From positions 124,001 through 188,000 of the forward strand of contig NZ_MLAL01000045.1 of assembly GCF_001875665.1 (NCBI RefSeq): a DNA stretch of 64,000 nucleotides. Direction: 5' to 3'. This stretch comes from Corynebacterium sp. NML130628. GTDB taxonomy: Bacteria > Actinomycetota > Actinomycetes > Mycobacteriales > Mycobacteriaceae. The position numbers and the translations under genes were made by a program. Shown here in pieces: positions 1 to 64,000 of the stretch (its first letter is position 1; each line of letters starts with the position of its first letter). The notes beneath the pieces are model-generated. The model did no database searches. It was not told the DNA's origin and was given only the letters and a program-made list of their open reading frames with translations.

Positions 1-810
1 TGCCTCCGGCGTTGCGGAGTGTGGCAGCCATTTCACCCACGCGAACTCTGCTGGCGCCTGGGCGAAGTCGATGCCGACGAGTTCCGGGCCGTGGAAGAAC
101 GCCAGCTGCGCGACAATCGAGCGCGCCACCTCCGCCGCACGCGGCCCCACCAGCGTGATCACTGGAAACGCGTTGAGCGCCACCACGATCGGCATCTCTT
201 GGACTGTGTTGACCGCGGCGACCGTCCTGCGCAGGCTCACCGCGCACACCGGGTCGAGATCTTCGGGCGAGCCTGGGTCGTCAACCTCGATCGGGGTGTG
301 CAGCGCGACCGCCCCGACGCCGATCCGCACCTGCAGCGCGTATGGGGAGGCAGCGTGCTGCTCCCAGACGCGCTCTGCAGGCACCGCAGTGAGCAGGGCG
401 TTTGGTGCCGGGTGGAGGTATTCGGCGTGCTCGCGTTGGATTTCGGCGTTGCTGCGCGCCCGGTGAGCGAGGGCGTCCAGGTGCCGCAGGTAGACCCGGC
501 GCGTCTCGTCGATGTCGCCTTGGCGTTCCTGTGGCGAAAACATGGTGACCATGCCGAAGAGCATCATGACCGGGAAGATGAGCATCATTGGGCTCACGGT
601 GCGCCCGGACATCACCATCAGTGCCATCACCGCCCCGATGGCAACCACCATGACTACCGGCAGCAACACTTTCAGCAGCGGCATCGGCTGGTCCTTGTGT
701 GCTTGCGGTACTGCTTCGGCGCGTAGTTGGCCGGTCCGCAGTGGTGGCGGCGGCGCGAGTGTGTGCGCCGTCGATGGTGTCACGACTGGTTCGTGGTCAA
801 GACCTAGCAT
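1..810 (-). CDS. eccC: EccC, ESX/type VII secretion FtsK-like ATPase (N-terminal part, cut by window edge)
   Basis: The minus-strand reading frame is open from an ATG at 810 to the window edge, giving 270 visible residues. A proline-rich start is followed by two adjacent membrane segments (about residues 45-67 and 74-91). Next comes a soluble region with the SPQERQGDIDETRRVYLRHL type of sequence that follows the membrane segments in EccC/YukB proteins. The FtsK/SpoIIIE ATPase domains that drive substrate export would lie beyond the edge. A strong purine-rich ribosome site (GAGGGGGAAAGC) directly precedes the ATG. It is divergent from eccD, and with eccD, mycP and eccB it makes the core of a membrane secretion complex. 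Family assignment rests on the N-terminal architecture plus context. Confidence 0.85.
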   Translation of the reverse strand, partial: MLGLDHEPVVTPSTAHTLAPPPPLRTGQLRAEAVPQAHKDQPMPLLKVLLPVVMVVAIGAVMALMVMSGRTVSPMMLIFPVMMLFGMVTMFSPQERQGDIDETRRVYLRHLDALAHRARSNAEIQREHAEYLHPAPNALLTAVPAERVWEQHAASPYALQVRIGVGAVALHTPIEVDDPGSPEDLDPVCAVSLRRTVAAVNTVQEMPIVVALNAFPVITLVGPRAAEVARSIVAQLAFFHGPELVGIDFAQAPAEFAWVKWLPHSATPEA

Positions 811-946
811 GCTTTCCCCCTCATGCGTTCCCCGGTTGCACATTCCCCCTCGCGCAACTTCTGCATGCATTCTAGGCGATGGTGCGCTACATTGTTCAAG
901 TTAAGCGCCAAGTCGCGCATTTGTATGTTTTCCGGGGGGATTCATC
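811..946. promoter_or_regulatory. Divergent eccC/eccD promoter region
   Basis: This 136-bp spacer separates the two divergently transcribed ESX arms. A possible -10 for eccC is TAGAAT on the minus strand (869-874). A possible -10 for eccD is TACATT on the plus strand (888-893). Clear -35 boxes are not evident. Both genes and eccB have unusually G-rich ribosome sites (GGGGGA or longer), a local signature. Confidence 0.4.
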
Positions 947-2272
947 GTGGCAGTTTCTGCAACGCATCACATCGTGCACGTCACCATTCGTATCGACGTC
1001 GCTTCGCTTCACCGCGATATCGACCTCAGCTTGCCGACGTCCTCGTCGCTCCAGGAACTGATACCCGAGATCGCGCGCTTTGTGGAGCTGCCGCAGCTGC
1101 ACCGCCCGTGGGAGTTCACCAACGTGGCCGGTATCCCGCTCGATGGGCATGCGCCGCTATACCAGCTCAAGATGAGAAACGGTGCGACTGTGGTGATGCG
1201 CCCTCAGGAGCAGCCGACGCCTCCCGTGATCCGTGACGCAGCCCATTCGCTGAGCGCGGCCGCGGCCTCTGCTCGCGACGTGCGTGGGCTGCACATTGGT
1301 GCGACGGTGCTGGGCCTGCTGTGTATTGCGGCGGTGGCCGGCACGGTCGGCGGCTGGGCGTTCGGCGCGGGCCTGGCGGCTGCGACGGCGCTGGTGCTAT
1401 CGCTCGCGGCGCGAAGCAGCGCGGTTTACGTGGCGTTTCTCGGCGCCGCCATGTTTGGGGTCGGCACTTGGGTAGCGGGTCCTCCTGCGAGCTGGGATGC
1501 AACGAGCGATACCGCGATCGGGATGCTCGCGGCGGCAATCACTGCCGTGGCCTGCGTGGTCGTAGGAGTGATGCTCAGGCTGTGCGGCCCAGCCGTTGCA
1601 ACGTTCGCGGTGGTGTGCGCGCTGCAGCTGGCCGCAGCTTCGCTCGGCGCTTGGCTGCCGCAGCACCACGCGGGGGCGGCGGTGGTCGTACTGCTCGGGC
1701 TGCTGTTGGTCATGCTCACCCCGCACATCGCGACGGCCGCAGCGGGACTCAAGGTGCCGCGCATCCCCACCGCCGGCGAGGATTTTGACCGCTCGGATGT
1801 GTACCAGAGTGACGTCGATACGCGCAGCCAGACTGCGCTGACGGTGGCAGCAGCGATCGCGTGCGCCGTGACCACCTGCTGCCTGCCGGCGCTCTACGGC
1901 ATCGCCACGATGGACGCCGCGCTGGGCTGGCGCGTGGCGCTCGCCGGTTGTGTGGCAGGTGCGCTGCTCATCCACGCGGTGCGCCACCACTACCCCACCC
2001 CTCGCATCGCGCTGACAGCGCTGGCGCTCGGCGGGCTCGGTGCCGTGGTGCTCGCCACCGTTGTCGAGCCCAGCCCTCACCCCGCATTTCTCGTTGCCGC
2101 GGGGGCCGTCGCTGTTGCGTGCGCCACCGCCGTCATCTGGTCCCGCCACGTGCCCGACCTCGAGCCCACCACGGTGGTGTGGTTCGAGCGCGCCGAGGCC
2201 GCCGCTCTCATCGCCGTCATTCCGCTCGCGGTGCACCTGACAGGGCTCTTCGACCTCATCAGGGGACTGTAA
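947..2272 (+). CDS. eccD: EccD, ESX/type VII secretion integral membrane channel protein
   Basis: A 441-residue protein with the EccD architecture: an N-terminal ubiquitin-like domain (about residues 5-85, starting HIVHVTIRIDVASLHRDIDL) and then a long run of hydrophobic helices (about eleven) to the C-terminus. In the family EccD forms the membrane vestibule of the ESX complex together with EccB, EccC and EccE. The start is GTG at 947, chosen because a G-rich ribosome site (GGGGGGA) lies 6 nt upstream. mycP follows after 4 bp, so the two are probably cotranscribed. No EccE is visible in the window. Confidence 0.9.
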   Translation: MAVSATHHIVHVTIRIDVASLHRDIDLSLPTSSSLQELIPEIARFVELPQLHRPWEFTNVAGIPLDGHAPLYQLKMRNGATVVMRPQEQPTPPVIRDAAHSLSAAAASARDVRGLHIGATVLGLLCIAAVAGTVGGWAFGAGLAAATALVLSLAARSSAVYVAFLGAAMFGVGTWVAGPPASWDATSDTAIGMLAAAITAVACVVVGVMLRLCGPAVATFAVVCALQLAAASLGAWLPQHHAGAAVVVLLGLLLVMLTPHIATAAAGLKVPRIPTAGEDFDRSDVYQSDVDTRSQTALTVAAAIACAVTTCCLPALYGIATMDAALGWRVALAGCVAGALLIHAVRHHYPTPRIALTALALGGLGAVVLATVVEPSPHPAFLVAAGAVAVACATAVIWSRHVPDLEPTTVVWFERAEAAALIAVIPLAVHLTGLFDLIRGL

Positions 2273-2276
2273 AATT

Positions 2277-3461
2277 ATGCCCCCTCTTGCTTCTCGACGC
2301 CTCTTCGCTACCCTCTGCGTCCCGCTCGCCGTTGGTGCGGCCCTGCCCATCGTGGCTCCGGCTCCGACTGTGAAGGCCCAGGACTACGCCTGCGCCCGCC
2401 CCGCCCACCTCCAACCAGACCGTGCCACACAGCCGGAACCAGACCCCTCCATCCTCGCCGCGCGCCGCCACGCAAGCGGGCGCGGCGTACGCGTCGCCGT
2501 CATCGACACGGGCATCGCACGACACCCGCAGCTGCCGCCTGTCACGCCCGGCCGGGACTTCGTCACACCCGACGACCCCGCCCCATTTCTCGACTGCGAC
2601 AGCCACGGCACCGTCGTCGCCGGCATCATCGCCGGACGCGACCTCGGCATCGCACCCGCAGCGCACCTGATCTCCATTCGGCAGACCTCCGCGCATTACC
2701 GTGAAGAACACGCTTCTGGGTCCCTCGCCACGCTCAGCCAAGCCATCCACAACGCCCTCGACGAACACGCACGCGTCATCAACATCTCCGTCGTCTCCTG
2801 CATGCCGCCCTACCTCGCAGCAAGTCTCGACACCAGAGAACTCGACGCCGCACTCCACCGCGCCGAAACCTCCGGCGCCGTCATCGTCGCCGCCGCCGGA
2901 AACGCCACCAACGAATGCGCCGACGGCTTCACCGTCTTCCCCGCCCACATGCCCACCGTCCTCGCCATCGGCGCTCGCGACGACGCCCACACCGTCGCCG
3001 ACTACTCCATCCCATCCCCCAAGCCCCCGCTGTCCGCCCGCGGCACCACGCCCATCGTCCTCGCTTCCGACGGCGCAGGGTTTGCCACCGGCGTCGCCGG
3101 CGAGCTACAGCCCGACGGCACACCAACCATCCAACCCTACGTAGGCACCAGCTTCGCCGCTCCCATCGTCAGCGGCGCCATCGCCCTCCTCCTCGAGCGC
3201 TACCCGCACCTCTCACCGAAACAAGTCCGCGACATCGTCTACGCCGCAGCCGAACCACACGGCGGGGCGCTGCGCCCAGAAGACATCGTCACCCAACTAC
3301 CACCCACACCACCCCGCACGGCGACCGTCACCGCCATCGACGCACCACTGCCCACCACCTCACCTGCAGCCCGGCGCGCCGGGCTGGCACTCGGCGGGCT
3401 CTTGGCGCTCATCGCGCTGACAATCGTGGCACGCTCCCTGCGCGGGGACCGGAAACCCTAG
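2277..3461 (+). CDS. mycP: Mycosin, membrane-anchored subtilisin-like protease of the ESX locus
   Basis: A 394-residue S8-family serine protease. It has an N-terminal signal sequence (about residues 1-35), catalytic Asp77 (VAVIDTGIARHP), His110 (DSHGTVVAGI), oxyanion Asn209 (AAGNATN) and nucleophile Ser292 (GTSFAAPIVSG). A C-terminal membrane helix (about 368-386) ends in a short basic tail. This is the mycosin layout: an extracytoplasmic protease tethered near the ESX channel, which it stabilises and for which it processes substrates. The gene sits 4 bp after eccD. Its TAG stop overlaps the stop of convergent eccB by 4 bp (3458-3461, CTAG). Confidence 0.92.
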   Translation: MPPLASRRLFATLCVPLAVGAALPIVAPAPTVKAQDYACARPAHLQPDRATQPEPDPSILAARRHASGRGVRVAVIDTGIARHPQLPPVTPGRDFVTPDDPAPFLDCDSHGTVVAGIIAGRDLGIAPAAHLISIRQTSAHYREEHASGSLATLSQAIHNALDEHARVINISVVSCMPPYLAASLDTRELDAALHRAETSGAVIVAAAGNATNECADGFTVFPAHMPTVLAIGARDDAHTVADYSIPSPKPPLSARGTTPIVLASDGAGFATGVAGELQPDGTPTIQPYVGTSFAAPIVSGAIALLLERYPHLSPKQVRDIVYAAAEPHGGALRPEDIVTQLPPTPPRTATVTAIDAPLPTTSPAARRAGLALGGLLALIALTIVARSLRGDRKP

Positions 3462-4711
3462 GACGTCACTGGCCGCAGCGCGACAGCCCGCTCGAGCGGA
3501 GCACCTGCTGGAAGCAGCGACACGATCTGCCACGGTGCGCTCTCTATATGGCGCACACCGATGAGGTCCAGCGTGGCCTGCCCTGCCACCTCATGGCGAG
3601 TGCCCTCCGGGGAGACCACGAGTAGCCCCTGGCCGGTATCCACGCCGACGGCACCCTCGCGCAGTCCAGCAAAGTGGGTCGCGGTGCCGGTTCCCGCCAA
3701 GGCGATTGCGCCCTCCAGCGCGTCGCCCGAGGCCTTCGGCCAGGTGGCAGCGCCTCGTTCACCGTTCACGCATACTGTGTCCTGCGCTGGCTGCACCCAG
3801 CGCGGTGCCTCGTGGGGGATGCGTAGGTCGAGTGGTGGCTGCGCGTCCGGGTAATGCGCGATGTCTGCGCGGTTGACGCTGCGGGAGGCAGCGCCGGCGT
3901 CGAGAAGCACTTGTGCCACAGTGTCCGAAACTTGTTGCACACCGCCGTGCTCGGTGAGCACCCAGGCACCTTCCGGCGTGCGCAGTACTTCCGGAAGGCG
4001 CACCGGCAGCGCAAACGCAGAGCCCTCGCGCAGGGCGCCGAGCACCGCGGTCGGCGGCGACCAACGGGGCGTCGTGGAGTCGATGCCTAGTGCGCGGCGC
4101 ATGATGCGCCCCTCCGGAGTCGTGGATGGCGGCAACTGCCTACGGCCGTGCGCGTCGACGACCCACTCCCGGTGATCCGCCACCGCCAGCACCGCCGTGC
4201 CCTGCGACAATGGCACCGACGCCTGACCCGCGACCACCACCACCTTGTCCTCGGCGTGGCACGCTGACCAGGCGTGCTCCTCCGTAGCTTCCGGCGCGAA
4301 CATGCCTGGCGCCGCCACGATGCCGACGGGCAGCCCGCGCGGCACCGTCGCCAGGTAGTCCCCGCCGGCGCGGGCAGGCTCAGCGGCTTCCCCCGCAATG
4401 AGGCGCGCCGACGTCAGGTTCGTCACCGGGTGCAGGGCGCCGTCGACGCGCACGTAGAGGCCACCGTCGGTAGCGCGCACGATGGGGGCTTCGCCGGGGT
4501 GCGGGTTCGGGCTCATCCAGGCGAACAGCCCCATCACCGCGGCGATCAGCACGACGCCGACCGCCCCAAAGATCCCGGCGCGCCGTCGCGCCGCCAGCGG
4601 GTCGTGAATCATCCTGATGTCACCGTAGATGAGGCCGTGCTCCACACGGCGCTGCATAAACCTGTGTCCCGACACCTGCGGGCGCGTGGTTGGCAACAAG
4701 CGTTGCTGCAT
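3458..4711 (-). CDS. eccB: EccB, ESX/type VII secretion membrane ATPase-associated protein
   Basis: A 417-residue protein. The cytoplasmic N-terminus contains the family-typical stretch PQVSGHRFMQRRVEHGLIYG, followed by one membrane helix (about residues 45-65) and a large extracytoplasmic domain. Cys151 and Cys314 are placed to form the structural disulfide known in EccB proteins. The start codon at 4711 is preceded by a G-rich ribosome site (GGGGGAACAT). It is convergent with mycP, sharing the overlapping CTAG stop. It completes the visible ESX core set with eccC and eccD. Confidence 0.92.
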   Translation of the reverse strand: MQQRLLPTTRPQVSGHRFMQRRVEHGLIYGDIRMIHDPLAARRRAGIFGAVGVVLIAAVMGLFAWMSPNPHPGEAPIVRATDGGLYVRVDGALHPVTNLTSARLIAGEAAEPARAGGDYLATVPRGLPVGIVAAPGMFAPEATEEHAWSACHAEDKVVVVAGQASVPLSQGTAVLAVADHREWVVDAHGRRQLPPSTTPEGRIMRRALGIDSTTPRWSPPTAVLGALREGSAFALPVRLPEVLRTPEGAWVLTEHGGVQQVSDTVAQVLLDAGAASRSVNRADIAHYPDAQPPLDLRIPHEAPRWVQPAQDTVCVNGERGAATWPKASGDALEGAIALAGTGTATHFAGLREGAVGVDTGQGLLVVSPEGTRHEVAGQATLDLIGVRHIESAPWQIVSLLPAGAPLERAVALRPVTS

Positions 4712-4760
4712 ATGTTCCCCCGATGTTGTATCCCCCGATAACTAATAACGCTGACTTACA

Positions 4761-6899
4761 CTACCAAAGCTGTAGCGGTTCCGAACCGTGCTTGACGGCA
4801 TCAGCCTGCATCTTCGCAAGCTCGGCGCGCGTGAATGCGTCGTTGACGGCGAAGATCGCTGTGTCGCCCTTCATATACACCGGGGTCAGCGCGCTATTGG
4901 CCATACCGTTGTTCAAATTCACGTACGGCAGCTGCTGCGCCCAGAATACCGGCGGCGATGCGATATAGAACTTGATGTTCAGCCGTTCAACGGCCCGGTC
5001 CACTGCGTTCTTCGCCGTCGCGTCGCCGAGCACACCGCGCCCGAGCATCTCTACGTCAAACAAGGCGGTTGCAGTGTCCTCGCCGCGTGATCTCGCTGGC
5101 CACTGGTAGTGCCGGGAGAGCGTCGGCACGCCGGTGTAGGCATACAGCCACGAATGCCCGTCCGCGGGCTCACCGTAGGTAACGCCTTCCCACGCCGCAG
5201 GCTGCGTCGCGAGCCAGTCGAACGCCGCCACGTCATCGTTATTCACCATCCGACCACTAATACGCGGTGCAGTGTAGATATCCTCCGCGGCCTGCGCTGC
5301 GCTCGCGTGCACAGCCGTCGAGGTACTCGCAGCAACCACGATCGCCACAAGCACCGCCCCAATTGTCGACGCCCCCTTCGCAACCACCGTGCCCGCACGC
5401 GCAGCGACCGGCGCTAGTGTCAGCATGCGGATCATCACGGCCAATCCAATTGCGGCCGACGCGATCACACACATCACCACCGGCAGCACCAGGCGGTGCG
5501 CCGTGTTGTAATGCAGCCCCGCAATGAGCGACGGCACCACGTCCAGCACCGGCGGAAGCGGCGCAGCCGCCTGCACCACCGTGGTGAGTGAAAGGGCATA
5601 GAACACCACCGGCCACACCTGACCACGCCACACCACGAGCGCCACCGCCCCCACAAGCGCGAGCCACAGCATCACCGTCGGGTTGTAGTTCGGGAAGTAT
5701 TCAGTGACGTGGCGCGTATCCATCGTGATAGCGAGCGCCCACGGGTTTTGCACTGTGCCGTCCTCCGGGGTGGACCACCCCGCAACCTCCTGCGCCTGCT
5801 CCGAACCCGCAAACACCTGTGGCAGGAACAGCACCGCAGCAGCAAGCGCCGGGGCCGCCAACCACACCGTGTCGACGAGGCGGGAACGGACGGGGCGAAG
5901 CAGCGTCGACAAGCACCAGGCGAAGACCACTGCGAGCGCAATCGTCGTCACTGGCGACGGGTGCACCGCCACCACCCCAAAGAACCCGAGCGCCGCCGCG
6001 AAGGCCGCGTTGTGGCGCCGCGGGACCTCCAGGAACTGCCAAATCACAATGCCCGTCAGCGCGACCGCCATCATGTACGGCCACATGCCAACGTAATCCG
6101 ACACCCACATCAGCTGCGGCGCCCCGTACACAAGAAGCGGCGCACACCCCGCCGCGATCTGGGCCGTCAGCCCCCGCGAGCGCAGAAACCCAAACACTAA
6201 ACACGCCACGGACAGACACGCCGCCACCGAGGGCACCATCGTCTGCGCCACGTTCAACGCGGGAATCGGCGCCATCCCAGCAGTCTCTGCAAAGAGCGCC
6301 ACCCCCGCGTGGTAGCCCGAAGGGTACAACAGCGAGCTGTGCGTCTCCTGGTACAACAGCTCCCCCATCCGAGTCGGCGACGCTATCCTCTCATCCATGA
6401 TGAAGCGCACAGTGTTGGCGTGCCACTGGGAATCCCAGCCTTGCACAATGTTGGCCAACCCCAGCGGTGTCTCCGCAAGCCAGCGCAAGCGATCACGAAT
6501 CAGCATCGACGAACCCGCAACCACACCAAGCAGCGGCAACACCCACACCGGGTCAGCCACGCTGCCTTCACGCCGCTGCTGCGGGCTTCCCGGCAGCAGC
6601 GCCCGCCTCCACGACAGCTCCCCGGCGCCGGTCCAGCGATCGCGGGCGCGCCGTGCGAACGCGTAGCGCCAGCCAGCGGCGCACAGCACCGCAAAGATCA
6701 CGCTCACCGAGAACGTCCACGGCGAAAACTTCGCCGACGTCAACCCCCACGACCACGCGCTGAGCCCAATGATGCCGAAGCTCACGGGTATCGACGCCAC
6801 CACCGACGCCGGCACCCGCATACCGGAAACAACGTTGACCACGAATCCGGGCAGCACAAACACAAGTACGGCTGCAATAAACATCCCGGCAGTGACCAC
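4761..6899 (-). CDS. DUF6541-type polytopic membrane protein
   Basis: A 712-residue protein with about 13 hydrophobic segments across residues 1-530, then a C-terminal hydrophilic portion (about 530-712, e.g. NNDDVAAFDWLATQPAAWEG). The overall layout resembles GT-C type glycosyltransferases, and I associate it with the DUF6541 family found beside truA in corynebacteria. The substrate is unknown; a role in cell-envelope glycan assembly is only inferred. The start is GTG at 6899 behind AAGGAG, 58 bp downstream of truA, so it is probably cotranscribed with truA. Confidence 0.6.
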   Translation of the reverse strand: MVTAGMFIAAVLVFVLPGFVVNVVSGMRVPASVVASIPVSFGIIGLSAWSWGLTSAKFSPWTFSVSVIFAVLCAAGWRYAFARRARDRWTGAGELSWRRALLPGSPQQRREGSVADPVWVLPLLGVVAGSSMLIRDRLRWLAETPLGLANIVQGWDSQWHANTVRFIMDERIASPTRMGELLYQETHSSLLYPSGYHAGVALFAETAGMAPIPALNVAQTMVPSVAACLSVACLVFGFLRSRGLTAQIAAGCAPLLVYGAPQLMWVSDYVGMWPYMMAVALTGIVIWQFLEVPRRHNAAFAAALGFFGVVAVHPSPVTTIALAVVFAWCLSTLLRPVRSRLVDTVWLAAPALAAAVLFLPQVFAGSEQAQEVAGWSTPEDGTVQNPWALAITMDTRHVTEYFPNYNPTVMLWLALVGAVALVVWRGQVWPVVFYALSLTTVVQAAAPLPPVLDVVPSLIAGLHYNTAHRLVLPVVMCVIASAAIGLAVMIRMLTLAPVAARAGTVVAKGASTIGAVLVAIVVAASTSTAVHASAAQAAEDIYTAPRISGRMVNNDDVAAFDWLATQPAAWEGVTYGEPADGHSWLYAYTGVPTLSRHYQWPARSRGEDTATALFDVEMLGRGVLGDATAKNAVDRAVERLNIKFYIASPPVFWAQQLPYVNLNNGMANSALTPVYMKGDTAIFAVNDAFTRAELAKMQADAVKHGSEPLQLW

Positions 6900-6957
6900 G
6901 CGTACTCCTTCGCGACCTGAAACGTTACAACTGGTGAAATCTTATCGCTTTGGGCAA

Positions 6958-7797
6958 TCAGAGCGAACGTCGATCACGCGTAGTGGCAGCGCGGGCAGCC
7001 CACTCCTGCTCAGGGGGGTACACAACATGGTCGAAGGTCAATCCCTTCGCGGGCGCGAGAGGCACCTCGGCACGCCGCTCTGTAGCGTCCAGCAGCCCTG
7101 TCGCCCACACCAGGTCACGCTTGCCCTGCCCGACCGTCAGACACGTCGCAGTCAGCGCGCGCACCATGTTCCAGCAGAACGCGTCGGCACTGATGTGCGC
7201 CTCGTACAGCTGCGGCTCCGCATCAGTGGAGGCGTCCACCCAACGGAAGCTGTGCACGTCACGGATCGTCGTCGCGTGCGGGCGCGGCTTACAGAACGCC
7301 GCAAAATCATGCAGCCCGAGCAGCACGTCCGCGGTCTGCTGCATCAGGTCCACATCAACTGGCCTGGCCCACACTGCGGTGTCACGCGTACGAGTCGGCA
7401 GCGCCCCAGCAGGGCTGGTAGTCACGCGGTAAATATAGTGGCGCGCCAAGGCGGAGAAGCGAGCGTCAAAGTCAGGGGAAACCTCGCGTACAGCGTGGAC
7501 CCGGATATCCTCAGGCAGCAGCTTCGCCAGGCGCCGCACCAAACGCGCCGGGTCACCGTCCAGCGAACGCTGCTGCAACGACACCGGGTCTATATCCGCG
7601 TGGGCAACCTGACCGCGAGCGTGCACCCCCGCATCAGTGCGGCCGGCGACCGTCAGCGAAACAGGGTGGCGTAACACGAGTTCGAGCGCATCCTCCACGG
7701 TCCCCTGAACGGTTCGCAGGTTGTCTTTCTGCCGGGCCCAGCCGTGGAAGTCGGTGCCGTCGTAGGCGATGTCGAAACGCAGACGCATCGTGTTCAT
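6958..7797 (-). CDS. truA: tRNA pseudouridine(38-40) synthase
   Basis: TruA converts uridines 38-40 of the tRNA anticodon arm to pseudouridine. The family motif with the catalytic aspartate is present (VAGRTDAGVHARGQVAH), as are the N-terminal RLRFDIAYDGTDFHGWARQ and the GLHDFAAFCK region. The reading frame extends upstream to 7854, but that extension runs through the rplQ terminator. I therefore place the start at ATG 7797 (or 7788), giving 279 residues. The box TAGCCT lies 7 nt before ATG 7797 with no ribosome site, so the transcript may be leaderless. It lies downstream of rplQ on the same strand. Confidence 0.93.
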   Translation of the reverse strand: MNTMRLRFDIAYDGTDFHGWARQKDNLRTVQGTVEDALELVLRHPVSLTVAGRTDAGVHARGQVAHADIDPVSLQQRSLDGDPARLVRRLAKLLPEDIRVHAVREVSPDFDARFSALARHYIYRVTTSPAGALPTRTRDTAVWARPVDVDLMQQTADVLLGLHDFAAFCKPRPHATTIRDVHSFRWVDASTDAEPQLYEAHISADAFCWNMVRALTATCLTVGQGKRDLVWATGLLDATERRAEVPLAPAKGLTFDHVVYPPEQEWAARAATTRDRRSL

Positions 7798-7839
7798 TCG
7801 TATCAGGCTAGCAAACAGCGTGCGTGCCGCTGGAATGAG

Positions 7840-7877
7840 AAAACCCCACGCCACCGTGCAGGTGGGACGCGGGGTTT
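7840..7877 (-). terminator. Terminator after rplQ
   Basis: On the minus strand an inverted repeat (AAACCCC...CCACC paired with GGTGG...GGGGTTT) is followed by TTTTCTCATT. It lies 39 bp beyond the rplQ stop and before the truA start, closing the rpsM-rplQ block. Confidence 0.75.
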
Positions 7878-7916
7878 CGCGTGAGCAAGCCGGAACAGCT
7901 CACTCAGGGGGGAGGG

Positions 7917-8303
7917 TTAGTCCTCCTTGGCAGCCTTCGCCTCGGCTGGCTCCAGAACCAGGGAAACCTGGGTCATTGGAGCGTTGTCGCCGGAGCGAGG
8001 TGCAACCTTGATCAGGCGGGTGTAGCCACCGTCACGGTTCTCGAACTTCGGTGCAAGCTCGTTGAACAGGTATGCAACGATCTGCTTGTTCGGAAGCTTC
8101 GCAGCGACAGCGCGGCGTTCCTGCAGGGAACCACCTTTCGCCTTGGTGATCAGCTTCTCTGCGTATGGGCGAAGTGCTTTCGCCTTTGCATCGGTCGTCG
8201 TGATGGCGCCGTGCTCGAACAGGGACTGCGCCAGGTTAGACAGAATGTGCTTCTGGTGGGCGGCGGACCCTCCGAGACGGGCACCCTTCTTCGGGGTAGG
8301 CAT
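7917..8303 (-). CDS. rplQ: 50S ribosomal protein L17 (bL17)
   Basis: 128 residues, beginning [18 protein letters not shown], the nearly invariant bL17 start, with the conserved core [20 protein letters not shown]. It has a short acidic/Ala-rich tail ([11 protein letters not shown]). L17 sits near the exit of the peptide tunnel on the large subunit. It is the last gene of the rpsM-rpsK-rpsD-rpoA-rplQ group, 42 bp after rpoA, and is followed by a clear terminator. Confidence 0.98.
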
Positions 8304-8345
8304 TTTCGTACTCCTCGTATGGGGTTGTGAGCGCGTGCTCTTGGT

Positions 8346-9359
8346 TTACTCGGTTTCTTCCGCGGTGTCGTCGATGTAGTCACCAGTCTCGGCGTCGTAG
8401 CCTTCGATCTGGGTCGGGTCGAAATCTTCCGGAGCGTCCTTCAGCGTCAGGCTCATGGAGGCGAGCTTGATCTTGACCTCGTTGATGGACTTCTCGCCAA
8501 AGTTGCGGATATCCATCAGGTCGGTCTCAGAGCATTCAGCCAGCTGGCCGACGGTGTTGATACCCTCACGCTTCAAGCAGTTGTAGGACCGGACGGAGAA
8601 GTTGAGATCCTCAATCGGCAGGTTGTAGGCCGCGATGTACTCCGTCTCCTGTGGGGACGGGCCAATTTCGATGCCTTCTGCTGCCGTATTCAGCTCACGT
8701 GCCAGGCCGAACAGCTCCACCAGGGTGGAACCAGCCGACGCCAGGGCGTCGCGAGCGGACATGGAGTTCTTCGTCTCCACATCGATGATCAGCTTGTCGA
8801 AGTCGGTGCGCTGCTCGACACGGGTTGCCTCAACCTTGTAGGCAACACGGGTCACTGGGGAGTAGATCTGGTCGACCGGAATACGGCCGGCTTCCCCACC
8901 AGAGTTCGGCATCGCTGGGACGTAGCCACGGCCACGCTCCACGACAAGCTCCATCTCAAGGCGTGCCTGCTCATTGAGCGAAGCAATGTGGAGATCCGGG
9001 TTGTGGATCTCAACATCAGCTGGCGTCTCAATGTCGCCAGCGGTAACGACGCCCGGACCTTCAACGGACAGGTACATCACGACTGGCTCGTCGGACTCCG
9101 ACGACAGCACGATGTCCTTGATGTTGAGGATGATCTCGGAAACGTTTTCCTTCACACCGTTGATGGTGGTGAACTCGTGGAGCACACCATCAATCTTGAT
9201 CGAGGTAACCGCTGCGCCCGGGATGGACGACAGCAGCGTACGACGCAGGGAGTTACCCAGCGTGTAACCAAAACCTGGCTCGAGTGGCTCGATGACGAAC
9301 TTCGAGCGGTTGGTATCGATATACTCCTCGGTCAGCTGTGGACGCTGTGAGATGAGCAT
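8346..9359 (-). CDS. rpoA: RNA polymerase alpha subunit
   Basis: 337 residues with both alpha domains. The N-terminal dimerisation/assembly domain (about 1-230) includes [20 protein letters not shown]. The C-terminal domain (about 245-315) has the helix-hairpin-helix sequence [16 protein letters not shown] and [15 protein letters not shown], which contact UP-element DNA and activators. An acidic tail ([15 protein letters not shown]) follows. It lies 111 bp after rpsD and 42 bp before rplQ. Length and motifs are standard for actinobacterial alpha. Confidence 0.99.
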
Positions 9360-9470
9360 GAACTTCTCCTTTTCCGGCTACCACTATATGAAGCCGCGAG
9401 AATATGGACTTTCGGAAAGAATTCGCACCACTTGTCGACATCGACGCAGTGCGGGGTGAAGTAAGCGGGC

Positions 9471-10076
9471 TTACTTCGAGTAGAGCTCGACGATGAGCTG
9501 CTCCTGCAGCGGCACCTCGATCTGAGCGCGCTCCGGCAACTGGTGCACGAGAATGCGCAGGGTATCCGGAACGACCTGGAGCCATGCCGGAACAACAGCG
9601 TCCAACAGGTTGTCCTGGGCCTCTTCGAACCAGAGCATCTTGCGGGACTTGTCACGAACATCGATGATGTCGTACTGCGTGACCTTGTAAGAAGGAACGT
9701 CGATACGCTTGCCGTTCACGGTGAAGTGACCGTGGGACACAAGCTGACGTGCCTGGCGGCGCGTGCGCGCCAGACCTGCACGGTACACAACGTTGTCCAG
9801 ACGGGACTCAAGCAGGATCAGCAGGTTGTCGCCGGTCTTACCTGGGAGGCGGTTGGCCTCCTCGTAGTAGCGACGGAACTGCTTCTCCATCACTCCGTAG
9901 GTGAAGCGAGCCTTCTGCTTCTCCTGGAGCTGGAGCAGGTACTCAGATTCCTTGATGCGAGCGCGGCCAGCCTGCCCCGGAGGGTATGGGCGACGCTCGA
10001 AGGACATGTCACCGCCGACGAGATCGACGCGGAGGCGACGGGACTTACGGGTAGCAGGGCCGGTATAACGAGCCAT
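9471..10076 (-). CDS. rpsD: 30S ribosomal protein S4 (uS4), zinc-free type
   Basis: 201 residues. The N-terminus [19 protein letters not shown] lacks the zinc-binding cysteines of the Zn form, so this is the C-minus paralogue usual in actinobacteria. The S4 RNA-binding domain is intact ([38 protein letters not shown]). S4 nucleates 16S 5'-domain assembly and can act as a translational repressor of its operon. It lies 27 bp after rpsK and 111 bp before rpoA. Confidence 0.98.
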
Positions 10077-10103
10077 GATGTATTACCTCTTTTCCTTTCT
10101 GCC

Positions 10104-10508
10104 TTAAACGCGACGACGCTTCGCCGGACGGCAGCCGTTGAACGGCTGTGGGGTCACGTCAGAGATCGAGGACACCTCCAGGCCAGCAGCCTGGAGCGAA
10201 CGGATTGCGGTCTCACGGCCGGAGCCTGGACCCTTGACGAAAACGTCAACCTTCTTCATACCGTGGTCCATCGCCTTGCGAGCAGCGTTCTCAGCTGCCA
10301 TCTGAGCAGCGAACGGCGTGGACTTGCGGGACCCCTTGAAGCCAACGTGGCCGGAGGAAGCCCAGGAGATCACAGCACCGGTCTGATCGGTGATCGAGAC
10401 GATGGTGTTGTTGAAGGTCGACTTGATGTATGCGTGGCCAGCTGCCACGTTCTTCTTTACGATGCGACGGCCACCACGGCGCGCACCGGAACGAGTCTTA
10501 GGAGGCAT
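10104..10508 (-). CDS. rpsK: 30S ribosomal protein S11 (uS11)
   Basis: 134 residues with the typical basic N-terminus and the conserved core [18 protein letters not shown]. The characteristic C-terminus is [19 protein letters not shown]11 forms part of the platform near the mRNA exit/Shine-Dalgarno cleft. It is separated from rpsM by 3 bp and from rpsD by 27 bp. Confidence 0.98.
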
Positions 10509-10511
10509 GGA

Positions 10512-10880
10512 TTACTTCTTCTTTCCTGCGATGGTCTTCTTCGGGCCCTTACGAGTACGAGCGTTCGTCTTGGTGCGCTGCCCACGAACAGGCAGGCCAC
10601 GACGGTGACGAAGGCCCTGGTAGGAGCCGATTTCAATCTTGCGGCGAATGTCTGCCTGCACCTCACGACGCAGGTCGCCCTCTACGGTGTAGGAGGACTC
10701 GATTGCGTCACGCAGTGCGGACAGCTGATCGTCGCTCAGGTTGTCCGTACGCAGGTCTGGAGAAATGCCCGTCTTCTCGAGCAGCTCCTTGGCGCGGGTA
10801 GCGCCGATGCCATAAATGTAAGTAAGTGCGATCTCCATGCGCTTATTGCGCGGAAGATCAACACCAGCTAGACGTGCCAT
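10512..10880 (-). CDS. rpsM: 30S ribosomal protein S13 (uS13)
   Basis: 122 residues. Family motifs are [36 protein letters not shown] and the basic C-terminal [20 protein letters not shown], followed by a KKTIAGKKK tail that reaches tRNA in the P site. It opens the rpsM-rplQ block. No rpmJ (L36) gene is found between it and infA; that 181-bp spacer holds only a hairpin. Confidence 0.98.
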
Positions 10881-10985
10881 GTGGAACGTACCTTTCGGGT
10901 TGTTACGGCGGTTTTCTCCCTATCCGCCCACGCCAACCGACTCTTTATCCGGACCGTACCGGAGGATGGGTCGTGATACACGTGG

Positions 10986-11006
10986 CTTTGGCCACCGTAG
11001 CCAAAG
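10986..11006 (-). promoter_or_regulatory. Hairpin in the infA-rpsM spacer
   Basis: A perfect 7-bp stem (CTTTGGC / GCCAAAG) around a 7-nt loop sits about 105 nt upstream of rpsM on the minus strand. No T-run follows, so it is not a classical terminator. It lies where an rpsM leader would be and could be a leader structure or processing site. Confidence 0.35.
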
Positions 11007-11059
11007 GTAAGCGACGCGCAGCATCGCCACGCGTCTGGGTAAGGAGGCTTCAAACGAAA

Positions 11060-11278
11060 TTACTTGTAGCGGTACGTAATACGCCCACGGTCCAGGTCGT
11101 ATGGAGACAGCTCCACGATGACCCGGTCTTCCGGAAGGATGCGGATGTAGTGCTGGCGCATCTTGCCACTGATGTGGGCAAGAACCTCATGTCCGTTGTC
11201 GAGCTCGACACGGAACATAGCATTCTTCAAAGGTTCGACAATGCGACCCTCTACCTCAATGGCGCCTTCTTTTGCCAT
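11060..11278 (-). CDS. infA: Translation initiation factor IF-1
   Basis: 72 residues, starting [20 protein letters not shown] and ending GRITYRYK: a single S1-type OB fold that occupies the ribosomal A site during initiation. An in-frame upstream start at 11287 would add three residues, but 11278 gives the family length and the canonical MAKE start. It is followed by rpsM after 179 bp. In many bacteria rpmJ occupies this interval; here it does not. Confidence 0.97.
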
Positions 11279-11417
11279 ACACTCCACTTCCTATAGCCCA
11301 CGGAACACGGTGATAGTGATACACAGTGTTTCCGCTGGTAGCTGACGTAAAACGTACTTGTACTACGTGGTGCATAAACACCAGTGGTCAACTATATCCC
11401 TTCACCAGCACAAACAC

Positions 11418-11452
11418 AAGCCCACCTGGGATGGCTGGGTCCGCAGGTGGGC
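11418..11452 (-). terminator. Terminator after the L,D-transpeptidase gene
   Basis: A strong inverted repeat (GCCCACCTG / CAGGTGGGC, 9 bp) lies 19 bp beyond the stop of the minus-strand transpeptidase gene. It is followed on the minus strand by TTGTGTTTGTG, a modest T-rich tail. Confidence 0.7.
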
Positions 11453-11471
11453 GTCGAAAAGTGTGGGACTG

Positions 11472-12248
11472 CTAGTAAACGAAGACCTTGTCCCCGATCG
11501 CGAGATCCTGGAAGTAACGCTGGGCGTCCGCGCGGTACATGCGCACACAACCGTGCGAGAGGATCGACGGGTCACCCTGGTGGAACGCAATACCGTTATT
11601 GGTGAAGTACGTCGCGTACGGCATCGGCGCATTGCCGAACTCCCACGAAATCTCGTCCTTCACCTTGCGGTTGACGTAGAAGGTTCCGCTCGGCGTTTCC
11701 AGGCCTGGTCGGCCCGGGCCGATGAGGTCGGCCGTGTAGTACACCTGGCCGTTGTTCTGCAGCCAGGAACGGCGACCGCCGGTGTCCACGCAGACCTTCG
11801 CATCCTTCGGGCACGGGCCGTAGTTGAATGCGGGCTGCGCCGGAGGGGCCAGAGGAGCAACCGGTTTCGGCGCCGGCGGCTTCGGGGTTTTCTCCGCGAT
11901 CAGGCCCGGGTAGAAGCGCTCGACGGTTGCGTCGATGCTAGCCTTTGCCTGGGCCGGCAGGTCCTTATTAATTGCTGCCAGGCCGTCGGCCTGTGCGCGC
12001 AGCGAGTTACGAGTCTGCCACGCGCGCTCCCGCGCATCCGGTGTACTCGAGCCGATACTGGAAAGCTGGGACTGCGTTTGCTCAAGCAGCGCACCCAACC
12101 CGCCGTTCGAGGACATCGCTGGCATTTGCTGCGCCTCGGCCATCGCTGGCTGGGCAAACAAGGAGGCTGCAACACCGATTCCAACGCTGAGGCCGGTAAG
12201 TTTGCGGCTCAGTTGGGACGGCTTCGCATGTCGTGGTTGATAACGCAT
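11472..12248 (-). CDS. Secreted L,D-transpeptidase (YkuD family)
   Basis: 258 residues with a signal peptide (about 1-37, ending FAQPAMA-EAQ), a helical/linker region (about 40-130) and a C-terminal YkuD domain. The catalytic motif is HGCVRMYRADAQRYFQDLAI, with Cys as nucleophile and upstream IAFHQGD. Such enzymes form 3->3 peptide crosslinks in peptidoglycan or attach proteins to it. The gene starts 14 bp after map. A TATACT box ends 6 nt before the ATG and no ribosome site is seen, suggesting a leaderless transcript in addition to read-through from map. A terminator follows. Confidence 0.88.
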   Translation of the reverse strand: MRYQPRHAKPSQLSRKLTGLSVGIGVAASLFAQPAMAEAQQMPAMSSNGGLGALLEQTQSQLSSIGSSTPDARERAWQTRNSLRAQADGLAAINKDLPAQAKASIDATVERFYPGLIAEKTPKPPAPKPVAPLAPPAQPAFNYGPCPKDAKVCVDTGGRRSWLQNNGQVYYTADLIGPGRPGLETPSGTFYVNRKVKDEISWEFGNAPMPYATYFTNNGIAFHQGDPSILSHGCVRMYRADAQRYFQDLAIGDKVFVY

Positions 12249-12254
12249 GTCGGC

Positions 12255-12260
12255 AGTATA
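12255..12260 (-). promoter_or_regulatory. -10 box for the L,D-transpeptidase gene (leaderless)
   Basis: TATACT on the minus strand lies just after the map stop codon and 6 nt before the ATG at 12248, so transcription would start at or within a base of the start codon. No clear -35 is seen. Confidence 0.5.
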
Positions 12261-12262
12261 TC

Positions 12263-13060
12263 CTACTTCGCTTCGCGGACCGTGAGGATGCGCGGCCCGT
12301 CGACTGTTGCGGCAACCGTGTGCTCCCAGTGAGAGGCGGGCGCGCCGTCAATCGAAACGACCGTCCAATCATCGCCGAGCACTTCCGTATCGATCTCCCC
12401 ACCCAGGATGAGCATCGGCTCAATGGCCAGCACCGACCCCTCCTGAATGACAGGCCCCCGGCCCGGCTTACCCTCGTTGGCAAGGAATGGGTCCTCGTGC
12501 ATCGTCCGGCCGATGCCGTGCCCGCCGTACCCATCGACAATGCCGAGCTCTACCCCAAACTTCTGCTCCGCTTTGTACGTCGCGCGCTCAAGCGCATGCG
12601 ACACGTCAGTCAGACGGTTGCCCGGCACCATCGCCTTCAGCCCTTCATGCAGGACCCATTCGGTTGCCTGGTTCAGCTGTTCGACGTCCTTTTCGAGCTC
12701 ACCCACACCGAACGTCCACGCAGAGTCCCCTACCCAGCCGTTCAAGGTGGCGCCGCAGTCGATGGAAACCAAGTCCCCTTCCCGCAGCACGGTCTCCTTG
12801 TTTGGGATTCCGTGCACGACAACCTCATTGACCGAGGCGCAAATAGACCCCGGGAACCCTTGGTACCCCAGGAACGTCGGCGTTGCACCGTGGTCGCGAA
12901 TCACGGTCTCAGCAACCTTGTCCAGGTCGAGCGTTGACTTGCCCGGGGCGGCCGCCGCACGTACCTCCTGCAAGGCGCGTCCGACGATCCGGCCCGCTTG
13001 TTCCATCGCGTCAAGTTGTTCGGGCGTCTTGGCTGCGATCTTGCGCTTTCGGAACCCCAT
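12263..13060 (-). CDS. map: Methionine aminopeptidase, type I
   Basis: 265 residues of the pita-bread fold. Metal-ligand regions are visible: [20 protein letters not shown] (two Asp), [14 protein letters not shown] (His), [10 protein letters not shown] (Glu) and the C-terminal HWEHTVAAT region (Glu next to His). The N-terminus carries [20 protein letters not shown]. The enzyme removes initiator Met from nascent proteins in the cytoplasm. The start has a GGAAGG ribosome site. It is separated from adk by a strong terminator, so it probably has its own promoter, and it leads into the L,D-transpeptidase gene. Confidence 0.97.
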
Positions 13061-13089
13061 GCTTGCTTCCTTCCTTTTGGTAATGCGTG

Positions 13090-13124
13090 AAAAAGCCGGT
13101 AGGCACTCGTCGAGTCCCTACCGG
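13090..13124 (-). terminator. Strong rho-independent terminator between adk and map
   Basis: On the minus strand, CCGGTAGG-G-ACTCG-A-CGAGT-G-CCTACCGG forms a nearly perfect 14-bp stem followed directly by TTTTTC. It lies 31 bp beyond the adk stop, ending the secY-adk transcript. Confidence 0.9.
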
Positions 13125-13154
13125 TCCTTGCGCCTACGTCGGCGTCTATGTGAG

Positions 13155-13700
13155 TTACTTCTTCAGCTGCGCCATCGCGCGCTCGTTGATCTCGTCAACG
13201 TCTCCGACCGCGTCGATAGAAATGATCTCGTCACCGTAGTGGTCAATCAGTGGCGCGGTCTCGTCACGGTAGACCTTGAGGCGAGTGCGGATCGTTTCCG
13301 CGTTGTCGTCCGCGCGACCACGGGCCAGCATGCGCTCGACGACCACGTCTTCGTCGACAACGAAGTTGAGCACACCATCGAGCTTCAGGCCCCGCTTGGC
13401 CAGAAGTTCTTTCAAGATCTCTGCCTGCTCAACGGTGCGGGGGAACCCGTCGAGAAGAAAGCCGTGCGCGGCGTCTTCCTGGTTGAGGCGGTCCTCCACC
13501 ATGCGTGCGGTGACGTCGGTCGGGACCAGCTTGCCGGCATCGATGTAGCTTTTCGCTTCGACGCCAAGCGGGGTGCCCTGTCCGATGTTCGCACGGAACA
13601 GGTCGCCAGTGGAGATATGCGGAACGCCGAGCTTCTCGGAGAGAATCGCTGCCTGAGTGCCTTTGCCAGCGCCGGGAGGGCCAAGTAGTACAAGTCGCAT
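13155..13700 (-). CDS. adk: Adenylate kinase (short form)
   Basis: 181 residues with the P-loop [12 protein letters not shown], the AMP-binding [26 protein letters not shown] and [17 protein letters not shown]. The lid is the short, zinc-less actinobacterial version. It catalyses ATP + AMP = 2 ADP. Its ATG overlaps the secY stop (TAATG), so translation is coupled to secY. A strong terminator follows. Confidence 0.97.
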
Positions 13701-15028
13701 TATCGCAACAGTCCTTCGTAGTTGGATTGGAGAAGTTGGGATTCAATTTGCTTGACCGTAGTCAATGCTACGGACACCATAATCAGAATAGCCGTACCAC
13801 CGAACGCGCTCATGCCACCGCGGCCAGCGCCTCCAATACCGGCGTCGAGCGCCAGGTTCGGCAGAATCGCGATGAGTGCAAGGTAGAGGGCACCAACGAA
13901 CAGGAGACGGTTCATCACGAACGAAAGGTACTCGGCGGTTGGGCGACCCGGACGAATACCCGGGATGAAGCCGCCGTACTTCTTCATGTTCTCTGCCTGG
14001 TCGACCGGGTCGTACTGGATAGAGACGTAGAAGTAGGAGAAGAAGATGATCATGGCGAAGTACGCCAGGATGTACTGCCAGGAGCCCGGGTTCTGCAGCC
14101 ACGCCATGACATTGTTCATCCACCAGTTGTCCGGCGGGGTCTGATTGTTCATGGTGACGATCTGCGTGATCAGCACCGGAACGTACATCAGCGAGGAAGC
14201 GAAGATCACAGGAATAACGCCGGCCTGGTTGACCTTCAGCGGCAGGTACGTGGAGGAGCCACCGTACTGACGACGCCCAACCATGCGCTTCGCGTACTGC
14301 ACAGGAATGCGGCGCTGGCCCTGCTCGATAAAGATGATGCCCACGACCAACGCGATGATCGCCGCAACGACCATAGCGAAGGTGACCGCACCGGAGTTCT
14401 TCAGGATGTAGGCACCCTCGGACGGAAGCTTCGTCGCAATACCCGCGAAGATCAGCAGGGACATGCCGTTACCCACGCCCTTTTCGGTGATGATCTCACC
14501 GAGCCACATGATCAGGACCGCACCCGACGTCATGACAATGATCATCATGATGAGGGTCCAAATGTTGCGATCCTCAACCAGGACCGGAGTGCCCTGGCCG
14601 AGCAGCTGCTCGCGGTCCGCCAGCGCGACGATACCCGCAGACTGCAGCAGCGCCAGCGCCACCGTGAGGTAGCGCGTGTACTGCGTCATCTTGGCCTGGC
14701 CGGATTGCCCTTCCTTTTTCAGTTCCTCGAACTTCGGAATCACGACAGTGAGCAGCTGCACGATGATCGACGCCGTAATGTACGGCATGATGCCGATCGC
14801 GAAGATAGACAGCTGCAGCAGCGCGCCACCGGAGAACAGCCCGATGATGGAGAACATCGTCGCATTATCCCCGTCTGCAACTTCCTGCAGGCGGGAGTTA
14901 ATCAACGCGTAGTCAACACCGGGCGTCGGAATCTGGGCACCAATACGGTACAGAATCATCAGCGCAAGGGTGATCAGAATCTTCTTCCGAAGATCCGGGT
15001 CCTTGAACGCCTGAACAATAGCGGACAC
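13700..15028 (-). CDS. secY: Preprotein translocase subunit SecY
   Basis: 442 residues with ten hydrophobic helices, the plug/first-helix region ([20 protein letters not shown]), and conserved cytoplasmic loops such as [13 protein letters not shown] and FMRNRLLF-type sequence. It forms the Sec channel with SecE/SecG. The frame extends upstream to 15052, but the GTG at 15028 has an ideal AGGAGG site 4 nt upstream and the usual SecY start ([10 protein letters not shown]). In most bacteria secY follows rplO; here the dms cassette separates them, so secY must have its own promoter. The stop overlaps the adk start. Confidence 0.97.
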
Positions 15029-15185
15029 AAAGCCTCCTGGCCCCTGCAGCACTCACGCAGGAGATAGTGGACAGTACGGTTGCCAAAAGTGCACGTTGCA
15101 GCCACCGCAGCGGTTGCACGAGACACTCCAGACAGGATTGACCCCACTACCCTACCAGCACGCAGCGCAAAGTCCCGATTCGAGG

Positions 15186-15305
15186 AGCGTTTCATCGAAC
15201 GTTTCAAACTTTCGATTGAAATTCATTACACTAACAAATAGGTAATTGGTATTACATTTATTCACGACTTTTCTGTAGAAAATCTTCGCATTCGAAGGGA
15301 CAGCG
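15186..15305 (+). promoter_or_regulatory. dmsABCD promoter region with palindrome
   Basis: This is an AT-rich stretch in an otherwise GC-rich window. An inverted repeat TTTCAA-N8-TTGAAA (15202-15221) lies just upstream of a possible -10 TACACT (15227-15232), where an operator could block or assist polymerase. A further AT-rich leader runs to the ribosome site AAGGGA before the dmsA ATG. No consensus FNR half-site (TTGAT/ATCAA pair) was recognised. Confidence 0.45.
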
Positions 15306-17783
15306 ATGAGCACAGCACCAACAACGCCGACGGCGGCGACCCCCGTCAGTCGGCGTAAGTTCCTCCAATGGTCAGGCCTCGTGGGTGGCGCAGCAGTGGC
15401 CACAACCGCCGCCTCCGGCACGCTGCTTCGGGGTACCCCGGGCGTCGGCGTCGCTGAGGCCGCGGAAGGCTCCAGCACCGACCCGAAGTTTGTCTGGTCG
15501 GCCTGCACCGTCAACTGCGGCTCACGCTGCCCATTGCGCCTGCAGGTCGAGGACGGGCGCGTCACCCGCGTCCTCCCCGACGACGGTGGCGACAACTCCA
15601 TAGGCTCGCAGCAGATCCGCGCGTGCGTACGTGGTCGCTCGATCCGCCACCGGATCTACAACCCGGACCGCCTCAAGACCCCACTGAAGCGCAAGCCCGG
15701 TACAAAGCGCGGCGACGGCGAGTGGATCGAGATTTCCTGGGAGCAGGCGCTCGACGAAATCGCCGACCAGATGAAAGGCATCCTGGACAAGTACGGCAAC
15801 GAGTCGATTTACCTCGCCTACGGTACAGGCACCATCGGCGGCACCGTGGCCCGCTCGTGGCCACCCGCTGAAACCCCCTTCGCACGCTTTATGAACCTCA
15901 TCGGCGGCTACCTGAACCACTACGCCGATTACTCCACCGCGCAGATTACGGCGGCCTACCCATACCACTACGGCGCGTGGGTCACATCAAATTCCTTCGA
16001 TGACGTGAAGAACTCGAAACTTCAGGTCATGTTCGGCAATAACCCGCTGGAGACCCGCATGTCAGGCGGCGGCGAAACCTTCGTCACCCAGCAGACGAAG
16101 CGCAAGTACGGTGTGAAGACCATCGTGATCGACCCGCGCTACTCCGAGACCGCCGTCGGACTTGGCGACGAATGGGTTCCCATCCGCCCCGGCACCGACG
16201 CAGCACTCGTGGCTGGTATCGCGCATGTTTTGCTCTCCGAAAACCTCCACGACCAGGCGTTCTTGGACAAATATTGTGTCGGCTTCGACGAGGATCACAT
16301 GCCGAACGGCGCGCCGAAGAACGGCTCGTATCGTTCCTACATCGAGGGCAAGGGTCCTGATGGCGTCGAGAAGACTCCTGAGTGGGCAGCCCGCGTCTGT
16401 GGCGTGCCCGCGCAGAAGATTCGCCAGCTTGCCCGCGAGATGGGCACCGCGAAACCGACCGCGATCACCCAGGGCTGGGGCCCACAGCGCCACGCAAACG
16501 GCGAAAACCAATCGCGGGCAGTGTTTACACTGGCGGCGCTGCTCGGGCAGATCGGCATCCCGGGCGGCGGCACCGGCGCGCGCGAGGGCTCAGCCAGCCT
16601 GCCAATGACGTACCCCTTCAACACCCAGTACGAAAACCCGGTGGAAACCTCAATTTCCGTCGCAATGTGGCCACAAGCCGTCGACCACGGCCCCGAGATG
16701 ACCAAGACGAAAGATGGTGTGCGCGGCAAGGACAAACTGGACGTCCCCATCAAGATGATCTGGCAGTACGCCGGCAACACCAACACCAACCAGCACGGTG
16801 ACCTCAACCGCACCGTCGAGCTGCTTCGCGACGACTCCAAAGCCGAGCTCATCGTCGTCAGCGACATCCAGATGACCGTGTCCGCACGCTACGCCGACTA
16901 CGTCCTGCCGGACTGCTCCACCGCAGAACAGGCCGACATTATCCAGCAGGGCTCGGCAGGCAACCTGGAGTACACCATCCTGGCCTCCGACGCCATCAAG
17001 CCGCTCTACGACTGCCGCCCGATTTACGACGTCATCGCCGACCTCGCTGAGCGCTTCGGCGTTCGCGACAAGTTCACTGAGGGCCGCACGCAGGAGGAGT
17101 GGCTGCGCTACACCCTCGACGAATCCCGCAAGGAAATCCCGGAGCTGCCGTCCTTTGAGGAGCTCAAGAAGATGGGTGTGTGGCGTCGAGAAGGCGAAAC
17201 CACCGTCGCGCTGAAGGAGTTCCGCGAGGACCCCGAGGCCAACCCGCTGGAAACCCCAAGCGGCAAGATCGAAATCTTCTCCTCCGAGCTCTACGAAATG
17301 TCGAAGGAATGGGAGTTCGACACGAACGTCGCCGGCGACAAGCTGACGCCGCTGCCTGAGCACGTCGCCACGTGGGAGGGCGCCGAGGAAGCCTCAGAGA
17401 ATAAGGAGTACCCACTGCAGGTCATCGGCCACCACACCAAGGGCCGCACCCACTCCTCCTACGCCAACGTCGACTGGCTACGCGACGACGCCCACCCGCA
17501 AGTCCTGTGGATCAACCCAATCGACGCCAAGGAACGCGGCATCAAGAACGACGACCCCGTCTACGCCTACAACAAGCGTGGCCGGATACGCTCCATCGCC
17601 CGCGTCACCCCGCGCATCGCACCGGGCGTCATCTCGGTGCCGCAGGGCTCCTGGTTCAACCCGAAGGACGGCGGCGTGGACGTAGGGGCGTCCGTCAATA
17701 CGCTCACTAGCTGGCACCCTTCCCCTCTTGCCAAGGGCAACGCGCAGCACACCGCGCTGTGCCAAGTCGAAAAAGCGAAATAA
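15306..17783 (+). CDS. dmsA: Anaerobic dimethyl sulfoxide reductase catalytic subunit DmsA
   Basis: 825 residues. A twin-arginine signal (SRRKFLQWSG at 15-24) precedes a hydrophobic stretch. Then comes the DmsA-type iron-sulfur motif with Cys67, Cys71, Cys75 and Cys107 (SACTVNCGSRCPLRLQV, IRACVRGRS). The molybdopterin enzyme core follows: YGTGTIGGTVARSWPP, VMFGNNPLETRMSGGG, GWGPQRHANGE and a C-terminal cofactor domain. Ser230 (TSNSFDD) is the likely Mo ligand of DMSO-reductase type enzymes. Resemblance to enterobacterial DmsA, recalled from memory, is high along the whole length. It reduces DMSO or related S/N-oxides outside the membrane, with electrons from DmsC via DmsB. First gene of dmsABCD. 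Confidence 0.93.
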   Translation: MSTAPTTPTAATPVSRRKFLQWSGLVGGAAVATTAASGTLLRGTPGVGVAEAAEGSSTDPKFVWSACTVNCGSRCPLRLQVEDGRVTRVLPDDGGDNSIGSQQIRACVRGRSIRHRIYNPDRLKTPLKRKPGTKRGDGEWIEISWEQALDEIADQMKGILDKYGNESIYLAYGTGTIGGTVARSWPPAETPFARFMNLIGGYLNHYADYSTAQITAAYPYHYGAWVTSNSFDDVKNSKLQVMFGNNPLETRMSGGGETFVTQQTKRKYGVKTIVIDPRYSETAVGLGDEWVPIRPGTDAALVAGIAHVLLSENLHDQAFLDKYCVGFDEDHMPNGAPKNGSYRSYIEGKGPDGVEKTPEWAARVCGVPAQKIRQLAREMGTAKPTAITQGWGPQRHANGENQSRAVFTLAALLGQIGIPGGGTGAREGSASLPMTYPFNTQYENPVETSISVAMWPQAVDHGPEMTKTKDGVRGKDKLDVPIKMIWQYAGNTNTNQHGDLNRTVELLRDDSKAELIVVSDIQMTVSARYADYVLPDCSTAEQADIIQQGSAGNLEYTILASDAIKPLYDCRPIYDVIADLAERFGVRDKFTEGRTQEEWLRYTLDESRKEIPELPSFEELKKMGVWRREGETTVALKEFREDPEANPLETPSGKIEIFSSELYEMSKEWEFDTNVAGDKLTPLPEHVATWEGAEEASENKEYPLQVIGHHTKGRTHSSYANVDWLRDDAHPQVLWINPIDAKERGIKNDDPVYAYNKRGRIRSIARVTPRIAPGVISVPQGSWFNPKDGGVDVGASVNTLTSWHPSPLAKGNAQHTALCQVEKAK

Positions 17784-17808
17784 GAACACCAAGGAGTGAA
17801 ACAACAAC

Positions 17809-18453
17809 ATGGCTAAGAACAACGACAAGCCAAGCAAGCGCCTTGGTTTCTTCTTCGACCAAACCCTGTGCAACGGCTGCAAGGCGTGCCAGATCGCCTG
17901 CAAGGACAAGCACGACACACCTCTCGGGGTGAACTGGCGCCGTGTCGTCGAATACTCCGGCGGCGATTGGAACCGCAACGCCGACGGCGAGCTGACCACA
18001 AACACGTTCACCTACTACACGTCGGTGTCCTGCAACCACTGCGACAACCCGATCTGCACCAAGGTCTGCCCGACGACCGCAATGCACGTCGGTGAGGACG
18101 GCGTAGTCTCCGTCGACCCTCGCAAGTGCGTCGGCTGCCGCTACTGCGAATGGGCGTGCCCCTACTCCGCCCCGCAGTTCAACCCCGAAAAGGGCGTCAT
18201 GACGAAGTGCGACCTGTGCGCCGACTACCGCGCAGAGGGCAAAGACCCCGCCTGCGTGGCGGCCTGCCCGTCGCGTGCGCTCGACTGGGGCCCCATCGAC
18301 GAACTGCGTAAGAAACACGGCGACGTCGCTGGCATCGCCCCACTGCCTGACCCAACGTTTACCGAACCACGTCTGACCATCAAGCCGCACAAGGACGCAA
18401 AACGCTGGGACGCGTCGGACGCCGGCGAGATCATGAACCCGAAAGAGGTCTAA
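17809..18453 (+). CDS. dmsB: DMSO reductase iron-sulfur subunit DmsB
   Basis: 214 residues with four ferredoxin-like cysteine clusters: CNGCKACQIAC, CNHCDNPICTKVC, CVGCRYCEWACPYSAP and CDLCADYRAEGKDPACVAAC. This is the 16-cysteine layout of DmsB, carrying electrons from DmsC to DmsA. The N-terminal GFFFDQTLCNGCKAC matches the family. It lies 25 bp after dmsA with an AAGGAG ribosome site and 3 bp before dmsC. Confidence 0.95.
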   Translation: MAKNNDKPSKRLGFFFDQTLCNGCKACQIACKDKHDTPLGVNWRRVVEYSGGDWNRNADGELTTNTFTYYTSVSCNHCDNPICTKVCPTTAMHVGEDGVVSVDPRKCVGCRYCEWACPYSAPQFNPEKGVMTKCDLCADYRAEGKDPACVAACPSRALDWGPIDELRKKHGDVAGIAPLPDPTFTEPRLTIKPHKDAKRWDASDAGEIMNPKEV

Positions 18454-18456
18454 CTC

Positions 18457-19398
18457 ATGAATATGCACGAATGGCCCTTGACGTTCTTCACCACGTTCGG
18501 GCAGATGGCTGTCGGTGCGTTCTTCGTCCTGGGTGTGATCACCATGGTCGGGCGCACCCGCTACTCCGCCAACGCAATCGACCGCATTTGTGTGCCGGCA
18601 CTCTACGCCATCGGCCCAATCATGATCGCCGGGTTCTGCCTCGCGTTCTTCCACCTCGGCAACCCAATCAACGCGCTGAACGTGATGCGCAACATCGGGT
18701 CCTCCGGCCTTACCCAGGAGCTGGTCGGCGGCTGCATCTTCGCGGCGCTCGGGTTCCTCTTCGCGGCGTGCCAGTACTTTGACTGGGGTTCCGTTGGCAC
18801 ACGCACTGCAATCGCCGTCGTGACTGCGATCGCGGGCATCGGGTTCATCGCCACCATGGCGCGCCTCTATATGTTGCCCACGATTCCCTCGTGGAACCAC
18901 TGGACCACCCCGGCAGCGTTCTACCTCTCCGCAGCGGTAACAGGCCTGCTCGCGATTGCGGTCGCGCTCACCGCCTACAACTGGCTCGAGGACTCCGTGT
19001 TGATCAAGAAGCTCATCCCCTCGGCGCGCAACGAGGACCAGACCGAGGCCCAGAAGGAAGAGGTCTGGGACCTGATCCACGCCTCGCTGCGCTGGATCGG
19101 CATCGCGCTGACCGTCGTCGTGCCGCTGATCTTCATCGTGATGATCTTCAACTACAGCCGCCCAGCGGGCCCCAACCCGGCGCAGTTCGAGTTCAACATG
19201 ACCGCGTTCATTATCCGCATTGTGCTGCTGCTCATCGGTGCGTTCATCGTCGGTCTTATCCTGGCGTTCGGCGGCCGCACTCGCCGCCCGACCACGAGCG
19301 CGATGCTGTGGATCACAATCGCATACATCCTGGTAGTCATCGCGGAGCTGCTCGGCCGCTTCATGTTCTACGGCGCAGTCGACCGGATCGGAATCTAA
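18457..19398 (+). CDS. dmsC: DMSO reductase membrane anchor / quinol oxidase subunit DmsC
   Basis: 313 residues with eight hydrophobic helices and the DmsC-type N-terminus MHEWPLTFFTTFGQMAVGAF, plus FFHLGNPINALNVMRNIGSS (a conserved first loop) and GRFMFYGAVDR at the end. The subunit anchors DmsAB and oxidises menaquinol. The ATG lies 3 bp after dmsB, and the TAA stop overlaps the next ATG (TAATG). Confidence 0.93.
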   Translation: MNMHEWPLTFFTTFGQMAVGAFFVLGVITMVGRTRYSANAIDRICVPALYAIGPIMIAGFCLAFFHLGNPINALNVMRNIGSSGLTQELVGGCIFAALGFLFAACQYFDWGSVGTRTAIAVVTAIAGIGFIATMARLYMLPTIPSWNHWTTPAAFYLSAAVTGLLAIAVALTAYNWLEDSVLIKKLIPSARNEDQTEAQKEEVWDLIHASLRWIGIALTVVVPLIFIVMIFNYSRPAGPNPAQFEFNMTAFIIRIVLLLIGAFIVGLILAFGGRTRRPTTSAMLWITIAYILVVIAELLGRFMFYGAVDRIGI

Positions 19399-20000
19399 TG
19401 GATACAGAGTTGCTTGAGCGCTGCCACATCGCAGCCGACATCGTAGGCCAACTCTTCCTCGACGAGCCCCAAGGCCCGCTTCTCGACGCCCTCTCCGACC
19501 CCTCCTTCCTGCAGTCATGGCCGCTCGAGGACGCCGCCTCGCAGCAGGCCATCGCAGCACTGCTCAAGGCTGAACGGGACACCGCCGAGGCACTCCAACG
19601 CGATCACCTCTACCTCTTCATCGGTGTAAGCGCCCCACTGGCCCAACCGTACGAGTCCCCGTACTTCTCCAAAGACGGCCTTGTCATGGACGACGACACC
19701 GCCGCAGTCGCAGCCTTCTACCACCAGATCGGTTTCGCCCCCGGCATGGACCACTTGCCGCCGGACCACATCGGCCTAGAGTTCCGCTGCATCAGCCACC
19801 TGAGCGCCCTCGCGCTCAACGCCGCCCGTGAAGAAGATCGCAGCGCTGCACTGGAAGCACTACGAACCTTCACCGCCGAGCACCCCGCCCGATTCGCCGA
19901 GCAGCTGCTTGGCGGCGTCGAAAAGCATGCAAACACTGCGATCTACCGGGCACTTCCCGGACTGGCGCGGGGTGTGCTGAACACCGTCACGTCCTTATAG
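19398..20000 (+). CDS. dmsD: TorD/DmsD-family redox enzyme maturation chaperone
   Basis: 200 residues, all-helical in character, starting MDTELLERCHIAADIVGQLF. It carries family signatures RDHLYLFIGVSAPLAQPYES and the chaperone motif region DHLPPDHIGLEFRCISHLSA. These proteins bind the twin-arginine leader of DmsA-type enzymes and assist cofactor insertion before export. The start is the ATG in TAATG with dmsC. The symbol dmsD is by family and position; orthology to the enteric gene is inferred. Confidence 0.85.
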   Translation: MDTELLERCHIAADIVGQLFLDEPQGPLLDALSDPSFLQSWPLEDAASQQAIAALLKAERDTAEALQRDHLYLFIGVSAPLAQPYESPYFSKDGLVMDDDTAAVAAFYHQIGFAPGMDHLPPDHIGLEFRCISHLSALALNAAREEDRSAALEALRTFTAEHPARFAEQLLGGVEKHANTAIYRALPGLARGVLNTVTSL

Positions 20001-20010
20001 CGCACACACA

Positions 20011-20049
20011 AAAGCTCCCCATCCCGTCCGTGACGAGTGGGGAGCTTTG
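20011..20049. terminator. Bidirectional terminator between dmsD and rplO
   Basis: The inverted repeat AAAGCTCCCCA...TGGGGAGCTTT (11-bp arms) lies between convergent dmsD and rplO. A-rich and T-rich edges allow function in both directions. The same arm sequence recurs in the terminator at 51462-51500. Confidence 0.85.
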
Positions 20050-20077
20050 CTAAGCGCTGTGGCGCGAAGATGAAGGC

Positions 20078-20527
20078 TTATGCCTGCGTGGTGGAACCAC
20101 CAGCAGCCTCGATCTTCTCAACCGCAGACTTGGAGAACTTGGTAGCGGTGACGTCCAACTTGACGTTGATGTCGCCGTTGCCCAGCACCTTGACCGGCTG
20201 ATTCTTGCGAACCAAGCCAGCCGCGACGATGTCGTCGATGGTGATGGTGCCGCCGTTCGGGAACGCCTCTGCGAGCGCCTGAACGTTGACTACCTGGTAC
20301 TCCACGCGGTTCGGGTTCTTGAAGCCCTTGAGCTTCGGCAGACGCATGTGAAGTGGCATCTGGCCACCCTCAAATGCTGCGGAAACCTGCTTGCGAGCCT
20401 TGGTGCCCTTGGTACCACGGCCAGCGGTCTTGCCGCCCTTGCCTGCTTCACCGCGACCTACGCGGAACTTTGGTTTGTTAGCGCCCTTTGCTGGGCGCAG
20501 ATCATGGAGCTTGATAATTTCAGCCAT
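20078..20527 (-). CDS. rplO: 50S ribosomal protein L15 (uL15)
   Basis: 149 residues. The N-terminal [23 protein letters not shown] and the Gly/Lys-rich loop [19 protein letters not shown] are diagnostic. L15 is a late assembly protein of the large subunit. Last gene of the rpsH-rplO block, separated from rpmD by 6 bp, with a bidirectional terminator downstream. secY does not follow; dmsABCD is inserted between. Confidence 0.98.
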
Positions 20528-20533
20528 GTTGTT

Positions 20534-20719
20534 CTACTCCCCTGCAACTTCTTCGACGGTAACGAGGTGGCGAACCTTCAGGATCTGTCCACGGGTTGCG
20601 GCGTTGTCCTTCTTGATAACGGACTGGCCGATCTTACGCAGACCGAGTGCCTCGAGGTTCTGACGGGTCAGCGGCTTCTCGCCAACCTTGCCGTGGTGCA
20701 ATGTGATCTTCAAAGCCAT
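20534..20719 (-). CDS. rpmD: 50S ribosomal protein L30 (uL30)
   Basis: 61 residues: MALKITLHHGKVGEKPLTRQ followed by GLRKIGQSVIKKDNAATRGQ, the typical short bacterial L30. It lies 5 bp after rpsE and 6 bp before rplO, so it is translationally embedded in the operon. Confidence 0.97.
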   Translation of the reverse strand: MALKITLHHGKVGEKPLTRQNLEALGLRKIGQSVIKKDNAATRGQILKVRHLVTVEEVAGE

Positions 20720-20724
20720 TGTTC

Positions 20725-21360
20725 TTACGCCTCCTGTCCTGCGCGTGCGCGCAGCATGCGAGCAGGTGCGACATCCTCGAGGTCCTTGCCACGCTTAGCA
20801 GCAACTTCCTCAGGGCGTACAAGCTGCTTGAGACCAGCAACCGTTGCCTGAACAACGTTCAGAGCGTTGTCAGAACCGATCGACTTAGCAAGGATGTCCT
20901 GGACACCAGCGCACTCAAGCACCGGGCGGACTGCGCCACCGGCGATCACACCGGTACCTGGAGCAGCCGGGCGCAGCATAACAATGCCAGCAGCCTCTTC
21001 AGCCTGGACTGGGTGGGGAATGGTGCCACCGATCATTGGGACGCGGAAGAAGTTCTTACGCGCTTCTTCTGCACCCTTCTGGATAGCGGCAGGAACTTCC
21101 TTTGCCTTGCCGTAGCCAACGCCGACCATGCCCTTGCCGTCACCAACGACGACGAGAGCGGTGAAGGACATGTTGCGTCCGCCCTTCACGGTCTTTGCGA
21201 CACGGTTGATGGTGATGACGCGCTCAATGTACTTGTCGCGGTCATCGTTCTGGTTGCGACGGTCATCGCGACGGCCACGGCCACCGCGGTTGTTGCGCTC
21301 ATTCTTCTTGTTCTGGTTGTCGGCGGAGCGTCCGCCGTCACGCCGTTCACGTTCGGCCAT
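20725..21360 (-). CDS. rpsE: 30S ribosomal protein S5 (uS5)
   Basis: 211 residues. A basic, Arg/Asn/Gly-rich extension of about 45 residues ([20 protein letters not shown]) precedes the S5 double-stranded RNA-binding domain ([20 protein letters not shown]) and the C-terminal domain ([19 protein letters not shown]). The extended N-terminus is usual in actinobacteria. S5 contributes to decoding fidelity and the mRNA entry helicase site. It lies 40 bp after rplR. Confidence 0.97.
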
Positions 21361-21400
21361 TACGCGATCCTTCCGTTGATGGTGATGATTGCGGTGGTCA

Positions 21401-21805
21401 TTAGAACTTCAGACCACCTTCACGAGCGGCCTCAGCAAGAGCTGCGACACGGCCGTGGTACTTGTAACCTGCGCGGTCGAAGACGATAGCTTCGACGCCT
21501 GCAGCCTTGGCGCGCTCAGCGATCAGCTGGCCAACCTTGGCTGCCTTTGCCTTCTTGTCACCCTCCAGTGCGCGCACGTCAGCCTCGATGGAGGATGCTG
21601 CTGCGAGCGTGTGGCCAGCGAGATCGTCGATCACCTGGACGTGGATGTGACGGGAAGAGCGGTGCACAACGAGACGCGGAGTCTCTGGGGTGCCGCGCAG
21701 CGTCTTGCGGATACGGAAGTGGCGACGTGCACGAGCCTCGCGGCGGCGGGAGGAAATATCCTTGCCGACCGGAGTGCGCTTGGTGTTCTCTGCAGAATTG
21801 CTCAT
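21401..21805 (-). CDS. rplR: 50S ribosomal protein L18 (uL18)
   Basis: 134 residues with the L18 core [39 protein letters not shown] and the C-terminal [23 protein letters not shown]18 binds 5S rRNA with L5. Its start lies 2 bp after the rplF stop. Confidence 0.98.
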
Positions 21806-21807
21806 GA

Positions 21808-22344
21808 TTACTTACCCGTCTTTCCGACCTTGCGGCGAACCTGCTCACCCTCGTAGCGGATGCCCTTACCCTTGTATGGGTCATCCTTACGGAGGCGGCG
21901 GATGTTAGCCGCAATCTGGCCAACCTGCTGCTTGTCAATGCCCTCGATGGAGAACTTAGTGTTGCCATCGACTGCGAAGCTGATCCCTTCCGGAGCCTCA
22001 ATGAGGACCGGGTGGGAGTAGCCGAGCGAGAACTCGAGGTCCTTACCCTTGGCCTGGACACGGTAGCCGACACCGAAGATCTCCATGTTGATCTTGTAGC
22101 CCTCGGTCACGCCAACAACAAGGTTGTTGATCATGGAGCGGGACAGACCGTGCAGCGCACGGTGCTGACGGTGATCGTCCGGGCGGGAGACGACAATCTC
22201 GTTGTCCTCAACCGCGGCGGTGATTGGCGCAGGCACCTCGAAGTTCAGGGAACCCTTTGGACCCTTGACCTCTACAACCTGACCGTTAACGTTTACTTCG
22301 ACACCATTCGGGATGGCGATGGGTGCATTACCTACACGCGACAT
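21808..22344 (-). CDS. rplF: 50S ribosomal protein L6 (uL6)
   Basis: 178 residues with the two tandem L6 folds, the start [17 protein letters not shown], the internal [20 protein letters not shown] and the C-terminal signature [20 protein letters not shown]6 lies near the factor-binding site of the 50S subunit. It is 18 bp after rpsH and 2 bp before rplR. Confidence 0.98.
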
Positions 22345-22362
22345 AGTCTTTTCAACCTCCCT

Positions 22363-22761
22363 TTACCAGACGTAGGCGAGAACTTCTCCGCCTACACCCT
22401 TCTCCTGGGCCTGACGGTCGGTGAGGAGACCATGGGACGTGGAGATGATCGCCACACCCAGACCACCCAGCACCTGCGGCAGGTCGTTGGACTTTGCGTA
22501 CACGCGCAGACCAGGCTTGGACACGCGACGCAGGCCAGCGATGGCAGCCTCACGGGTCGGGCCGTACTTGAGGTCCAGGGTCAGCTGCTTGCCAACCTTG
22601 GCGTCCTCAACCTTGTAATCAGCAATGTAGCCTTCCTGCTTCAGGATCTCAGCGATGTTCGCCTTGATCTTGGAGGAAGGCATTGTCACGCTCTCGTGCT
22701 GTGCGTGCGAAGCGTTGCGCACGCGAGACAGCATGTCTGCGATTGGATCAGTCATCGTCAT
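22363..22761 (-). CDS. rpsH: 30S ribosomal protein S8 (uS8)
   Basis: 132 residues. The start [17 protein letters not shown] at 22761 is the usual S8 start; the frame is open further upstream to 22815 without family similarity. The C-terminal motif [20 protein letters not shown] is conserved. S8 binds helix 21 of 16S rRNA and is the classic spc-operon translational regulator. It opens a separate block here: rpsN is absent and rplE lies 3.6 kb away, so its promoter must be in the upstream gap. Confidence 0.97.
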
Positions 22762-23093
22762 AAGATGTGACCGTTTACCTTTCTCGTTGCGGTTCCCTAC
22801 CCACCTGACCAGCAAGACTGTGTCGTGCCAGGTCGCGTTTTCCGCATGATCTGTCGGGGGCTACTTCACGCTCCCCACGCTCAATAACGCGGGGCGCTCG
22901 CCGCCTCCCTTGCACGCGGTCCGCCTCTCGGCGGGGGGCCTGCAACAAAGTTGGATGTACAATGTTCTTTCGGATTTTGCGCGCAGACAACCATCTGTGC
23001 ACAAGTCCGTTTGGCTACACTACACCTTTTGCCCGCAGGAAACAATTCGCGTTCGCCGTTGCGCCTCCGCGTATAGGTCGTATAGTCGGCATC
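22762..23093. promoter_or_regulatory. Divergent gap between rpsH and the amidohydrolase gene
   Basis: This stretch has no credible gene. Minus-strand side (rpsH leader): two hairpins, CCGCC-TCTC-GGCGG (22921-22934) and CCCCGCG/CGTGGGG with one wobble (22873-22894). Plus-strand side: TTGCGC (23059-23064), 16 bp, TATAGT (23081-23086), then 7 nt to the ATG at 23094. That is a well-formed promoter for a leaderless amidohydrolase transcript. An rpsH -10 was not identified with confidence. Confidence 0.55.
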
Positions 23094-24326
23094 ATGAAGC
23101 ACCTCGATCCGCTTTTCGACGCCCTCTCCGCCACCCGCCCGCAGCGTGAGGAGCTGTACCGCTGGTTCCACCAGCACGCGGAACTGTCGATGCAGGAGTT
23201 CGAGACCACGCAGCGCATCATGCAGGAGCTCGAGGCTGCGAGCATCCCGTTCACCCAGCTGGGCGACACGGGCGTCGTCGCCACCATCGAGAACGGGCCC
23301 GGCCCCGTGGTCGCGCTGCGTGGCGACACCGACGGCCTACCCGTCAAGGAGGACTCCGGCAAGGAATACGCCTGCACTCGAACGCAAGTGGATGCGGCGA
23401 CTGGACAGGAGGTTCCCGTCTCCCACGCGTGCGGTCACGATTTCCACATCTGCTCAGTGCTCGCTGCTCTCGACGCATTCAATAACTGCAGAGACGCCTG
23501 GTCCGGCACGCTGGTGGGCGTGTTCCAGCCTGGCGAAGAAACCGCCTCCGGCGCACGCTCCATGGTCGAGCACGGCATCGCTGAGGCGATCCCTCACCCC
23601 GACGTGTACTTGGGCCAGCACGTGCTCGGCACCTTGCCACTGGGCCATGTCGGTACCCGGCCCGGTCCCGTGCTTTCCCAGGCATTCTCGGTCAAGGTCA
23701 CGGTGCATGGGGTAGGTTCGCATGGCTCCATGCCTGAGATGGGCGTTGACGCGGTCTTGTTGGCGTCGACAATTGTGACGAGGCTCCACACTGTAGTCTC
23801 GCGTGAGGTCGCGGCCTCCGAGACCGCGGTGCTGACGGTCGGGGCAATCCACTCAGGCGCGAAGTCCAACGTCATCCCGGACAGCGCGGAGCTGCTCATC
23901 AATACCCGCGCTTATTCGGAGACGACAAGCGCGCATCTGAAGTCGGCCATCGAACGCATCGTGCGCGCTGAGTGCGAAGCGGCGCGCAGCCCACAAGCAC
24001 CCGAGTTCGAGTACTACGACACTTACCCGCTCACCAACAACGATGAAGCGGCAACGCAGCTGGTACGCAACGCCTTCGACGCCCAATTCGGCGACGAGGC
24101 TGGGACGCTGGCGCAGGTCCCTGCCAGCGAGGACTTCTCAATCATCCCGGACGCACTCGGCGTGCCGTACACCTTCTGGGGCCTCGGGGGATTTGCCAGT
24201 TACCCGCATGCACCGGGGAACCACTCCGCAGCATTCGCACCGGACCTGCAGCCGACACTCGACCGCAGCGCCGAGGCCATGGTTACCGCAGCGAGCGCGT
24301 GGCTCACCAACGGGAACGGCGACTAG
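23094..24326 (+). CDS. M20-family metal-dependent amidohydrolase
   Basis: 410 residues of the M20D type (N-acyl-amino acid / hippurate hydrolase-like). Metal-site sequences are visible: SHACGHDFHICSVLAAL, FQPGEETASGARSMVEHGI, and the C-terminal PHAPGNHSAAF. The dimerisation domain contains VTVHGVGSHGSMPEMGVDA. Relatives release amino or carboxylic acids from N-acyl amides in the cytoplasm; the substrate here cannot be told. The start MKHLDPLF at 23094 matches the family; the frame is open 44 codons further upstream, but the promoter TTGCGC-N16-TATAGT lies there. It leads into the DUF6457 gene and fdhD. Confidence 0.87.
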   Translation: MKHLDPLFDALSATRPQREELYRWFHQHAELSMQEFETTQRIMQELEAASIPFTQLGDTGVVATIENGPGPVVALRGDTDGLPVKEDSGKEYACTRTQVDAATGQEVPVSHACGHDFHICSVLAALDAFNNCRDAWSGTLVGVFQPGEETASGARSMVEHGIAEAIPHPDVYLGQHVLGTLPLGHVGTRPGPVLSQAFSVKVTVHGVGSHGSMPEMGVDAVLLASTIVTRLHTVVSREVAASETAVLTVGAIHSGAKSNVIPDSAELLINTRAYSETTSAHLKSAIERIVRAECEAARSPQAPEFEYYDTYPLTNNDEAATQLVRNAFDAQFGDEAGTLAQVPASEDFSIIPDALGVPYTFWGLGGFASYPHAPGNHSAAFAPDLQPTLDRSAEAMVTAASAWLTNGNGD

Positions 24327-24336
24327 AGTGGCACTC

Positions 24337-24624
24337 ATGGCAAAAGACGAAGGTTTACAGTCCACACACGAATGGCTCCACGAGGTTTCTCGCGAGCTCG
24401 GCGTCTCCCCTGAGCTCACCCGTTCCCTCGTGGGCGACATCTTAAAGATGACGGCGGACGTGGCGCACAACGGCCCGTCGCGCCCGGCGGCTCCCACGAC
24501 CGCGTTCGTCGTTGGCGTCGCTACCGGTACCGCGCTGAAGGGCGAGGACGCAGCGGACGCAGCAACAGCCCGCGAGGCACTCACGAAGGTGGCGAACCTC
24601 CTGGAGACGTATGAGCAGGATTAA
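24337..24624 (+). CDS. Small DUF6457-like protein upstream of fdhD
   Basis: 95 residues from ATG 24337 (an in-frame GTG at 24328 would add three). It contains HEWLHEVSRELGVSPELTRS and a C-terminal helix ending LTKVANLLETYEQD. I relate it to DUF6457, a short helical domain that in actinobacteria occurs beside or fused to molybdenum-cofactor genes. A role with FdhD or MobA-type proteins is inferred from context. Its last 14 bp overlap the fdhD start, implying coupled translation. It follows the amidohydrolase stop by 10 bp. Confidence 0.65.
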   Translation: MAKDEGLQSTHEWLHEVSRELGVSPELTRSLVGDILKMTADVAHNGPSRPAAPTTAFVVGVATGTALKGEDAADAATAREALTKVANLLETYEQD

Positions 24625-25438
24625 TCGACGCTTCGCCGTCACTAAAGTTACCCGCACCGACAGCGGCTTCGCGCGCGATACCCGCGCCGACACCGTCACC
24701 GTGGAAGAGCCGTTGGCCATCCGCGCTACCGGCGACACGCTCACGACCACCATGCGAACTCCCGGACACGATATTGAGCTCGCACACGGCTGGATGTACG
24801 CCGAGGGCCTCATCCGCTCAGCCGAGGACGTGCGTTCCGCCCGTTACTGCGCGGGCGCAGTGGGTCCGAACGGTGAAAACACGTACAACACGCTCGACAT
24901 CGATCTGTCCGCGAGCGCGGCGCCGGCAGCACCACAGTTCATTCGTTTAACGACGACCACGAGCGCCTGCGGAGTCTGCGGCACCCAATCGATCGACGAC
25001 ATCCTGCACAAAACGCCGAACCCGATTACACCGGTGGCCCTCGATCCTGACCTCGTGATGCGCCTTCCTGAAGCATTGGCTGCAGGGCAGAAGCAGTTCC
25101 GAAAAACCGGCGGCATCCACGCGGCAGGCGCGTTCACCTTCGACGGCGAGCTCGTCGTCATCCGCGAGGATATCGGCCGACACAACGCGACCGACAAGGT
25201 GATCGGCCACCTCCTCCTCGAGGGGCTGCTGCCAGCCAGCGACCTCATCCTGGTCGTCAGCTCCCGCGCCTCCTTCGAGCTCGTACAGAAGGCCGCGATG
25301 GCCGGTTTCCCGGCGATGGTTGCGGTCTCGGCGGCGTCCTCACTCGCCGTCGAGCTGGCCCGCGAAACAAAAATGGCGCTCGCCGGCTTTGTGCGCGGCG
25401 AGCGCTTCAACCTGTACTCCGGGGAGCTAGCAGACTAG
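24611..25438 (+). CDS. fdhD: FdhD, sulfurtransferase for formate dehydrogenase maturation
   Basis: 275 residues with the catalytic cysteine loop SACGVCGTQSIDDIL and the conserved regions TPGHDIELAHGWMYAEGLI, GGIHAAGAF and REDIGRHNATDKVIG. FdhD transfers sulfur from a cysteine desulfurase to the Mo-bisMGD cofactor of formate dehydrogenase. No formate dehydrogenase gene is in the window, so its client lies elsewhere. The start overlaps the upstream DUF6457 gene by 14 bp. The TAG stop overlaps the stop of the convergent FNT gene (25435-25438, CTAG). Confidence 0.93.
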   Translation: MSRINRRFAVTKVTRTDSGFARDTRADTVTVEEPLAIRATGDTLTTTMRTPGHDIELAHGWMYAEGLIRSAEDVRSARYCAGAVGPNGENTYNTLDIDLSASAAPAAPQFIRLTTTTSACGVCGTQSIDDILHKTPNPITPVALDPDLVMRLPEALAAGQKQFRKTGGIHAAGAFTFDGELVVIREDIGRHNATDKVIGHLLLEGLLPASDLILVVSSRASFELVQKAAMAGFPAMVAVSAASSLAVELARETKMALAGFVRGERFNLYSGELAD

Positions 25439-26217
25439 TCCTTGTACACGGTCTTCGTCTTGTTCAACCAAGCGTAGACGCCGCCGATGCACAGGCCACC
25501 ACCGATGAAGTTGCCGATCCACACAGCAACCCAGTTGCTGATAATCGCCGTCGCAGTGAAACCCTCAGGCAGGGTGCTGGACAGGAACGCCAGGGAGAAC
25601 AGCGAGAAGTTCGCGATCACGTGCTCGAGGCCGAGACCGACAAAGATGGCGATCAGCGGCAGGATGACGACGAACTTGGAGATGAACTCCTTCGCCAGCA
25701 ACGCACCAACGATTGCCATGTTGACGATGAAGTTCGCGAAGATCGCCTCAAGCAATGCGCCGAAGAACGGCTTCGCCAGCTTGCCCTCAACCAGGGTCAC
25801 AATCAAGTGACTGTTATCCATCGAGCCGAACTTAGCCGACTGGCTCATCACAGCCGCGAAGATGATCGCACCGACCAGGTTCGCCACCGTCACCACGACG
25901 ACCAACCAAATGCCCTTACCCCAGCTGAACACCTTGTCTGTCGCCGCCCAGGAAGCGAACATCATGTCGCCCGTTGCAAGCTCCGCGTTCAGGATGACGA
26001 TCGCGAACAGGCCCAGACCGAACAGCAAGGCGAACACAACCGAGCCGAGCCCCGGCGCATATTCATTGACCGCATTTCCCGCCACCGCGGCGAACGCCGT
26101 ACCAGCAGTCAGGTAAATGCCTGCGAAAATCGCGCGAACGAAAAACCGTGGCATCTCGTTATCGAGAAGCTGTTCTTTCTTCTTGGCCCCTGCGTGGACC
26201 ATCTCTTGTAAAGCCAT
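25435..26217 (-). CDS. FNT-family formate/nitrite channel (first copy)
   Basis: 260 residues from ATG 26217, chosen for its GAGGAGG ribosome site. Six hydrophobic segments and FNT sequences are present: LNAELATGDMMFASWA, LLEAIFANFIVNMAIVGALL and NWVAVWIGNFIGGGLCIGGV. FNT proteins are pentameric channels for formate, nitrite or hydrosulfide. It is convergent with fdhD, with overlapping stops. It has its own promoter with a palindrome behind the rplE terminator. Substrate is not provable; the fdhD and nrdD context favours formate. Confidence 0.88.
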   Translation of the reverse strand: MALQEMVHAGAKKKEQLLDNEMPRFFVRAIFAGIYLTAGTAFAAVAGNAVNEYAPGLGSVVFALLFGLGLFAIVILNAELATGDMMFASWAATDKVFSWGKGIWLVVVVTVANLVGAIIFAAVMSQSAKFGSMDNSHLIVTLVEGKLAKPFFGALLEAIFANFIVNMAIVGALLAKEFISKFVVILPLIAIFVGLGLEHVIANFSLFSLAFLSSTLPEGFTATAIISNWVAVWIGNFIGGGLCIGGVYAWLNKTKTVYKD

Positions 26218-26260
26218 CGCGGCCTCCTCAAAATCACCTGAAAGATTGTTACAAGAAGTC

Positions 26261-26299
26261 AGTCTATCCAACGTTTCCCAAAAGCAGTACACGCGTACT
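26261..26299 (-). promoter_or_regulatory. Promoter and palindromic operator of the first FNT gene
   Basis: The minus strand carries TAGACT (26261-26266) as a possible -10. The -35 position is occupied by a perfect inverted repeat AGTAC-ACGC-GTACT (26286-26299), which looks like a regulator site. A second inverted repeat (TTTCGGG/CCCGAAA, 26300-26330) lies upstream. The regulator is unknown. Confidence 0.45.
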
Positions 26300-26336
26300 T
26301 TTCGGGTGTGCTCTGTAGGTTCCCCCGAAAGACGTA

Positions 26337-26371
26337 CGCCCCCGCAACCCGGTTGGAGTCGCAGGGGGCTT
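26337..26371 (-). terminator. Putative terminator after rplE
   Basis: GCCCCC (26338-26343) pairs with GGGGGC (26364-26369), with inner complementarity, 20 bp beyond the rplE stop. The T-run after it on the minus strand is weak. Confidence 0.55.
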
Positions 26372-26390
26372 CGTCGAAAAGCAGCGGGTG

Positions 26391-26969
26391 TTACGCGCGC
26401 TGCATCTTGCCGTCCTTGTCAGCGAACGGGAAGCCAAGGTGGCGCAGGAGTGCGCGGCCCTCGTCGTCGTTCGTTGCAGTGGTGACGACGGTGATGTCCA
26501 TACCGCGGACGCGATCGATCTTGTCGATGTCGATTTCGTAGAACATCGTCTGCTCAGTCAGGCCGAAGGTGTAGTTACCCGCACCGTCGAACTGCTTGTC
26601 GCTGAGGCCACGGAAGTCACGGATACGTGGCAGCGCAACCGTCAGCAGGCGGTCCAGGAACTCCCACATGCGGTCGCCGCGGAGGGTAACCTTCGCGCCG
26701 ATTGGCATGCCTTCACGGAGCTTGAAGTTTGCGATGGACTTCTTTGCGCGGCGAAGCTGTGGCTTCTGACCGGTGATCGCAGCGAGGTCCTCAAGGGCGC
26801 CGTTGATGACCTTGGAGTCACGTGCGGCGTCACCAACACCCATGTTGACAACAATCTTGGTCAGACCAGGGATCTGCATGACGTTGTCGTACTTGAACTC
26901 GTCGTTGAGCTTGGTACGGATGTCCTCTTTGTACTGGGTCTTCAGACGAGGAGTGTAGTTCTCAGCCAT
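26391..26969 (-). CDS. rplE: 50S ribosomal protein L5 (uL5)
   Basis: 192 residues, with [40 protein letters not shown] and [19 protein letters not shown], all L5 signatures. L5 binds 5S rRNA and contacts the P-site tRNA. It is 2 bp after rplX. rpsN and rpsH normally follow; here the FNT gene does. Confidence 0.98.
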
Positions 26970-26971
26970 GC

Positions 26972-27286
26972 TTAGATGTCCTTCCCGTTCGACTTTGCAA
27001 CGCGGACCTTCTTGCCGTTTTCGTCGAAACGGTAGCCCACGCGCGTCGGCTTGCCGTCGGAGTCCAGGACCATCACGTTCGAAACGTGGATTGGGGCTTC
27101 CTGGGTAACGATGCCGCCGGACTCTGCGCCGCGCTCGTTGTAGGAGTTCGCGACGTGCTTCTTCATGCGGTTCACGCCTTCAACGAGAACACGCTGACGC
27201 TTCGGGTATGCCTCGATGACCTTGCCCTGCGCGCCCTTATCCTTGCCAGAGATGACCTGGACCATATCGCCCTTTTTGATTTTCAT
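26972..27286 (-). CDS. rplX: 50S ribosomal protein L24 (uL24)
   Basis: 104 residues: [20 protein letters not shown] (KOW motif), [13 protein letters not shown] and the C-terminal [19 protein letters not shown]24 is an early assembly initiator of 50S. It is 2 bp from both rplN and rplE. Confidence 0.98.
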
Positions 27287-27288
27287 CC

Positions 27289-27657
27289 CTAGATCACCTC
27301 CGGTGCGAGAGAAACGATCTTCATGAACTTCTTGTCGCGCAGCTCGCGAGCAACTGGGCCGAAGATACGGGTGCCGCGTGGCTCGGTGTCGTTCTTGATC
27401 AGCACTGCAGCGTTCTCGTCGAACGAGATGTAGGAGCCGTCCGGACGACGGGTCTCCTTCTTCGCGCGGACGATGACAGCCTTAACGACTTCGCCTTCCT
27501 TGACGTTGCCACCTGGGGCAGCTTCCTTCACAGTGGCGACGATCGTATCGCCGATACCGGCGAAGCGCCGAACGGATCCGCCGAGGACACGGATGCACAA
27601 GATTTCACGTGCACCAGTGTTGTCGGCGACCTTCAGGCGCGATTCCTTCTGAATCAC
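27289..27657 (-). CDS. rplN: 50S ribosomal protein L14 (uL14)
   Basis: 122 residues starting [20 protein letters not shown] from a GTG at 27657 behind AGGAGA. Conserved regions are [20 protein letters not shown] and [21 protein letters not shown]14 lies at the subunit interface. It opens the short rplN-rplX-rplE block, 15 kb away from rpsQ, its usual upstream neighbour, so it must have its own promoter in 27658-27900. Confidence 0.98.
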
Positions 27658-27897
27658 TATTGGTCTCCTGACCTGGGTCGATGTGCGTTAGATTTCCGTC
27701 CTATACGCACGTGGTCAATGTCTTCGATGTCTTTTCACTTGTCGACGGCACCTTCGGCACCGCAGACGCATTTGCTCAGCTCGGAAACGCGCAGAGTAAA
27801 CACGCAGCAAAGGACAACTGGAACAGTAAAGCACGGAACGTTCGCTCCCGCAAACCGCGAGTTTTGATTATGTTGATTCGTGCCCGATTACGACCTT

Positions 27898-27913
27898 TGG
27901 TATGGTCATACCT
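27898..27913 (+). promoter_or_regulatory. Extended -10 promoter of the second FNT gene (leaderless)
   Basis: TGG directly precedes TATGGT (27901-27906), an extended -10 form, and the ATG follows after exactly 7 nt. There is no ribosome site, so the transcript is predicted to begin at or next to the start codon. The rest of 27658-27897 shows no gene; it should also hold the rplN promoter on the other strand. Confidence 0.55.
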
Positions 27914-28720
27914 ATGAACTTCGATGGCACACTTGCGGATTCAATCGGCTTCAAGTCGTACCTCTACACCTACGAACTCCCCAAGTTCGCGGTACGCTCC
28001 ATGCTCGCCGGCATGTTTTTAACAATCATGACGGCGTTCGCCACCGTCGCCTCCACCCAAGTAGAAAGCAACGCCCCCGGCTACGGCCGCTTCGTGTTCG
28101 CAGCCATCTTCTGCCTGTCCCTCTACGTCATCGTGGTCCTGGGCGCGGAGCTCGCCACCGGCAACATGATGTTCATGACCTACGGCAGCGCCTCCGGGCG
28201 CCTCCCCTGGCTCAAGGGCTTCATGATGGTCACCACCTGCACCATCTTCAACCTGCTCGGCGTCCTCATTACCGCGGTGTTCCTGGTCCACGCCACCGCA
28301 TTCCAGCCGATTGGGATGGACAGCTTCCTCGCCGCGACGGTCGAGACCAAGCTGGCTAAGCCAGACAGCTTGCTGCTCATGGAAGGCATCTTCGCCAACA
28401 TCGTGGTGAATATCGGCGTACTGCTCGCCATCCAAGCCGGCAAGGACTTCACCGCGAAGTTCCTCGCCATCATGCTGATCGTCCCCGCATTCGCCGCAAT
28501 GGGTTACGAGCACTCCATCGCCAGCTTCGTCGTCTTCTCCCTCGCCGGCTACGGCATCGGCGCCGAGCACTTCGCCGGGTTCACGCTGACGAACGGCCTG
28601 ATGAACTGGTTCATCGTGTGGGTCGGGAACTATATCGGCGGCGGCCTCATCATGGGCGGCGTCTACGCCTGGCTGAACAAGGGTGGCACCCCGGCAACGC
28701 CGCTGGCTGCGCGCCGCTAG
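27914..28720 (+). CDS. FNT-family formate/nitrite channel (second copy)
   Basis: 268 residues from ATG 27914 (an in-frame GTG four codons upstream overlaps the -10 box). FNT signatures are LGAELATGNMMFMTYGSASG, LLMEGIFANIVVNIGVLLAI and NWFIVWVGNYIGGGLIMGGV. It is clearly homologous to the FNT gene at 25435-26217 but diverged, so not a recent duplication. It is isolated between the rplN promoter and a bidirectional terminator shared with ptsS. Confidence 0.88.
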   Translation: MNFDGTLADSIGFKSYLYTYELPKFAVRSMLAGMFLTIMTAFATVASTQVESNAPGYGRFVFAAIFCLSLYVIVVLGAELATGNMMFMTYGSASGRLPWLKGFMMVTTCTIFNLLGVLITAVFLVHATAFQPIGMDSFLAATVETKLAKPDSLLLMEGIFANIVVNIGVLLAIQAGKDFTAKFLAIMLIVPAFAAMGYEHSIASFVVFSLAGYGIGAEHFAGFTLTNGLMNWFIVWVGNYIGGGLIMGGVYAWLNKGGTPATPLAARR

Positions 28721-28735
28721 TCAAACAAGCACAAA

Positions 28736-28775
28736 GAAAACGCCCCTTTCCGAGTTGGGAAGGGGGCGTTTGTTA
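28736..28775. terminator. Bidirectional terminator between the FNT gene and ptsS
   Basis: AAAACGCCCC(CTT)TCC...GGAAGGGGGCGTTT forms a long GC stem with A-rich and T-rich edges (TTTGTTATT on the plus side). It lies between convergent genes. Confidence 0.85.
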
Positions 28776-28785
28776 TTGCCAGTTT

Positions 28786-30795
<2,010 letters not shown>

Positions 30796-30837
30796 TCAAA
30801 CATAAAACTAGCCTTTATCCTGCCCGTTTGCGCCTGT

Positions 30838-32127
30838 TTACCCCCGGTTGTGGCGGACTTCACGCCACGCAACGCCATCCGGGCTGAACACCGCCGAGGA
30901 GAACGCCACTTCCCCGTCGCCAGCGACAACCTCGAGCGCCGCTCCGTCAGCGCACACCACGAGCTCGCCCTGCGCGCATTCGGCGCTGCGCTCGTCACCA
31001 CCGACCGTCACGCTCAGCGTTCCACGCCCAGCCTCGCCTGGACGCCACGCCAAGCGGGCACCAACGCCGCCGGCCTCATCGACCAGGTCGGCCCCCCATG
31101 GCTGCTCACCCAGCACCGCACGATGCACGACTATCCCCGCGGGATCGGTTGGGAGGAGCAGCTCGGTGCGAAGCTGGCCGTCGACAAGCTGAAGCCTGCG
31201 AGGCAACGTCAGCTGGTGCACCCAGCCCTCCGCTTCGAGCGTGGGCGTGTCGTCGCGGGCGGGCAGGCCCATCCAGCCGAGCAGCAGCGCATCTCCCTCG
31301 CCTTCGGCGACCATCTGCGGCGCGTAAAACTGATGCCCGAAATCGAGCTGGCGGAACTGCGACTCCACGTGGAAACGCAGGCCATCAAGCGAGCCGACGA
31401 CGTAGCCGCACTCGTCCGAACCGGGGTACTGCGGGCACAGCACCAACACCTCGCGCCACTGCCCCGTCGCGCGGTCTCGCATCCGCAGCAGGTTCGGACA
31501 CTCCCACATGTAAGCCGCCTCGACGCGCGGGTCCAGCCCCTCGAACTGCAGTGGCCCCACAAACGACCAATCCAGCAGGTCCTGCGACTCGTAGACCACC
31601 ACCGCGCCGCGTTCCTCCTCGCGCTGTGCGCCGAGCACCATCCGCCAGGAGCCATCCTCGTTCTGGGTGACGTGCGGGTCGCGGTAGTGGGCGGTGAAGC
31701 CTTCGGCAGGACCATCAATCAGCGGATTCTCCGGCGCCCGGTGGTACACCCCACCCATCGGCCCCCCGAGGTCCTCAACGCGCACCAGGTTCTGCGTGGC
31801 CAGGCGACGCCCATCCTCCTTTACATTGCCGGTGTAAAACAGCATGACCTCGCCGTCGTGCACCACGGAGGAGCCGGAATAGCAGCCGTGCTTGTCGTAC
31901 GGAAAATCCGGGTACAGCGCGTCCGGGAGGTGGCGCCACCGACCCAGGCCCTCCTCACCCCCAATAGTGGTGACGGCGTGACCCCACCCGGTGCGCTTCG
32001 CAGCGTGCGGAAAGCACGGGTCATGCTGGTAAAACACGTGGAGTTGGTCGCCGATGAGCGTGACACCATTCGGGTCGTTGAGGCGCCCTTGCGGCGGGGA
32101 CAGGTGAAATGTTGGCCGGTACGTCAT
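30838..32127 (-). CDS. scrB: Sucrose-6-phosphate hydrolase (GH32)
   Basis: 429 residues of glycoside hydrolase family 32. The nucleophile motif is RLNDPNG (Asp18), the transition-state stabiliser is in HYRDPHVTQNEDGSWRM, and the acid/base glutamate is in MWECPNLLRM. A C-terminal beta-sandwich follows (about 300-429). It cleaves sucrose-6-phosphate from PtsS into glucose-6-phosphate and fructose. It lies 69 bp upstream of ptsS. TAGACT ends 7 nt before the ATG with no ribosome site, so the transcript is probably leaderless. It is divergent from the fructokinase gene. Confidence 0.93.
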   Translation of the reverse strand: MTYRPTFHLSPPQGRLNDPNGVTLIGDQLHVFYQHDPCFPHAAKRTGWGHAVTTIGGEEGLGRWRHLPDALYPDFPYDKHGCYSGSSVVHDGEVMLFYTGNVKEDGRRLATQNLVRVEDLGGPMGGVYHRAPENPLIDGPAEGFTAHYRDPHVTQNEDGSWRMVLGAQREEERGAVVVYESQDLLDWSFVGPLQFEGLDPRVEAAYMWECPNLLRMRDRATGQWREVLVLCPQYPGSDECGYVVGSLDGLRFHVESQFRQLDFGHQFYAPQMVAEGEGDALLLGWMGLPARDDTPTLEAEGWVHQLTLPRRLQLVDGQLRTELLLPTDPAGIVVHRAVLGEQPWGADLVDEAGGVGARLAWRPGEAGRGTLSVTVGGDERSAECAQGELVVCADGAALEVVAGDGEVAFSSAVFSPDGVAWREVRHNRG

Positions 32128-32150
32128 GCGCCTTAGTCTACGGTGGAACC
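32112..32150. promoter_or_regulatory. Overlapping divergent promoters of scrB and fructokinase
   Basis: The two start codons are only 23 bp apart. The 7-bp TAGTCTA (32134-32140) supplies TAGTCT as the plus-strand -10, with TTGGCC at 32112-32117 as a -35 after 16 bp. It also supplies TAGACT as the minus-strand -10 for scrB. Two polymerases could not occupy it together, so the two directions should compete. Confidence 0.5.
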
Positions 32151-33017
32151 ATGATCACTGTGTACGGCGAAGCCCTCGTTGACCTTGTCCCCCAGGACCC
32201 TTCCCCGCTCGCGCCGCTGGTGCCCGCGCTCGGTGGCGGCCCGTTCAATGTAGCCCGTGCGCTGGGCAGACTCGGCGCAGACGTCTCCTTCCAGTCACGG
32301 TTGTCTCGCGACAATTTCGGGGAGGCACTCGCCCAATCGCTTCTCCACGCCCACGTGGACCTCACCAACTGCGGCCGCGGCGACGAGCCCACCACCCTGG
32401 CTGTCACCGCCCTGGCGGAGAACGGCTCGGCAACGTACACGTTCTATGTCGACGGCACTGCCGACCGCTTCGCACAGCCGGTCCCGGTGCAGGAGGGCTA
32501 CGCGGTGTTCGGGACCCTGTCCCTGGCGCTGGAACCGGCGTCGCTGCGCTACGCGGAGGCCGCGTCGCAGTCTGCGAAGCACGGCGCGATCGTCTGCCTG
32601 GACCCGAATATCCGCCCGGCGTTCGCCTCCGAGAAGCACCGCCTGTTCCTGCGGGGGCTGCTCGATTCCGTAACGGTGCTCAAACTCTCCGACGAGGAAG
32701 TCGAGTTTCTCGGTGACACCTCCCACGTGCCAGTCGTGGTGACCACGCTCGGTGCGGACGGCCTGCGGGTCTGTGCGCCGTTCGGCACGGTCACGGTCCC
32801 CTCACCGAAGGTCACGGTCGCGGACACGATTGGTGCTGGCGACACCGTCATGGCCGCGCTGGTCCACCAGTTCGACGCCCGCGGCCTGGACCGCAACGCC
32901 CTGCTTGCCCTCGGCGAGGAGGAGTGGCGCGAGATCCTCAGCTTCGCCACCCGGGCGGCCGCGATCACGGTGTCTCGCACTGGCGCCGATACCCCCTTCG
33001 CCCACGAGCTGGACTAA
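32151..33017 (+). CDS. Fructokinase-like PfkB-family carbohydrate kinase
   Basis: 288 residues of the ribokinase/PfkB fold: MITVYGEALVDLVPQDP, ALGGGPFNVARALGRLGADV at the substrate side, and the catalytic/anion-hole motif TVADTIGAGDTVMAALVHQF with its aspartate. Next to scrB and ptsS it most likely phosphorylates the fructose released from sucrose-6-phosphate. The start at ATG 32151 has a weak GGTGGA site; an upstream in-frame ATG at 32109 lies inside scrB. Its TAA overlaps the stop of the convergent downstream gene by 4 bp. Confidence 0.85.
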   Translation: MITVYGEALVDLVPQDPSPLAPLVPALGGGPFNVARALGRLGADVSFQSRLSRDNFGEALAQSLLHAHVDLTNCGRGDEPTTLAVTALAENGSATYTFYVDGTADRFAQPVPVQEGYAVFGTLSLALEPASLRYAEAASQSAKHGAIVCLDPNIRPAFASEKHRLFLRGLLDSVTVLKLSDEEVEFLGDTSHVPVVVTTLGADGLRVCAPFGTVTVPSPKVTVADTIGAGDTVMAALVHQFDARGLDRNALLALGEEEWREILSFATRAAAITVSRTGADTPFAHELD

Positions 33018-34057
33018 GAAGCGGCGTTCGCCGGCTCCCACCCAAGCGCCGGTGCGACGTGCTCTGCGAACCCGCGCAGGATCTGCATGCACACGTCCAC
33101 CCCGGCCTGGTTCGGCACCGTGAGCATCAGCGTGTCAGCCGCTTGGATGGCAGGGTCGTTGCCAAGCTCCTCAATGAGCTGGTCGGCCTCTGCGGCGTAC
33201 GTCTTGCCAAACGTTGTGTACACACCACGCTCGATCTGGCCGATCTGCTCCTCCGTATCCAGCAAGCCGAACAGCCGCTCGGTGTCCTCGTCTACGATCG
33301 GGAAAATAGAGCGCGACACCGAAATGCGCGGCTCCCAGTCGTGGCCCGCGGCCGCCCACGCCTCGCGGTAGTGCTGGATCTGTTCCGCCTGCAGCTCGCC
33401 GAGGCTGCGCCCGTCCGCTTCCGAAATCAACGTGGAGCTCATCAAGTTCACGCCGTTGCGTGCTGCTTGCTCCGCGCTGGCGAAGGTGCCTGCGCCCCAC
33501 CACACCCTGCGCGCAGCGCCCTCGGAGTGCGGCAGTACCGCAAGCGGGCTGGCTGGCGGGTACATCTGCGGGTACTGCTCCTCAAGGGACGCCGCGAGCG
33601 CCATCGGATCTCCGCGCAGTGCGGAGATGAAGCGCTGGAAGTGCGTGCGCGCCAGGTCGGAGCCGTTTGCCGCCTCCGACTCGTAGCCGAAGGCGCGCCA
33701 GCCGCGGTCGGCTGGTTCCGGTGACCCACGGGAGACTCCGAAGGCGAGGCGGCCGTCGCTGAGTAAATCGAGGGCCGCGACATCCTCCGCGAGCTGCAGC
33801 GGGTTGGTGTAGCGCATATCGACGACGCCGGTACCCACCTCAATGTGGCTGGTCACTGACGCCATCGCCCCCAGCAGCGCGATCGGCGACGCGAATTGCG
33901 GCGCAAAGTGATGCACGCGCACGTATGCGCCGTTGACACCGATCGCGTCCGCCTGGCGGGCAAGCTCCACGGTGTCCTGCAGCGCCTGGCGCGCGGTCAT
34001 CCCCTGGCGGCCCGGCGGGGCGTAGTGGCCGAATGAAAGGAACCCAAATTTCTTCAT
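33014..34057 (-). CDS. Luciferase-like flavin-dependent oxidoreductase (LLM class)
   Basis: 347 residues with a TIM-barrel luciferase-like sequence: MKKFGFLSFGHYAPPGRQG, GAYVRVHHFAPQFASPIALL, EVGTGVVDMRYTNPLQLAED and LLSDGRLAFGVSRGSPEPAD. Members use FMNH2 or F420 to oxidise small substrates; the substrate is unknown. A TAGAGT box ends 6 nt before the ATG with no ribosome site, so it is probably leaderless. The stop overlaps that of the convergent fructokinase gene (33014-33017). glmS ends 17 bp upstream. Confidence 0.8.
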   Translation of the reverse strand: MKKFGFLSFGHYAPPGRQGMTARQALQDTVELARQADAIGVNGAYVRVHHFAPQFASPIALLGAMASVTSHIEVGTGVVDMRYTNPLQLAEDVAALDLLSDGRLAFGVSRGSPEPADRGWRAFGYESEAANGSDLARTHFQRFISALRGDPMALAASLEEQYPQMYPPASPLAVLPHSEGAARRVWWGAGTFASAEQAARNGVNLMSSTLISEADGRSLGELQAEQIQHYREAWAAAGHDWEPRISVSRSIFPIVDEDTERLFGLLDTEEQIGQIERGVYTTFGKTYAAEADQLIEELGNDPAIQAADTLMLTVPNQAGVDVCMQILRGFAEHVAPALGWEPANAAS

Positions 34058-34074
34058 GCGGCCACTCTAGCGCG

Positions 34075-35943
34075 CTACTCCACCGTGACGGACTTCGCCA
34101 GGTTGCGTGGTTGGTCCACGTTCAGGCCACGTGCTTGCGCGACGGTGCAGGCGAAGATCTGCAGCGGGATCGTCGACAAGAGGGGCTGCATGAGCCCTGC
34201 CGACTGCGGGATGCGGATGACGTGGTTGGCGAAGCGGTTCACGTCCTCGTCGCCTTCCTCCGCGATCACGATGGTGACGGCGCCACGCGCACGAACCTCC
34301 TGAATGTTGGAGACAACCTTGGCGTGCAGGTTGTGACGCGAACGCTTCGACGGCACGATGACGAACACCGGCTGCCCCTCCTCAACCAGGGCGATCGGGC
34401 CGTGCTTCAGCTCGCCTGCGGCGAAGCCCTCCGAGTGCAGGTAGGCGACCTCCTTGAGCTTCAGCGCGCCCTCGAGCGCGACCGGGAAGCCCACGTGCCG
34501 GCCGAGGAAGAGTACCGACTTCGCATCGGCGAGCTCGCGGCCAAGTTCCTGGATTTCCGCCTCGTTGTCCAGAATGTGCTGGATCTTCTCCGGCATCTCC
34601 TCGAGCTCGCCGATGATCGTCTGGATCTCGTCGGCGAACTTGTTGCCACGCACCTGCGCCAAGTACAGCGCCAGCAGGTACGACGCCACGATCTGAGAAA
34701 TAAACGCCTTCGTCGACGCCACTGCGATCTCTGGGCCGGCGTAGGTGTACAGGGAGGCGTCGGCCTCGCGCGGGATGGAGGAGCCCACGGTGTTGCAGAT
34801 CGCGATGACGTTGGCGCCCTGCTCGCGCGCGTGACGCACCGCCATGAGGGTGTCCATGGTTTCGCCGGACTGCGAAATAGCCACGACCAGGGTATTCGGG
34901 GTGACAATTGGGTCGCGGTAGCGGAACTCGTGCGCCAGCTCGACTTCCGTCGGGATGCGGCACCAGTGCTCAATCGCGTACTTCGCCACGTGCCCCGCGT
35001 ATGCCGCAGTGCCGCACGCCACGATGATGATCTTGTCGACGCTGCGCAGCACCGACTCGTCGATCCGCAGCTCGTCGAGCGTGAGCTTGCCTTCTGCGTC
35101 AAAGCGACCGTAGAGGGTGTCGCGCACGGCCGCCGGCTGGTCGTGGATTTCTTTCGCCATGAAGGAATCGAACCCGCCCTTTTCTGCGGCGGTGACGTCC
35201 CACTCGACGCGGAACTCTTTGCCTGCGGCGCGGTTGCCTTCGAAGTCGATGATCTCGTAGTTGTCAGCCGTCAGGGTGACGATCTGCCCATTGTCCATCT
35301 CCACCGCGTCACGGGTGAACTCGATGAAGCCGGAGACGTCAGAGCTGAGGAAGTTCTCACCCTCGCCCAGGCCGATGACCAGCGGCGAGTTCCAACGCGC
35401 CGCGACGATACGGTCCGGGAATGCCTGCTCGATGGCCAGTAGGGTGAACGCGCCCTCGAGTCGCAGGGCGGTCAGGCGCATCGCCTCGGTGAGGTCCTTG
35501 TTCGCCTCGGTGTTGAAGATGTCCAGTAGCAGCGTGGCTGCCACCTCGGTGTCCGTTTCGGAGCGGAAGGTGTAGCCTTTCTCGCTCAGCTCGGCGCGAA
35601 GCGCTGCGAAGTTCTCGATGATGCCGTTGTGTACCACGGCCAGCGCGCCGTCGCCGACGACGTGGGGGTGGGCGTTGGCGTCGGTAGGCCCACCGTGGGT
35701 GGCCCACCGGGTGTGCCCAATGCCCAGGTTGGAGGGTGCAAGTGGCGCCTCGGCGATAGCCTGCTCAAGGTCCGCGACCTTGCCGGCTTTCTTCCTACAC
35801 GCGATGGTATCGCCCTGCAGGACTGCCGCCCCGGCGGAGTCATAGCCACGGTATTCGAGCCTGCGAAGCCCATCAATGATGACAGTGAGGGCGTCGTGCT
35901 CCTTCGCACGCTCGCCACCTATGTATCCAACGATTCCACACAT
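34075..35943 (-). CDS. glmS: Glutamine--fructose-6-phosphate aminotransferase (isomerizing)
   Basis: 622 residues. The N-terminal glutaminase domain has nucleophile Cys2 (MCGIVGYIGG) and HTRWATHGGPTDANAHPH. Two SIS sugar-isomerase domains follow (about 290-430 and 460-600), with the C-terminal KSVTVE ending typical of GlmS. It makes glucosamine-6-phosphate for peptidoglycan. TAAAAT ends 7 nt before the ATG, and no ribosome site is seen, so a leaderless transcript is likely. Confidence 0.96.
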   Translation of the reverse strand: MCGIVGYIGGERAKEHDALTVIIDGLRRLEYRGYDSAGAAVLQGDTIACRKKAGKVADLEQAIAEAPLAPSNLGIGHTRWATHGGPTDANAHPHVVGDGALAVVHNGIIENFAALRAELSEKGYTFRSETDTEVAATLLLDIFNTEANKDLTEAMRLTALRLEGAFTLLAIEQAFPDRIVAARWNSPLVIGLGEGENFLSSDVSGFIEFTRDAVEMDNGQIVTLTADNYEIIDFEGNRAAGKEFRVEWDVTAAEKGGFDSFMAKEIHDQPAAVRDTLYGRFDAEGKLTLDELRIDESVLRSVDKIIIVACGTAAYAGHVAKYAIEHWCRIPTEVELAHEFRYRDPIVTPNTLVVAISQSGETMDTLMAVRHAREQGANVIAICNTVGSSIPREADASLYTYAGPEIAVASTKAFISQIVASYLLALYLAQVRGNKFADEIQTIIGELEEMPEKIQHILDNEAEIQELGRELADAKSVLFLGRHVGFPVALEGALKLKEVAYLHSEGFAAGELKHGPIALVEEGQPVFVIVPSKRSRHNLHAKVVSNIQEVRARGAVTIVIAEEGDEDVNRFANHVIRIPQSAGLMQPLLSTIPLQIFACTVAQARGLNVDQPRNLAKSVTVE

Positions 35944-35995
35944 GTGGCGAATTTTACACGCGGGGTATGCCCTGAAAAAGTGACGGCGTCGTCCC

Positions 35996-37498
35996 CTACC
36001 CGAGCTCCCCAGTGAGCTTTCCGTGAAATTCCGTTGCGCTCGGGTTCATGCCGACAAAGCGCACGTGCTTGCCGCGCTCTGCGTACTTTTGCTCAATACT
36101 GTCGAGCGCCGCCACCGTCGACGCGTCCCAAATATGCGCGCGGTGCAAGTCCACGACGACCTCTTCCGGGTCCTCCGAGTACATAAACAAAGTGGTCAGG
36201 TCATTCGAGGAAGCGAACAGCAGTTGGCCGGAGACTACGTAGTGCGCTTCGCCGTCGATGACTTCGCGGGTCACCTCAACCAGGTGGGCGACGTTTCGCA
36301 CGAAGATGACGGACGCCACCAACACACCCACCACGACACCGATGGCCAGGTTGTTCGTCGCCAGCACCACCGCCACCGTGATGAGCATAATCACGGTTTC
36401 CGACACCGGCAGCTTGCGCAGCGTGCTTGGCATCACCGAGTGCCAATCGAACGTGCCCACCGACACCATCACCATCACGGCGACCAGCGCTGCCATCGGA
36501 ATCATGGCGACGTACTCGCCGAACGCAAGCATCAGAATGAGCAGGAACGCGCCCGCCAAAAATGTGGAGATGCGGGTCCGCGCCCCGGAGACCTTCACGT
36601 TGATCATGGACTGCCCGATCATGGCGCAGCCGCCCATCCCGCCGAACAGGCCGGTAGCGATGTTGGCGACGCCCTGCCCCCAGCTCTCGCGGGTCTTGTT
36701 GGAGTGCGTGTCCGTGACTTCGTCGATAAGCTTCGCAGTCATCAGCGACTCCATCAGGCCGACGAGCGCCACGCCGAGCGAGTACGGCGCGATGATCCGA
36801 AGCGTCTCCCAGGTCAGTGGCACGTGCGGGATGAAAAATTCGGGCAGGCTGCTCGGCAGCTCGCCGCGATCCCCGACCGTCGGCACAGGTGCCTTGACCG
36901 CAACTGCGATGAGCGTCACCACGACGATTGCGACGAGCGGCGCCGGGACTGCCTGCGTAAACTTCGGCATGACCACCATGATCACGATGGCCAGCGCCAG
37001 CAGTGGGTACACCGCCCAGTGGTGACCGAAAATTTCGGGCAGCTGCGCCACAAAAATAAGGATCGCTAGCGCGTTCACGAAGCCGATCATCACGCTACGC
37101 GGCAAGAAGCGCATCAGCGTTGCGACGCCACCAACGGCGAGCAGGATCTGGAACACCCCGGCGAGCATGATGGCCGCCACCATGTAGTCGTAGCCGTAAT
37201 CGCGGACCAGTGGTGCAATCACCAGGGCGACCGCACCGGTGGCGGCCGCGATCATGGCGGGGCGCCCGCCCGTAATCGCAATCACCATCGCCATGATGAA
37301 GGAGGAATACAGCCCGATCTTCGGGTCAACGCCTGCGATGATGGAGAAGCTGATCGCCTCCGGGATCAGCGCCAGCGCCACAACTAGCCCGGCGAGGATC
37401 TCCTTCGTCAGGATGCGTGGTGTCTTCAGCGCCGTCGCCACCGAGGGTTCCGGCTCGTAACGGCGCGTGTTTTCCGTGGTCAGCACGGTGGCTGCCAT
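35996..37498 (-). CDS. SulP-family anion permease with STAS domain
   Basis: 500 residues from ATG 37498 (GGAG 8 nt upstream; an in-frame GTG at 37507 is less likely). A polytopic membrane domain (about 25-400) begins [23 protein letters not shown], and a C-terminal STAS domain (about 405-495) follows. SulP carriers move sulfate, bicarbonate or dicarboxylates; which one is not evident. It starts 23 bp after the ABC permease stop and ends 52 bp before glmS, so it may be the last gene of the adaptor-permease operon. Confidence 0.88.
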
Positions 37499-37521
37499 AT
37501 GTGTCACTCCAAACGTTGATG

Positions 37522-38784
37522 TTATTCGTAGCGCAGGGCTTCGATCGGATTCATTCTCGAGGCGCGGTTGGCCGGGTAGTAGCCGAAGAACAGGCCAATC
37601 AGGAGCGCGAACACCAGTGAGAGTAGCACTGCCGTGATCGGCGGCAGCACAAAGGCGTTAAGCAGCAGCGCACCCAGCATGCCGAAACCCGCCCCCACGA
37701 CCACGCCGAACACGCCGCCGATCAGGCAGACAATCATCGCTTCGGTGACGAACTGGGTGCGGATCATCCGGCGCGTCGCACCCAACGCCATACGCACACC
37801 GATCTCGCGGGTGCGTTCCGTCACGGTAATCAGCATGATGTTCATCACACCGATGCCACCGACCAGCAGCGAGATCCCCCCAATTGCGGAAACGACCACG
37901 CTCATGGTCGTGAGCATCTGGTTGAGCTGATCGATGTCACGCTTCGTGTCGGCAACTTTTGCCCGGAATTCGGAGTCATCCGCGTAGGCCCGGTCCGCCC
38001 ACGCCTGGACGTCCTTCGCCACCTGATCTGTGTCCGCCCCTTCGGCGACCCGCACGCTCACCATGCTCACGCCAGGCACCGGTGTGCGCACCATGTCCGG
38101 CTGGACCGTGTACGGCACCGCCATCATCGCCTGCGAAAAATCCCCCACCAGCATGCCCTTTTTCTCAAAGTGCCCATACGCGCCAACCACCTGCACAGAC
38201 GCGTATTGCCCGCCGATGTCCAGCTCAACCTCTTGGCCCACCGCCGACTCCGGATCGTTATTGAACAGCTGCTCCACCACCTCCGGCGAAACTACCGCCA
38301 CGGGACGGTTCGCTTCAATATCGTCCTTGGTGAGGAAACGCCCGGCGGTCAGCGGCAGGTTCTGCATTTCCAGCTGGTCAGCGTTGACAAAACTCACCAT
38401 CGTGGTGCCGTGCGCCAGCCCGCGCGTGGTCTGGGCTTGGGTACTGTCCAGCTCGAACGCAATTCCCTTCGCCTGCGTACCGAGTTCCGCGCGCAGGTCC
38501 TCGATCATGTCGGGGGTGAGTTTGGAGGCGTCGTCAATCTCTTGGAACATGTAGCGGGCGGCCTCGCTGTCGTCCTCCTGGCGGGGTTTTACCTCGAGGT
38601 GGACGTCGTGAATGCCGAACTGCTCCAGGCTGTCCAGCGTCTGCTTCTGCATCGCTTTGCCCAGCGTCATGATCGCGATCACCGACGCGATGCCGATGAT
38701 CACGCCGAGCAGCGTCAACGCCGAGCGCATCTTGTTCGCCCGCAGGCTCACCGTGGCGAGCCTGACGGATTCGCGCGGGTTCAC
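37522..38784 (-). CDS. MacB-like ABC transporter permease (no ATPase domain)
   Basis: 420 residues. The N-terminal helix is SLRANKMRSALTLLGVIIG, an extracytoplasmic MacB_PCD-type domain spans about 50-275, and three FtsX-type helices lie near the C-terminus (VVSAIGGISLLVGGIGVMNI, TRREIGVRMALGATRR-like sequence, and NPIEALRYE at the end). No nucleotide-binding motifs are present. The start overlaps the adaptor stop by 4 bp. In MacAB-type systems an ATPase subunit is usually encoded alongside; none is found here. Confidence 0.87.
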   Translation of the reverse strand: MNPRESVRLATVSLRANKMRSALTLLGVIIGIASVIAIMTLGKAMQKQTLDSLEQFGIHDVHLEVKPRQEDDSEAARYMFQEIDDASKLTPDMIEDLRAELGTQAKGIAFELDSTQAQTTRGLAHGTTMVSFVNADQLEMQNLPLTAGRFLTKDDIEANRPVAVVSPEVVEQLFNNDPESAVGQEVELDIGGQYASVQVVGAYGHFEKKGMLVGDFSQAMMAVPYTVQPDMVRTPVPGVSMVSVRVAEGADTDQVAKDVQAWADRAYADDSEFRAKVADTKRDIDQLNQMLTTMSVVVSAIGGISLLVGGIGVMNIMLITVTERTREIGVRMALGATRRMIRTQFVTEAMIVCLIGGVFGVVVGAGFGMLGALLLNAFVLPPITAVLLSLVFALLIGLFFGYYPANRASRMNPIEALRYE

Positions 38785-40382
38785 TCCTGCTCCTCAACCA
38801 AGGTCACGGTGGCACCGACGCGCTCACGGTACTCGGCCGGCTTGTTCAGCACCCTCGTCCCCTTTTCGACGCCCTCTACGACCACATCCGAATCTGATAC
38901 CAGACCAACCTTGACCGGTGTCTTCACAACCTCGAACTTGTCCCCGTCATCCTTCGGGCGCAGCGTGTACACCGAGTAACTGCCGTTCTCGTCCACGACC
39001 GCCTCGCGTGGCACGGCGAGCGCACCCTTCGCGGACTCCGTCGTGATCTGTGCCTTCGCCGTGCCGCCGATCTTCAGCCCCTCGGTATCCCCCAGGACTT
39101 CAATCTCTACGGGGAACTCCGGGCGCGCAGCCTGCGCCGACGCGCCCTCCGCCGCAGCTTGCGGTTCCGCGACCGAAGAAACATCCAGTACGCGGCCCTT
39201 AAACTTCTTCGCGCCGGTGCCAGGTGTGGTGAACGTGACCGCATCGCCCGGCTTCATCTTCGCCGAGTCCAGTTCCTTCACGTTCGCGCGCAGCACCAGC
39301 CGGTTCGGGTCCGCCACAGAGAGCAGATAGCCCGCCGGAGCCTGCCCCTGCTTCACCGCGACCTCGGCTACCACGCCACCGAGCGGGGCACGCACCTGGC
39401 CCGACGCCACGTCGACCTCAAGCTGCGCGATCGACTGTCCAGCCGCTGCCTGCGCTGCCTGCACCCCGCGCTGCGCCTGCTGCACCGCCGCCGCCTGGGA
39501 ATCGAGCTGCTGCTGGGCGGCGAGTTTCGCCACCTCAAGTCCGACCGCTGCCTCCGCCTTCGCATCAAACGCCTGGGCAACCGCGCGCTGCTTCGCCGCA
39601 AGGTCCGCGTCAGTGTCGTTGAGTGCGGCGTCGTACGCCTTTTGTGCCGCGGACAGGCTGTGCTTTGCGCCGCGGTAGCGTTCGTCGGCTTCCAGCTTGC
39701 TCAGCAGCGGCTGCACAGCGTCGTCTTTTGCCATCCCCGATTGGTAAATGCCATGGTTGCCGCGCACCGACTCCAGCGCCGCCGTCAACGCATCACGGCG
39801 CGCCGAGTCCACGCCCTGCGCCTGCGTGAGCAGCGTGCTGTCCAGTCCCGCCGCCACGGCCTTCTTGCGTTGCTCAAAGACCGCGGTAGCTTCCTGCAGC
39901 TGGCCATCAGCCTGTCGAAATGCCGCCTCCGCCTGCGTCACCTGCGGGTTGAGGCCACGCTGCATCGCATCGTTGGACTGCTGGTATGCCTGCTGCGCCT
40001 GCTCGAGCTGGTTTTGCGCCGCGACGTCTGCCGAGATCTGCTGTGCGCGCTGCGTATCAATCTCACGCTGGACTCCCGACGTATCCAGAACGGCGACGAC
40101 CTGGCCGGCCTCGACGCGCTGCCCCACCTTCACGTTCAGGGCTGTGACCGGGCCGGTCAGGTGCGTCGTCAACGCCGTGACCGAGGCCGCCTCCACCGTC
40201 GCGGTAACCGGCACCTTGGCTGCAACATCGCGTGGCGCAAGCTCCGTCGTGTCGGCCGCCATCACCGGCTGGCCGCCCCCGAACCCGCACGCAGTGGTAG
40301 AGACAAGAAGACAAACCCCGAGCCCCACGGTTGCGAGGGCTCGGGAAACGACATGATTCGTTCGGCGCAGTCCTTTATTCAT
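38781..40382 (-). CDS. HlyD/MacA-like periplasmic adaptor, possible lipoprotein
   Basis: 533 residues. The N-terminal hydrophobic stretch ends LLVSTTACGFGGG, a plausible though non-canonical lipobox with Cys32. A biotinyl-lipoyl-like half (VTALNVKVGQRVEAGQVVAV) precedes a long Ala/Gln-rich coiled coil (about 115-310), the second lipoyl half (VRAPLGGVVAEVAVKQGQAP) and beta-barrel domains. It would bridge the MacB-like permease and the cell wall. TATCCT ends 7 nt before the ATG, so it may be leaderless. First gene of the adaptor-permease-(SulP) group. Confidence 0.82.
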   Translation of the reverse strand: MNKGLRRTNHVVSRALATVGLGVCLLVSTTACGFGGGQPVMAADTTELAPRDVAAKVPVTATVEAASVTALTTHLTGPVTALNVKVGQRVEAGQVVAVLDTSGVQREIDTQRAQQISADVAAQNQLEQAQQAYQQSNDAMQRGLNPQVTQAEAAFRQADGQLQEATAVFEQRKKAVAAGLDSTLLTQAQGVDSARRDALTAALESVRGNHGIYQSGMAKDDAVQPLLSKLEADERYRGAKHSLSAAQKAYDAALNDTDADLAAKQRAVAQAFDAKAEAAVGLEVAKLAAQQQLDSQAAAVQQAQRGVQAAQAAAGQSIAQLEVDVASGQVRAPLGGVVAEVAVKQGQAPAGYLLSVADPNRLVLRANVKELDSAKMKPGDAVTFTTPGTGAKKFKGRVLDVSSVAEPQAAAEGASAQAARPEFPVEIEVLGDTEGLKIGGTAKAQITTESAKGALAVPREAVVDENGSYSVYTLRPKDDGDKFEVVKTPVKVGLVSDSDVVVEGVEKGTRVLNKPAEYRERVGATVTLVEEQE

Positions 40383-40409
40383 AACGGTAAGGATAGCCGA
40401 TGTTTCGTA

Positions 40410-40634
40410 TCAATCAGAAGTTTTACGGATATAAAACTCCGGGTGATCCGCGCGCAGCAACGTGTTGCCTGTCAGGCCACACCACGCGCGAATATCGATG
40501 TCGATTGTCTCGTTCGTGGACCGCAAATGCAGCACTTCCCCCTCCTTGATCTGGTCACGGAATAAGAGGAAGAGGCGCACCAGGACATCACCGCACGCGA
40601 TGTCCTGGGCGTCCCAGTAGTGATCCTCATGCAT
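40410..40634 (-). CDS. Stand-alone TusA-like sulfur carrier domain
   Basis: 74 residues that align end to end with TusA: WDAQDIACGDVL corresponds to the LDALGLRCPEPV region, EGEVLHLRSTNETIDIDIRA to the central strand/helix, and WCGLTGNTLL plus FYIRK to the C-terminal half. The active-site cysteine (Cys14) is kept but the CPxP prolines are replaced (CGDV). Cys52 is a second conserved position. TusA proteins pass persulfide sulfur between partners. The ATG overlaps the end of the upstream fusion gene by 8 bp. It closes a three-gene sulfur operon. Confidence 0.75.
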   Translation of the reverse strand: MHEDHYWDAQDIACGDVLVRLFLLFRDQIKEGEVLHLRSTNETIDIDIRAWCGLTGNTLLRADHPEFYIRKTSD

Positions 40635-42219
40635 TGCGACGCGCCATCACGTTGTCGCGGGCCTGCACGATGAGCGCGAGCTGCTGCTCCGCCAAGTTCG
40701 CGGCCACGATCGGGTTATCGGCGAACGTCGCGAAGCCGCAGTCGGTGGAGAAGACCACCCGGTCAGCCCCGAAGGTGTCCAGGGCACGCTCGATGCGTTC
40801 CTCCACAGCCTCGACCGGCTCCAACTCTTGGAGCTTCTGGTTCAGCACGCCAACGCAAATACGTTGGTCGTCGCGGATTCCCTCTAGAGCGCGGATGTCG
40901 CCGGCCCGCGGCGTTGCTAGCTCCATGGAGAGCATGCCGACGTTCAGCGAGGCGAACAGCTCCACGAACGGCGCGTAATCACCCGTCAGAGCCGCCGACT
41001 CGTCCGTGGTCCAGTTCCCGCGGCACACATGCAGCGCCAACCGGTCCTTCGGCAGCCCCGCGGTGAGCTCATCGAGCAACGACTTCGCGAACTCCAGCTC
41101 CTCGTCTACCGTGCCTTCCAGGCCGTCGAGCGCACCGCACATGAACGTACGTCCACCCCCACCTGCCTGCCCATACACGACCTCGGTCAGCACCGGCTCG
41201 TCGATCTGCACCAGCGCCGTGCCCTTCGCCAACAGCTCGTGAAGCTCCTCGCGCAGCACCCGGACAATGTCCTTCGACATCTCCTCGCGGTTCTCGTACG
41301 CGCGGTCGGAGACGCACTCCATCCACATCGTGCGAGTCAACAGATACGGCCCCGGCAAGCACACCTTCACCGGACGGTCAGTGACCTGCTGCACGAACTC
41401 AACCTCGTGCGCAACCAGCGGCTTATCGCGACCAAGCGGACCGAATACCGCAGGGTGTCGCACCTCGCCTGCTGGGACATCCAACGCGCGAAGCTCCCGC
41501 TCGAACTCCTCAGGGTCATCTACATACGGCAGCAGGTCCGTAATCGGGATGAGCTGGCAGTTCTGCAGGCGCCCCGCGACAAAGCTCGAGTAGTTGTCGC
41601 GCCGCATCTCACCATCAGTAACGACGTCGACCCCGGCCCGCTCCTGCGCCGCCAGGACCAGCCGCACAGCATCGTCCGCTGTCGCCTGGAACGTGTCCTC
41701 CTCCATGCGCTCCTCCAGGTGGCGGTGCAGCGCATCCAGCAGCCACGGCGAGCGTGGCCAGGAGCCCATCGTCAACACCGACCCAGCCGGTATCTCCGGC
41801 GCTGGCGCAGGCTCAGGTAAGACCTTCGCAATCGTCGGCTCCACAACCTCCTGCGTGACCGGCATCTGTGGCCGCTTACGCGGACCCTTCTTTTTCTTCG
41901 GACGCACAGCCTCCGGCGCAGCGGGAATGTCTGCGACCTCCACAGGTTTCGAGAACGCCCCCTTCGACACGAGGAACCGCCACCGTTTATGATCCGGCTC
42001 CTCCACCACGTTGACCAGGTCATTGCCAGTCAAGTTACACCAGGAAGGCAGATCGACCTTCACTGTGGAGTCGTAGGAAACAATCTCCAACAGCTGCCCC
42101 GCCTCAAGCGGATCAATGTTCTTTCGAATCAACAACAACAACCCGTTGCCACAGTCCAAATCGCCGCCATCAAAGCTGGCGTCGGGAGCGTACGGGTGCA
42201 GGTTCTCAGTCTTCGACAT
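40627..42219 (-). CDS. TusA-like domain fused to a MetE-like (cobalamin-independent methionine synthase) domain
   Basis: 530 residues in three parts. Residues 15-88 are a TusA-like domain with Cys23 (LDCGNGLLLL, again CG instead of CP) and Cys61. Residues 90-145 are a Lys/Pro-rich linker. Residues 146-530 are a MetE C-terminal/UROD-type barrel with the zinc set His397-x-Cys399 (ALHVCRGNW), Glu433 (SMELATP) and Cys494 (STDCGFATF), plus the QIDEPVL motif. This barrel moves methyl groups onto zinc-bound thiols. The N-terminal MetE half that binds folate is absent. A sulfur carrier joined to a thiol methyltransferase suggests a persulfide- or thiol-fed methyl transfer; this is inference. It is 7 bp after dsrE. 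Confidence 0.75.
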   Translation of the reverse strand: MSKTENLHPYAPDASFDGGDLDCGNGLLLLIRKNIDPLEAGQLLEIVSYDSTVKVDLPSWCNLTGNDLVNVVEEPDHKRWRFLVSKGAFSKPVEVADIPAAPEAVRPKKKKGPRKRPQMPVTQEVVEPTIAKVLPEPAPAPEIPAGSVLTMGSWPRSPWLLDALHRHLEERMEEDTFQATADDAVRLVLAAQERAGVDVVTDGEMRRDNYSSFVAGRLQNCQLIPITDLLPYVDDPEEFERELRALDVPAGEVRHPAVFGPLGRDKPLVAHEVEFVQQVTDRPVKVCLPGPYLLTRTMWMECVSDRAYENREEMSKDIVRVLREELHELLAKGTALVQIDEPVLTEVVYGQAGGGGRTFMCGALDGLEGTVDEELEFAKSLLDELTAGLPKDRLALHVCRGNWTTDESAALTGDYAPFVELFASLNVGMLSMELATPRAGDIRALEGIRDDQRICVGVLNQKLQELEPVEAVEERIERALDTFGADRVVFSTDCGFATFADNPIVAANLAEQQLALIVQARDNVMARRNA

Positions 42220-42226
42220 TGGTGCC

Positions 42227-42592
42227 CTAGTAGGAAACGCTCGGGGTGCCGTCCGCTAGGAACTCAACCAGCTTCGCGCCGCCGACGATGGTGGCGCCGT
42301 CGATAAGATCTTCTTCCCCAAAACCGCGCTTCTTGGCACACGGTGCACACACGTACAGCTTGCCCTCGGCAGCAACGAAATTCTCGATGAGCTCCTTGAT
42401 CGGCGCGAAGCCTTCCTCGTGAACGTCGTCTGCGTAGCCCTTCACCGCAAGGCGAGCGCCCTCGGACGACAGAAACACCATCGTGTCCTGCGCAGAACCG
42501 ACGGCAGCATTCGCGACGACGAAGCCGAGCGTGGCCATGTCCTCGTTGTCCTTTGCGTGCGCAATGGTGACACAAAACTTACCGGTACCCAT
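42227..42592 (-). CDS. DsrE-family small sulfur-relay protein
   Basis: 121 residues from ATG 42592 (ribosome site AAGGAG; the frame is open 24 codons upstream). The fold-typical sequence KFCVTIAHAKDNEDMATLGF is followed by VGSAQDTMVFLSSEGARLAV and the cysteine motif LYVCAPCAKKRG (Cys82, Cys85), where DsrE-type proteins carry persulfide. A possible -10 TACAAT lies at 42632-42637 on the minus strand, about 40 bp upstream. It is first in an operon with the TusA-MetE fusion (7-bp gap) and the small TusA-like gene, downstream of the rpsQ terminator. Confidence 0.8.
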   Translation of the reverse strand: MGTGKFCVTIAHAKDNEDMATLGFVVANAAVGSAQDTMVFLSSEGARLAVKGYADDVHEEGFAPIKELIENFVAAEGKLYVCAPCAKKRGFGEEDLIDGATIVGGAKLVEFLADGTPSVSY

Positions 42593-42650
42593 CAAAAACT
42601 CCTTAACAGTTGAAAATTGAAGTCTGTGGTGATTGTACCGAAACGACAAC

Positions 42651-42689
42651 AGCACCACCCCCAAGCCTTGAAACTCGGGGGGTGGTGCT
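42651..42689 (-). terminator. Terminator after rpsQ
   Basis: On the minus strand AGCACCACCCCC pairs with GGGGGTGGTGCT around a short loop and is followed by GTTGTCGTTT. It separates the S10-type operon from the sulfur operon downstream. Confidence 0.85.
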
Positions 42690-42722
42690 GCGTCTATTGA
42701 AAGCGATGCCTACCGCAAAGGG

Positions 42723-43007
42723 TTAGCGTGCCTTCTCAATGATCTCCACGAGACGGAAGTGCTTGTCCTTGGACAGCGGACGCGTCTCCTGAATGCGGAC
42801 GAGGTCGCCGACACCGGCGGTGTTCTCCTCGTCGTGTGCCTTCACGCGCTTCGTCGTACGGACGATCTTGCCGTACAGGGCGTGGGACTTGCGGTCCTCG
42901 ACCTCGACGACGATGGTCTTGTCCATCTTGTCGGAGACGACGTAGCCGCGGCGGTTCTTCTGAACGCGCTTTTCAGTGGTCTGTTCGTTCACGTTTGCCT
43001 CACTCAT
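42723..43007 (-). CDS. rpsQ: 30S ribosomal protein S17 (uS17)
   Basis: 94 residues: an N-terminal extension [20 protein letters not shown], then [20 protein letters not shown] and the C-terminal [21 protein letters not shown]17 is an OB-fold primary 16S binder. It is the last gene of the S10-type block, 2 bp after rpmC. rplN, normally next, is 15 kb away. Confidence 0.98.
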
Positions 43008-43009
43008 GA

Positions 43010-43240
43010 TTAAGCCTCAGCTCCCGGAACAACGGACAGGCCGAGCTCGCGCTCGCGCAGCACGGTGTACATACGTGCAATGTCGCGCTTCACGATGGAG
43101 ATGCGGCGGTTGTTGGTCAGCTGGCCGGTAGCAAGCTGGAAGCGCAGGTTAAACAGCTCTTCCTTTGCCTCGGACAGGCGAGCGCGCAGCTCTTCGTCGT
43201 TGAGCTCGCGGAACTCGGATGCGGGGGTACCGTTAGCCAT
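43010..43240 (-). CDS. rpmC: 50S ribosomal protein L29 (uL29)
   Basis: 76 residues from ATG 43240 ([20 protein letters not shown]). The helical hairpin [20 protein letters not shown] is diagnostic. L29 sits at the tunnel exit where trigger factor and SRP dock. The start overlaps the rplP stop (TAATG); an upstream in-frame start at 43279 lies inside rplP and is rejected. Confidence 0.97.
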
Positions 43241-43656
43241 TAGAACTGGTCCTCCTTCTTGATGATGCGAACCTTGCAAGGAAGCTTCGCGCCTGCGCGG
43301 CGCAGTGCCTCGATCGCGGTTGCGTCGTTCGGGTAGGACATCTCGAAGAGAATACGTCCTGGCTTTACGTTAGCGACCCACTTCTCGACAGGGCCCTTAC
43401 CGGAACCCATACGAACACCAAGTGGCTTCTGCGTCAACGGACGGTCCGGGAAGATGTTGATCCAGACCTTGCCACCACGCTTCACGTGCCGGTTGATCGC
43501 AATACGAGCCGCCTCAATCTGACGGTTGGTGATGTACGCCGGCTCGAGAGCCTGCAGAGCGTAATCACCGAAGTTGATCGTGTTGCCACCCTTGGACACG
43601 CCAGAACGAGTCGGGCGGTGCTGGCGGCGGTACTTCACACGCTTAGGAATAAGCAT
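43240..43656 (-). CDS. rplP: 50S ribosomal protein L16 (uL16)
   Basis: 138 residues: [40 protein letters not shown] and [21 protein letters not shown]16 helps position the A-site tRNA. It is 3 bp after rpsC and overlaps rpmC by one base. Confidence 0.98.
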
Positions 43657-43659
43657 TGA

Positions 43660-44403
43660 TTAGCCCTCCTGCTTCTGCTCTGCACGCTGGCGGCGCTGGC
43701 CACCACGGCGTGGGCGGCGATCGCCACGGCCACGACGCTCGTTCGACGGAGCGTTGAGCTCGGACTCGCGCACGCCACCGACGACGTCGCCCTTGTAGAT
43801 CCAAACCTTGACGCCGATGACGCCGAAGGTCGTGTGTGCTTCTGCGGTGCCGTAGTCGATCTCAGCACGAAGGGTGTGCAGCGGCACACGGCCCTCGTGG
43901 TAGCGCTCAACGCGGGACATTTCAGCGCCGCCAAGACGACCAGAGGTCATGACCTTGATGCCCTTGACCTGTGGGTTGCGCATAGCGGACTGGATTGCCT
44001 TACGCATTGCGCGACGGAATGCGACACGGTTGACGAGCTGCTCAGCAATGGACTGAGCGACCAGGGTTGCGTCGGCGTCGACGTTCTTGACCTCGAGAAT
44101 GTTGAGGGCGACCATCTTGCCGGTGAGCTTCTCCAGCTCACGGCGGATGCGATCAGCCTCAGCGCCACGACGGCCAATCACGATGCCCGGACGGGCGGTG
44201 TGAATGTCGACGCGGACGCGGTCGCGGGTGCGCTCGATGACGACGTCGGAAATACCGGCGCGCTCGAGGCCCTTGGACAGAAACTCGCGGATCTTGATGT
44301 CTTCTGCGACGTAATCAGCGTAGTTCTTGTCGGCGTACCAGTGGGACTTCCAGTCGGACGTGATACCCAGGCGCAGGCCGTGTGGGTGAATCTTCTGGCC
44401 CAT
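43660..44403 (-). CDS. rpsC: 30S ribosomal protein S3 (uS3)
   Basis: 247 residues from ATG 44403 ([20 protein letters not shown]). It has the KH domain ([20 protein letters not shown]), the S3 C-terminal domain ([20 protein letters not shown]) and a basic tail ([20 protein letters not shown]). S3 forms part of the mRNA entry pore. The frame continues upstream to 44529 but the start overlapping rplV (TAATG) is the family start. Confidence 0.98.
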
Positions 44404-44762
44404 TACTTCGCCCCTTCCTTGGACTCGACAACTACGGTGATGTGCGAGGTGCGCTTCCGGATCTGGAATGCGCGCCCCTGAGCGCGTGGCTGGAAGCGAC
44501 GCATGGTCGGACCTTCGTTTGCCCAGCACTCGGAAACGACCAGCGTACGCGGGTCCAAACCGAAGTTGTTTTCAGCGTTGGCGGCTGCAGATGCAACAAC
44601 CTTAGCGACGTCCTTCGCAGCACCCTGTGGTGCGTACTTCAGGACTGCGAGAGCCTCGGAGACGGACTTCCCACGGACAAGGGCGAGCACGCGGCGCGCC
44701 TTCATCGGGGAAACACGAACGAACTTGGCCGTCGCGGATGCAGTGGTGATGGTGTCAGCCAT
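44403..44762 (-). CDS. rplV: 50S ribosomal protein L22 (uL22)
   Basis: 119 residues: [40 protein letters not shown] and the beta-hairpin region [20 protein letters not shown] that lines the exit tunnel. It overlaps rpsC by one base and lies 3 bp after rpsS. Confidence 0.98.
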
Positions 44763-44765
44763 TGC

Positions 44766-45041
44766 TTATCGACGTCCCTTCTGTTCCTTGACGTGACCCT
44801 TAAAGGTCTTGGTTGGTGCAAACTCACCGAGCTTGTGGCCGACCATGGACTCGTCGACAAACACCGGGACGTGCTTGCGGCCGTCGTGGACGGCGAAGGT
44901 GTGTCCGATGAAATCTGGGAGAATGGTCGAACGGCGAGACCAGGTCTTGATTACCTGCTTGGTGCCGGCATCGTTCTGAGCATCCACCTTGTTGAGGAGG
45001 TGCTCATCGACGAACGGGCCTTTCTTTAGGCTACGTGGCAT
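44766..45041 (-). CDS. rpsS: 30S ribosomal protein S19 (uS19)
   Basis: 91 residues: [40 protein letters not shown] and the C-terminal [21 protein letters not shown]19 pairs with S13 in the 30S head. It is 16 bp after rplB. Confidence 0.98.
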
Positions 45042-45057
45042 GTCTTACTACCTCCTC

Positions 45058-45897
45058 TTAACGCTTCTTGCTCTTCGAGCGACGACGTCGCACGATCATA
45101 TTGTTTGAGTAACGGTTTGGGTTGCGGGTGCGAACTTCCTTCTTGCCCCATGGGGACACTGGGTGACGACCACCGGAAGTCTTACCTTCACCACCACCGT
45201 GTGGGTGATCCACAGGGTTCATGACAACACCGCGGACCGTTGGGCGCCAGCCCTTCCAGCGCATACGGCCAGCCTTGCCCCAGCGGATGTTGATCTGGTC
45301 AGCGTTGCCGACCTCACCAACGGTTGCGCGGCAACGGATGTCCACGCGGCGGATTTCGGAGGAAGGCATGCGCAGCACTGCGTAGGAGCCTTCCTTACCG
45401 AGGAGCTGGATCGAAGCACCAGCGGAGCGAGCAAGCTTGGCACCTGCGCCTGGCTTGAGCTCGACTGCGTGAATCGTCGTACCGGTCGGGATGTTGCGCA
45501 GTGGCAGGTTGTTGCCAACCTTGATGTCGGCGTTAGGGCCGGCCTCGAGGACGGCGCCCTGCTTCAGGCCCTTCGGAGCGATGATGTAGCGCTTCTCGCC
45601 GTCGTAGTAGTGGAGCAACGCGATGTTTGCGGTGCGGTTCGGGTCGTACTCGATGTGAGCGACCTTTGCCAGCACGCCATCCTTGTCCGAACGACGGAAG
45701 TCAATCACGCGGTAACGACGCTTGTGGCCGCCACCACGGTGACGAGTGGTGATGTGGCCGTGCGTGTTACGGCCACCCTTCTTCGGGAGCGGGCGCAGCA
45801 GCGACTTTTCCGGAGTGGAGCGGGTGAGCTCCTCGAACTCCGAAACAGAGCTGGCACGGCGACCCGGGGTTGTCGGCTTGTACTTACGAATAGCCAT
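45058..45897 (-). CDS. rplB: 50S ribosomal protein L2 (uL2)
   Basis: 279 residues: [40 protein letters not shown], and the peptidyl-transferase-proximal [20 protein letters not shown]. It binds 23S rRNA near the catalytic centre and bridges to 30S. It is 25 bp after rplW and ends in the basic tail [10 protein letters not shown]. Confidence 0.99.
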
Positions 45898-45922
45898 ATT
45901 TTGTCCTTTTCTATCGAGTCAC

Positions 45923-46228
45923 TTAGACGGCTGCGCCGCCGAAGATGTCGATGGGATCGCTGCCCTCGCGGAGAGTAACGTAGGCGCGCTTGGTGTCCTT
46001 GCGCTTACCGAATCCAGTGCGGGAACGCTTGCGCTTGCCCTCACGGTTCACGGTGTTCACCGAAGCGACGTCGACGCCGAAAATCTCTTCCACGGCAATC
46101 TTGATCTGGGTCTTGTTCGCAGACTTCGCTACAAAAAACGTGTAGGTGTTCTGCTCCATCAGCGCGTAGGTCTTCTCAGAGAGGACCGGCGCGATGATGA
46201 TGTCGCGGGAATTCACGATCTTAGCCAT
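45923..46228 (-). CDS. rplW: 50S ribosomal protein L23 (uL23)
   Basis: 101 residues: [40 protein letters not shown] and [21 protein letters not shown]23 is the docking site for trigger factor at the tunnel exit. It directly abuts rplD with no spacer (46228/46229). Confidence 0.98.
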
Positions 46229-46885
46229 TTACTTCTCCTCCTCCGCAGCTTCAGCCTTGCCACGGTTGATGAAGGTGTGCAGCGCTTCAACCGAGAACAC
46301 AACGTCATCGGCGTTCAGCACGTCGTAGGTGTTCAGCTGCGCCGGCTCAAGAATGGTGACGCCCGGCAGGTTCCTTGCGGACAGACGGGAGTTGACATCC
46401 TCACGGCCGATCACGAGAAGCACCGACTTACGGTCAGTCAGACGCTCAATGAACGTACGAGCGGACTTGGTCGAAGGCTTCTGGCCTGGAACAAGCTCCT
46501 CAATGAGGTGGATGCGCTCGTTGCGAACACGATCAGTCAGCGCACCAGCAAGTGCAGCCTTGATCATCTTCTTCGGGGTGCGTTGCGCGTAGGAACGCGG
46601 CTGCGGCCCGTGAACAATGCCACCACCGGTGAAGTGTGGCGCGCGGATCGAGCCCTGACGAGCGCGACCGGTGCCCTTCTGGCGGAATGGCTTCTTACCA
46701 CCACCGCGGACCATGCCGCGGGTCTTGGTGGCGTGAGTACCCTGACGAGCGGCTGCCAGCTGAGCTGTAACAACCTGGTGCATCAGGGGGATGGAAGCTT
46801 CACGGTCAAAAAGTTCTGCCGGAAGCTCAACGGAACCGTTGGTCTTTCCGTCTGCGGTGTGGACGTTCAACGTCAGGTTCGTCAT
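46229..46885 (-). CDS. rplD: 50S ribosomal protein L4 (uL4)
   Basis: 218 residues: [40 protein letters not shown] (the extended loop that reaches the exit tunnel) and [20 protein letters not shown]. In proteobacteria L4 represses its own S10 operon; whether that holds here is unknown. It overlaps rplC by 4 bp. Confidence 0.98.
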
Positions 46886-47538
46886 GCGTGAGCACCGCCC
46901 TTCACTGCGGTCTTGACGGTAACAACGGAACCCTTCGCACCAGGGATAGCACCCTTGATGAGCAGCAGGTTGTTGTCGCCGTCGATGCGTTGAATCTTCA
47001 GGTTCTGGGTAGTAACGCGGTTACCGCCCATACGGCCAGCCATGCGCTTGCCCTTGAACACGCGACCCGGCGTAGACGCGCCACCGATGCCACCAACGCG
47101 ACGGTGTGCAGCCTGGTTACCGTGTGCGGCACCCTGGCCAGCGAAGCCGTGACGCTTCATTGCACCGGCGAAGCCGTGGCCCTTGGTGGTACCGGCAACG
47201 TCGACGAAGACATCGCCGTCAAACAGGTTGACGGTGATTTCCTGGCCGAGTTCGTACGCAGAGGTGTCATCCATGCGGATTTCAGCTACGTAGCGACGTG
47301 GGGTGACGCCAGCCTTCTTGAAGTGGCCGGCCTCTGGCTTGTTCGTCTTACGGGGATCGATGTCACCGTAAGCAATCTGGATGGCGGAGTAGCCATCAGT
47401 CTCTGGTGTACGGATCTGGGTGACCACGCACGGCCCAGCCTCCACGACGGTAACCGGGATAACACGGTTCTCGTCGTCGAAGATCTGGGTCATGCCGAGC
47501 TTGGTGCCCAGGATGCCCTTGATCTGGTTATCAGACAT
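46882..47538 (-). CDS. rplC: 50S ribosomal protein L3 (uL3)
   Basis: 218 residues: [40 protein letters not shown] and [21 protein letters not shown]3 is an early 50S assembly protein near the peptidyl transferase centre. It is 43 bp after rpsJ and overlaps rplD by 4 bp. Confidence 0.98.
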
Positions 47539-47581
47539 GTATTAGTTCTCCACTACTTACAGGTTGTCGGATCTCTAGTGA

Positions 47582-47887
47582 TTACTGGATGTTCACGTCA
47601 ACGCTTGCAGGAAGGTCGATACGCATAAGCGCGTCAACCGTCTTTGGCGTCGGATCGAGAATGTCGATGAGACGCTTGTGCGTGCGCATCTCAAAGTGCT
47701 CGCGAGAGTCCTTGTCCTTGTGGGGAGAACGAATAACGGCGTACACGTTCTTCTCTGTGGGCAACGGCACCGGTCCAACGACGCGGGCACCCGTGCGGGT
47801 GACCGTCTCAACGATCTTCTTCGCGGATGCGTCGATCGCTTCGTGGTCGTAGGCCTTCAGCCTGATGCGGATCTTCTGTCCCGCCAC
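47582..47887 (-). CDS. rpsJ: 30S ribosomal protein S10 (uS10)
   Basis: 101 residues from GTG 47887, read as [20 protein letters not shown], with the ribosome site GGAAGAGG 5 nt upstream. An in-frame ATG at 47914 would add nine unrelated residues and is rejected. Conserved [20 protein letters not shown] and the C-terminal [11 protein letters not shown] are present. S10 also takes part in transcription antitermination with NusB. First gene of the S10 operon. Confidence 0.98.
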
Positions 47888-47950
47888 GCTTACCTCTTCC
47901 TCGCATCCCCACATTCTGAACGAAGCGGTGGGGTTGTAGCTTCTAGTTTC

Positions 47951-48018
47951 TCTATAACGTTGTCCGGGCTGGGCCCATGGCTCAACGCCAGTGTCGTTTT
48001 CATTGACTGTTTGACACT
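47951..48018 (-). promoter_or_regulatory. Putative rpsJ promoter with inverted repeat
   Basis: The minus strand has TATAGA (47951-47956), about 64 bp before the rpsJ start, as a possible -10. An inverted repeat AGTGTC-N17-GACACT (47990-47995 and 48013-48018) lies upstream. The -35 is not clear. Confidence 0.35.
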
Positions 48019-48055
48019 TCCGGAAGGTGAACGACGCGACAAAAAAACTGCGCGT

Positions 48056-48151
48056 TTACTTCAGTGCTTCCGCCACGATGCGCGAGCACATCGGGGTGTC
48101 AGACTCGGAAGGGTGCGTGACCCTTGCGTACTGCCGCTGTTTATTTGCCAT
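48056..48151 (-). CDS. 31-residue ORF downstream of a Trp-codon attenuator
   Basis: The minus-strand ATG at 48151 is preceded by a strong ribosome site (GGAGAAGGGAC). It opens a 32-codon frame ending TAA: MANKQRQYARVTHPSESDTP, then MCSRIVAEALK. It is short, basic at the N-terminus, with one Cys and no Trp, and no family is recognised. It sits 31 nt after the terminator hairpin of a Trp-rich leader and 168 bp upstream of rpsJ. It could be a real microprotein, a second leader element, or the remnant of a longer gene. Confidence 0.5.
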   Translation of the reverse strand: MANKQRQYARVTHPSESDTPMCSRIVAEALK

Positions 48152-48182
48152 GTCCCTTCTCCGGTTTCTCACCTAGTTAACC

Positions 48183-48207
48183 TAGATAAAAACCTTCTTT
48201 GGAAGGT
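48183..48207 (-). terminator. Attenuator-type terminator after the Trp leader peptide
   Basis: On the minus strand ACCTTC-CAAA-GAAGGT is followed by TTTTATC. It starts 12 nt after the stop codon of the leader ORF. The AGGT just after the leader stop can pair with ACCT of the hairpin's left arm, giving a short alternative structure that would disrupt the terminator. Confidence 0.6.
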
Positions 48208-48219
48208 GTCATGTTTACC

Positions 48220-48246
48220 TCACCACCATAACCATGTGGTCATCAT
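48220..48246 (-). CDS. Tryptophan-rich leader peptide (8 codons)
   Basis: The minus-strand ORF reads ATG ATG ACC ACA TGG TTA TGG TGG TGA, i.e. MMTTWLWW, with three Trp codons out of eight. It is immediately followed by a rho-independent hairpin. This is the layout of a ribosome-mediated attenuator sensing charged tRNA-Trp. No ribosome site is visible; transcription is predicted to start about 8 nt upstream, so initiation may be nearly leaderless. Confidence 0.6.
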   Translation of the reverse strand: MMTTWLWW

Positions 48247-48261
48247 GTTGAGGCAACCCGA

Positions 48262-48292
48262 GTATTAAAACACGTTCTTACAATAAGCGCAA
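48262..48292 (-). promoter_or_regulatory. Promoter of the Trp leader
   Basis: The minus strand has TTGCGC (48287-48292), a long 19-bp spacer, and TAATAC (48262-48267), which places the start about 8 nt ahead of the leader ATG. The rest of 48293-48453 contains no gene; it must hold the plus-strand promoter of the Asp23 operon, for which no convincing -35/-10 pair was found. Confidence 0.4.
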
Positions 48293-48453
48293 CCCCTTGC
48301 CTGCATTATCTCGGTTTGGTTGCAGTGTTGTATCCATTCGGCACATCTTGCATTGATTCGAGCATGCGCGGTGGTTGCTGTGTACCCTGGGTGGGTGCAC
48401 GGCGCTTGTCCGTCGTATTTTTCTTTATCCATATTTATATGAAGGGATTTTCC

Positions 48454-48948
48454 ATGGCCGACCATAATGCAACCGAGAACACCCCAGCTACCACTGAGGC
48501 AAAGGAGACGGAACAGATCCGCACCCGCAACTCCAACCTTGAGACCGAGCACGGGACCACAATGATCGACGACAATGTCGTCGGCAAGATCGCCGGCATC
48601 GCGGCGCGCGAGGTATCCGGCGTGTACAACCTTGGTGGTGGAGCAGCCCGTATGTGGGGTGCAGTTCGCGAGTCGCTGACGTCTTCCACCAACGTGCAGC
48701 AGGGCGTCGACGTCGCCGTTGAAGACGGCCACGCCTCGGTCGCCGTCGCCATCATTGCGGAGTACGGTGTTGCCATCCACGAGCTCGCAAACGCTATCCG
48801 CGAGAACATCACGGTCGCCGTCACCCGTATGACTGGCCTTATCGTTGACCGCGTCGACGTCACGGTTCACGACGTCCACCTGCCGGAGCAGGACAACGAG
48901 GTATCCCAAGACGCTGCATACAACGCTAACCAGGCCCTGGCCCAGTAG
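48454..48948 (+). CDS. Asp23/Gls24-family envelope stress protein
   Basis: 164 residues from ATG 48454 (ribosome site AAGGGA, 6 nt spacing; an in-frame ATG at 48439 is less likely). A polar N-terminus (about 1-40) precedes the Asp23 domain: IDDNVVGKIAGIAAREVSGV, VQQGVDVAVEDGHASVAVAI and DRVDVTVHDVHLPEQD. Asp23 proteins form membrane-tethered assemblies linked to cell-wall stress. First gene of a six-gene plus-strand operon. Confidence 0.88.
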   Translation: MADHNATENTPATTEAKETEQIRTRNSNLETEHGTTMIDDNVVGKIAGIAAREVSGVYNLGGGAARMWGAVRESLTSSTNVQQGVDVAVEDGHASVAVAIIAEYGVAIHELANAIRENITVAVTRMTGLIVDRVDVTVHDVHLPEQDNEVSQDAAYNANQALAQ

Positions 48949-48950
48949 TT

Positions 48951-49262
48951 ATGGCGTACACCTCCGTTAGCCGCGAGGTGGCCGAAGCCGCCCGGGACGC
49001 CATCTTGGCTATCCCTGGCGTAGCAGGCATGCACGGTGGGCACTTCGGCGAAGTCGCCTTCCTACTGCCTGGTGGGCGGATCGAGGGGCTGAAACCGGCG
49101 ACACGATCCTCCGAGCCAAACCTACGCGGCCTAGAAGTGAACTTTATTTACGACGTTTCGAGCGAACGCGACATTCGTTCCGTCGCCGACGACGTACGCA
49201 CCGCCGCCCTGCGCGCCACCGATGTCGACTTCGTCGATGTTGTTGTCGCCGACGCCGCATAG
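48951..49262 (+). CDS. Short Asp23/Gls24-like protein
   Basis: 103 residues. The first part, REVAEAARDAILAIPGVAGM, resembles the helix-strand start of Asp23 domains, and the second part, EVNFIYDVSSERDIRSVADD, resembles their second half (external-stress strand and helix). The domain looks trimmed compared with its neighbour. It begins 2 bp after the preceding gene and ends 59 bp before the next. A divergent partner subunit of the Asp23 assembly is a reasonable inference. Confidence 0.6.
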   Translation: MAYTSVSREVAEAARDAILAIPGVAGMHGGHFGEVAFLLPGGRIEGLKPATRSSEPNLRGLEVNFIYDVSSERDIRSVADDVRTAALRATDVDFVDVVVADAA

Positions 49263-49321
49263 GACTGTCCTTGCTGGGCAGCCCGCGTTGCGTACCCACA
49301 ACAAAATCTAAGTGGTGAACA

Positions 49322-49522
49322 ATGAACTTTTTATCTAACAAAGCGCTAACTGGTGTCATTATCGGCATTATCGTTGCTTTCTTCGTTACCTTTGGTGGCG
49401 GGCTTGGGCTGCTGTGGCTCGTCCTGTTTTCCGTCATCGGTGGCATAGTGGGCGCCCAGCTCGACGGCAAGCTGGATCTTGCCGAGATCCTGAGCACCAG
49501 CTCGGGCAAGGGTCGTAGCTAA
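49322..49522 (+). CDS. Small membrane protein of the Asp23 operon (DUF2273-like)
   Basis: 66 residues with two closely spaced hydrophobic segments (ALTGVIIGIIVAFFVTFGGG and LLWLVLFSVIGGIVGAQLDG) and a short polar tail. Small two-helix proteins of this kind (DUF2273) accompany asp23 and amaP in Firmicutes. The stop codon overlaps the next ATG (TAATG), so expression is coupled to the second Asp23 gene. Confidence 0.7.
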   Translation: MNFLSNKALTGVIIGIIVAFFVTFGGGLGLLWLVLFSVIGGIVGAQLDGKLDLAEILSTSSGKGRS

Positions 49523-50307
49523 TGGCGTCGAACGAATTCCACCTCAGCGAGCGTGTAATTACGCAGATCGCTGAGGTGGCGGCTTCCTCAGTGCCGGGCA
49601 CGATCGAAATGGACGCGAAGCTGGCCGGTCTGGCAGGCCGCAGCTTTCCCCAAATTGATGTCCGCCTGGACCGGGTTTCAGGCACCGTGGCCGTCGAAGC
49701 CGAGATCGCTACTACTTACCCTGCCCCCATCGCCGCCATCACGGACGCCGTGCGGTCGACGATCATTTCGCATATCCGCACCTTGACCGGCTTGGATGTC
49801 TCGACCGTCAACATCGAGGTCGCGAATATCACCGCAAACGCCGGTACACCCGTGTCCTGGGACGACGTAGCAAACCACCAGTCCTTCATCATTCCGACTC
49901 CTCTGAAGGTCACACCCCTAGAAGTGGAGTCCCCGACGACGAAGGAGCCAGAACCGTTGCGCGACATCGTCGCCCGCTCGCTTGTCGACGACCTCACAGC
50001 CACCCACGCCCCAGAACCGGCGGCTGTTGCGTCTGTCGTGGCGCCCCAGCCACACCCCGTCCGAACAAAAGGCTTCGAAACGCAGCCACCCCGGGTATTC
50101 CGACCACGCACGCCGGAACCCGTCCGACTGCAGAGCATCCAAGTACGCGAACAACGCGCGTACAGCCCAAGTGCTCCGAATCCGGCGCCACTCAAGCCAG
50201 TTCGTGTGAAGCCCGCTGCAGCACCGAAGCCGGTGAAGGCACCGCAGCCACAACCGCTTCGCCAAATCACAATCAAACCGGCGGTGAAGTACTATGACCG
50301 AACCTAA
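49522..50307 (+). CDS. Asp23/Gls24-family protein with long Pro/Ala/Val-rich C-terminal extension
   Basis: 261 residues. The Asp23 domain fills about 1-112 (HLSERVITQIAEVAASSVPG, FPQIDVRLDRVSGTVAVEAE, LDVSTVNIEVANITANAG). The remaining 150 residues are low complexity, rich in Pro, Arg, Val and Gln (PQPHPVRTKGFETQPPRVFR, PNPAPLKPVRVKPAAAPKPV), and probably unstructured. Such a tail is not typical of Asp23 and may cross or bind the cell envelope or a partner. The 3' end overlaps the next gene by 14 bp. Confidence 0.75.
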   Translation: MASNEFHLSERVITQIAEVAASSVPGTIEMDAKLAGLAGRSFPQIDVRLDRVSGTVAVEAEIATTYPAPIAAITDAVRSTIISHIRTLTGLDVSTVNIEVANITANAGTPVSWDDVANHQSFIIPTPLKVTPLEVESPTTKEPEPLRDIVARSLVDDLTATHAPEPAAVASVVAPQPHPVRTKGFETQPPRVFRPRTPEPVRLQSIQVREQRAYSPSAPNPAPLKPVRVKPAAAPKPVKAPQPQPLRQITIKPAVKYYDRT

Positions 50308-50887
50308 TACCTCCGTCATCCCAGTAGGTCCGCACCCTGCAGTCGCCCCCAAGGCCAGCCCCGCGGCTCGTTGGCTCAGCGTGCTTGCCGGCCTCATCTT
50401 CCTTGGCGGAGCCGTCACAACAGGCCACGACGCTTGGGTTCGACTCCAGGAATCTAGCAACCAATCCGAGTGGCTCCCCGAGCTCTACGACCAATTGACG
50501 TTGCACCTCATTGACATCACATGGGTCGGCGTCGCAGTTGGCATCGTCGTCATGCTGGTGGGAATAGCTCTCATCATTGCATCATTCAAGCCCCGTCAGA
50601 AGACGCATTTGCGGGTGCAGTCGCCGGTTTCAATTTGGACCCGCCCAGTGGACATTGCACGGAAATCAACATTCCTCGCAACGTCTCAGCTTGGGGCAAA
50701 CCATGCGCGGACCAAAGCGGACCGGAAGAAGCTTACGCTCACGATGCAGACCGACAGGCAGCGACCGGAGGTCGAACAGCAGGCAAATGACTCTCTCGCT
50801 ACCGAATTCCAGCGTCTGGAGCAGCTGCCCGCTATCACAATCAAGACCGAGGCACCGGCAGCTGTTGCGCAACAGGAGGCGAAATAA
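50294..50887 (+). CDS. Two-helix membrane protein of the Asp23 operon
   Basis: 197 residues. Two hydrophobic segments (WLSVLAGLIFLGGAVTTG at about 27-45 and VGVAVGIVVMLVGIALIIAS at about 77-97) flank a 30-residue extracytoplasmic loop. A cytoplasmic basic tail of about 100 residues follows. The layout resembles AmaP-like anchors (DUF6286 type) of Asp23. The start lies within the previous gene (14-bp overlap), and the stop immediately precedes the next ATG (TAA-ATG). Confidence 0.55.
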   Translation: MTEPNTSVIPVGPHPAVAPKASPAARWLSVLAGLIFLGGAVTTGHDAWVRLQESSNQSEWLPELYDQLTLHLIDITWVGVAVGIVVMLVGIALIIASFKPRQKTHLRVQSPVSIWTRPVDIARKSTFLATSQLGANHARTKADRKKLTLTMQTDRQRPEVEQQANDSLATEFQRLEQLPAITIKTEAPAAVAQQEAK

Positions 50888-51448
50888 ATGACCAAGACCC
50901 TTGCTTTCTTTGACCGCCTACTCGTTTTCATTCTCGGTGCTGCGTTTCTCTGCCTCGGATTCATTCCACTCACCTACTTTTGGGACATCCCATACGTGAG
51001 CGAATGGACCCAACAGGTCGATCCAGCGGTGATCAGCAACCTGCCCTACCGTTCCTCATACAACACCGCGCTCATCGTCGGAACAGTTGTCTTGGTCGTT
51101 CTGGGACTGTGGGCGATCATCGCGAATATCCGCAGCCGCGGATTCTCCACCCGAGCAATCACCGCGGCCGACGCCGAGCATGGCACGACCGAGATCAACG
51201 TGAAACGAGTTGCTGAGGCTGCGTGCCACCACCTGGCAACCAACCCGATGATTAACTCAGCGGACGCCAAGGTCGCGATGGTCGAGACTCGCCCGACCGT
51301 AGAGTTCGTCGCAGTCGCAAACCCTGCGTTCTCACTCGATGACGTCGCTGCAGTTCTCGAGGCAGCCGACCAGGATTTCCGGATGGCAAACCACACAATG
51401 AACGTGGATACCCTCTGGAAGCTGCATTACGACCAAGTCGCCTCCTAA
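50888..51448 (+). CDS. AmaP-like membrane anchor of the Asp23 operon
   Basis: 186 residues. Two hydrophobic segments (LLVFILGAAFLCLGFIPLTY and TALIVGTVVLVVLGLWAIIA) are followed by a cytoplasmic Asp23-like domain (GTTEINVKRVAEAACHHLAT, VEFVAVANPAFSLDDVAAVL). This matches the general plan of AmaP, which tethers Asp23 to the membrane in staphylococci. Last gene of the operon, followed by a strong terminator. Confidence 0.65.
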   Translation: MTKTLAFFDRLLVFILGAAFLCLGFIPLTYFWDIPYVSEWTQQVDPAVISNLPYRSSYNTALIVGTVVLVVLGLWAIIANIRSRGFSTRAITAADAEHGTTEINVKRVAEAACHHLATNPMINSADAKVAMVETRPTVEFVAVANPAFSLDDVAAVLEAADQDFRMANHTMNVDTLWKLHYDQVAS

Positions 51449-51461
51449 CTCCTTAGATAGC

Positions 51462-51500
51462 AAAAGCTCCCCACTTCGCAATGCGCGGTGGGGAGCTTTT
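51462..51500 (+). terminator. Terminator of the Asp23-type operon
   Basis: AAAAGCTCCCCAC...GTGGGGAGCTTTT, a perfect stem of about 12 bp followed by CTGTG. It starts 14 bp after the last stop of the operon. Confidence 0.9.
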
Positions 51501-51539
51501 CTGTGCCCGTTCGTCAGGCTTCAGGAGCACTAACGTGGC

Positions 51540-51545
51540 AGGTTC
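51540..51545. repeat. Left target-site duplication (AGGTTC)
   Basis: AGGTTC directly abuts the left terminal repeat of the 530-bp element and is repeated in the same orientation at 52076-52081, directly after the right terminal repeat. Confidence 0.6.
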
Positions 51546-52075
51546 GGGCTTAAGGGACCTTATGTGTGTATAAATCTATCCGGTTTACCGGGGTGACCTC
51601 GACCAACAACCCGATATGGTTTTCAAAACAGTTCCATTCGCCCATTTTGAGGAATCAACACTGAATAGCGTCTGATGTGTGGTACGGAAGCTGCGGGTAG
51701 CACAGCGAGATCGACGGCTATAAGCCAGGAACGAGCCGTCCCGTACGATGAGGGCTCGCGCACCAACACAGAGCCCAGCAAAAGCCCTTTACGTGCGCCA
51801 TACAGGCCGCGTCGCGGGAAGAACCGCGTGTTGAGGTTCTCCATATACATCCCAAGACCGCCTGTGCCGTTTACCGGGAAGCAAAGCTTCGAGGCATGTC
51901 GTTAAGCAGACTGACGTACAGCTTGAGTGGAAGACGAACTCACGTGACGTGGTCACTGAGAAGGGTGGCCGAACGAATTCGACACCGGCATTGTTAACCA
52001 GTTGAATCCCAGCTTAGGCGTGAGAAAAGGGTGGGCTGGACGCAGCTAGTTACACACAAAATGTCCCTTAAGCCC
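51546..52075. mobile_element. 530-bp non-autonomous insertion-like element with 25-bp terminal inverted repeats
   Basis: The left end (51546-51570) begins GGGCTTAAGGGAC and ends TGTGTGTA. The right end (52051-52075) is its reverse complement with two mismatches out of 25. Both ends are flanked by the direct repeat AGGTTC. The interior has only short ORFs (the longest about 76 codons) with no recognisable transposase, so this is a miniature or decayed insertion sequence. It sits in the gap between the Asp23 operon terminator and the tuf terminator, a safe site. The transposase family that moved it is not identified. Confidence 0.7.
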
Positions 52076-52081
52076 AGGTTC
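52076..52081. repeat. Right target-site duplication (AGGTTC)
   Basis: This matches 51540-51545 exactly and in direct orientation. It marks the right boundary of the 530-bp element. Confidence 0.6.
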
Positions 52082-52123
52082 GGGCCTATCCTCAGCCGGG
52101 TGGATCAGCGGGCTCTCGCATGC

Positions 52124-52160
52124 AAAAAGGTCACTCCCCGTGGCGGGGAGTGACCTTTTA
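52124..52160 (-). terminator. tuf terminator
   Basis: AAAAAGGTCACTCCCC / GGGGAGTGACCTTTT forms a long perfect stem with a GTGGC loop and A/T edges, 21 bp beyond the tuf stop. Confidence 0.92.
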
Positions 52161-52180
52161 AGTCACATTATCGGGATAAA

Positions 52181-53371
52181 TTAGCCGATAATCTTGGTGA
52201 CGCGACCAGCGCCGACGGTGCGGGAGCCTTCGCGGATAGCGAAGCGCAGGCCCTCGTCCATTGCGACTGGGTGGATCAGCTCGACGGACATATCAACGTT
52301 GTCGCCAGGCATGACCATCTCGGTGCCCTCAGGCAGGTGCACAACACCGGTAACGTCGGTGGTGCGGAAGTAGAACTGAGGACGGTAGTTGTCGAAGAAT
52401 GGCGTGTGTCGGCCACCCTCGTCCTTGGACAGGACGTAGACGGAGCCCTCGAACTTGGAGTGAGGGGTGTAAGCGCCCGGCTTGATGACAACCTGGCCAC
52501 GCTCAACGTCCTCACGCTTCAGGCCACGAAGCAGCAGAGCTGCGTTGTCGCCAGCCTCAGCGGTGTCGAGAAGCTTGTTGAACATCTCGATCGAGGTGAC
52601 GGTGGTCTTTGTGGACTTCTCGCGGATACCGATGATCTCAACTTCGTCGTTGAGGTTCAGGACGCCACGCTCAACACGGCCGGTAACAACGGTACCGCGA
52701 CCGGAAATGGTGAAGATGTCCTCGATCGGCATCAGGAAGTCGCGGTCGGTCTCACGGACTGGATCCGGGATCGAGTTGTCGCAAGCTTCCATGAGCTCGA
52801 CGATGGACTGTACCCACTTCTCTTCGCCCTCAAGAGCCTTCAGAGCGGAGATGTGAACGATTGGAGCCTCTTCGTCGTAGTCCTGCTCGGCGAGCAGCTC
52901 GCGAACCTCCATCTCGACGAGCTCGATGATTTCCTCATCATCGACCATGTCGCACTTGTTCAGTGCAACGAGGATGTAAGGAACGCCAACCTGGCGTGCG
53001 AGCAGAACGTGCTCGCGGGTCTGAGGCATTGGGCCGTCGGTAGCAGCAACCACGAGGATTGCGCCGTCCATCTGGGCTGCGCCGGTAATCATGTTCTTGA
53101 TGTAGTCGGCGTGGCCTGGGGCGTCCACGTGAGCGTAGTGACGCTTCGGGGTGTTGTACTCGACGTGCGAAATGTTAATGGTAATGCCGCGCTCGCGCTC
53201 CTCCGGAGCCTTGTCGATCGCGTCGTACGCGAAGGACTTGTTCTCCTCCGGGTACTGGTCCGCGAGCACCTTGGTGATCGCGGCCGTGGTGGTCGTCTTA
53301 CCGTGGTCGACGTGACCAATGGTACCGATGTTCACGTGCGGCTTAGAGCGCTCGAACTTTTCCTTTGCCAC
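52181..53371 (-). CDS. tuf: Elongation factor Tu
   Basis: 396 residues from GTG 53371, read as [20 protein letters not shown], with an AGGAGG ribosome site. G-motifs are [14 protein letters not shown] (P-loop), DAPGHADYI (G3) and ALNKCDMVD (G4 NKxD). Effector region and domains 2-3 are intact to [11 protein letters not shown]. It delivers aminoacyl-tRNA to the ribosome. It is separated from fusA by 311 bp containing its own promoter. Confidence 0.99.
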
Positions 53372-53682
53372 TGTATGTCCTCCTGGACTTCATGGTGGCT
53401 ACGACCTTCGCAGCCACGTGGTTTACATTTGCCTTGCCTCCGAAGAGGCGATGGCTCTTTCACAATGTGCCAGTTACCTGATCCTAGAGATTCCATGCCC
53501 GATTTTCAAACTGTCAGACCGAATCTTCCGGGACCATTCGTCGCGAGTAACGGCCGGCTCAAACCACCACACCTCGGGCGTGGTAGCTCCAGCACGGCCG
53601 CTACTTGCGACCGCCCTTGCCCCTCTTTACCAATCAACTCGCTGGCACACGAAGTTGGTCGTCGAGAAGCAAGGGAAAACGA
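53372..53682 (-). promoter_or_regulatory. tuf promoter and leader
   Basis: This is the gene-free fusA-tuf spacer. On the minus strand TTGAAA (53504-53509), 17 bp, and TAGGAT (53481-53486) make a well-formed sigma-A promoter. It gives a leader of about 100 nt with a GCCTC-TTCG-GAGGC tetraloop hairpin (53436-53449) and a full AGGAGG ribosome site. This allows tuf expression beyond the str operon level. Confidence 0.7.
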
Positions 53683-55803
53683 CTAGTTGCCGTTACGCTC
53701 GTCGATGATTTCCTGCGCAACGTTGGAAGGAACCTCACCGTAGGAGTCGAACACCATGGTGTAGTTCGCACGACCCTGCGTCTTGGAACGCAGGTCGCCA
53801 ACGTAGCCGAACATCTGGGACAGCGGGACAACAGCCTTGACGACCTTCGCGCCGGAGCGGTCGTCCATCGAGTTGACCTGGCCACGACGGGAGTTCAGGT
53901 CACCAATGACATCACCCATGTACTCCTCAGGCGTGACGACCTCAACAGCCATCAGTGGCTCAAGCAGGATCGGCTTCGCCTTTGCGACGGCCTCCTTGAG
54001 CACCTGCGAACCAGCCATCTTGAAGGCCATTTCGGAAGAGTCAACCTCGTGGTAGGCACCGTCTTCGAGGGTCGCCTTGATGTTGACCAGCGGGTAGCCA
54101 GCCAGGTAGCCGTACTGCATCGCGTCCTGAATACCAGCGTCGACGGAAGGGATGTACTCCTTCGGAACACGGCCACCGGTGACAGCGTTGACGAACTGGT
54201 AGGTTGCGCTCTCGCCCTCTTCCAGAGTCTCCGGGTCCGGGTTGTAAGGCTCGATGGTAACGATAACCTTCGCGAACTGACCAGAACCACCGGTCTGCTT
54301 CTTGTGCGTGTAGTCGAGGGACTCCACCTTCTTGCGGATGGTTTCGCGGTAAGCAACCTGCGGGGAACCGATGTTTGCCTCAACCTTGAACTCGCGCTTC
54401 ATGCGGTCCACAAGGACATCGAGGTGGAGCTCACCCATACCGCCGATGACGGTCTGGCCGGTCTCGTCGTCAAGGTGAACGGTAAAGGTTGGGTCCTCTT
54501 CCGAAAGCTTCTGGATAGCCGTACCCAGCTTCTCCTGGTCAGCCTTCGTCTTCGGCTCAATAGCAACCTGAATAACCGGGTCCGGGAAGTCCATGGACTC
54601 GAGGATGATCGGGTGGTCAGGGTTGCACAGGGTGTCACCCGTAGTCGTGTGCTTCAGACCGATGAACGCGTAGATGTTACCGGCGTCAGCGTGCTCGACC
54701 GGGTTCTCCTTGTTCGCGTGCATCTGGAAGAGCTTACCGACGCGCTCACGCTGCTGCTTCGTCGAGTTCAGCATGTTCTCGCCCGGAATTGCCTGGCCGG
54801 AGTAAACACGGACGTAGGTCAGCTTGCCGAAGAATGGGTGCACTGCGATCTTGAACGCAAGAGCGGAGAAAGGCTCATCAACGGAAGGCTTACGGGTCAG
54901 ATCACTCTCACCGTCAAGCGCGGTGCCGTGGACCTCACCGATGTCCAGCGGAGAAGGCAAGTAATCGACGATGGCGTCCAGCACAGGCTCAACGCCCTTG
55001 TTGCGGTACGCGGTACCACAGAAGACTGGGTAGACCTCCGAGTTCACGGTGAGCTTACGGATACCAGCCTTGAGCTCCTCAATCGTGAGTTCTTCGCCGC
55101 CGAAGTACTTCTCCATGAGCTCTTCGTCAGACTCTGCAACGGTCTCGACGAGCTTCTCGCGGTACTCCTCGGCCTTCGCCTTCAGATCGTCCGGAATCTC
55201 GGTGATTTGTGCAGGTGTGCCGGTCTCAACCTTGCCGGGCCACAGCATCGCCTTCATCTCAAGGAGGTCGACGACGCCGTCAAAGTTGTCCTCAGCGCCG
55301 ATTGGCAGCTGCATTACCAGCGGCTTCGCACCAAGACGGTCGACGATCGTGCCGACCGTGTAGTAGAAGTCAGCACCCAGCTTGTCCATCTTATTGACGA
55401 AGCAGATACGTGGGACGTCGTACTTGGCAGCCTGACGCCACACCTGCTCGGACTGCGGCTCAACGCCTTCCTTACCGTCGAACACCGCAACAGCGCCATC
55501 GAGCACGCGCAGGGAGCGCTCAACCTCAACAGTGAAGTCCACGTGACCCGGCGTATCGATGATGTTGATCTGGTTGTTATTCCAGAAGCAAGTTACGGCA
55601 GCGGAAGTAATGGTGATGCCGCGCTCTTTCTCCTGATCCATCCAGTCAGTAGTCGCGCCACCGTCGTGGGTCTCGCCGACCTTACGGTTAATACCGGTGT
55701 AGAACAGAATGCGCTCTGTCGTGGTGGTCTTACCAGCATCGATGTGGGCCATGATGCCGATGTTGCGGACCTTGTGAAGATCCTTAAGCACTTCTTGTGC
55801 CAC
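53683..55803 (-). CDS. fusA: Elongation factor G
   Basis: 706 residues from GTG 55803 ([20 protein letters not shown]). P-loop [19 protein letters not shown]3 [20 protein letters not shown] and G4 [12 protein letters not shown] are present, followed by domains II-V to the C-terminal [20 protein letters not shown]. It catalyses ribosomal translocation. It is separated from rpsG by 240 bp with a large secondary structure. Confidence 0.99.
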
Positions 55804-55925
55804 GTTATTTACCCCAACTTAAAAGTCGTCGACGTGCTACACACGTCTTGGCGAATATTTACCTAGTTCATTGTGCCACTGTTTGCCCACGATGGGCAGT
55901 GTCAGCCGAAAAATCACCACAAAAC

Positions 55926-56013
55926 AAAAACCCGGACGCCGCACGTGCACCCACATTGGTGGGTGCACACGTATGCAGTTGTGCACACGCTGTCCGTGTC
56001 AGCATGGTCCGGG
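55926..56013 (-). terminator. Branched stem structure with T-run between rpsG and fusA
   Basis: On the minus strand an outer stem CCCGGAC (56007-56013) / GTCCGGG (55931-55937) is followed by TTTTTGTTTTG. It encloses a perfect 10-bp hairpin GTGCACCCAC-CAAT-GTGGGTGCAC (55945-55968) and weaker repeats. It starts 31 bp after the rpsG stop and could end or attenuate rpsLG transcription before fusA. Confidence 0.55.
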
Positions 56014-56043
56014 CGATTTGCTTCATAGATGACCTACCGGCGA

Positions 56044-56511
56044 CTACCAGCGGTAGTGAGCAAACGCGCGGTTTGCCTCAGCCATCTTGTGAACGTCCTC
56101 GCGACGCTTCACGGATGCTCCCAAACCGTTGGACGCGTCCAGAATCTCGTTTGCGAGACGCTCGATCATCGAGTTCTCACGACGCTGACGCGTAAAGGTG
56201 ACCATCCAGCGCAGGGCCAGCGTGGTTGAGCGAACCGGCTTGACCTCAACCGGGACCTGGTAGGTAGCGCCACCAACACGGCGTGAACGTACCTCAAGGT
56301 CAGGGCGGATGTTGCCGAGCGCCTTTTCCAAGGTGCCGACCGGATCGGTGCCCGTCTTTTCACGGCAGATCTCAAGCGCGCCGTAGACGATGCGCTCAGC
56401 GGTGGATTTCTTACCGTCGACAAGTACCTTATTGACCAGCTGGGTCACGAGTTCAGAGTTGTATACCGGGTCCTTAACGATGGGACGCTTCGGAGCTTGC
56501 TGCTTACGCAT
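56044..56511 (-). CDS. rpsG: 30S ribosomal protein S7 (uS7)
   Basis: 155 residues: [60 protein letters not shown] and the C-terminal [14 protein letters not shown]7 nucleates the 30S head and is the known str-operon translational regulator in E. coli. It is 6 bp after rpsL. Confidence 0.98.
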
Positions 56512-56517
56512 TTCTGA

Positions 56518-56889
56518 TTACTGTCCCTTCTTTGCGCCGTAGCGGGAACGAGCCTGCTTACGATCCTTGACGCCCTGGGTATCCAAGGAGCCACGAACAA
56601 TCTTGTAGCGAACACCCGGGAGGTCCTTCACACGACCACCACGGACGAGCACCATGGAGTGCTCCTGGAGGTTGTGACCCTCGCCCGGAATGTATGCAGA
56701 AACCTCGATACCGGAGCTCAGACGAACACGAGCAACCTTGCGGAGCGCCGAGTTCGGCTTCTTCGGCGTGGTGGTGTACACACGGGTGCACACACCACGA
56801 CGCTGCGGGGAACCCTTCAGCGCTGCAGTTGCTACCTTGCCACGCTTGTCGTGGCGGCCCTTGCGGACCAGCTGCTGGATAGTTGGCAT
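56518..56889 (-). CDS. rpsL: 30S ribosomal protein S12 (uS12)
   Basis: 123 residues from ATG 56889 ([20 protein letters not shown], ribosome site AGAAGGA). It has [20 protein letters not shown] and [20 protein letters not shown]. The two lysines whose change gives streptomycin resistance (in PKKPNSA and GRVKDLP) are both present, the usual susceptible form. An upstream in-frame start at 56937 is rejected. First gene of the str operon. Confidence 0.98.
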
Positions 56890-57192
56890 TAATTTTCCTT
56901 CTAAGTTTTTACGCCGAGACGGCAATCGCCTGAACATGCAAAAATGAGGGCTCTTTCCCGGGGCCCTACCGCACGTCCAGAACGTCCCGCCACGTTGATG
57001 CGAAAACGATCAGACACTTCACCTTTAGATGGTGAACCGTCCGACACAGTATCACGTTTACCGTCCATCACGCAACAATGGCTCCACGGTCGGCTTCCCC
57101 TCCCCCGGTAGAGGGTAAACCTAAGAACCACTTCCTTACCACTACACCTACGCCACCACCCACCCGTCGTCCGAGCACAGCAGACCACGGAA
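56890..57192 (-). promoter_or_regulatory. rpsL promoter and leader region
   Basis: This is a gene-free divergent spacer. On the minus strand TTGCGT (57070-57075), 18 bp, and TACTGT (57046-57051) form a plausible rpsL promoter. It gives a leader of about 150 nt with the hairpin TTCACC-N7-GGTGAA (57018-57036). The stretch 57080-57190 holds GC-rich repeats without an assignable function. A tRNA-like look on the minus strand near 57108-57165 does not fold into a tRNA. Confidence 0.5.
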
Positions 57193-57239
57193 CTACCATA
57201 TCTAGTAGTGGTAGCTACTTTTGTGTCGATATCTACTAA
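57193..57239 (+). promoter_or_regulatory. Two tandem NrdR-type boxes upstream of nrdD
   Basis: Box 1 (57193-57208, core CCATATCTAG) and box 2 (57224-57239, core CGATATCTAC) each fit the palindromic NrdR consensus acaCwATATaTwGtgt with a few deviations. They are exactly 31 bp apart (three helical turns), the spacing known for cooperative NrdR binding. They lie 57-103 bp before the nrdD start. NrdR represses ribonucleotide reductase genes when dATP/ATP signals sufficiency. Confidence 0.75.
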
Positions 57240-57295
57240 ATGCGATCTATGGAATTACAGCTACGTTAGTAACGAACCGAGAGAAAGGAAGACGC

Positions 57296-59083
57296 ATGGC
57301 CGCAACCAACCAGGTCGACCCCCGCACCACGATCAACGAATACCTCCACCGCGCTGATTGGCGCATCAACGCAAACGCAAACCAGGACTACTCACTTGGT
57401 GGGATGATCCTCAACTCTGCCGGCAAAATCACCGCCAACTACTGGCTCGACGAAGTCTTTTCCAACGCCGCCGGAAAGGCGCACCGCAACGGCGACCTTC
57501 ACATCCACGATCTAGACATGCTCTCCGGATACTGTGCAGGCTGGTCATTACGCCAGCTCCTCGAGGAGGGGTTCGGAGGAGTGCCGGGCACGATTTCCTC
57601 AACGCCCCCAAGGCATTTTTCTTCCGCGTGCGGGCAGGTGGTCAACTTCCTCGGCACGTTGCAGAACGAATGGGCTGGTGCTCAAGCGTTTTCGAGCTTC
57701 GACACGTATATGGCACCGTTTGTACGGCTGGATTCCCTGTCGTACGAGGACGTGCTGCAGCATATGCAGGAGTTCGTTTTTAACCTCAATGTCCCTTCCC
57801 GCTGGGGGACACAGACCCCATTTACGAACCTCACCTTCGACTGGACATGCCCGGAAGATCTCGCGGACCAGACCCCTTTCATCGGTGGCGAGCCGGTCGA
57901 CTTCACCTACGGCGATCTCCAATTGGAAATGGACATAATTAACCGCGCGTTCATCGAAGTCATGTCCCAAGGTGACGCAGACGGCCGCCCTTTCACGTTC
58001 CCTATCCCGACCTACAACATCACAAAGGACTTCGACTGGGACTCCCCAAACGCGGAGGCCTTGTTTGCCATGACTGGTAAGTACGGGCTCCCGTACTTCC
58101 AGAACTTCCTCAACTCTGATTTGGATCCCGGCATGATCCGATCCATGTGCTGCCGTCTCCAGCTTGACCTTCGGGAATTACTCAAGCGTGGCAACGGCCT
58201 TTTCGGTTCTGCAGAACTCACTGGCTCCATCGGTGTGGTAACGCTGAATTGTGCGCGCCTCGGGTACCTCTTCCCGAACGACGAGGCTGCGCTGCTTCGC
58301 AGGGTTGATGAGTTGATCGAAGTGGCCGTCGATACGCTGGAGCGGCGCCGAGCGTTTGTGCAAGAGTGCTTCGACAAGGGGCTGTACCCGTACACGAAGC
58401 GGTGGCTCCCGGGCTTCGATAACCACTTCACCACTATTGGCGTCAACGGTTGCAACGAAATGGTGCGAAACTTCACTGGGGACGCCTACGACATCACCGA
58501 TCCTCAATGCCACGCGATGGTGGCGCGTCTGCTCGATCACATCAATGCTCGCATCACTGAAGCACAAGAACGCACCGGGCACCTCTACAACCTGGAGGCC
58601 TCGCCCGCAGAAGGTGCCACGTACCGATTCGCACGCGAAGACCGCGCGCGCTACCCCGGCATTATTCAGGCAGGCACCGAAGAGCAGCCTTACTACACCA
58701 ATTCCTCGCAGCTGCCGGTGGCGCACACGCCGGACCCCTTTGCAGCGCTCGCCGCGCAGGAAGACCTGCAAACCAAGTACACCGGTGGCACGGTACTACA
58801 CCTCTACATGGGCGCGGCGATGTCCAGCGGTGAAGCTACCGCGGCACTTGTGCGCCGCAGCCTGGAGACGTTCCGACTGCCATACATCACCATCACACCG
58901 ACATTCTCCATCTGTGCAAACCACGGCTACATCTCCGGCGAGCACCCAGAATGCCCGCACTGTGGCACGACTACCGAAATGTGGACGCGTGTGATGGGGT
59001 ACTTCCGACCCATGCAAAGCTTCAACACTGGTAAGAAGGGTGAGTTCGCTGAGCGCCACTACTTCGCCGAAGCCTACGTCTAA
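57296..59083 (+). CDS. nrdD: Anaerobic (class III) ribonucleoside-triphosphate reductase
   Basis: 595 residues from ATG 57296 (ribosome site AGAAAGGAAG). The barrel includes GDLHIHDLDMLSGYCAGWSL, the thiyl-cysteine loop region VTLNCARLGYLF, the zinc site ICANHGYISGEHPECPHCG, and the glycyl-radical motif TRVMGYFRPMQSFNTGKKGE. No N-terminal ATP-cone is present, unlike the longer E. coli enzyme, so allosteric activity control may be absent. It makes deoxynucleotides without oxygen; many relatives use formate as reductant. The 3' end overlaps the predicted nrdG start by 44 bp. Confidence 0.92.
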   Translation: MAATNQVDPRTTINEYLHRADWRINANANQDYSLGGMILNSAGKITANYWLDEVFSNAAGKAHRNGDLHIHDLDMLSGYCAGWSLRQLLEEGFGGVPGTISSTPPRHFSSACGQVVNFLGTLQNEWAGAQAFSSFDTYMAPFVRLDSLSYEDVLQHMQEFVFNLNVPSRWGTQTPFTNLTFDWTCPEDLADQTPFIGGEPVDFTYGDLQLEMDIINRAFIEVMSQGDADGRPFTFPIPTYNITKDFDWDSPNAEALFAMTGKYGLPYFQNFLNSDLDPGMIRSMCCRLQLDLRELLKRGNGLFGSAELTGSIGVVTLNCARLGYLFPNDEAALLRRVDELIEVAVDTLERRRAFVQECFDKGLYPYTKRWLPGFDNHFTTIGVNGCNEMVRNFTGDAYDITDPQCHAMVARLLDHINARITEAQERTGHLYNLEASPAEGATYRFAREDRARYPGIIQAGTEEQPYYTNSSQLPVAHTPDPFAALAAQEDLQTKYTGGTVLHLYMGAAMSSGEATAALVRRSLETFRLPYITITPTFSICANHGYISGEHPECPHCGTTTEMWTRVMGYFRPMQSFNTGKKGEFAERHYFAEAYV

Positions 59084-59711
59084 CCTCCCAGTGGCGGGGA
59101 TCATTCCGTTCTCCGCCACGGATTGGCCGGGGCGCCTCACCGTCACTGCGTTCACGCAGGGCTGTCCGCTGCGGTGTCGCTACTGTCACAATCCGGCGCT
59201 GCAAGAGTTCACTCCGGGGGTTCATGAGTTCACAGAAGTGCTTGATTTGCTGCGAGCGCGCCGCGGCCTTATCGACGCCCTCGTCATCTCCGGCGGTGAA
59301 CCGTTGGCATGCGCGGGCCTCGGCGATGCGATCGCGGCAACACACGACATCGGTTTCCCCGTCGGGTTGCACACCAGTGGCTATGCGCCCACGCGACTTC
59401 ACACACTGCTTTCCGACGCCACTACCCGTCCCGACTGGATCGGGTTCGACGTGAAAGCGCTTCCGGAACACCTGCCGTCGGTCACCGGTGTATCCAACGC
59501 GGCTGCTGCCCGAATGTGGGAAAGCCTAGACATCGTGTGCAACGCTGCCAGTGATCACGGGATGGGGCTGCAGCTCCGTACTACGCTGTGGCCCGGCTCC
59601 GTGATTGAGCAGCACCTCGACCAGCTGCAAGACGCTGTTGCCCAGCGAGGTCAGGAACTCGTGCTGCAGTGGGCACGAGGGGTCAACTCCCAGGGTGTTT
59701 ACAGCGCCTAA
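59040..59711 (+). CDS. nrdG: Anaerobic ribonucleotide reductase activating protein (radical SAM)
   Basis: Up to 223 residues with the radical-SAM cluster motif CPLRCRYCHNPAL (CxxxCxxC), ALVISGGEPLACAGLGDAI (the GGE motif) and the family start AGIIPFSATDWPGRLTVTAF. It generates the glycyl radical on NrdD using SAM and a 4Fe-4S cluster. The start is uncertain: GTG 59040 overlaps nrdD by 44 bp; GTG 59091, 7 bp after the nrdD stop, fits the usual family N-terminus better. Neither has a strong ribosome site. Confidence 0.88.
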   Translation: MSSLSATTSPKPTSNLPVAGIIPFSATDWPGRLTVTAFTQGCPLRCRYCHNPALQEFTPGVHEFTEVLDLLRARRGLIDALVISGGEPLACAGLGDAIAATHDIGFPVGLHTSGYAPTRLHTLLSDATTRPDWIGFDVKALPEHLPSVTGVSNAAAARMWESLDIVCNAASDHGMGLQLRTTLWPGSVIEQHLDQLQDAVAQRGQELVLQWARGVNSQGVYSA

Positions 59712-59716
59712 CGCAA

Positions 59717-59754
59717 AGCGCCCCGCCTCCCTCAATTCAGGGTGGCGGGGCGCT
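59717..59754. terminator. Bidirectional terminator between nrdG and rpoC
   Basis: AGCGCCCCGCC(TCCCTCAATTCAGGG)TGGCGGGGCGCT: 11-bp GC arms, with a CCCT/AGGG inner pair, between convergent genes. T-runs are poor on both sides. Confidence 0.7.
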
Positions 59755-59791
59755 GGTGCTGGGTAGCAGACCTAGCTACAAGCCAGAGTCA

Positions 59792-62700
59792 CTAGATCTG
59801 GTCGTACCCGTATTCCTCCAGTGGGACGGAGGCGCCGGTGTAGTCGCCGTAGGCTTCGTCGCCGTAGATACCGTCGCCGAAGGACGGGATCGAGTAGGCG
59901 GCGGAGCGGGCGGCTTCCGTCGGCTTCACCGTGATGTTGCGGTAGCGGGAAATACCGGTACCGGCCGGGATCAGCTTACCGATGATCACGTTCTCCTTCA
60001 GACCAATCAGCTGGTCGGAACGCTTGTTGATGGCAGCGTCCGTGAGCACGCGCGTGGTCTCCTGGAACGAGGCGGCGGACAGCCAGGACTCGGTAGCCAG
60101 GGAGGCCTTGGTGATGCCCATGATCTCGGAGCGCATCTCTGCTGGCTCGCCACCGTCGGCGACGACTGCGGCGTTGACCTGGCGTGCCTCCGACAGGTCA
60201 ACGAGCGTGCCTGGCAGGAACTCGGTGGTACCCGAGTCGATGACGGTGCCACGACGCAGCATCTGACGGATGATGATCTCGATGTGCTTGTCGTGGATGG
60301 ACACACCCTGGGTGCGGTACACAGCCTGCACCTCGTCGATGAGGTGCTTCTCCACACCACGGCGGCCGAGGACCTCGAGCACGTCGTGTGGATCAGCAGC
60401 GCCGCGCAGGAGGCGGTCGCCCACGTTGACGTGGTCGCCTTCACGCAGGGAGCGCTCGATCATCGCGTTCGGGTTGGACTCCATCGGGCGGCGGACCTGC
60501 GCCAGGCCCTGGCGCTTCGACAGCTTCTCGTAGACCACAACGTCGGAGCCGTCATCGGGGTGGATGGTGAGCGTCCAGAAGTTGCCTTCGTCCTCGAGGG
60601 TGATGGTGCCGGCCACGGATGCGATCGGGGCGCAGTTCTTCGGCACGCGGGCCTCGAACAGCTCCTGGACACGTGGCAGACCACCGGTAATGTCGCCACC
60701 GACACCACCCTGGTGGAAGGTACGCATGGTCAGCTGGGTGCCAGGCTCACCAATGGACTGTGCAGCCACGATACCGACGGCTTCGCCGATGTCGACCAGC
60801 TTGCCGGATGCCATGGACTTGCCGTAGCACTTCGCGCAGACACCGGTTGGGGTCTGGCAGGTCAGTACCGAGCGGACCTTGACTTCCTCAACGCCGGCGG
60901 CGACGAGGGCGTCGATACGCTCTTCCGAAAGCTCAGCATCGGCCTCGAGCACGACGTTGCCCTCGGCGTCCTTCGCATCGGATGCGAGGACGCGGCCAGC
61001 AATCGAAGTCTCGACGAACTCGTCGCGGACGAACTTCTCGCCAGCGAGCTGCGCGACAGGGACCTTGACGCCCTGGCGGGTGCCACAGTCATGTTCGCGG
61101 ACAATGACGTCCTGAGCCACGTCGACGAGACGGCGGGTCAGGTAGCCGGAGTCCGCGGTACGCAGTGCCGTATCGGCAAGACCCTTACGGGAACCGTGGG
61201 AGTTGTTGAAGTACTCCATCACTGTCAGGCCTTCGCGGAAGGAGGTCTTGATCGGGCGGGTGATGTACTCACCACGCGAGTTCACGACCATGCCCTTCAT
61301 GCCGGCCAGGGTCCAGATCTGACGCATGTTACCGGCAGCACCGGACTTCACGATCATCGGAATCGGGTTGTCATCCGGGTACAGCGCCTCAACCGCTTCA
61401 CCGACCTGGTTGGTGGCGTCCTGCCACAGCTCCACGAGACGGTCGTAACGGTTCTCCTCGGTCAGGGCACCCTTCTCCCAGTACTTGCGCTCGATTTCCT
61501 CGGCGCGCTGCTCGTACTGCTCAAGAATTTCCGTCTTGTTCGGAAGCACCAACACGTCAGACATGGAGATGGTCACGCCGGAACGGGTAGCCCAGTAGAA
61601 ACCGGCATCCTTCAGCTTGTCCAGCGTCTGGGCAACGGTGATCATCGGGTACTTCTCCACCATCGACTGGATGATGTCGCCCAACAGCACCTTGCCGGAG
61701 CCACCGCCCTTACGGACCATGGCGCCTTCCTGGTACGGGAAGTTGAACGGAAGCAACTCGTTGAACATGATACGACCAAGGGTGGTCTCCATCATCCACG
61801 CCTGGCCCTTCGACCAACCCTCTGGGAACTGCTCCGCCTCGATCTCGCGAGTCGGACGCAGGTGATCAATGCGAACCTTGATCGGTGCCTGGAGGCCAAG
61901 CACGCCCAGGTCGTAGGCCATGATGGCCTCGCGGTAAGAGGAGTACACGCCCTTTGCTGGGCCGTTCTCATCAGCAGGAGTGAAGCGACCCTCGCCGCCA
62001 ATCTCGTCCTCAGCCTTTTCCATGGTCAGGAAGTACAGGCCAGTCACCATGTCCAGGCGCGGCATCGCCAGTGGCTTACCGGATGCCGGGGACAGGATGT
62101 TGTTCGAGGACAGCATCAGAATGCGAGCCTCAGCCTGCGCCTCTGCGGACAGCGGCAGGTGGACTGCCATCTGGTCACCGTCAAAGTCAGCGTTGAACGC
62201 CTCACAAGCCAGCGGGTGCAGCTGAATTGCCTTACCCTCGACCAGCTTCGGCTCGAACGCCTGAATACCAAGACGGTGCAGAGTTGGTGCGCGGTTCAGC
62301 AACACTGGGTGCTCGGAAATCGCCTCTTCGAGGACGTCCCACACCTCAGGGCGCTGGCGCTCCACCATGCGCTTCGCCGACTTGATGTTCTGCGCATACT
62401 CGTTATCGACGAGGCGCTTCATCACGAACGGCTTGAACAACTCGAGCGCCATCAGCTTCGGCAGACCACACTCGTGCATCTTCAGCTGCGGACCAACAAT
62501 GATGACCGAACGGCCAGAGTAGTCCACACGCTTACCCAGCAGGTTCTGACGGAAGCGGCCCTGCTTACCCTTCAGCAGATCAGACAGCGACTTCAACGGA
62601 CGGTTGCCAGGGCCCGTAACAGGGCGGCCGCGGCGGCCGTTGTCGAAGAGGGCGTCGACAGACTCCTGCAGCATGCGCTTCTCGTTGTTCACGATGATCT

Positions 62701-63790
62701 CTGGGGCACCCAGATCGATCATGCGCTTCAAACGGTTGTTGCGGTTGATCACGCGGCGGTACAGGTCATTCAAGTCCGAGGTGGCGAAGCGGCCACCGTC
62801 GAGCTGCACCATCGGGCGCAGCTCCGGCGGGATAACCGGGATCGCGTCCAGGATCATGCCGGCAGGATCGTTACCGGAACGCTGGAACGCAGCTACAACC
62901 TTCAGACGCTTCAGCGCACGGACCTTCTTCTGGCCCTTGCCCTCCGCGATGATGGTGCGCAGCTCCTCCGCCTCAGCTTCAAGGTCGAAGTTGCGGATCA
63001 GCGTCTGAATCGCCTCAGCGCCCATGCCGCCGGTGAAGTAATCCTCGTAACGGTCCACGAGCTCTTCGTAGAGGAACTCGTCGATAATCATCTGCTTCGG
63101 AGCAAGCTTCTGGAAGGTCGACCAGATCTCGTCGAGGCGCTCAACCTCACGCTCGCCAGCCTCACGGATGTGCTGCATCTCCTTGTCCGCAGCGTTCTGC
63201 ACCTTCTTGCGGGCAGCGGCAGTCGCGCCGGCGGCCTCGAGCTCAGCGAGGTCCTCCTCCAGCTTCTGCGCACGCTCCGCAATCTCGGCGTTAGCGTCCT
63301 GCTCAACTTCCTTCTTCTCGAGCAGCATCTCCGCCTCGAGCGTCGACATATCGTTGTGACGCGCCTCCTCATCAACACTGGTGACGATGTTGGCAGCGAA
63401 GTAAATGATGCGCTCCAGATCCTTCGGAGCAAGATCCAGCAGGTAGCCAAGGCGCGACGGGACGCCCTTGAAGTACCAAATGTGGGTCACCGGTGCAGCC
63501 AGCTCAATGTGGCCCATGCGCTCACGGCGAACCTTCGACTTGGTGACCTCGACGCCACAACGCTCACAAATGATGCCCTTGTAGCGAACACGCTTGTACT
63601 TGCCACACGCACACTCCCAGTCGCGAGTAGGACCGAAGATGCGCTCGCAGAACAGGCCGTCCTTTTCCGGCTTCAACGTGCGGTAGTTAATCGTTTCGGG
63701 CTTCTTGACCTCACCATGCGACCAACGACGGATGTCGTCAGCAGTAGCCAGGCCGATGCGAAGCTCGTCGAAGAGGTTTACGTCAAACAC
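59792..63790 (-). CDS. rpoC: RNA polymerase beta' subunit
   Basis: 1332 residues from GTG 63790 ([20 protein letters not shown], ribosome site AAAGGGAA). Zinc site 1 is [20 protein letters not shown], the catalytic Mg loop is [17 protein letters not shown], zinc site 2 is [18 protein letters not shown], and the C-terminal region is complete to [14 protein letters not shown]. Length and the short beta'-a1 region are actinobacterial. It lies 71 bp after rpoB with a hairpin between. Confidence 0.99.
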
Positions 63791-63805
63791 GTAAATTCCC
63801 TTTCA

Positions 63806-63825
63806 CCTCCCCAACGACGGGGAGG
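63806..63825 (-). promoter_or_regulatory. Hairpin just upstream of the rpoC ribosome site
   Basis: CCTCCCC-N6-GGGGAGG (7-bp arms) lies in the rpoB-rpoC spacer, 15 nt upstream of the rpoC start on the minus strand. Its right arm is purine-rich and abuts the AAAGGGAA ribosome site, so it may act as a processing or translational element rather than a terminator (no T-run). Confidence 0.4.
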
Positions 63826-63861
63826 ATTGCAGTTGGATAGATTCTTTCGTTCGTTCCTGGC

Positions 63862-64000
63862 TTAGGCGGTGTCCGTCGCGGAGCCCTCGTCACGTGACAG
63901 GTTGATGCCAAGGGAGGAACCAGCCTGATCAAAGTCGTCGTCGTCGCCGTCGAGCTCCATCGGGGTGCCGTCCGTCGAAAGAACCTCGACGTTCAGGCAC
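63862..64000 (-). CDS. rpoB: RNA polymerase beta subunit, C-terminal end (cut by window edge)
   Basis: The last 45 codons are visible: CLNVEVLSTDGTPMELDGDD, then an acidic run and SSLGINLSRDEGSATDTA. The LNVEVLS and LGINLSR motifs are typical of the actinobacterial RpoB C-terminus. It is followed by rpoC. The rifampicin-resistance region is outside the window. Confidence 0.96.
   Translation of the reverse strand, partial: CLNVEVLSTDGTPMELDGDDDDFDQAGSSLGINLSRDEGSATDTA

Follow-up and report, generated by a model that had tools for sequence, protein, structure and literature searches.

What does a TusA-like domain do when it is fused to the catalytic half of the methionine synthase MetE? Methionine and SAM need a methyl donor, a role that falls to folate and cobalamin in most systems described. 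The operon at positions 40410..42592 of the window (the whole stretch of 64 000 nucleotides of Corynebacterium sp. NML130628 DNA analysed here) encodes such a fusion, preceded by a DsrE-family protein and followed by a stand-alone TusA-like protein. Our best explanation, put forward tentatively, is that the three proteins form a folate-independent methionine synthase, with a TusA cysteine as the predicted carrier of the methyl group to zinc-bound homocysteine.

Organisation and distribution of the operon

ORF calling places three closely spaced genes on the minus strand, in the order dsrE, tusA-metE core fusion and second tusA, with the following features:

42227..42592, minus strand: dsrE, a DsrE/DsrF-family protein of 121 aa (ORF and translation; PF02635 match)
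40627..42219, minus strand: tusA-metE core fusion, 530 aa (ORF)
41956..42189, minus strand: TusA-like domain of the fusion, residues 11-88 (PDB TusA match, predicted fold, conservation)
40630..41799, minus strand: residues 141-530 of the fusion, the MetE-core barrel (aligned with 3RPD and with MetE structures; conservation)
40410..40634, minus strand: stand-alone TusA-like protein, 74 aa, with Cys14-Gly15 (ORF and profile match)

All three ORFs lie at the positions given in the original prediction, with a gap of 7 bp between dsrE and the fusion and an overlap of 8 bp between the fusion and the stand-alone tusA. Comparison of the window's strain with two near relatives gave dN/dS values of 0.019-0.063 for the three genes (0.019 and 0.044 for the fusion gene), indicating strong purifying selection on all three.

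A scan of named genomes resulted in 212 confirmed loci, the best 80 of which were retained for counts. Carriers among these best 80 of 212 span several phyla and include Corynebacterium, Propionibacteriaceae, Yaniella, Enteractinococcus, Dermabacter, Planctomycetota, Binatia, Burkholderiales, Anaeromyxobacter, Alphaproteobacteria and others. The proposed partnership of the fusion with DsrE and TusA is borne out at these loci, DsrE being found within 6 kb in 77/80 and a stand-alone TusA nearby in 72/80 (best 80 of 212); both counts come from tblastn, as the codon-usage ORF caller missed some short genes. An Rfam scan of the window and 43 of the 80 kept loci returned tRNAs and one tmRNA alone, with no SAM or cobalamin riboswitch at gathering score. 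Distribution is patchy within Corynebacterium, where 8 of 141 genomes carry the fusion, and a phylum-wide search at E 1e-30, scoring three candidates per genome, matched 16 of 396 genomes with a full-length fusion only in the window's own, so the fusion is rare among evenly drawn genomes. We considered a chance fusion or annotation artefact and rejected it, given 120 relatives of at least 60% identity among the matches listed and the occurrence of the fusion in several phyla. Its sequences already sit in databases, named for example as methionine synthase or TusA family protein; a published description of the TusA-MetE fusion was not found among the papers listed from an open-access library, in keeping with the original statement that no described system with this exact fusion was known.

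The fusion keeps zinc-site and homocysteine-pocket residues of MetE

Both parts of the fusion pass their Pfam cut-offs, the TusA domain with 32.9 bits (cut-off 28.6, residues 28-86) and the MetE part with 82.4 bits for Meth_synt_2 (cut-off 21), and the N-terminal match to TusA, on which the claim of a TusA-to-MetE-half fusion depended, thus held in profile search. The folate-binding half was correctly described as missing, since PF08267 scores 19.2 bits, under its cut-off of 27. Against TIGR01371 (MetE) the fusion scores 68.9 bits and does not reach the cut-off of 930, and with none of the NCBIfam methionine synthase models that it matched does its score reach the cut-off. Unlike MetE, it begins with a TusA domain of 80 residues and a linker instead of the N-terminal folate half. 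An ordinary folate-dependent MetE was rejected because the folate half is absent and the window's genome yielded no MetF; likewise a split MetE with its folate half encoded elsewhere, as the window's genome has no PF08267 match at E 0.001.

The PDB match to TusA spans residues 11-87, and the structure model predicts the order beta-alpha-beta-alpha-beta-beta for this domain, with Cys23-Gly24 at the start of its first helix. The CPxP motif of TusA is absent, glycine replacing the proline. Cys23-Gly24 occurs in 78/78 aligned fusions, the other 2/80 being gapped there, and Cys61 is invariant in 80/80 (best 80 of 212 loci). Stand-alone TusA proteins show the same change, with Cys14-Gly15 and no CPxP in 46/46 aligned sequences (50 in the alignment), so the replacement of CPxP by CG with the cysteine kept was read correctly in both forms.

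In the barrel, the predicted zinc ligands His397, Cys399, Glu433 and Cys494 each align with the matching residue of 3RPD and are invariant in 78/78 aligned sequences (best 80 of 212 loci), which upholds their proposed retention. The residues of the homocysteine pocket are also conserved (Ser153 80/80, Glu204 80/80, Asp340 79/79; best 80 of 212 loci); they match Ser433, Glu484 and Asp599 of the E. coli enzyme, positions that bind homocysteine or methionine in MetE and 3RPD according to PMC7857596. Cys302 and Cys361 are additional invariant cysteines of the barrel. The best match of the fusion, both by sequence and by VIA-align, is 3RPD, a structure solved with selenomethionine, and ranking by Foldseek E-value puts Thermotoga MetE just ahead of it; the structural search used the whole fusion and tests the barrel only, not the TusA part. 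The model of the fusion puts no TusA cysteine at the zinc site, with predicted residues 23-26 at a pLDDT below 50.

The DsrE protein matches PF02635 with 57.3 bits (cut-off 22.7), and both cysteines and the proline of its Cys82-x-Pro-Cys85 motif are invariant in 73/73 aligned relatives. Taken singly, the stand-alone TusA scores 24.4 bits, under the Pfam cut-off of 28.6; a profile of 24 stand-alone sequences matches E. coli TusA/YhhP at 6e-13, and the same profile matches the TusA part of the fusion with 99% probability.

Methionine genes of the carriers

A close relative of the window's strain has metE and metF adjoining. The window's genome (G000) lacks precisely this segment of about 3.4 kb, and only 20-24 bp, with no N, separate its two flanks on a single contig; judged from the assembled sequence, this is a clean deletion of metE-metF. 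Profile searches of G000 returned no match to MTHFR, a PF02574 enzyme or MetH. Its metY and metX are open and lie side by side, and it encodes a second MetE-core protein of 402 aa, which may be the main synthase of G000 only, no counterpart having been found in the carriers G540-G543 described below. That metY-metX was kept while metE-metF was lost was counted for a methionine synthase.

MetE is found in 120/141 Corynebacterium genomes and MetH (PF02965) in 36/141; among the eight carriers the counts are 6/8 and 0/8, respectively. Only 4/141 genomes have neither enzyme, namely two carriers (G000 and G507, the metY of the latter reading in two frames) and two fusion-free genomes (G442 and G479). 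The fusion is thus present in 2/4 genomes free of MetE and MetH vs 6/137 of the rest (one-sided Fisher p 0.016, only indicative as the genomes are related). G442 has MetX and neither MetE, a PF02574 or PF01717 protein nor the fusion, and because of this pattern MetX without a known synthase is no proof of a hidden one.

Six carriers (G000, G507 and G540-G543) have a MetX match with metY adjoining, and are without MetE, a PF02574 enzyme or canonical MetF. G540-G543 are Enteractinococcus helveticum, a Micrococcaceae genome and two Yaniella, and the fusion is their sole PF01717 (MetE-core) protein. They carry a distant MTHFR-like protein (42 bits vs a cut-off of 294 for the one scored), with which 5-methyl-THF may be a possible donor in these four genomes. 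G544 and G545 (Helcobacillus and Dermabacter) are without a MetX, MetE, PF02574 or MTHFR match, yet have the fusion. A second MetE-core protein is present in each of G000, G507, G544 and G545, and an MTHFR match is absent altogether from these four carriers. MetX matches are strong at 404-469 bits yet fall short of the TIGR01392 cut-off (500), just as in all control genomes, C. glutamicum included.

Elsewhere a PF02574 match was found in 38 of 48 genomes tested, all 38 being fusion carriers (one named Actinomycetota and 37 others), with a partial match in G562. All 38 have an MTHFR match over cut-off. There the fusion is an addition, and mostly not the sole candidate synthase. This PF02574/MetE survey left out G403, G417, G443, G445, G455, G487 and G536-G539: the MetE/MetH calls for the first six come from the Corynebacterium searches, G536-G538 duplicate G445, G417 and G455, and G539 is in neither the MetE nor the MetH count. 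Metabolic gaps are given throughout as profile absence in one genome per species.

Gene neighbourhoods

The genes metY-metX-metW adjoin dsrE-tusA-metE in the opposite direction in 8/80 loci (best 80 of 212), seven named Binatia or Binatota and one Desulfurellaceae, an arrangement that was also counted for a methionine synthase. At L042 both MetY and MetX have matches to the corresponding broad Pfam families, the top-scoring TIGR01392 match is the MetX of the L043 genome, and the third gene is, in our reading of the sequence, a putative MetW.

PhnE lies within 6 kb in 17/80 loci (best 80 of 212), all named proteobacteria or Anaeromyxobacter, and 13 of the 17 are ordered dsrE-phnD-phnE-phnC-tusA-metE. 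At the Duganella locus L063, PhnE and PhnC pass NCBIfam cut-offs, and PhnD passes that of the wider subfamily TIGR01098, not that of the PhnD equivalog. The substrate-binding protein beside the operon in Anaeromyxobacter scores 365 bits for TIGR04553, 'putative selenate' (cut-off 250), whereas those of Duganella (L063) and Yaniella (L033) reach 77 and 50 bits, far under that cut-off. A SulP permease is close to the operon in three Corynebacterium loci; the window has one at 35996-37507 (Pfam).

A gene pair between dsrE and the fusion, also present in Paracoccus, forms clusters c11 (8 loci) and c14 (7 loci) and is without a Pfam or NCBIfam match; its AlphaFold2 model, with a pLDDT of 45.5, is too poor for use. 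Paracoccus further has a SufS-like desulfurase upstream and selA-trxB downstream of the operon. This selA scores 565 bits for TIGR00474 (cut-off 268) and is near the fusion in two Paracoccus records only, among the loci searched.

A barrel-only relative of 44% identity, found in another genome of the phylum, is preceded by two proteins, one Rv1680-like and related to PhnD, the other an Rv1679-like acyl-CoA dehydrogenase, each scoring under the cut-off of its model. A PhnD-type partner thus stands again beside this relative.

Possible function of the operon

TusA is known as a sulfur carrier, and thioethers are chemically poor donors of methyl. In the proposed methionine synthase, homocysteine would bind zinc in the barrel and be activated there, and the TusA domain, N-terminal like the folate half of MetE, would present an S-linked methyl on Cys23. 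This could be a thioether or a methyl-persulfide, and a methyl linked through a persulfide would be expected to have the better leaving group of the two. Loading or clearing of Cys23 would fall to DsrE and the free TusA, acting by thiol exchange. The carriers may bring methyl, methyl-sulfur or bare sulfur. As MetF was not found in the window's genome, 5-methyl-THF is unlikely to be the primary methyl source there, and the predicted route apart from folate-dependent MetE is accordingly likely to be folate-independent. The methyl donor may instead come from an imported small anion, given the PhnCDE-type importer with the operon in 17/80 loci (best 80 of 212).

On the acceptor we depart from the original prediction, in which sulfur delivered by the carriers would be methylated. 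Homocysteine is more likely, because the pocket residues are conserved and the six carriers free of MetE and PF02574 enzymes keep metX with metY. The earlier interpretation therefore stands for the fusion, the zinc residues, the lost folate half, the partners and probable folate independence; sulfur as methyl acceptor is not supported as stated.

Several observations were counted against a methionine synthase. Methyl transfer, metal and activity are only predicted, six of eight Corynebacterium carriers keep MetE, and 38 of 48 genomes tested have a PF02574 match. To these are added the pattern of G442, the lack of MetE and MetH in G442 and G479 without the operon, the two-frame metY of G507, the MTHFR-like protein of G540-G543, the absence of a MetX match from G544 and G545, second MetE-core proteins and no riboswitch found, along with thioether chemistry, the role of TusA as sulfur carrier and a model without Cys23 at the zinc.

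TusA Cys23 could alternatively bring sulfane sulfur to the zinc in persulfide or thiosulfonate form. There an amino-acid partner would alkylate or accept this sulfur, and the resulting homocysteine, methanethiol or mixed disulfide would feed metY-metX. We regard this as possible but rather doubtful. It accords with DsrE and TusA being sulfur carriers with a thiosulfonate relay in Metallosphaera (PMC4175335), with a SufS-like desulfurase beside the operon in Paracoccus and with metY-metX adjoining the operon in 8 loci; the PhnCDE-type importers (PhnE in 17/80 loci, best 80 of 212) and the SulP permease (three Corynebacterium loci and the window) would also suit a sulfur anion. However, the amino-acid pocket and zinc-site residues are intact and in MetE both serve one thiol substrate, and G540-G543 would be left without a visible step from homocysteine to methionine unless methanethiol were made. 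The intact pocket also agrees with a methionine synthase that TusA and DsrE only regulate or protect, as a redox switch on the zinc site, the donor being a free small molecule or 5-methyl-THF. All 38 PF02574-positive carriers have MTHFR and G540-G543 keep their MTHFR-like protein, but the folate half is absent, G000, G507, G544 and G545 have no MTHFR match, and the invariance of Cys23 and Cys61 where aligned is stronger than expected for a mere regulator; this arrangement appears unlikely.

That the window's strain is a plain methionine auxotroph, in which metE-metF was lost independently of an operon with a function outside methionine, is also improbable in our view. Six of eight Corynebacterium carriers keep metE, G442 and G479 are without MetE, MetH and the operon, and most carriers elsewhere are PF02574-positive, all of which was counted for it. 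Yet G000 has open reading frames for metY and metX, four genomes from other genera (Enteractinococcus, two Yaniella and Micrococcaceae) show a similar pattern, and metY-metX-metW lies beside the operon in 8 loci. The carriers might otherwise handle selenium, delivering or methylating it in the service of uptake, detoxification or the synthesis of selenoproteins, for which one could cite selA and trxB after the fusion in Paracoccus, the Anaeromyxobacter substrate-binding protein that passes TIGR04553, and the tie of YedF, TusA-like plus DsrE-like, to selenium (PMC5322559). With selA near the fusion in only two Paracoccus records among the loci searched, and the L063 and L033 proteins far under the TIGR04553 cut-off, we consider a role in selenium handling very unlikely.

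The folate-independent methionine synthase preferred here may be extended to a wider claim, one that we hold with considerable doubt: that DsrE and TusA pass a sulfur-bound methyl to the fused zinc barrel methylating homocysteine, that folate-independent methionine synthases thereby gain a fifth family, with the first protein-bound methyl-sulfur carrier of its kind, and that a PhnCDE-type importer feeds the system in many bacteria. If true, small sulfur-carrier proteins would replace folate and cobalamin in methionine synthesis, and the operon would fill a metabolic gap in some carriers without the standard enzymes searched for. The database name of some members, folate-dependent methionine synthase, would be corrected, and the question of the methyl donor would become directly testable.

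Relation to known systems

The closest parallel is found among folate-independent 'core' methionine synthases, which lack the folate half and take the methyl from other carriers, as Price and co-workers describe them (PMC7857596). In that account MesX is proposed as methyl supplier for its partner MesD, which is an extra synthase in most of its hosts and revealed an alternative methyl route, but not the donor. Like this system, the fusion has the catalytic half of MetE but no folate half, keeps the zinc ligands and pocket residues, has a partner protein proposed as methyl supplier, and occurs in many hosts that possess MetH or MetE as well. It differs in having a TusA domain in front, and DsrE/TusA partners where MesD has MesX. 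With its MetE catalytic half, predicted zinc ligands and no folate half the fusion would belong to the core methionine synthases (Mes group), to which it adds TusA, the group as described there being without a further domain. Identity to 3RPD, called a MesD protein in PMC7857596, is 26% over the structural alignment; for MesD the same source sets identity to the A. baylyi protein at about 55% or higher, a level below which the fusion, here compared with 3RPD, falls. MesX (PF08908) matched 0/20 genomes, but 0/14 control genomes matched either.

In Metallosphaera, thiosulfate passes from DsrE3A to TusA as a Cys-S-thiosulfonate (PMC4175335). The operon proteins are like these carriers in family match, in the TusA active cysteine at the start of helix 1 and in the pairing of DsrE with TusA. 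They are unlike TusA carriers in the change from CPxP to CG in both TusA forms and in the fusion of one TusA to a MetE-core barrel. YedF, which combines TusA-like and DsrE-like domains and is tied to selenium (PMC5322559), likewise brings TusA together with DsrE, whereas the operon encodes TusA and DsrE as distinct parts and has the MetE barrel as fusion partner of one TusA.

Loss of metE-metF and a second MetE-core protein

Comparison with locus L121 shows that metE-metF has been cleanly lost from the window's genome at G000:C34:89438-89463 (L163); two near relatives of this genome have kept both metE and metF. Another protein with a MetE core, 402 aa long, is encoded elsewhere in the window's genome (contig C1; L120, 6695-7903), and a PF01717 search returned ORFs of similar size in three carriers of the fusion (G507, G544 and G545) and in G479, a Corynebacterium genome lacking the fusion, MetE and MetH. 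In G507 the reading of metY (L144, metY region) is split over two frames, and this split may be genuine or may stem from a sequencing error.

Gene neighbourhoods of the fusion and its relative

Transport genes lie next to the operon in the window:

35996-40382 (-), a SulP-type and a MacB-like permease together with a MacA-like adaptor, on the operon's strand and downstream of it

SulP also follows tusA at locus L026, where 69 bp separate the two genes. At eight loci (L060, L076, L082, L083, L086, L095, L100 and L166) a conserved gene pair is present inside the operon, between dsrE and tusA-metE, consisting of c11, a membrane-like protein of about 170 aa, and c14, a protein of about 510 aa; the members of both clusters that were tested against Pfam and NCBIfam gave no match.

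On the Paracoccus ferrooxidans plasmid pFER4 (L166, 10548-12919) selA and trxB stand immediately downstream of the fusion, an arrangement that, of the loci searched, only two Paracoccus records show. The fusion of a Bosea genome (L096, 11698-14074) is followed by genes that, judged by eye, may be arsR, a pair of arsenate reductase genes and a gene for an arsenite exporter. In Dermabacter hominis (L037, 9445-9815) a tmRNA gene is located immediately upstream of the operon.

The barrel-only relative of the fusion in G227 (L168, 1768-9050) shares its gene row with OsmC, an Rv1680-like protein related to PhnD, and an acyl-CoA dehydrogenase of Rv1679-like type. The TusA parts in the window match the NCBIfam model of Rv1681 weakly. 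Near the G227 row there is also a TIGR04282 'arsenosugar' glycosyltransferase.
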